Shown here: in pieces, positions 1-21,240 of the stretch
How positions within the stretch are numbered: the stretch's first letter is position 1
How the letters are laid out: every line of letters begins with the position of its first letter
IMG/VR virus record: IMGVR_UViG_3300025860_000107
Span: 1-21,240 of that record
Length of the DNA stretch: 21,240 nucleotides
Direction: 5' to 3' (one strand)
From: a virus
Program-made: the position numbers and the translations under genes
Notes under the pieces: model-generated
Databases searched by the model: none
Told to the model about the DNA's origin: nothing
The model's input: the letters and a program-made list of their open reading frames with translations, nothing else

Positions 1-123
1 GCTAACGATACGGATAGCAGGTTGACCACACACTTTACATTCGGTTGTTCGGAGTTCCGAATCGATGTAAGCTTCTGTAATGTGATCGTCTGAGCAGATA
101 AACTCATAGATACGCTTAGGCAT
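1..123 (-). CDS. Zinc-ribbon protein, C-terminally cut by window edge
   Basis: The reading frame starts at ATG 121-123 and runs off the left edge after 41 codons. The protein begins MPKRIYEFIC and has a pair of cysteines spaced C-x2-C near residues 29-32, with C10 as a possible further ligand, which looks like the first half of a small FmdB-like or phage zinc ribbon. The start codon lies inside the end of the upstream gene (8 bp overlap), so the two are translationally coupled. It is co-transcribed with the 116-358 gene from the promoter at 394-422. It may bind nucleic acid or be a small structural or regulatory protein. Only the N-terminal part is visible, so the family call is tentative. 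Confidence 0.6.
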   Translation of the reverse strand, partial: MPKRIYEFICSDDHITEAYIDSELRTTECKVCGQPAIRIVS

Positions 124-358
124 ATTGTTCCTTCTCAAAGTCCTCGTAACTGTTTTTAATCGATGACTCGTAAGAAAGGACTCGCTGCAACGCTTCTATT
201 TGTCCTCTGCGGAACCAGAATTGTTTCTCGTCTGGAATGGTAGTAATATCCTGAAGCAAATCCATATTGTCGGATATATCTTCTACATATTGCTTCCATC
301 CCTGTGAGGAAAACAAATCTAATAACGTTTCGTAATACTGTTGTAATTCTTTGTCCAT
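116..358 (-). CDS. Small acidic protein of unknown function, next to portal
   Basis: This 80-residue protein is not recognised. It is acidic, predicted mostly helical and without cysteines or membrane segments. A central stretch reading FWFRRGQIEALQRV suggests an amphipathic helix. It follows the portal gene and precedes a zinc-ribbon gene on the same strand, a position where podoviruses often keep small virion or assembly factors. A purine-rich ribosome site (AAAGGA) sits just before the ATG. The promoter at 394-422 lies immediately upstream, giving a leader of about 30 nt. Confidence 0.65.
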   Translation of the reverse strand: MDKELQQYYETLLDLFSSQGWKQYVEDISDNMDLLQDITTIPDEKQFWFRRGQIEALQRVLSYESSIKNSYEDFEKEQYA

Positions 359-393
359 CTCTTTTTCCTTTCTTTGTTAGGAGAGATGTTGCT

Positions 394-422
394 ATTATAC
401 CACACTTTTAACAATTTGTCAA
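394..422 (-). promoter_or_regulatory. Consensus sigma-70 promoter (leftward)
   Basis: On the minus strand there is a perfect TTGACA (417-422), a 17-bp spacer and a perfect TATAAT (394-399). The spacer ends GTGTGG, so it also carries an extended -10 (TRTGn). The -35 box overlaps the TGA stop codon of the portal gene. The start site should fall near 387, just ahead of the 116-358 gene. It shares the spacer sequence AAAAGTGTG with the promoter at 5016-5044 and nearly so with one at 13289-13317. Confidence 0.85.
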
Positions 423-2407
423 GCGTTTTGTTTACTTTGCATTTGCATAGTAGCAATACGCTCATTGCTTTGTATGTCTTTCTCTTTAAGCATTAGATCG
501 GCAATCTTTGCTCGTTTGGCGAATTCAGCTTCATCTGCGTTACCTGTCTGTAGGTTAGTAGAGAGAGCTGCCGCCAACTTAGCCTTAACAACCTCTGGCT
601 CCAATTGAGATTCGATTGAATACTTCTGGGCACGAGCTTGCGCTTCCATAGTTTGAGCCTGTATCAATTCAAGTTGAGCCTGAGCCATCTGAGCCTGTTG
701 CTCCATTTGCTGTTGTTGCGCCTGTTGTGCTTGTTGTTCTGCTTCTGGGTTAGGTTGCATAGATTGTTGCAACTGAGCCATGAGTTCTTCACGGTTAGAC
801 AGACCCATGTTGTCAATAACAGCAGATACCAGCATTGGGTACATTGGGCTATCTTGACCCAACGTCTGCAACAGTTGAACCAGTTGTGTTACCTCGTACT
901 CACGGGCAATAACACCCAGAGATGATGAAGGTACAAACTTATAATCGCTAACAGGGTAGTTATCAGGGTCAAACTGCATGTAACGCCATGCTGTCTTCTC
1001 GATCATAGGGATCAGGAAGGACTCTTGGAAGTTAATCAGGGTACGCTTGTGGCGCTTAATGATTGCACCCATCGACATGGACACAGCACCAGCAGCAGCG
1101 TCACCATTGATAGTGCCGGGGATGCCAGCAGCGTCAATAGCACCAGTAGCCATCTGAACCATCTTCTGAAGCTCACCTGCCTGAGCAAAGGTTACCTGAT
1201 CTAGGTTACCAAACTTAAATGGCTGGAGGATTTCAGCAGGGTTGCCGTTAGTCAGGATAGTCTTGCCCGGACGTACTTCCATCTTAGCCCCACGAGGCAT
1301 ACGAGAAGCGTCCATAGCGATCATAGGATGCACGGTGAGGGCTAGGGCATCAATACGAGCACGAAGCTCAGCATCAAGCGCCTTCTGGCTGTTATAACCC
1401 TTCTCACAGATACCACGACCCCAGAAACGAGAGGGAACTACATCCCAAGGAAACGCTACAACAGGACGATCCTGCATCATGTAGGGGTTCTCTTCGATCT
1501 TGAGTAGTTGACCGCCGTTGGCAATAACAATGATTGCCTCAACGTAGCCCTCTTCCTCTTCTTCTTCATCGTCATCAGATGTCAGCGTCTTAGACATCTC
1601 ATCATCATCTTCCTCGTCTAACATGGCCTCGTTAAACAAGTGTTTTGGCACTAAACCGTAGTATTTAGTAAGGCGTACCTTATCTTCGTCAAAAGTAGAC
1701 AGCTCTTTGTCTGCTTCCAAGTTAATGTCGGTAGCTGCGGTCTCAATATCAACATCACGATAGATACCGTTCTGTATACCTAGCTTAACTTGGTGTGTTG
1801 GTACAAATTCGTCAATAACAACACCTAAAGCATCCTCAATAGAAGTAGCTACAGGGTCAATTAAGAAGTTTTGTGGTAGAACAGGGCGTAGTTTAACAAC
1901 AACACGGTCTACAATGTTAACACCAACCGCTTCCATCGCACCATCCATAAGAGGTTGCGTAGCTGGCTTCATTTCCTTGACTTCTTCGATGACTATTTCG
2001 CCAATACCAGTGCCAAAAACAGCAGAGTTTAGCAAACACTCAGCAACAGCCTTACGTGTCTTAGTAAAATGGAAGTCTTCTGTTAGTTGCTCACGTAAAT
2101 AAGCAATATCTTGTGGGTCTTTGTCGTTGCGGTCATCACGAATGTCAAACCACTTACCACGTCCAAAGGTAGCTTCCTCTACTTCAGCTACAGATGACTC
2201 TACGGCTTGTTGTAGGGCAGGGGAAATAAGACGTGAACGCTCTGAATCACGAGTTTTATCCTCAGCAGCCCAAATACCACGCCAGAGACGGTAGTACTCG
2301 TCAAACTTTTGCTCGTAGTTAGCCTGATAGTGATCACGCCACTCATCGGCTTTGTTAATAACCCAGTTTTCTAACTTTGGGTTAGCAAATTTGTTGTCAT
2401 CATCCAT
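419..2407 (-). CDS. Portal protein
   Basis: This 662-residue protein forms the dodecameric ring at the capsid vertex through which DNA is packed and ejected. The call rests on size, position directly after the large terminase gene, and portal-like composition: an N-terminal helical region with tryptophan- and arginine-rich stretches (EWRDHYQ, YYRLWRGIW), a central clip/stem-like region, and a long glutamine- and alanine-rich helical C terminus from about residue 560 (a coiled coil or barrel). An unusual very acidic segment (runs of D and E around residues 262-286) may be an exposed loop. The start ATG is 1 bp after the terL stop, with AGGA upstream, so the genes are coupled. The portal ends inside the -35 box of the next promoter. 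Confidence 0.88.
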   Translation of the reverse strand: MDDDNKFANPKLENWVINKADEWRDHYQANYEQKFDEYYRLWRGIWAAEDKTRDSERSRLISPALQQAVESSVAEVEEATFGRGKWFDIRDDRNDKDPQDIAYLREQLTEDFHFTKTRKAVAECLLNSAVFGTGIGEIVIEEVKEMKPATQPLMDGAMEAVGVNIVDRVVVKLRPVLPQNFLIDPVATSIEDALGVVIDEFVPTHQVKLGIQNGIYRDVDIETAATDINLEADKELSTFDEDKVRLTKYYGLVPKHLFNEAMLDEEDDDEMSKTLTSDDDEEEEEEGYVEAIIVIANGGQLLKIEENPYMMQDRPVVAFPWDVVPSRFWGRGICEKGYNSQKALDAELRARIDALALTVHPMIAMDASRMPRGAKMEVRPGKTILTNGNPAEILQPFKFGNLDQVTFAQAGELQKMVQMATGAIDAAGIPGTINGDAAAGAVSMSMGAIIKRHKRTLINFQESFLIPMIEKTAWRYMQFDPDNYPVSDYKFVPSSSLGVIAREYEVTQLVQLLQTLGQDSPMYPMLVSAVIDNMGLSNREELMAQLQQSMQPNPEAEQQAQQAQQQQMEQQAQMAQAQLELIQAQTMEAQARAQKYSIESQLEPEVVKAKLAAALSTNLQTGNADEAEFAKRAKIADLMLKEKDIQSNERIATMQMQSKQNA

Positions 2408-2408
2408 A

Positions 2409-3662
2409 TTAATATCCTGAAATTGTGTCTAAGTACTCGTACTCTTCCTCTTCAAAATCTAAAACATAAGCTACTTTTGCAAGTTGCTCAATGTAAGATA
2501 ATGCATCGGGTAAGTCATCATGTACTAGTTTGTTTGGAAACTGGAATAGTTGGTCTAGGAACTCGTTGTTCCAATCACCCTTGTTAAGCTTAACGTAACC
2601 ATTCTCAAAGCGCCCTTGCAGCGCCCATACGACACGATCTGTCTTCTTCTTATTACCGTGTGTAAGCTCATCAACCCTAAAGAAGGTTTGACTTCTCTTC
2701 ATAATGTCGTTCATGTAGGGCATAACCGCCTGTCTAGCGATACCCTTCTCAATCCCAACTGCTATAGGTTCGTACTTCTTAACAGCATCAAATATCTTCT
2801 TAGCTGTTTCTTTAACATCCCACCTACCGTAGATAATCTCTGCTACCCACCAACCATTTTCGTTGGCTTTCACTATAGCCATAGCAGTAGAGTCAAGGCG
2901 AGTGTTTTTAACACCCTTACTTCCATCTTCCTCAAAACCCGCTAAGTCAACCGCTATGTAGAAGTCACCCTCTTTAGGCTCTTCCTCATCAAACTTTATC
3001 CACTCTTCTTTGAATAACTCTCCACCTGCCGCCTCGAAAGATGCCATAAACTCCTGCCGGAATGCAAATGAGGACATGCTTTTCTTAGCTGCCTCGATTT
3101 CCTTTGCGTCAAGTAATGGGTTATCAAACGAAGTGAAGTGGAAAGACTTAAATGTCTCATCTTCACCCTTTAGTCCATATTGATATAAATCGTAGAAGTG
3201 GTTTCTACCCATAGGCGTACCAATGAACATGGCACGACCCTTCAAGTCAGCTAAAGCAGGTCGAAGGATTTGCTCCCACACCATCGGCTTCATATCTGCA
3301 TACTCGTCAAGGACTAAGAATTTTAACGAAACACCCCGCATCGTTTCAGGGCGGTCAGCACCTTTGAGACTAATAGTTGCCCCATTGATAAGCTTAATCT
3401 GCAAGTTGTTAATGTGGCTACCTGTAATGACAGCATGACCCACCTCAAGCAGGACTTGCCACATGATGTCACGAGCTTGACCTTGTGTAGGAGCAACATA
3501 GAATACATGACCTTTTTCGCTTTGTAGCGCTTCAACTATTAATCGGTAAGCAGCTAACCTACTCTTACCAGTACGCCGACCAGCCGCTACCACATGGAAA
3601 CGAGTCTCGTCAGCCCATACCGTCTTTTGCCACGGTAACAGCTCAATCTTTAAATCACTCAA
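2409..3662 (-). CDS. terL: Terminase large subunit (packaging ATPase and nuclease)
   Basis: This 417-residue motor protein pumps DNA into the prohead and cuts concatemers. An N-terminal ATPase is clear: Walker A AAGRRTGKS at residues 26-34, Walker B FLVLDE at 115-120, and the coupling motif GTP at 148-150. The C-terminal RNase H-like nuclease shows the expected acidic residues in AVDLAG (D239), GIEKG (E305) and HDDLPDA (D382-D386), the last being a typical large-terminase signature. The length is normal for short large terminases. The start overlaps the endolysin stop by 8 bp, and the portal gene follows after 1 bp. Confidence 0.96.
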   Translation of the reverse strand: MSDLKIELLPWQKTVWADETRFHVVAAGRRTGKSRLAAYRLIVEALQSEKGHVFYVAPTQGQARDIMWQVLLEVGHAVITGSHINNLQIKLINGATISLKGADRPETMRGVSLKFLVLDEYADMKPMVWEQILRPALADLKGRAMFIGTPMGRNHFYDLYQYGLKGEDETFKSFHFTSFDNPLLDAKEIEAAKKSMSSFAFRQEFMASFEAAGGELFKEEWIKFDEEEPKEGDFYIAVDLAGFEEDGSKGVKNTRLDSTAMAIVKANENGWWVAEIIYGRWDVKETAKKIFDAVKKYEPIAVGIEKGIARQAVMPYMNDIMKRSQTFFRVDELTHGNKKKTDRVVWALQGRFENGYVKLNKGDWNNEFLDQLFQFPNKLVHDDLPDALSYIEQLAKVAYVLDFEEEEYEYLDTISGY

Positions 3663-4113
3663 GGTTTTTTAGGTAAACGGTCTTTTTACCTTCCTTAACA
3701 GCACGTAGCACTTGGTTGTTATTCTTACCCTCTTCGAATGAGCAGTGAACCCATCCGCTATTTGGCTCACCTTCTTTGTAAAACTCTAGGATGAGTTGTT
3801 TGAAAGTAAGGTTATCAATAATCCACTTAGCTAAATCTTTATTGTCTAAACCCGGAACCTCGAAGTCAGCCGCACAACCCTTACAGTGGTCGCTTGTAGT
3901 ACTCCCACCAATCGCCTTGTTTAACTCAGGGGATCGGTAGCCACTGGTGACGGTAACTACCCCATGTGAGTCTCTAACCTTCTGTAGCACCATGTTACAC
4001 AGGGTGGTTAAGTTGTTTAACACCTCATTGTTTGGTGTGTTGTCAATATCCTTGCGAATTGCCGTATCACTTTTAGTTAACTCTTGGAGGCTAAAATTGC
4101 GTGAAAGTTTCAT
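3655..4113 (-). CDS. Endolysin, peptidase M15-type
   Basis: This 152-residue zinc peptidase would cleave the peptide cross-bridges of host peptidoglycan at the end of infection. The M15 signature is complete: SGYRS at 57-61, SDHCKGCAADFE at 74-85 giving zinc ligands H76 and D83, and WVH at 121-123 giving H123. E110 is a candidate catalytic acid. There is no signal peptide or membrane anchor, so export depends on the neighbouring holin. I placed the start at the ATG whose first base overlaps the holin TAA stop (TAATG), preceded by AAGGA. A longer frame reaching upstream lies within the holin gene and is unlikely to be used. Confidence 0.93.
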   Translation of the reverse strand: MKLSRNFSLQELTKSDTAIRKDIDNTPNNEVLNNLTTLCNMVLQKVRDSHGVVTVTSGYRSPELNKAIGGSTTSDHCKGCAADFEVPGLDNKDLAKWIIDNLTFKQLILEFYKEGEPNSGWVHCSFEEGKNNNQVLRAVKEGKKTVYLKNLE

Positions 4114-4523
4114 TATTTTTTCCTTAAATCTATAATCTTCTCTAACGTTCGACCACCAAAGTAGAAGGACATGATTAACATACCCCACTGCCCTAGTAGC
4201 TCAACGTAAGCGCTATTGGTGTTCATATCGAAAGCACTCATAATAGCAAACACAAAATAGCCTATAAGGATGGCTATTAGTGTCATGGGTCGTATGTTTT
4301 TAGATAACCAACTGTCGCTGGTCATATCAGAGTTTAACCTAGCTGTGAGGTTGTTTTGCTCTGTTTCGTATAGCTTCGTCTCGTTAGCTAACTTTGTTAA
4401 CTCACCCTCTTGGGCTAACCGAGCTAACTCTATTTGCGCCTTCGCCTTAGCCTCTGGGTCGGGGATAAGTTTGTCAATTAACTTACCACCTATATTAAGT
4501 AATGAATCAAGTACCACTGACAT
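4113..4523 (-). CDS. Holin, 3TM (GTA-type) family
   Basis: This 136-residue membrane protein would make the holes that release the endolysin. It begins with an amphipathic helix (VLDSLLNIGGKLIDKLIPDP), continues with a charged alanine-rich helix, then has the family-typical SDSWLSKNIRPMTL, followed by two hydrophobic segments near residues 79-97 and 107-123 and a basic C-terminal tail. This matches the 'holin of 3TMs, for gene-transfer release' pattern. The endolysin gene follows with a TAATG overlap, and the gene itself overlaps the TerS gene by 17 bp. No spanin (Rz/Rz1) gene is visible alongside. Confidence 0.85.
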   Translation of the reverse strand: MSVVLDSLLNIGGKLIDKLIPDPEAKAKAQIELARLAQEGELTKLANETKLYETEQNNLTARLNSDMTSDSWLSKNIRPMTLIAILIGYFVFAIMSAFDMNTNSAYVELLGQWGMLIMSFYFGGRTLEKIIDLRKK

Positions 4524-4875
4524 CCTCCACGTCTATATAATTGTCCTCGTCAATCGTGACTGACTCACCAACACCACTGATGGTGATGTTAACAGATGGC
4601 CTACTGTTTGATGAGGTGGCCTTATCGAAATATGACATGGGTAACATACGGTCAACCAAAAGCTTCCACGCCGCTGCTTGATTCTTGTGGTCATCGTCAA
4701 GTGCAGCGTCTAAGATGGAGTCTAACACCTTGCGGGATTTAGGTGACGCCATCAACCGAGCTTTAAATTCCTCGATGGCTGAGGCATCCCCTTTAGGTCT
4801 ACCAACTGGTCTTTTCTTAACTTCGGCTAACCTATCTTTCGATGGTCTACCCTTTTTCTTTGTTGGATTATCCAT
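4507..4875 (-). CDS. terS: Probable terminase small subunit with AT-hook-like N terminus
   Basis: This 122-residue protein is the first gene of the leftward late operon. Its role is inferred mostly from position (TerS, holin, endolysin, TerL is a T7-like order) and from its basic, DNA-binding look. Two AT-hook-like GRP motifs occur (KKGRPSK at residues 7-13 and RPVGRPKGD at 22-30), followed by a helical middle with the stretch QAAAWKLLVDRMLPMS and an acidic C-terminal tail that could contact TerL. It would select phage DNA for packaging. No classical helix-turn-helix is obvious. It could instead be another DNA-binding factor, but the context favours TerS. Confidence 0.7.
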   Translation of the reverse strand: MDNPTKKKGRPSKDRLAEVKKRPVGRPKGDASAIEEFKARLMASPKSRKVLDSILDAALDDDHKNQAAAWKLLVDRMLPMSYFDKATSSNSRPSVNITISGVGESVTIDEDNYIDVEDVSGT

Positions 4876-4891
4876 TGCTGGTTCCCCTATG

Positions 4892-4934
4892 TAGCACTAA
4901 CTAGGCTATATAGACTACATACTTTCTAGTGCTA
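4892..4934. repeat. Inverted repeat in the late leader
   Basis: TAGCACTA at 4892-4899 is the exact reverse complement of TAGTGCTA at 4927-4934. The shorter CTAACTAG (4897-4904) and CTAGTTAG (4932-4939) are also complementary. Each arm is followed by a CTATATAG palindrome. The structure falls in the untranslated leader between the late promoter (5016-5044) and the TerS start, so it could act in RNA as a hairpin or in DNA as a paired operator. Confidence 0.55.
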
Positions 4935-5015
4935 GTTAGTCTATATAGCTATGAACTATGAGGTAGTGGTTAACCATATTTAGTAACCAGAAACATCATA
5001 CCCTATATAGTACAT

Positions 5016-5044
5016 AGTATAACACACTTTTGCTATTTTGTCAA
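5016..5044 (-). promoter_or_regulatory. Leftward late promoter for the terS-holin-lysin-terL-portal operon
   Basis: On the minus strand there is a perfect TTGACA (5039-5044), a 17-bp spacer and TATACT (5016-5021), with a TGTGT extended -10 context. The spacer contains the same AAAAGTGTG as the promoter at 394-422. Transcription should begin near 5009, leaving a leader of about 130 nt that carries palindromes and an inverted repeat before the TerS start. Confidence 0.82.
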
Positions 5045-5091
5045 GTCTTTTCTTCACTTTTTTACAATTAATTTAGGTCAAAAATACTGTT

Positions 5092-5124
5092 CAGTCGAAA
5101 TAGTCACCTTAGCGACTTCGACTG
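5092..5124. repeat. Inverted repeat CAGTCGAA / TTCGACTG
   Basis: The arms at 5092-5099 and 5117-5124 are perfect 8-bp complements separated by 17 bp. A pyrimidine-rich stretch follows on the plus strand (TTTCCTTTTCTTG). It might be a weak terminator protecting the origin region or a protein-binding site. It is too loosely looped for a confident terminator call. Confidence 0.45.
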
Positions 5125-5208
5125 TTAGCTTTCCTTTTCTTGTTAACTCTCTCCTGTTAGCTGTTTAGTCAAAAGTGCTTAAAAATTAAGCAGTTATGCT
5201 TGTTAGCT
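5123..5208 (+). repeat. Three direct repeats TGTTAGCT
   Basis: TGTTAGCT occurs at 5123-5130, 5155-5162 and 5201-5208, all in the same orientation. The last copy runs directly into a CTATATAG palindrome. The repeats lie in the AT-rich stretch just upstream of the DnaA boxes and look like short iterons, but three copies of an 8-mer is a modest signal. Confidence 0.45.
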
Positions 5209-5278
5209 ATATAGACTATCTGTCTCTAATTAACCCTTATTTGTTCTTAAAATACCCTATTTTGTATCTGAGGTGGTA

Positions 5279-5327
5279 CTACAAATATACAACGCAGACC
5301 AAGCCCTCCCCGGGGGTGTTGTTGTAG
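5279..5327. repeat. Interrupted inverted repeat around a GC-only palindrome
   Basis: CTACAA (5279-5284) is complementary to TTGTAG (5322-5327). CAAC and GTTG pair next inside them, and the centre of the segment holds CCCCGGGG (5308-5315), a GC-only palindrome in an otherwise AT-rich region. It lies about 27 bp before the first DnaA box. A cruciform or structural boundary for an origin is possible, but the function is unknown. Confidence 0.35.
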
Positions 5328-5353
5328 CTACGCAACAGTAATTGGGGACAGAG

Positions 5354-5416
5354 TTATCCACAGGTTATCCACAACTGTATAGACATACAGGTAAAGTTAT
5401 CCACAGGTTATCCACA
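5354..5416 (+). other. Cluster of four DnaA boxes (putative replication origin)
   Basis: The exact 9-mer TTATCCACA, the E. coli-type high-affinity DnaA box, occurs at 5354-5362, 5365-5373, 5397-5405 and 5408-5416, all in the same orientation. They form two pairs with an 11-bp start-to-start step inside each pair and 43 bp between pairs, close to whole helical turns. An AT-rich stretch with short repeats lies on the left (about 5160-5275) and the rightward promoter lies on the right. This is the arrangement of a DnaA-dependent origin or a DnaA-regulated control region. Whether it works as an origin cannot be decided from sequence alone. Confidence 0.75.
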
Positions 5417-5540
5417 GGCTATATAGTCATGTGTGAGGGTCTATGCTGGTGGCTATACAGTTAGACAGACAGACCAGACAACCTATAGCAAAAGACTATC
5501 AAGATAAGCAGCCGATTAAAACATACAATCAACAAAAGTA

Positions 5541-5568
5541 TTGACAGCGTAGAAAACTACGTTATCAT
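5541..5568 (+). promoter_or_regulatory. Rightward early promoter with operator-like inverted repeat
   Basis: TTGACA (5541-5546), a 16-bp spacer and TATCAT (5563-5568) form a good sigma-70 promoter about 30 bp before the first rightward gene. The spacer holds the perfect inverted repeat CGTAG-AAAA-CTACG (5548-5561), placed where a bound protein would block RNA polymerase. No other strong promoter is visible before the small-gene block. Confidence 0.7.
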
Positions 5569-5603
5569 TGATACATCAACAACCAAACCTAAAGGGGTTA
5601 ACA

Positions 5604-5723
5604 ATGACAACATATAAACAGCGTCAATTTAAAAGAGACTTAAAGCGTAGCCTACCTAGTTTCTTAGCGTCAGTCATGCTAGTGTCGATCTTGACGCTAG
5701 GTTTTATTGTCTTTTCTATCTAA
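5604..5723 (+). CDS. 39-residue single-pass membrane peptide
   Basis: This is the first gene after the early promoter. The N terminus is strongly basic (YKQRQFKRDLKR) and is followed by a single hydrophobic helix from about residue 20 to the C terminus, giving a probable N-in membrane peptide. A strong AAAGGGG ribosome site precedes the ATG. The family is not recognised. First-transcribed small membrane proteins of lytic phages often act in host takeover or superinfection exclusion, but nothing here proves that. Confidence 0.7.
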   Translation: MTTYKQRQFKRDLKRSLPSFLASVMLVSILTLGFIVFSI

Positions 5724-5732
5724 GGGGTTAAC

Positions 5733-6380
5733 ATGATACGCATTAGCAAGACAAGTAAACTAGATGGCATCCTCTCCTGGTCACTGCAGGCCATCGAGAC
5801 GTGCCCAGGGTCGCTAGGCAAAGACGGCGCATTAGTCCCGGCTTGTTCGGGTTGTTATGCCACCACTGGTAACTATAACTTTCCCAACGTCAAAGCCCCA
5901 CGGCTAGAGAATAAACAAGACTGGCAACGTGACGCATGGGTTGCCGATATGGTTAAACAGTTAGACAGTAGCCGTTATTTCCGTTGGTTTGACAGTGGTG
6001 ATATGTACGCCATCGGGTTAGCCGATAAGATGTTAGAAATTATGGAAGCAACGCCGTGGGTTAAGCACTGGCTACCAACCCGCATGGCTAAGTTTCCTAA
6101 GTTTGCTAAAGTTATAGCTAAGATGCAAGCGTTGCCTAATGTGATGGTTAGGTTTTCAAGCGATAGCGTATCGGGTGAATTTGATGCCCGTCATGGTTCC
6201 GTTATCATTGATAACCCCGAAGCATTGCCCAGTGGTGCTACCTTGTGTGAAGCATACGCTAACGACGGTAAGTGTAACGGGTGTCGCTCATGTTACAACA
6301 AAGACGTGCCAGTTATTGCATATCCGGCGCATGGGCGTAAGATGGCTAAGGTTATCCGTATTTTGTCCAACAAGGTTTAA
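5733..6380 (+). CDS. GP88-family protein (cysteine-rich, possible Fe-S or radical enzyme)
   Basis: This 215-residue protein resembles the 'gene product 88' family first named in mycobacteriophages. Family-like features are an opening of the form ISKTSKLDGILSWSL, the cysteine motif C24 ... C38-x2-C41-Y, an FRWFDSGDMYA core (residues 83-93), WLPTRM near 113-118 and LPNVMVRFSSD near 134-144. A second cysteine cluster, C172, C181-x2-C184-x2-C187, suggests metal or Fe-S binding. The biochemical activity of the family is not known to me, and a radical-SAM-like role is only a guess from the cysteine pattern. It is the only large gene in the early small-gene block, and its start is preceded by the stop-AAGGGGTTAAC-ATG linker. 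Confidence 0.85.
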   Translation: MIRISKTSKLDGILSWSLQAIETCPGSLGKDGALVPACSGCYATTGNYNFPNVKAPRLENKQDWQRDAWVADMVKQLDSSRYFRWFDSGDMYAIGLADKMLEIMEATPWVKHWLPTRMAKFPKFAKVIAKMQALPNVMVRFSSDSVSGEFDARHGSVIIDNPEALPSGATLCEAYANDGKCNGCRSCYNKDVPVIAYPAHGRKMAKVIRILSNKV

Positions 6381-6390
6381 GGGGTTTAGA

Positions 6391-6492
6391 ATGAAACAGT
6401 TTATTATTGACGGTTTAGGTTATGCCATGTTTACAATGGTAGGTGTGGTTTTGTTAGCCGCATATTTTGATGTATTATATTTCACACAGTAA
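6391..6492 (+). CDS. 33-residue membrane peptide
   Basis: The ATG follows a TAAGGGG linker. The peptide begins MKQFIIDGLG and is mostly one hydrophobic helix (residues 9-30) ending in an aromatic-rich tail. A longer frame upstream in the same phase lies inside the GP88 gene and is not the real start. No family is recognised. It is one of four tiny membrane peptides in this block. Confidence 0.65.
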   Translation: MKQFIIDGLGYAMFTMVGVVLLAAYFDVLYFTQ

Positions 6493-6501
6493 GGGGATAA
6501 A

Positions 6502-6642
6502 ATGACTGAAGAGCAATTGTTTGAGTTTTTTGCATACCTTGCCGATTACATTAATGAGGAGCTAGAAAGAGGGGCCACTATTGACAAGTACAGTATTAGT
6601 GATGCTTACTTATCTTTTATGGGGGGTTCTGACGATGAATGA
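6502..6642 (+). CDS. 46-residue acidic protein, unknown
   Basis: The start is defined by the linker TAAGGGGATAAA directly before the ATG. The product is acidic and likely helical in its first half (EEQLFEFFAYLADYINEEL) and ends GGSDDE. It is not recognised. It lies in the tightly packed early block, 9 nt before the next gene. Confidence 0.65.
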   Translation: MTEEQLFEFFAYLADYINEELERGATIDKYSISDAYLSFMGGSDDE

Positions 6643-6651
6643 GGGGGTTTT

Positions 6652-6840
6652 ATGCTAAAAGCAACATACATAAACGTTGAAGACGGTATATGCGCTACTG
6701 TCACCGAAGTGACTAAAGGTTATGCGGTAACCTTGATCGACGCCGACAGTGAAAGTATAGTAGCTACTAGGGTTTACGATAACGTTGACCAAGCGAGGGT
6801 TTGGGCGTTAGAATTTATTAAAGGGGTAAAACATGATTGA
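6652..6840 (+). CDS. 62-residue protein, unknown, beta-rich
   Basis: The linker GAGGGGG-TTTT precedes the ATG. The first forty residues alternate hydrophobic and polar residues as in beta strands, and the last part (DQARVWALEFIKG) looks like a helix, suggesting a small beta-beta-beta-alpha fold. It overlaps the next start by 8 bp. No family is recognised. Confidence 0.65.
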   Translation: MLKATYINVEDGICATVTEVTKGYAVTLIDADSESIVATRVYDNVDQARVWALEFIKGVKHD

Positions 6841-7042
6841 CCAAGCGCAACACCACATTGACGAAGCCACACGGCTTATCAAACGAGCGATTATGACCGA
6901 TACCCTCATGGGCAACAATCAGGCGGAGTATGTGGCCTTCTTAGACTTATGGGAGAGTCTCTACGACCTCGACCGCCTGATAAAGAATTGGGACGAAGAC
7001 GAGGACACGGTAAAACAAAACCTACTAGCAGACGAGCGTTAA
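6833..7042 (+). CDS. 69-residue acidic helical protein, unknown
   Basis: This start overlaps the previous gene, with AAAGGGG a few bases upstream. The protein looks wholly helical and ends in a strongly acidic segment (NWDEDEDTVKQ). Acidic, helical early phage proteins are often DNA mimics or protein inhibitors, but nothing here identifies a target. Its stop codon abuts the hairpin at 7043. Confidence 0.65.
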   Translation: MIDQAQHHIDEATRLIKRAIMTDTLMGNNQAEYVAFLDLWESLYDLDRLIKNWDEDEDTVKQNLLADER

Positions 7043-7114
7043 CCCTAGGACATAATCGGCAGATTCTCTAATAATACTACTATTAGACTTTCTGCCGTTG
7101 TCTCTGGGCTAGGG
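7043..7114 (+). ncRNA. Multi-helix RNA hairpin between early genes
   Basis: Four nested helices form one long stem: CCCTAG (7043-7048) with CTAGGG (7109-7114), GACA (7049-7052) with TGTC (7099-7102), CGGCAGA (7057-7063) with TCTGCCG (7091-7097), and TCTAATA (7067-7073) with TATTAGA (7081-7087) around a 7-nt loop. A symmetric UUC/CUU internal loop separates the upper two. There is no U-tract, so it is not a simple terminator. It resembles the RNase III processing stems between T7 early genes. CCTAG at 7120-7124 could pair with CTAGG at 7109-7113 instead of the outer helix, giving an alternative fold just before the next ribosome site (GGAG at 7131). Confidence 0.75.
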
Positions 7115-7140
7115 CTTTTCCTAGGTTATCGGAGCTATAC

Positions 7141-7386
7141 ATGAAATTAGACCAACTACTACTATCGAGCGGTGGCAAATTTATCACGGTTACCTTCACC
7201 AAAAAAGATGGCAGCCTACGCACTCTCACGGGTCGCTTAGGTGTTACCAAGCATTTAAAAGGCGGTGTAAGCACTTTAAACCCTAACCTATACGTTACCA
7301 TATATGACGTGCAAAACAACGGCTATAGGGCTGTTAACCGGTCTACGATCCATTCGGTAACGTGCGAGGGGGTAACTCATGAGTAA
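7141..7386 (+). CDS. WYL_2/DUF2693-like Sm-fold small protein
   Basis: This 81-residue protein matches the pattern of short phage proteins of the WYL_2 (DUF2693) type: GGKFITVTFTKKDGSLRTL, then GRLGVTKHLKGG, then YVTIYDVQNNGYRAVN and a final IHSVTC strand, consistent with a small SH3/Sm-like beta barrel. Its function in phages is unknown to me, but nucleic-acid or ligand binding is plausible. Translation starts with GGAG, unlike the AAGGGG linkers around it, and the start lies 26 nt beyond the RNA hairpin, so this gene may be the one whose expression the hairpin affects. Confidence 0.65.
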   Translation: MKLDQLLLSSGGKFITVTFTKKDGSLRTLTGRLGVTKHLKGGVSTLNPNLYVTIYDVQNNGYRAVNRSTIHSVTCEGVTHE

Positions 7387-7444
7387 TTGGTTGTTAGCGC
7401 TTGCTTTAGGGGTTATTCTGTCACTCTCACATTATCTAAACTAG
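7379..7444 (+). CDS. 21-residue membrane peptide
   Basis: ATG 7379 overlaps the stop of the preceding gene and has GAGGGGG upstream. The product, MSNWLLALALGVILSLSHYLN, is essentially one transmembrane helix. It is very short, but it is kept as a gene because it has a good ribosome site and fits the no-gap packing, with a TAGGGG linker to the next gene. Confidence 0.5.
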   Translation: MSNWLLALALGVILSLSHYLN

Positions 7445-7452
7445 GGGTTTTT

Positions 7453-7635
7453 ATGGTATCAAATAAATTGGTAGTTTCAGGCTACAACGACGGGGTGTTG
7501 TTAATAGAATTGACGTATAACGGGTTGTTAGACTTTAAGCAAATTGATAAGATATGCGAAACACTACGACAACCACTCAATGACATGGGTGAGCGTGTAA
7601 CGTTTAATATCTCTATCATTGACGATAATTTTTAA
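7453..7635 (+). CDS. 60-residue protein, unknown
   Basis: The ATG after TAGGGGTTTTT is preferred over an in-frame TTG 22 codons upstream that would overlap the small membrane peptide. The sequence starts with beta-like strands (KLVVSGYNDGVLLIELTY), then a helix (DFKQIDKICETLRQPL), and ends VTFNISIIDDNF. No family is recognised. Confidence 0.6.
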   Translation: MVSNKLVVSGYNDGVLLIELTYNGLLDFKQIDKICETLRQPLNDMGERVTFNISIIDDNF

Positions 7636-7644
7636 GGGGTTACC

Positions 7645-7869
7645 ATGAAAAAGTACAAGGTTACAGTGCGTAAGTGCGTCTATTATTACGCCGATATTGA
7701 GATGCAAAGTAATGGTGTGACAGATGATGACGTGTTCGAAGATGCTTTCATCGCTATGGATGATATGGACGCTGCCTCTCTCATTGAAGATGATGATGAG
7801 CTAGAAATCCTAGGTGTTCAAGACTTAGGCACTGGTAGATATATCAATATATACGAGGTTAGCGTATGA
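7645..7869 (+). CDS. 74-residue acidic protein, unknown
   Basis: The exact linker TAAGGGGTTACC-ATG gives the start. The N terminus is basic and beta-like (KKYKVTVRKCVYYYADIEM). The middle is very acidic (DDDVFEDAFIAMDDMDAASLIEDDDE), and the end returns to beta-like YINIYEVSV. The stop overlaps the next start (ATGA). It is not recognised. A DNA-mimic role is conceivable from the acidity but unproven. Confidence 0.65.
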   Translation: MKKYKVTVRKCVYYYADIEMQSNGVTDDDVFEDAFIAMDDMDAASLIEDDDELEILGVQDLGTGRYINIYEVSV

Positions 7870-8000
7870 TGTACGAAATTCAGACTAAATGGTCACACAT
7901 GGTTGTCTATCGCACCACCGAGCGTGGTAATGCGTTATATTGGCTCGAAGAGAATAACCAAGAGGGGATATTTGTGCTTGTGAAGGTGAAAAAAGTATGA
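7866..8000 (+). CDS. 44-residue protein, unknown
   Basis: The start overlaps the previous stop, with GAGG upstream; the frame opens ATGATG, so the first or second ATG could be used. The product MMYEIQTKWSHMVVYRTTER... ending FVLVKVKKV looks like a small beta-rich basic protein. Its own stop overlaps the next ATG (ATGA). Coding is supported by this chain of overlaps. Confidence 0.6.
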   Translation: MMYEIQTKWSHMVVYRTTERGNALYWLEENNQEGIFVLVKVKKV

Positions 8001-8053
8001 TATATTTGGCGGGTGCTATTTTGTTTATAATTTTAATTGGGAGCTTAGAATGA
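7997..8053 (+). CDS. 18-residue membrane peptide
   Basis: The frame opens and closes with ATGA overlaps to both neighbours and has GAAGGTG upstream. The product MIYLAGAILFIILIGSLE is one hydrophobic helix. At this length it could be a translational linker rather than a functional protein, but the pattern of four tiny membrane peptides in the block makes a real product plausible. Confidence 0.4.
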   Translation: MIYLAGAILFIILIGSLE

Positions 8054-8265
8054 GATGTAATTGCTGTAATGTAATATTATCACCATTTGAGAGTACTACC
8101 AGGAAAGTGAGTACTAATGATTTCATTGACATTTGTGAGAAATGCTTGTCAACCATCGACGAAGATGTCAAGGTTTTGACCCGTGAAGATTTACGATCAG
8201 AAGTTGGCACGGATCTTGCAAACTATATAGACTGTTTTGACCTAACAAAGGATAATGATGAATAA
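8050..8265 (+). CDS. 71-residue putative zinc-binding protein
   Basis: Two cysteine pairs, C-N-C-C near residues 3-6 and C-E-K-C at 29-32, form a likely zinc ribbon or knuckle. The remainder is acidic and helical. GGGAG lies 6 nt before the ATG. Small zinc-binding proteins of this kind are common among phage early genes; this one may bind nucleic acid or host proteins. No named family is recognised. Confidence 0.65.
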   Translation: MRCNCCNVILSPFESTTRKVSTNDFIDICEKCLSTIDEDVKVLTREDLRSEVGTDLANYIDCFDLTKDNDE

Positions 8266-8434
8266 TAACGAAGAAGCTACGTTGTACTACACTGTTAATG
8301 ACGCTATTGATGTTATCAATGCAATAGGTTTAGAATTATTTTTAGAATCTCTCTTCAAAGAGTCAAAAAAGCGTTCGTTAACCATTGATGAGATGGAGGC
8401 TATGAGAACGTTACATGACAGTTGGGAGTTATAA
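8258..8434 (+). CDS. 58-residue helical protein, unknown
   Basis: The frame opens ATGATG. The second ATG is preferred because AAAGGA then stands at a more normal distance. The protein is mostly helical (VNDAIDVINAIGLELFLESLFKE), with a basic patch KKRS and an acidic end. It is translationally coupled to the primase-helicase through TAATG at 8432-8436, so it may be a replication accessory factor, but that is positional inference only. Confidence 0.6.
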   Translation: MNNNEEATLYYTVNDAIDVINAIGLELFLESLFKESKKRSLTIDEMEAMRTLHDSWEL

Positions 8435-10035
8435 TGGCTAACTACAAAAAGATGCATATACCCTGCGACCATTGCGGAAGTAGTGATGCAGCAGTTATCA
8501 ACGAAGATGACTCGAAATATTGCTTTAAGTGCAATGTGCGAGACAAGCCACAGAATGGATTTAATATGGTTACCCTACCACAGGTATCAACCACACCCCA
8601 AAAGCCTCACCTGAGCCGTTCTGATGCGTTTCAGAGCGGTATTAGTGACCGACGGTTGGCGCTAAAGACAGTCGAGGCTTATGGTGTTAAGTTAACAAAC
8701 GAAGGAGAGGTGTTATTTCCCTACTTTGACAAAACAGGTACGCAGGTTGCCAACAAGGTGCGGAGTAAGGATAAACAGTTTAAGGTTGAAGGTGAGTGGA
8801 AGACAGCCCTATTGTTTGGTCAAAACAACTTCTCTAAGGGTGGTGATGTTGTTACCATTTGCGAAGGTGAGTTTGATGCGTTAAGTGCCTACCAGATGAT
8901 GGGTGGTAAGCAAGCTGTTGTCAGTATCCGCTCAGGTGCTCAGTCAGCGCTTAGTGACTGTAAGGCATCCTACGAGTGGTTAGACTCATTCAGTAAGGTT
9001 GTTATCTGTTTCGACAATGATGAGGTTGGTCGTGAAGCTGCGAACAAAGTGGCTGACTTGTTTGGTGGTAAGGCGTTGTTATTCCAACATAGTCAACAAC
9101 ACAAAGACGCTAGTGACTGGTTGGTGCAACGTGCTGAGGTATTATTCTCTCAGGCGTGGTTAGCATCTGAGAAGTATAAGCCAGAGGGTATTGTCACCAT
9201 TACCGACATCAAGCAAAGGCTGTTAACCCCACCAGTGCCGGGTGTGCCGTGGTGTTTCTCTACGCTAACAGGGTTGACCTATGGGAGACGTAAGGGTGAG
9301 TTATATGCTTTTGGTGCGGGTGTGGGTGTTGGTAAAACTGACGTATTCACACAGCAGATAGCCTACGACATCGAGACGTTGAACAAGAAGGTGGGTGTTA
9401 TCTACCTAGAGCAAAACGTGGTCGAGACAGGGCAACGGGTGATGGGTAAGTTAGACCAACGGCTATACCATGTACCTGACGCTGACTGGAACCGTACACA
9501 GTATGAGGAGAGTGTTAACCGAATTGAGGAGCGTGATCAGCTATACATGATGGAGCACTTTGGGGCTATGGATTGGAAGACGATTAAGGGCATCATTAAG
9601 TACTTTAACAAGGCGTATGACATTGAGCATATCTACCTAGACCACCTGACAGCGTTATCGGCGCAGGAGCAGGATGAGCGTAGGGCACTTGATGGCATCA
9701 TGGCAGACATGGCATCGTTGGCGCAGGAGCTTGGCATCATCATCCACTTCATTAGTCACCTGACAACGCCAGAGGGTAAGTCTCACGAAGAAGGTGGACG
9801 TGTGATGGAGAAGCATTTCACAGGCTCACGGGCTATTGCACGTTGGTCGCACTACATGTTTGGGTTAGAGCGTAACAAGCAGCACACAGACCCGATTAAG
9901 CGACAGACAACGACGTTTAGGGTGTTGAAGGATCGGTTTACTGGTCGAGCAACAGGTATTAAATTTGGCTTGCAGTATAACCAAAACAATGGTATACTAC
10001 GTGAATCAGAGCTTTTAATGGATGATGTATTATGA
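8434..10035 (+). CDS. T7 gp4-like DNA primase-helicase
   Basis: This 533-residue replication protein unwinds DNA and makes primers. The N-terminal zinc-binding domain has C11-x2-C14 and C30-x2-C33. The TOPRIM primase core follows, with CEGEFDAL (E144) and CFDNDE (D193, D195). The C-terminal RecA-like hexameric helicase has Walker A GAGVGVGKT at 294-302, a Walker B-like segment IYLDHLTAL near 400-408 and the H4 motif HFISHL at 438-443. The length is close to T7 gp4 (566 residues). I chose ATG 8434, which overlaps the preceding stop and has GGGAG before it, rather than a TTG four codons upstream. Confidence 0.96.
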   Translation: MANYKKMHIPCDHCGSSDAAVINEDDSKYCFKCNVRDKPQNGFNMVTLPQVSTTPQKPHLSRSDAFQSGISDRRLALKTVEAYGVKLTNEGEVLFPYFDKTGTQVANKVRSKDKQFKVEGEWKTALLFGQNNFSKGGDVVTICEGEFDALSAYQMMGGKQAVVSIRSGAQSALSDCKASYEWLDSFSKVVICFDNDEVGREAANKVADLFGGKALLFQHSQQHKDASDWLVQRAEVLFSQAWLASEKYKPEGIVTITDIKQRLLTPPVPGVPWCFSTLTGLTYGRRKGELYAFGAGVGVGKTDVFTQQIAYDIETLNKKVGVIYLEQNVVETGQRVMGKLDQRLYHVPDADWNRTQYEESVNRIEERDQLYMMEHFGAMDWKTIKGIIKYFNKAYDIEHIYLDHLTALSAQEQDERRALDGIMADMASLAQELGIIIHFISHLTTPEGKSHEEGGRVMEKHFTGSRAIARWSHYMFGLERNKQHTDPIKRQTTTFRVLKDRFTGRATGIKFGLQYNQNNGILRESELLMDDVL

Positions 10036-10172
10036 TGGAAGACTACGGGTATTGTAGTAAGACGGGCGTATGCTTCAACCCTTTCGGTATCAAGCCTGAG
10101 TGGGTGCAGAAACGAGCATACAAGATACGACATGGGTTGTTAATTGAACAGACACAGGAGGCGTTGTTTTGA
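10032..10172 (+). CDS. 46-residue basic protein, unknown
   Basis: The start overlaps the helicase stop (ATGA) and opens ATGATG. The C terminus contains a basic stretch (WVQKRAYKIRHGLL). Two cysteines at residues 8 and 14 could bind metal only weakly. The stop overlaps the next TTG start. It is not recognised, but it is supported by overlaps on both sides. Confidence 0.6.
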   Translation: MMEDYGYCSKTGVCFNPFGIKPEWVQKRAYKIRHGLLIEQTQEALF

Positions 10173-10354
10173 CAGAGACTATTGGAACATCAAAAGTAAC
10201 ATTAATCCGTGAGAACGAGGACGGTAGTGCAGACTATCAACTCAACTTTTCACCGGAGGAGTTGGATGCGTTGACTAGGCTAGGTATATTAACCGCACTT
10301 CAAGTGGCGATTGAAGATGCTAAACGCCTAAATCCAGAGGAAGATGATGACTGA
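10169..10354 (+). CDS. 61-residue protein, unknown, TTG start
   Basis: A strong AGGAGG lies 8 nt before TTG 10169, and the TTG overlaps the previous TGA. The protein has a beta-like N terminus (VTLIRENEDGSADYQLNF), then a helix rich in leucine and alanine (LDALTRLGILTALQVAIEDAKRL) and an acidic end. It is not recognised. Confidence 0.65.
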   Translation: MTETIGTSKVTLIRENEDGSADYQLNFSPEELDALTRLGILTALQVAIEDAKRLNPEEDDD

Positions 10355-10547
10355 TAAGATAACTAAGGATGGTGTGGCCTGCATCGACTTAAACTACTAT
10401 TGGCGACCGATAGAGGAAGCACCACACGGTGTTAAGTTACAATTACTAAGTATGTATGGTGTGGCCTCTCACGGGTCGTTATCACCTGCTATAATTGAAG
10501 ATGGTTTCTGGATTGGCTGGACACCCTTACCACGACGGAGGAAGTAA
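10344..10547 (+). CDS. DUF551-like small protein
   Basis: This 67-residue protein carries the DUF551 pattern: WRPIEEAPHGVKLQLLS near the N terminus and a closing GFWIGWTPLPRRRK with the conserved tryptophans and W-x-P-L-P ending. These short proteins are widespread in phages and have no established function. The frame opens ATGATG and overlaps the previous gene by 11 bp; the next gene starts on its last base. Confidence 0.7.
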   Translation: MMTDKITKDGVACIDLNYYWRPIEEAPHGVKLQLLSMYGVASHGSLSPAIIEDGFWIGWTPLPRRRK

Positions 10548-10975
10548 TGATTGACAACATAACCCTATGGCACAAACATGCTCGACCAGAACCAACGGTG
10601 CGTGACCTAGATGTTCAGATAGGCTGTCACATTGAGGAGTTCATTGAGATGATGGATTCGTTGAACATAGACGCTAACAGTGACTTGGCTAGGGCGCTTG
10701 ATGATTTAGAGGAGTTCGCTGACGCATTGAAGGCAGGTGTTAAAACTGTATCATCAATAGATCGTGAGCCGCTACTTGACTCACTAGCAGATCAAATTGT
10801 TACAGCTGTCGGTGTTGGTGTATGCGCTAAGATGGATATGGATGCTGCCGTAGAGGAAGTTAACCGCAGTAACTGGTCTAAGTTCAATTACAAAGGCTAC
10901 CCTAAGTTCGATGAGAACGGTAAGGTTAAGAAGGGTGAGCATTATCGTAAGCCTGATTTGAAGGGGATGTTTTGA
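10547..10975 (+). CDS. MazG-like nucleotide pyrophosphohydrolase
   Basis: This 142-residue all-alpha NTP pyrophosphohydrolase would hydrolyse nucleoside triphosphates, cleaning the nucleotide pool or damping host alarmone signalling. The metal-binding acidic motifs are present: IEEFIE (E30, E31, E34) and, after a helical spacer, D78-x3-D82 (LLDSLADQI). The C-terminal part NRSNWSKFNYKGYPKFDENGKV closely follows the pattern of phage phosphoribosyl-ATP pyrophosphohydrolase-like proteins. It is tightly packed with its neighbours; the next gene starts at an overlapping TTG. Confidence 0.88.
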   Translation: MIDNITLWHKHARPEPTVRDLDVQIGCHIEEFIEMMDSLNIDANSDLARALDDLEEFADALKAGVKTVSSIDREPLLDSLADQIVTAVGVGVCAKMDMDAAVEEVNRSNWSKFNYKGYPKFDENGKVKKGEHYRKPDLKGMF

Positions 10976-11349
10976 TTAACACATCTTTTGTTAAGTTGAA
11001 TGAGCTAATCTCGGAAGGTGATTGGGAGTATTTTGAAGATCGTGAGATGTCAATGCGTGAAGCCGCAGGAAGGATTAAGTTTATGAAGGATGTAACAGAG
11101 ACGCTAGAGCAGCGTGAGGGACGTTATGGTGAGTACAAGGATGTGTCAGCCACATCACAGTGGTTAAAAGATATCATGCATGCGGGGGATAGTTGGAATG
11201 CGATGGAACCCTATATGCAGGAGAGCTTGGACTTGATTGCTAACAAGCTGGCACGTATTGTTAACGGTGACCCCTTCTATGATGACAGTTGGCACGATGT
11301 AGGGGGTTATGCAAAGTTAGTTGAAATTGAACTTGCTAAGGGGAAGTAA
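10972..11349 (+). CDS. DUF6378-like phage protein, TTG start
   Basis: This 125-residue protein has the DUF6378-type core REGRYGEYKDVSATSQWLK followed by LDLIANKLARIVNGDP and DSWHDVGGYAKL, a domain often found in phages near nucleotide metabolism genes. Activity is unknown to me. TTG 10972 overlaps the MazG-like TGA stop and has AAGGGG 5 nt upstream. The gene ends at TAATG shared with the HNH gene. Confidence 0.72.
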   Translation: MINTSFVKLNELISEGDWEYFEDREMSMREAAGRIKFMKDVTETLEQREGRYGEYKDVSATSQWLKDIMHAGDSWNAMEPYMQESLDLIANKLARIVNGDPFYDDSWHDVGGYAKLVEIELAKGK

Positions 11350-11804
11350 TGCAACAACTTATTGAAGATACCCTAACTTACGATCCAGACACTGGTTTGT
11401 TTAAGTGGTTAGACAACTCTCGAAAACACGCTAAAGGATGGTTTAAAGGCACTCTTTGCAATGGATACTTGAGGATTCAGATTGGAAAAAAAGCATATTT
11501 AACACACAGACTTGCTTGGTATTTAATGCATGGTAAGTTTCCAAAAGATTTTATTGACCATAAGAATGGTATCCCAACAGACAATAGGCTATTAAATTTA
11601 CGAGAAGCAACTCCACACCAAAACAGTCAAAATTGTAAAGGTCGTGGTACTTCTTTTAATAAAAAAGGTAAAAAATGGGAAGCAAGGATTAGTGTAAACA
11701 AAAAAGATTTATTCTTAGGGTTTTTTGATACAGAAGAAGAAGCACGTCAAGCATATGTCAAAGGTAAGAAAAAATATCACCCATTTTGGATTGAGAAGGA
11801 GTAA
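11349..11804 (+). CDS. Free-standing HNH homing endonuclease with AP2 domain
   Basis: This 151-residue selfish nuclease has an HNH core at about residues 53-93 (HRLAWYLMHGKFP, then IDHKNG with D70 and H71, then DNRLLNLRE with N79) and a C-terminal AP2-like DNA-binding domain from about residue 101 (GTSFNKKGKKWEARIS ... LGFFDTEEEARQAY). The gene is visibly richer in A and T than its neighbours and uses many AAA and TTT codons, which suggests recent transfer. It sits between the DUF6378-like gene and the DNA polymerase without disrupting either frame. A likely target is the polymerase region of related phages. Confidence 0.9.
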   Translation: MQQLIEDTLTYDPDTGLFKWLDNSRKHAKGWFKGTLCNGYLRIQIGKKAYLTHRLAWYLMHGKFPKDFIDHKNGIPTDNRLLNLREATPHQNSQNCKGRGTSFNKKGKKWEARISVNKKDLFLGFFDTEEEARQAYVKGKKKYHPFWIEKE

Positions 11805-11806
11805 AC

Positions 11807-13498
11807 GTGGACTTAGTTCTCGACATCGAGACAGATAGCAAGCAGAGTAAGATATGGCTTTGCTATACCCATAACAGCGACACGAATGAATACATATGTC
11901 ACACAAAACCGGATACACTCATACCCTTAATAAACAAAGCAGAGAGATTGATCGGACACAACTTGATCGGCTTCGACGCACCAGTGCTCAACAAGCTGTG
12001 GGGAACGAAGATTGGATTGAAGAAAGTGAGAGATACCTTGATAATGTCAAGGCTACTCAATCCCTCTATCGAAAACGGTCACAGTTTGGCAGCATGGGGC
12101 AAGAGGCTAGGGAATCGTAAGGTTGAGTACACACGCATTTGGCATTGGATGAAAGGGTTACAATATGACAAGACTTCTACTACTCCTTATGACGATCCAG
12201 TTGATAACCTTAACCGCTTTTATTGTAGACAGGACGTGTCAGTAACTGTGGACTTGTACAAGTTGTTGTCTCAAGAGTTAAGAGGTTGGGGTGAAAGCGT
12301 ACAGCTAGAGCATGACGTAGCGGCTATTTTAAAGAGGCAAGAGCAGCATGGATTTAAATTTGATAAGCACAAAGGTGAGGTACTTCTTGCTCAACTTACA
12401 GGTGAAGTTGCTGATATTGAAAGCGAATTGCAAGATACGTTTCCACCAATTGTCGAAGAACGAGTTAGTGAGAAAACTGGTAGAACTCTCAAAACCAAGG
12501 TGACCCCATTCAATCCCGGCAGTAGGCAGCAGATTGCTGAGAGGCTGGCGACATTGGGTGTTACCTTTACAGAGGAAACAGAGAAGGGAAGCACCATCAT
12601 CAACGAGAAGGTGTTAGAGGGTATTGACCTACCAGAGGCTAAACTAATTGCTCGGTATCTAATGCTACAGAAACGCATCTCGCAGGTGAGTAGCTGGTTT
12701 GACGTTGTTAAGGAGGATGGTAGGGTACACGGTAGGGTGATAACAAATGGAGCCGTGACGGGGCGTATGACGCATATTAGCCCTAACATGGCGCAAGTGC
12801 CTAACAGTGGTAGTGAGTACGGTGTCGAGTGTCGTGAGTTGTGGACAGTTGAACCCGGTAACAAGTTGGTAGGTATCGACGCAAGCGGGTTGGAGTTACG
12901 TATGTTAGCCCACTATATGAAGGATGCTCGATATACAGACGAAATCCTCAATGGTGACATACATACGGCTAACCAAAAGGCGGCAGGGTTGCTCAATCGG
13001 AATACAGCAAAGACATTTATATATGCTTTCTTATATGGTGCTGGAGCTGCAAAGATTGGAGCAATTGTAGGTAGTGATGAGAAGGAAGGCAGGAAACTGA
13101 TGAGGCGCTTCCTACGAAACACTCCTGCACTAGGTGAGTTGAAGGATAAGGTATCTCGTTTGTATGAAAGAGACGGGTTCTTACCGGGTTTAGATGGCAG
13201 ACATTTGTTAGTGCGTAGCGAACATAGTGCACTGAATACTTTGTTACAAGGAGCAGGGGCAATTTTAATGAAAAAATCCCTAGTTATCTTGAACAACAAG
13301 TTAAAGTGTGGTATAATAGACGCTAAGTTCTGTGCAAATGTGCACGACGAGTGGCAGGTAGAAGTCTCGGAAGAAGACGCAGAGCAAGTAGGTAAGATGG
13401 CAGTAGCGGCTATCGAAGAGGCGGGTGTGGCACTGGGGCTAAGGTGTCCAACAACAGGAGAATATAATGTAGGTAATAACTGGAAGGAAACACATTGA
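11807..13498 (+). CDS. T7-type family A DNA polymerase
   Basis: This 563-residue replicative polymerase has a proofreading exonuclease domain: Exo I LDIETD (D6, E8), Exo II GHNLIGFD (D57) and Exo III YCRQD (D143). The polymerase domain shows motif A GIDASGLELR (D358), motif B R398-x3-K402-x3-Y406 in RNTAKTFIYAFLYG, and motif C VHDEW (D514). It is shorter than T7 gp5 (704 residues), largely because the thumb insertion that binds thioredoxin is replaced by about 20 residues between DTFPP (210-214) and FNPGSR (235-240). It starts at GTG 11807 with AAGGAG upstream. A promoter-like sequence lies within its 3' end at 13289-13317. Confidence 0.97.
   Translation: MDLVLDIETDSKQSKIWLCYTHNSDTNEYICHTKPDTLIPLINKAERLIGHNLIGFDAPVLNKLWGTKIGLKKVRDTLIMSRLLNPSIENGHSLAAWGKRLGNRKVEYTRIWHWMKGLQYDKTSTTPYDDPVDNLNRFYCRQDVSVTVDLYKLLSQELRGWGESVQLEHDVAAILKRQEQHGFKFDKHKGEVLLAQLTGEVADIESELQDTFPPIVEERVSEKTGRTLKTKVTPFNPGSRQQIAERLATLGVTFTEETEKGSTIINEKVLEGIDLPEAKLIARYLMLQKRISQVSSWFDVVKEDGRVHGRVITNGAVTGRMTHISPNMAQVPNSGSEYGVECRELWTVEPGNKLVGIDASGLELRMLAHYMKDARYTDEILNGDIHTANQKAAGLLNRNTAKTFIYAFLYGAGAAKIGAIVGSDEKEGRKLMRRFLRNTPALGELKDKVSRLYERDGFLPGLDGRHLLVRSEHSALNTLLQGAGAILMKKSLVILNNKLKCGIIDAKFCANVHDEWQVEVSEEDAEQVGKMAVAAIEEAGVALGLRCPTTGEYNVGNNWKETH
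13289..13317 (+). promoter_or_regulatory. Promoter-like sequence inside the polymerase gene
   Basis: TTGAAC, a 17-bp spacer and a perfect TATAAT, with a TGTGG extended -10, lie in the last part of the polymerase gene. The spacer ends in AAAGTGTGG, as in the leftward promoter at 394-422. The start site would be near 13324, ahead of the 13495 gene and the SSB gene, so it could raise SSB output. Being inside coding DNA, it could be partly coincidental. Confidence 0.5.
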
Positions 13499-13695
13499 AC
13501 GAGCGTGAGTTGAAAGAGTTGGCTACTGTTGTTGATGGCGCAGATTGTGCAATCATCATTACAGAGAAAGATGGCGTAGTAAGCCTAGGTTTCAGTCAAC
13601 ATTTAAACGATATGGAAGTGTTAGATTTGTTAGCAGTTGTCACTTCCACATTTTATGACATTGCCGAAGAAGACGGTAGTGATTTGGTACATTAA
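13495..13695 (+). CDS. 66-residue acidic protein, unknown, TTG start
   Basis: The TTG start overlaps the polymerase TGA, with AAGGAA upstream. The fold looks like a small alternation of helix and strand: ERELKELATVVDGADCAIIITEK then VVSLGFSQ then a helix. The product is acidic. No family is recognised. Location between polymerase and SSB suggests a replication-linked role, by position only. Confidence 0.65.
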   Translation: MNERELKELATVVDGADCAIIITEKDGVVSLGFSQHLNDMEVLDLLAVVTSTFYDIAEEDGSDLVH

Positions 13696-13704
13696 GGAGT
13701 TAGT

Positions 13705-14109
13705 ATGAATACAGAAGCAGTTAAGGTTAAAGCGGAAGTTATGTGGGCATTCTTGAACAAGCCCAACGAGATGAGTGGTAAGTTTCAGGTTGACCTATGT
13801 AACCTATCAGATAAAGCCGTAGGCGCTTTGGAAGAGATGGGTATTGAGGTCAAGACCAAAGAGGGTAAAGGCGCTTATGTCACCTGCAAGAGCACCCGAC
13901 CAATTGCCGCCTACGACGATGGTGGCTCATTACTAGAGGGTGAAATCCTTGGGAACGGCTCAAAGGCAGCGGCTATTATCACGCCTTACGAGTGGTCATT
14001 CAAAGGTAAGAAGGGTGTTAGCCCATCATTGCGTAAGATGGTTATCACTGAGTTAGTACCCTACACTGGTGGTAGTGGTGGAGCGTTTGACGAAGACGAT
14101 CTGCTGTAA
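13705..14109 (+). CDS. Single-stranded DNA-binding protein, T7 gp2.5-like
   Basis: This 134-residue protein is read as the phage SSB. It has an OB-fold-like pattern (KVKAEVMWAFLNKP, GKFQVDLCNLSDKAV, AYVTCKSTRPI, AAIITPYEWSF) and an acidic C-terminal tail AFDEDDLL (127-134) of the kind gp2.5 and bacterial SSBs use to contact the replisome. It lies between the polymerase and exonuclease genes and ends with TAATG into the exonuclease. A strong AAGGAG precedes the ATG. Confidence 0.8.
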   Translation: MNTEAVKVKAEVMWAFLNKPNEMSGKFQVDLCNLSDKAVGALEEMGIEVKTKEGKGAYVTCKSTRPIAAYDDGGSLLEGEILGNGSKAAAIITPYEWSFKGKKGVSPSLRKMVITELVPYTGGSGGAFDEDDLL

Positions 14110-14792
14110 TGAATGCTCTACTTGATGCAGATATTCTCTGTTATCGAGTAGGGTTTGCTACCGAAGACGAGCATGAGAACACCGCTATCGAAACAATGGC
14201 GGTGTTTTTAGAAGATTTGTTAATGTTTGATCTAGTGGACACAGATGACTATGAGTTGTTCCTGACAGGCAAAACAAACTTTCGTAATGAAGTTGCGGTA
14301 ACAGTACCTTACAAAGGTAACAGGAAGGATGTTAAGAAGCCGAAACACCTACCTCTCCTACGGGAATATTTACAAACGGCATGGGGCGCTAGTGTTAGCG
14401 ACGGACAGGAGGCAGATGATGACATTGCAATACGGGCAACCGAGTTGGGTGAGGAAAGTATCATTGTATCAATTGATAAAGACTTTATGCAGGTTCCGGG
14501 ATGGCACTACAATTTTGTAAAGAAAGTGAAGAAGCATGTGACACCAGAGGACGGCTTGCGCTTCTTTTACAAGCAAATTTTGATGGGGGATTCTGCAGAC
14601 AATATCAAAGGGATATTTCGTGTAGGCGAGAAGAAAGCGACAAAAATGCTTGCCGACCTGAAGACAGAACAACAATTTTACCAGTGTTGTGTGGAGGGAC
14701 TGGGAGAAGAACGTGTTTTAGAGAATGCGAGATTGTTGTGGTTACGTCGTTATCCGAATCAAATGTGGGAGCCACCGAGTGAAAAAGTTTAA
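14109..14792 (+). CDS. 5'-3' exonuclease (FEN / T7 gp6-like)
   Basis: This 227-residue nuclease would remove RNA primers, degrade host DNA and support recombination. Conserved acidic metal ligands are visible: LLDADIL (D6, D8), GQEADDDIA (E101, D103-D105), SIDKDFMQVPG (D123, D125) and GDSADNIKGI (D161, D164), the last followed by VGEKKATKML, the helix-hairpin-helix part of FEN-type nucleases. The order SSB then exonuclease resembles T7-like replication modules. Confidence 0.93.
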   Translation: MNALLDADILCYRVGFATEDEHENTAIETMAVFLEDLLMFDLVDTDDYELFLTGKTNFRNEVAVTVPYKGNRKDVKKPKHLPLLREYLQTAWGASVSDGQEADDDIAIRATELGEESIIVSIDKDFMQVPGWHYNFVKKVKKHVTPEDGLRFFYKQILMGDSADNIKGIFRVGEKKATKMLADLKTEQQFYQCCVEGLGEERVLENARLLWLRRYPNQMWEPPSEKV

Positions 14793-15030
14793 ATTAGCAG
14801 GGTGTACATGGGAGGTAGTAGAAACCGAGATGCCTGACCTAGGCTCTACAAACCCCGATGAGTGCAGAATTTTAATTAACAAGAAGTTAACAAAACAAGA
14901 TAAAGACGTTACCTTTTACCATGAGCTTGTTCATGCGATTATGTTTACAATGGGTGAACGTGACCAAGACGAGCGCTTTGTAGAAGGGTTTGCTCAGTTG
15001 TTGTACCAGTATGAACAACAGAAAGTATAA
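14779..15030 (+). CDS. Mini metalloprotease-like protein (HExxH), GTG start
   Basis: I placed the start at GTG 14779, which overlaps the exonuclease end and has GGGAG 6 nt upstream; a longer upstream frame is unlikely because it reads through the exonuclease. The 83-residue product has FYHELVHAI with the zinc motif H48-E49-x2-H52 and a downstream E65/E69 in ERFVEGFAQLL that could be the third ligand. It resembles the catalytic core of ImmA/IrrE- or SprT-type metallopeptidases without other domains. A host regulator or phage repressor could be the substrate, but that is speculation. Confidence 0.75.
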   Translation: MKKFKLAGCTWEVVETEMPDLGSTNPDECRILINKKLTKQDKDVTFYHELVHAIMFTMGERDQDERFVEGFAQLLYQYEQQKV

Positions 15031-15391
15031 CGACGGAGAATGGACTGAGGCAAGGTTTAGGGCATTTATAATATCTGCGCTACGAGCTTATATGAAGCGA
15101 TTCCCGCCTAAGTGGAAGGCTCTTAAAGACGCAGCGGTAGGTAGGTTAATTAACAAACGAAGTGGTAGGTTAGCAGAACATTATTTGTGTGCTGATTGTG
15201 GAGACTTCTTTATTGCAAGAGATGTACAAGTGGATCACATTGAACCCGTTGTATCTCCGAAGGAAGGGTTTCAAGATTGGTGGACATATATGAATAGGTT
15301 GTACTGTGAAGCGGATAACCTACAAGTGCTGTGTAAACCTTGTCACAAACAAAAGACAGCGGAAGAACGTAAAGAGAGGAAGAAGAAATGA
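15011..15391 (+). CDS. HNH endonuclease
   Basis: This 126-residue nuclease has two zinc-binding pairs, CADCGDFF and CKPCHKQKT, flanking the HNH core VQVDHIEPV and NLQVLC, an arrangement common in phage HNH and endonuclease VII-like proteins. The N terminus is basic and helical. It stands in the recombination/replication block, not as an inserted selfish gene, since it is compact and overlaps both neighbours. It may resolve branched DNA or degrade host DNA. The ATG at 15011, inside the preceding gene, is the most likely start, though its ribosome site is weak. Confidence 0.88.
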   Translation: MNNRKYNDGEWTEARFRAFIISALRAYMKRFPPKWKALKDAAVGRLINKRSGRLAEHYLCADCGDFFIARDVQVDHIEPVVSPKEGFQDWWTYMNRLYCEADNLQVLCKPCHKQKTAEERKERKKK

Positions 15392-16017
15392 ACGTTAAGC
15401 TAATGTGGGTAACACCTCATGCCGAAGAGATGGTTGCTTACATGGCTCGTGTCTCAAACCCAGAGAATCAGAATAACGTAGCGACAGCGCCTAAGCTGCT
15501 ACGTTACCTGATGAATAACAAGCATTGGTCACCCTTCGAGATGGTTAATGTTTGTATGGAGATTGAGGTAACACGGGACATAGCACGACAGATTCTGAGG
15601 CATCGGTCGTTTAGCTTCCAAGAGTTTAGTCAGCGGTATGCGGAGGCTTTGGATATGGAGTACAGTGAGGTACGGTTGCAGGATGAGAAGAACCGACAGA
15701 ACAGTCTCCCTACTGAGGACAGAGAGTTACAGCGCTGGTGGGATGAGATGCAACGTAGTTTAATAGCGCAAGCTAAAGGGGTGTACGGAGCTGCTCTGAA
15801 TAACGGGATAGCTAAGGAGGTTGCCCGGAAGGTTTTGCCAGAGGGGTTAACAAACAGTCGGATGTATATGAACGGGACGTTACGGAGTTGGATGCACTAT
15901 GTTGACATCCGCTGTGACGAGGCAACACAAAAAGAGCATAGGGAAGTAGCAGATCAGTGTAAAGCGATTTTGACTGACTTGTTCCCTAGCATTTATGGAG
16001 AGAAAAATGGAAGATAA
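15388..16017 (+). CDS. thyX: FAD-dependent thymidylate synthase
   Basis: This 209-residue enzyme converts dUMP to dTMP using FAD, methylene-tetrahydrofolate and NADPH. The signature RHR-x7-S is exact: R71-H72-R73 with S81 in LRHRSFSFQEFSQRY. The substrate-binding region with RKVLPEGLTNSRMYMNGTLRSW is typical. The length is normal. The ATG overlaps the HNH stop (ATGA). With the ribonucleotide reductase it supplies dTTP for fast phage replication. Confidence 0.97.
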   Translation: MNVKLMWVTPHAEEMVAYMARVSNPENQNNVATAPKLLRYLMNNKHWSPFEMVNVCMEIEVTRDIARQILRHRSFSFQEFSQRYAEALDMEYSEVRLQDEKNRQNSLPTEDRELQRWWDEMQRSLIAQAKGVYGAALNNGIAKEVARKVLPEGLTNSRMYMNGTLRSWMHYVDIRCDEATQKEHREVADQCKAILTDLFPSIYGEKNGR

Positions 16018-16237
16018 ACAGTATTACCACTTTAAGAAGAAGTGCTCACGACCAAGTGTAGAGACCACCTCAGAACACTTCTACGTTTGTAATGAGGATG
16101 CCAGATGGGATGATGTCATGCGGCAGTTTGCTGCCTTTCTAGACTCCTGCGGTTATGTCGGTGTTTATGAGAAGGTAGACATCATGTTAGAAGACTACTG
16201 GGATACAGGGTTAGATACTGGAGGCTTTCGAGCATGA
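16007..16237 (+). CDS. 76-residue protein, unknown
   Basis: GGAGAG stands 4 nt before ATG 16007, which I prefer to an in-frame ATG four codons upstream. The protein is mixed alpha/beta, with aromatic residues (EDKQYYHFKKKC, FYVCNEDARWDDVMRQFAAFLDSCGY) and an acidic C terminus. No family is recognised. It links thyX to the phosphoesterase gene through overlapping ends. Confidence 0.65.
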   Translation: MEDKQYYHFKKKCSRPSVETTSEHFYVCNEDARWDDVMRQFAAFLDSCGYVGVYEKVDIMLEDYWDTGLDTGGFRA

Positions 16238-17004
16238 AGATACTTGTTATTCCTGACTGCCAAGTGAAGCCGGGAGTAGCTACTGATCATCTAACGTGGG
16301 CAGGGAAGGCTATCGTGGATTACCGACCAGATGTTGTTATCAACATTGGCGACTTCGCTGATATGCCCTCCTTGTCTACGCATGATAAGACTGGTAGTAA
16401 ATACTTTGAAGGTAAGCGTTACAAGGATGACGTTAACTGTGTGAAGGTAGCCATGAAGAAGCTGTTGAAGCCTCTGCGTGATTTACAAGCAACACAGAAA
16501 ATTACAAAGCACAAGGTGTATAAACCTCGTATGGTGTTAACAATGGGTAACCATGAGAACCGTATCAACCGAGCAGTGGCTAACACGCCTATGCTTGAGG
16601 GTGTGATTTCGACTGATGACCTAGACTACAAAAAAGATTGGGATGTATATGACTTTCTTAAACCTGTTTTTATCAATGGTGTTGGTTTCTGCCACTACTT
16701 CCCTGTTGGTGCTATGGGGCGACCAGCTAGTTCTGCTAGTGTTATCGTTAATAAGCTGCACATGTCTTGTGTTGCAGGGCATCAACAAGGTAAGCAAGTT
16801 GCTTATGGCAAAAGAGCAGACGGAACCGCCATCTGTGGGATAATCGCTGGTAGCTACTACCTACACGACGAAGACTACATGGATCAACTAAGCAACACAC
16901 ATTGGCGTGGGTTGGTCATGTTGAACGAGGTTAAGGACGGGGCTTTCGACGAGATGTTTCTCTCTATGAATTACTTACAGAAGAAATATGCTGACGATAC
17001 CTGA
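16234..17004 (+). CDS. Calcineurin-like metallophosphoesterase
   Basis: This 256-residue phosphoesterase has the metallophosphatase metal motifs: IPDCQ (D8, with Q10 where many family members have H), NIGDFAD (D40), MGNHEN (N106, H107), FCHYF (H154) and AGHQQ (H183). The DxQ variation is common in phage versions, so activity is likely. The substrate is unknown; phage relatives are proposed to act on nucleic acid ends or nucleotides. The ATG overlaps the preceding stop. Confidence 0.9.
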   Translation: MKILVIPDCQVKPGVATDHLTWAGKAIVDYRPDVVINIGDFADMPSLSTHDKTGSKYFEGKRYKDDVNCVKVAMKKLLKPLRDLQATQKITKHKVYKPRMVLTMGNHENRINRAVANTPMLEGVISTDDLDYKKDWDVYDFLKPVFINGVGFCHYFPVGAMGRPASSASVIVNKLHMSCVAGHQQGKQVAYGKRADGTAICGIIAGSYYLHDEDYMDQLSNTHWRGLVMLNEVKDGAFDEMFLSMNYLQKKYADDT

Positions 17005-17146
17005 CATTTGTGATAAACTAAAACGTCTGGACGAGGTGACAATCTTGGAGCTGTTGGAGATTAACAGTGAAGAGATTGTCAACCGTTTTCAGGATAAGAT
17101 AGAAGACATAGCTGATTATTTAGAGGAAGCACTTGATGACAATTAA
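16988..17146 (+). CDS. 52-residue acidic helical protein before nrdA
   Basis: ATG 16988 lies inside the end of the phosphoesterase gene. The product is a single helical domain (LKRLDEVTILELLEINSEEIVNRFQDKIED) with an acidic end, of a type seen in marine podoviruses near ribonucleotide reductase genes; I know no function for it. It overlaps the nrdA start by 11 bp. Confidence 0.65.
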   Translation: MLTIPDICDKLKRLDEVTILELLEINSEEIVNRFQDKIEDIADYLEEALDDN

Positions 17147-18908
17147 AATAAACTTAGAACGGGACAAACTGTTCGACGCTCTCGGACTGCAACGGTTGCG
17201 TGAGAGTTACATGATGGAGGAGGAGGTTAGCCCACAAGAGAGGTTTGCGTATGTATCGGAAGCGTTCGGAAGTAATCCTGAGCATTCTCAGCGACTTTAC
17301 GAGTATAGTTCTAAGCATTGGTTGTCTTATAGCACTCCCATTCTTTCTTTTGGTCGTAGTAAGCGTGGACTTCCTATTAGCTGTTTTCTTAATTACATTG
17401 AAGACAGTGCTGAGGGTCTCGTTGACAACTTATCTGAAACTAATTGGCTTAGTATGTTGGGTGGCGGTGTTGGCATACACCTTGGGATACGTAACAGTGA
17501 TGATAAATCAACTGGTGTTATGCCACACCTCAAAATGTACGATGCTTCCTCTTTGGCTTACCGACAGGGCAGAACACGTCGGGGTTCTTATGCAGCGTTT
17601 CTTGATGTAAGTCACCCAGACATCATTCAGTTCTTGGAGATGCGTAAACCGACGGGTGATCAAAACCTGCGGACGCTTAACCTGAACCACGGTGTTAACA
17701 TAAGCGATGAGTTTATGCAGGTGATCGAACGGTGTATGAAAGACCCAGAGGCCAATGACGATTGGGCATTAAAAAACCCCGCCAATGGCGAGGTCGTAGA
17801 AGTGGTCAGTGCTAAAGGGTTGTGGCAGAAGATGTTGGACTTACGTATGCAGACGGGTGAGCCATACTTCATCTTCATTGATACGGCTAACAGGGATATG
17901 CCTGAGTGGTTAAAGGATAAAGGGTTACGTATTAACGGGTCTAACCTATGTACCGAAATCTTCCTACCCACCAGCGCTGAACGAACGGCTGTGTGTTGTT
18001 TGTCTAGTGTTAACTTGGAGTACTATGATGATTGGAAAAATAATGATCAGTTTATCCCGGATGTTATGGAAATGTTGGACAATGTTGTCGAGTACTTTAT
18101 CACTAACGCTCCTAAGCATATTAGTCGTGCTGTACGGTCTGCTACTGCCGAGCGGTCTGTTGGATTAGGTTCGTTAGGCTTTCATGCCTACTTACAGAAG
18201 AACAACATGCCTATCGACGGGGTGATGGCTAAGTTAACAAACAAAGATATTTTCGCTCATATTAACAAGGAGTGTGCTCGTGCAGATAATATTCTCGTTC
18301 TTAAAAGAGGCGCTTGCCCGGATGCAAGTGAGTTTGGCATTCAGCGTCGCTTTAGTCATCATATGGCTATCGCTCCCAATGCTTCTTCCAGTCTTATTAT
18401 GGGTAACACTTCGCCATCCGTGGAGCCGTATCGAGCAAATGTTTTTCGGCAGGATACCCTAAGTGGTGCATTTGTCTACCGTAATCGATTCTTGTCGGAG
18501 CGTCTTGCTGGACTTGGTATGGATGACGATGACACTTGGGCTTCTATTATTGCCAACGATGGTAGCGTTCAGCATTTGGACATACCAGAGGATGTGAAGG
18601 AAGTATTTAAGACAGCGATGGAGATTGACCAGCGATGGTTAGTCGAGTTGGCGGCAGATAGACAGAAGTATATCGACCAAGGACAGAGTGTTAATTTATT
18701 CTTCCAGCCTAACACAACCATTGCCTACTTACATGCTGTACACTTCATGGCGTGGAAGATGGGGCTAAAGAGTTTGTACTACCTCCGCTCTGATAAGGTG
18801 CGTAAGGCAGACAAGGTTGGTGCTCAGGTTAAACGTCAACGTATTGAGGAGACGATTAATATGACAGCTATCGTGAACGGGGAAACATGCCTAGCTTGCG
18901 AAGGTTAA
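17136..18908 (+). CDS. nrdA: Ribonucleotide reductase class I, large subunit
   Basis: This 590-residue subunit reduces ribonucleotides to deoxyribonucleotides with the small subunit encoded next. Visible catalytic features are SCF with C83 (first redox cysteine), the N270-C272-E274 active site in SNLCTEIFLP, the second cysteine region AVCCLSS (C287/C288), the tyrosine pair YYLRS at 548-552 that relays the radical, and a C-terminal swinging-arm pair C585-x2-C588. The N-terminal ATP-cone regulatory domain of cellular NrdA is absent, explaining the short length and suggesting escape from dATP inhibition. ATG 17136 with GAGG upstream is preferred to the TTG one codon earlier. Confidence 0.95.
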   Translation: MTIKINLERDKLFDALGLQRLRESYMMEEEVSPQERFAYVSEAFGSNPEHSQRLYEYSSKHWLSYSTPILSFGRSKRGLPISCFLNYIEDSAEGLVDNLSETNWLSMLGGGVGIHLGIRNSDDKSTGVMPHLKMYDASSLAYRQGRTRRGSYAAFLDVSHPDIIQFLEMRKPTGDQNLRTLNLNHGVNISDEFMQVIERCMKDPEANDDWALKNPANGEVVEVVSAKGLWQKMLDLRMQTGEPYFIFIDTANRDMPEWLKDKGLRINGSNLCTEIFLPTSAERTAVCCLSSVNLEYYDDWKNNDQFIPDVMEMLDNVVEYFITNAPKHISRAVRSATAERSVGLGSLGFHAYLQKNNMPIDGVMAKLTNKDIFAHINKECARADNILVLKRGACPDASEFGIQRRFSHHMAIAPNASSSLIMGNTSPSVEPYRANVFRQDTLSGAFVYRNRFLSERLAGLGMDDDDTWASIIANDGSVQHLDIPEDVKEVFKTAMEIDQRWLVELAADRQKYIDQGQSVNLFFQPNTTIAYLHAVHFMAWKMGLKSLYYLRSDKVRKADKVGAQVKRQRIEETINMTAIVNGETCLACEG

Positions 18909-18916
18909 GTTGGATA

Positions 18917-18938
18917 AGGTGGCTAGAGATAGTCACCT
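18917..18938 (+). repeat. Hairpin between nrdA and nrdB
   Basis: AGGTGGCT (18917-18924) pairs with AGTCACCT (18931-18938) around AGAGAT, 8 bp with one G-U pair. No U-tract follows, so it is more likely an mRNA processing or stability element setting the ratio of the two subunits than a terminator. A 15-codon frame opening at TTG 18910 runs through it; I do not call it a gene. Confidence 0.5.
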
Positions 18939-18975
18939 GTCTACACATTATTGCTAACACATGGAGACAATGGTA

Positions 18976-19929
18976 ATGAAACCACAATTAACAGAAGAGA
19001 GAAACACATTCAAGCCGTTCAAATACCCTTGGGCATATGACGCTTGGTTACAACATGAGCAGAGCCACTGGCTACACACGGAAGTGCCTATGGGTGAGGA
19101 CTTGAAGGACTACCAGAAGAAGTTAACCAAGTCGGAGAAAGACTTCCTAACCAAAATCCTACGCTTCTTTGTGCAGGGTGACTTAGACATTGGTGACGGG
19201 TACTACACCCACTACCTACCAGTGTTTAAACAGCCGGAAGTGCGGATGATGATGTCAGGTTTTGCTGGTCGTGAGGCGTTACATGTAGCTGCCTATGCCC
19301 ACCTGATTGAGACGTTGGGGCTGCCTGAGAGCACCTACAACGAGTTTATGCAGTATGGTGAGATGGTAGAGAAGCATGAGTACTACCAGACGCTTGGTGA
19401 CGCTCCTATGGCTGAGAAGATTGCCACTATCAGCGCCTTTGGTGAGGGTATGCAGTTGTTCTCGTCGTTCGTCATGTTGTTAAACTTTGCTAGACACGGT
19501 AAGCTGAAGGGGTTAGGGCAGATTATTGCTTGGTCAATCGTGGATGAGACACAACACGCTGAGGGTATGATTAAGGTCTACCGTGATTGGGTGAAACAGA
19601 ACCCAGAAGAGAGCAGTAGTGACCGCATCAAGGAGATTGCTCAGGAGATGGTAGCGCTAGAGGATAAGTTTATTGACCTTGCCTTTGGTATGTTTGAGGT
19701 AGAGGGTTTACGTGCAGAGGATGTTAAAACTTACATCCGATACATTGCAGACCGCCGCCTGATCAGCATGGGTATGAAGGGTATATTTAAGGTGAAGAAG
19801 AATCCTCTGCCTTGGGTGGATGGGATGCTTGGTGTTAGCCACACTAACTTCTTTGAACAACGTGTAACAGATTATTCCAAAGGAGCCACTAACGGCACTT
19901 GGGATGACGTATGGGGTAAGGCAGCTTAA
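18976..19929 (+). CDS. nrdB: Ribonucleotide reductase class I, small subunit
   Basis: This ferritin-like subunit makes and keeps the tyrosyl radical for NrdA. Numbering from the first of three in-frame ATGs (18961), the di-iron ligands D74, E105, H108, E162, E196 and H199 are in place (QGDLDIGD, GREALHVAAY, GEGMQ, DETQH), and Y112 is at the spacing expected for the radical tyrosine. I start the gene at the third ATG (18976) because GGAG at 18963-18966 fits it best; starts at 18961 or 18970 are possible. The gene order and overlap with phoH support one operon. Confidence 0.94.
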   Translation: MKPQLTEERNTFKPFKYPWAYDAWLQHEQSHWLHTEVPMGEDLKDYQKKLTKSEKDFLTKILRFFVQGDLDIGDGYYTHYLPVFKQPEVRMMMSGFAGREALHVAAYAHLIETLGLPESTYNEFMQYGEMVEKHEYYQTLGDAPMAEKIATISAFGEGMQLFSSFVMLLNFARHGKLKGLGQIIAWSIVDETQHAEGMIKVYRDWVKQNPEESSSDRIKEIAQEMVALEDKFIDLAFGMFEVEGLRAEDVKTYIRYIADRRLISMGMKGIFKVKKNPLPWVDGMLGVSHTNFFEQRVTDYSKGATNGTWDDVWGKAA

Positions 19930-20654
19930 TGGTAACAAGAAAGAAAACAACAGACGCTGACACTAAACCGCAACATGGGTTGAAGATGCGACTGGATGAC
20001 ATGTTAACAATCAGTCCTAAGACAGAGAAGCAGAAGGAGTTCTTTGATGCCTACCAACAGGGTCATTACTTCTGTGCGCTGTCTGGGGTAGCTGGTACGG
20101 GTAAGACCTACATTGCCTTCTACAAGGCGCTTGAGGAGGTTATGGACAAGTCTAACCCCTATGCTAAGCTTGTTATCATCCGCAGTAGTGTGCAGAGTAG
20201 GGAGATGGGTCACTTGCCGGGAGATGCCGAGGAGAAGATGAACCAGTTTACAGAGCCGTACAAGCAGATAGCGGCTGAGCTGTTCAAACGCAAGGACGCA
20301 TGGGATAGGTTGGTCGAGCAAGGGTATGTGGAGTTCCTCTCTACCTCGTTTATTCGGGGTACGACGTTTAACAATGCTATTGTTATGCTGGATGAGAGTC
20401 AAAACTGTACAATGCATGAGCTGGATACCATCATCACCCGTATCGGTCACACGTCCAAGTTCTTCCTGTGCGGTGACTACAGGCAGGTTGACCTAAAGAA
20501 GAGAGATGACAAGAGTGGGTTACTGGAGTTCCTAACCATCCTACGGTCAATGAAGGAGTTTACAGAGATTGAGTTCTCCATCGCTGACATTGTTCGTAGT
20601 AGTTTGGTTAAGAATTACATCATCGCTAGAATTAAACACGAGGATAACAAATGA
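19929..20654 (+). CDS. phoH: PhoH-like ATPase
   Basis: This 241-residue P-loop ATPase has Walker A GVAGTGKT at 53-60 and Walker B IVMLDESQN at 151-159, with the PhoH-type RSSVQSREMGHLPGD (85-99) and CGDYRQVD near 187. Such genes are frequent in marine phages; the biological role is unsettled (RNA helicase-like or nucleic-acid-linked ATPase). It overlaps the nrdB stop (TAATG) and the next start. Confidence 0.95.
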   Translation: MVTRKKTTDADTKPQHGLKMRLDDMLTISPKTEKQKEFFDAYQQGHYFCALSGVAGTGKTYIAFYKALEEVMDKSNPYAKLVIIRSSVQSREMGHLPGDAEEKMNQFTEPYKQIAAELFKRKDAWDRLVEQGYVEFLSTSFIRGTTFNNAIVMLDESQNCTMHELDTIITRIGHTSKFFLCGDYRQVDLKKRDDKSGLLEFLTILRSMKEFTEIEFSIADIVRSSLVKNYIIARIKHEDNK

Positions 20655-20845
20655 TTGCTATAAACATGCGCCTAGGTATTGGGTTTGACATTGAGCATAA
20701 CGACAACATATGCCATGTGGTAGGCGATGAGGAGGGTAGGTTTATCGCTGCCTATGAGGGGCTTATTATTAGAATCCCCTTCTTCTCTGTTTACATCGGT
20801 GAGTTTAGCGAGTTAGATGAGGAAGTGTTGGAAGTAGAAGACTAA
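20651..20845 (+). CDS. 64-residue acidic beta-rich protein, unknown
   Basis: The start overlaps the phoH stop (ATGA). The first fifty residues alternate like beta strands (GIGFDIEHNDNICHVVG, RFIAAYEGLIIRIPFFSVYIG), and the end is acidic (ELDEEVLEVED). No family is recognised. The stop overlaps the next ATG (TAATG). Confidence 0.65.
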   Translation: MIAINMRLGIGFDIEHNDNICHVVGDEEGRFIAAYEGLIIRIPFFSVYIGEFSELDEEVLEVED

Positions 20846-21240
20846 TGTATAAGCAATTTGATAAAGAACTATTCGCCAAGTACGACGAGATGGGTAGGAG
20901 TATTGTTAAAGACTTTGTTAAAACCAAAGAAGTCAGAGCAGTCGATAACCCAGATAAGTATGGGATTGACTTGTTGTTATACAAAAATGATAGGTTAGTA
21001 GGTTTAGCTGAAGTTGAGGTGCGTAACTCGTGGAAGGGTTTAACATTCCCTTACGAAGATTTAAACGTACCCCAACGTAAGAAGAAGCTGCTGGATAACA
21101 ATATCTTAACTTACTTCTTTTCTATCAATGCAGACGGAACAGCAATGTTTTACTGTAAAGCTAAGGAAGTGTTAAACTCTGAACTTAAAGAGAGTGGTAA
21201 CAAATACATAGCCTCTGGGGAACATTTTTATAAGGTTCCT
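20845..21240 (+). CDS. PD-(D/E)XK-like nuclease, partial (right edge)
   Basis: This frame opens at ATG 20845 and runs off the window after 132 codons. It has the pattern YGIDLLLYKNDRLVGLAEVEV, with D42 and E56/E58 spaced like the D-x(n)-E-x-K core of PD-(D/E)XK nucleases (the K position is E58, so the lysine may come from another strand). A basic stretch QRKKKLLDN follows. A role as a phage recombination or host-DNA-degrading nuclease is likely but not proven. Confidence 0.6.
   Translation, partial: MYKQFDKELFAKYDEMGRSIVKDFVKTKEVRAVDNPDKYGIDLLLYKNDRLVGLAEVEVRNSWKGLTFPYEDLNVPQRKKKLLDNNILTYFFSINADGTAMFYCKAKEVLNSELKESGNKYIASGEHFYKVP

Follow-up and report, generated by a model that had tools for sequence, protein, structure and literature searches.

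A DnaA-box array predicted to lie in the terminal repeat of a family of uncultured LUZ24-like podophages

Among described phages, LUZ24 (Bruynoghevirus) comes closest to the locus analysed here. Its early and late operons diverge from a large intergenic spacer, which contains two opposed promoters and is also the site of a 184-bp direct terminal repeat; for phage tf, a terminal repeat of 186 bp is reported (PMC3517423). Sites for host proteins at phage ends are likewise known. In alphaproteobacterial phages capable of ‘lytic deferment’, sites for host CtrA are concentrated in the terminal repeats and intergenic gaps of otherwise lytic phages, and those in terminal repeats can be functional, i.e. 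regulate phage promoters (PMC9437464). In T5, DnaA boxes are among the features listed for the injection stop signal (PMC13250531).

Here we describe an array of DnaA boxes in the window, i.e. a whole stretch of 21,240 nucleotides of viral DNA (IMG/VR record IMGVR_UViG_3300025860_000107), which as a 21-kb fragment represents less than a whole genome. These four boxes, without additional ones, are also present in a 37,271-bp sister contig from this phage (G001, locus L009). To our knowledge, lytic phages with a replisome of their own are generally thought to need no DnaA. The window shares with LUZ24 the divergent operons and the opposed promoter pair, but the LUZ24 termini analysed contain no perfect DnaA box, and the sequences of its edge elements are unlike those of the window's family. 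With bacterial oriC regions, the array shares head-to-tail boxes, an 11-bp spacing and adjoining AT-rich DNA as well as, in some family members, a parS site near the candidate origin. In contrast to oriC, however, it is far smaller, is a candidate origin only and is missing from more than half of the relatives in which its conserved borders can be recognized.

The box array and its divergent spacer

The window contains four exact copies of the DnaA box TTATCCACA, all on the + strand (5354..5362, 5365..5373, 5397..5405 and 5408..5416), and no further copy anywhere in its 21,240 bases. From start to start, boxes 1 and 2 as well as boxes 3 and 4 are 11 bp apart, with 32 bp between boxes 2 and 3, which corresponds to approximately one, three and one helical turns. 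In dinucleotide shuffles of the window, the box appeared 0.19 times on average and at most twice. Exact matching and shuffles thus bear out what the earlier note had claimed for this DNA, i.e. four boxes in one orientation that form two helically spaced pairs. For perfect head-to-tail boxes, binding of host DnaA is the ordinary expectation, and an 11-bp head-to-tail arrangement fits the geometry of the DnaA oligomer array at E. coli oriC. A phage-encoded DnaA was rejected as the binding partner, because no phage-encoded DnaA domain was found.

The array sits in a spacer (4876-5600) between a leftward operon with genes for a probable small terminase subunit, holin, M15 peptidase, large terminase subunit and portal, and a rightward operon with genes for a GP88-family protein, primase-helicase, DNA polymerase A, exonuclease, ThyX, ribonucleotide reductase and PhoH. 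The first leftward gene (4507..4875, − strand; 122 amino acids) has a product with no Pfam match and is a probable small terminase gene by synteny with LUZ24 gp68 only. The large terminase subunit (TerL; 2409..3662, − strand) matches Terminase_6N/6C, and the GP88-family early gene (5733..6380, + strand; PF17338) was used to locate relatives. Two sigma70-type promoters point away from each other across the spacer. The leftward one, TTGACA-17-TATACT (5016..5044, − strand), belongs to the terminase/structural operon and is surrounded by DNA with 86% identity to an annotated LUZ24-type promoter; the rightward or early one, TTGACA-16-TATCAT (5541..5568, + strand), lies about 125 bp to the right of the array and is conserved in a close relative (L087). 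To the left of the array, the AT fraction is 0.58-0.73 over 4876-5307; with this AT-rich stretch on one side and the early promoter on the other, the placement proposed earlier for the boxes is correct. The spacer also contains five copies of the palindrome CTATATAG (at 4906, 4941, 5003, 5207 and 5419), with one other copy in the window (8223); this palindrome is a possible site for another regulator.

The phage has its own replication genes. The T7-type primase-helicase attributed to it before (8422..10035, + strand) was found to have Toprim and DnaB_C domains, with a match to the T7 N-terminal part that stays below the cut-off, and a family A DNA polymerase is encoded at 11807..13498 (+ strand). 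A T7-type single-subunit RNA polymerase is absent from G001 and from a 36,338-bp relative, G031; the positive controls phiEap-1 and ZK1 were matched. Two HNH-type endonuclease genes (11349-11804 and 14990-15391), the first of which has an AP2-like domain under the curated cut-off, adjoin the DNA polymerase and exonuclease genes, and both are probable homing endonuclease genes. The designation of the phage as lytic is supported, though short of proof, by the finding that none of 14 records (the 37-kb G001 and 13 relatives) contains a tyrosine integrase (PF00589), with control genomes positive; the same result led us to reject a prophage or temperate reading. A search of bacterial genomes yielded nothing but phage contigs that had been sorted into MAGs unrelated to one another (Verrucomicrobiales, Sphingobacteriales, Flavobacteriales), and therefore no host is assigned.

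Conservation of the array between two border elements

Relatives of the window concentrate perfect boxes at one position. In 80 loci that encode a homologous large terminase, such boxes are nearly absent outside a region 1.0-2.4 kb upstream of TerL, and all 34 boxes in the peak at 1.0-1.4 kb upstream have the same orientation. This region has a layout common to the relatives, which begins with a left element (a T-run and GTATCTGGGCGGGTAC), continues about 20 bases on with the C-rich tract CCCCTCCCCCGCCCC and then with variable DNA, and ends with a right element, GTGTGAGTCTATGCGGGTG(G)CTATACAG. Both elements occur in 29 distinct loci, and the bracket that they enclose measures 112-234 bp (median 183). 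Inside these brackets, there are 45 perfect boxes in 5.4 kb (8.3 per kb), all in a single orientation; outside, there are 5 in 208 kb (0.024 per kb). Absence of the boxes from relatives had been named in the earlier note as an observation that would speak against its proposal; what we find is conservation of a patchy kind, with at least two boxes in 13 of the 29 bracketed relatives and no perfect box in the other 16.

Arrays comprise as many as 11 boxes, boxes are most often 11 bp apart (68 of 196), and one subfamily has them in mixed orientation. A pattern scan of IMG/VR for box triplets, which was begun independently of the window's family, arrived at this family in 50 of 120 cases among the matches listed. 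The relative L087 has a TerL that is 99% identical to that of the window and near-identical flanks. Its array is rearranged between the same elements, yet three perfect boxes are retained, which is expected if selection favours boxes rather than one fixed sequence. Altogether, these comparisons strongly support real DnaA boxes that are maintained by selection, and the array in the window is almost certainly a selected platform, predicted from its sequence to bind host DnaA.

Brackets devoid of boxes may have repeats of their own. In relatives that lack boxes, the bracket frequently contains repeats of the palindrome GTCTTATATAAGAC (L091:153-254, L094:3185-3242, L089, L102, L180 and L184), which suggests that arrays of differing binding sites are exchangeable in the terminal repeat. 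Inverted repeats of the type GGTGACC-N(about 16)-GGTCACG, one or two per bracket, occur in other box-less relatives (L141, L145, L166 and L241). In addition, box arrays at a distance of a few hundred bases from the terminase gene are present in a separate group of phage contigs with TerL proteins only 23-29% identical (L272, L274, L301, L315, L317, L338, L339, L343, L346, L352 and L363).

Predicted placement in the terminal repeat

In the window, the left conserved element, GTATCTGAGGTGGTAC (5264..5279, + strand), is a predicted terminase cut site and the left edge of a putative repeat; within this element, GTAT and GGTAC are nearly invariant in 36 distinct relatives. It is followed by the C-rich tract with a short hairpin, GCCCTCCCCGGGGGT (5303..5317, + strand), with the tract itself present in nearly all relatives, and, beyond the boxes, by the right conserved element GTGTGAGGGTCTATGCTGGTGGC (5431..5453, + strand), which occurs in most relatives and is the predicted cut site at the right edge. 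The direct terminal repeat predicted from these borders comprises about 176 bp (5278..5453, with edges uncertain by a few bases) and has the whole array inside.

This prediction rests on relatives whose contigs end at these elements. G031 has an exact 221-bp direct repeat at both contig ends, with seven boxes inside; the ends of this repeat fall within the left and right conserved elements, and the contig itself ends within the equivalent of the left element. Two further contigs (L092 and L099) both end at one identical base of the right element. Among 40 distinct contigs with the left element, 8 end at most 200 bp further on, compared with about 2 expected at a constant rate by a hand estimate, and in contigs with box triplets generally, the array is at most 100 bp from a contig end in 9 of 56, with 1.7 expected. 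The position of the predicted repeat, between the diverging early and terminase operons, is also that of LUZ24/T7-type ends, including the 184-bp repeat of LUZ24. The end repeat of G031, together with the ends of L092 and L099, therefore makes it very probable that the array of the window lies inside a direct terminal repeat at approximately 5278-5453; for the window we infer this by homology, since its contig and G001 both continue through the region, and neither has an exact end repeat. Nine other long contigs show no terminal overlap, and no match to the left element was found in named phages. A circular overlap in G032 was rejected as proof of a terminal repeat, because its 127 bp are a common assembler word length.

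Outside of the family, four T7-like phages have all of their perfect boxes within the exact repeats at the two genome ends, with one orientation throughout, i.e. phiEap-1 (five boxes in a 195-bp repeat), VB_Ship_A7 (four in 177 bp), ZK1 (six in 292 bp) and Kp7 (five in 238 bp). These phages carry their arrays independently of the window's family. The T7-like Autographiviridae differ in terminase and genome, their box spacings are mostly about 21-22 bp, and phiEap-1 and ZK1 encode an RNA polymerase, unlike G001 and G031. The literature available without subscription gave no account of such arrays in the terminal repeats of T7-like or LUZ24-like phages. The T5-like phage Spc35 has three perfect boxes in one orientation in its left terminal repeat, which is annotated as entering the cell first; T5-like phages are an unrelated family, however, with a repeat of about 10 kb rather than the approximately 0.2 kb of the window's family and with a two-step entry, whereas no two-step entry is known for the window's family. 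Taken by itself, the anatomy, i.e. a selected DnaA array inside a terminal repeat, has a high probability of being correct. Its predicted placement in the terminal repeat, its recurrence in unrelated T7-like phages and the host parS in some relatives were all missing from the earlier account.

Candidate roles of host proteins at the phage ends

What could host DnaA do at this position? The earlier note put forward three roles, i.e. assistance in the start of replication, titration of DnaA and control of the early promoter, and each of them is a candidate here. The reading that we tentatively favour, with somewhat less than even confidence, is that an array for host DnaA in the terminal repeat of a LUZ24-like podophage aids the start of replication at the terminal junction. 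As part of the predicted terminal repeat, the array is expected at each end of the linear DNA in virions, as well as at the junction after joining or in concatemers. Host DnaA would bind the head-to-tail, helically phased boxes in the repeat of about 176 bp and would help to open the adjoining AT-rich DNA, after which the phage primase-helicase and family A polymerase would begin replication at the terminal junction. A phage without its own RNA polymerase for T7-style origins would thereby gain a start. The presence of the primase-helicase and polymerase, the lack of a T7-type RNA polymerase in G001 and G031 and the AT-rich DNA flanking the bracket (AT fraction 0.69 directly to the left of the left element and 0.68-0.72 beyond, with a family mean of 0.56) are all consistent with this proposal. 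The 16 box-less brackets, by contrast, belong to relatives that evidently manage without boxes, which weighs against an essential origin, and since T7-like phages with their own RNA polymerase have repeat arrays, too, the shared function may not be initiation. Moreover, the AT-rich stretch of the window is on the side opposite to that at R1 of E. coli oriC, no DnaA-trio was seen on inspection by eye, and the AT-rich flank may just reflect the promoter region.

In some relatives, the resemblance to a host origin extends to parS (TGTTNCACGTGNAACA). A general scan for parS was unspecific (one of 119 loci in the window's family), and hence only the combination of parS with a box within 30 bp was used. 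Such a pair is present in 22 viral contigs, of which 13 encode a homologue of the window's TerL or TerS and 2 others a primase-helicase homologue; by a hand estimate for up to 5 × 10^10 bases, fewer than one pair would arise by chance. L219 has five boxes and a perfect palindromic parS (2485-2500) between the left and right elements; in L122 and L126, parS is located just past the right element, with one box ahead of the left element, and L015 has parS in the equivalent spacer. The window itself has no parS. Perfect parS sites in or beside DnaA-box arrays were also seen in contigs without a visible ParB gene (L219, L374, L375, L378, L382, L383, L389 and L394). Searching 17 family records, of which several are fragments, for a ParB_N domain (PF02195) gave no match, with control genomes positive, and therefore the reader of parS is likely to be host ParB; for the same reason, we rejected a phage-plasmid with its own partition system, despite parS in some members. 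It is conceivable, albeit doubtful, that the terminal repeat of this widespread, uncultured podophage family is a compact imitation of a host origin, with boxes and in some members an embedded parS, that would recruit host DnaA and ParB to the ends.

The main rival to initiation is a structural, non-replicative role, in which DnaA on the terminal repeats would anchor the first-entering DNA, control entry or bridge the ends for protection or joining. Such a role accounts for the shared position better than initiation does, although as an explanation in its own right we regard it as rather unlikely. It would fit the confinement of the array to the terminal repeat in the window's family, the position of all boxes inside the exact end repeats of the four T7-like phages and the addition of parS in some family members, as ParB, which binds parS, also bridges DNA. 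The boxes in the first-entering repeat of Spc35 and the DnaA boxes listed for the injection stop signal of T5 (PMC13250531) point in the same direction. However, the terminal repeat may simply be the chief non-coding space, in which any site can evolve.

Alternatively, the high-affinity boxes of multiplying phage genomes could soak up host DnaA and so halt host initiation. Exclusive use of perfect consensus boxes, arrays of up to 11 and their doubling through the terminal repeat would suit such titration, and the same logic would apply to ParB in parS-bearing members; but four boxes per repeat remain few until late infection, and neither the terminal-repeat position nor a single orientation would be needed, which makes titration improbable.

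Still less probable is a role in gene regulation, with DnaA at the array repressing or activating the early promoter, such that infection would read the DnaA level of the host, i.e. its cell-cycle or growth state. The array is indeed upstream of this promoter, and CtrA sites that regulate phage promoters from terminal repeats set a precedent (PMC9437464). Yet the boxes stop about 125 bp before the −35 element, too distant for simple occlusion, and in the CtrA study, in which DnaA sites were checked in the phage set, these had no positional asymmetry (PMC9437464); the CtrA system also differs in the protein involved, and the window's family can pair parS with boxes. Finally, that the boxes are chance occurrences or unrelated repeats merely resembling DnaA boxes is extremely improbable, with 4 present where 0.19 are expected, an approximately 340-fold enrichment in the bracket, an orientation of 45:0 across relatives, arrays that are rearranged yet retained between near-identical phages and no supporting point on the other side; shuffles and enrichment in the relatives' bracket rule out a chance origin.

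If the imitation of a host origin is real, host replication and segregation proteins would join in the handling of phage ends or in short-term episomal persistence, with no need for a phage partition gene. More broadly, a conserved, orientation-fixed array in terminal repeats, which recurs independently in T7-like and T5-like phages and is sometimes combined with parS, would mean that chromosome proteins of the host are used generally at the ends of phage DNA, an idea directly testable in laboratory phages, e.g. relatives of phiEap-1. Overall, our data suggest that viruses use the chromosome-handling proteins of their hosts on the ends of their own DNA.
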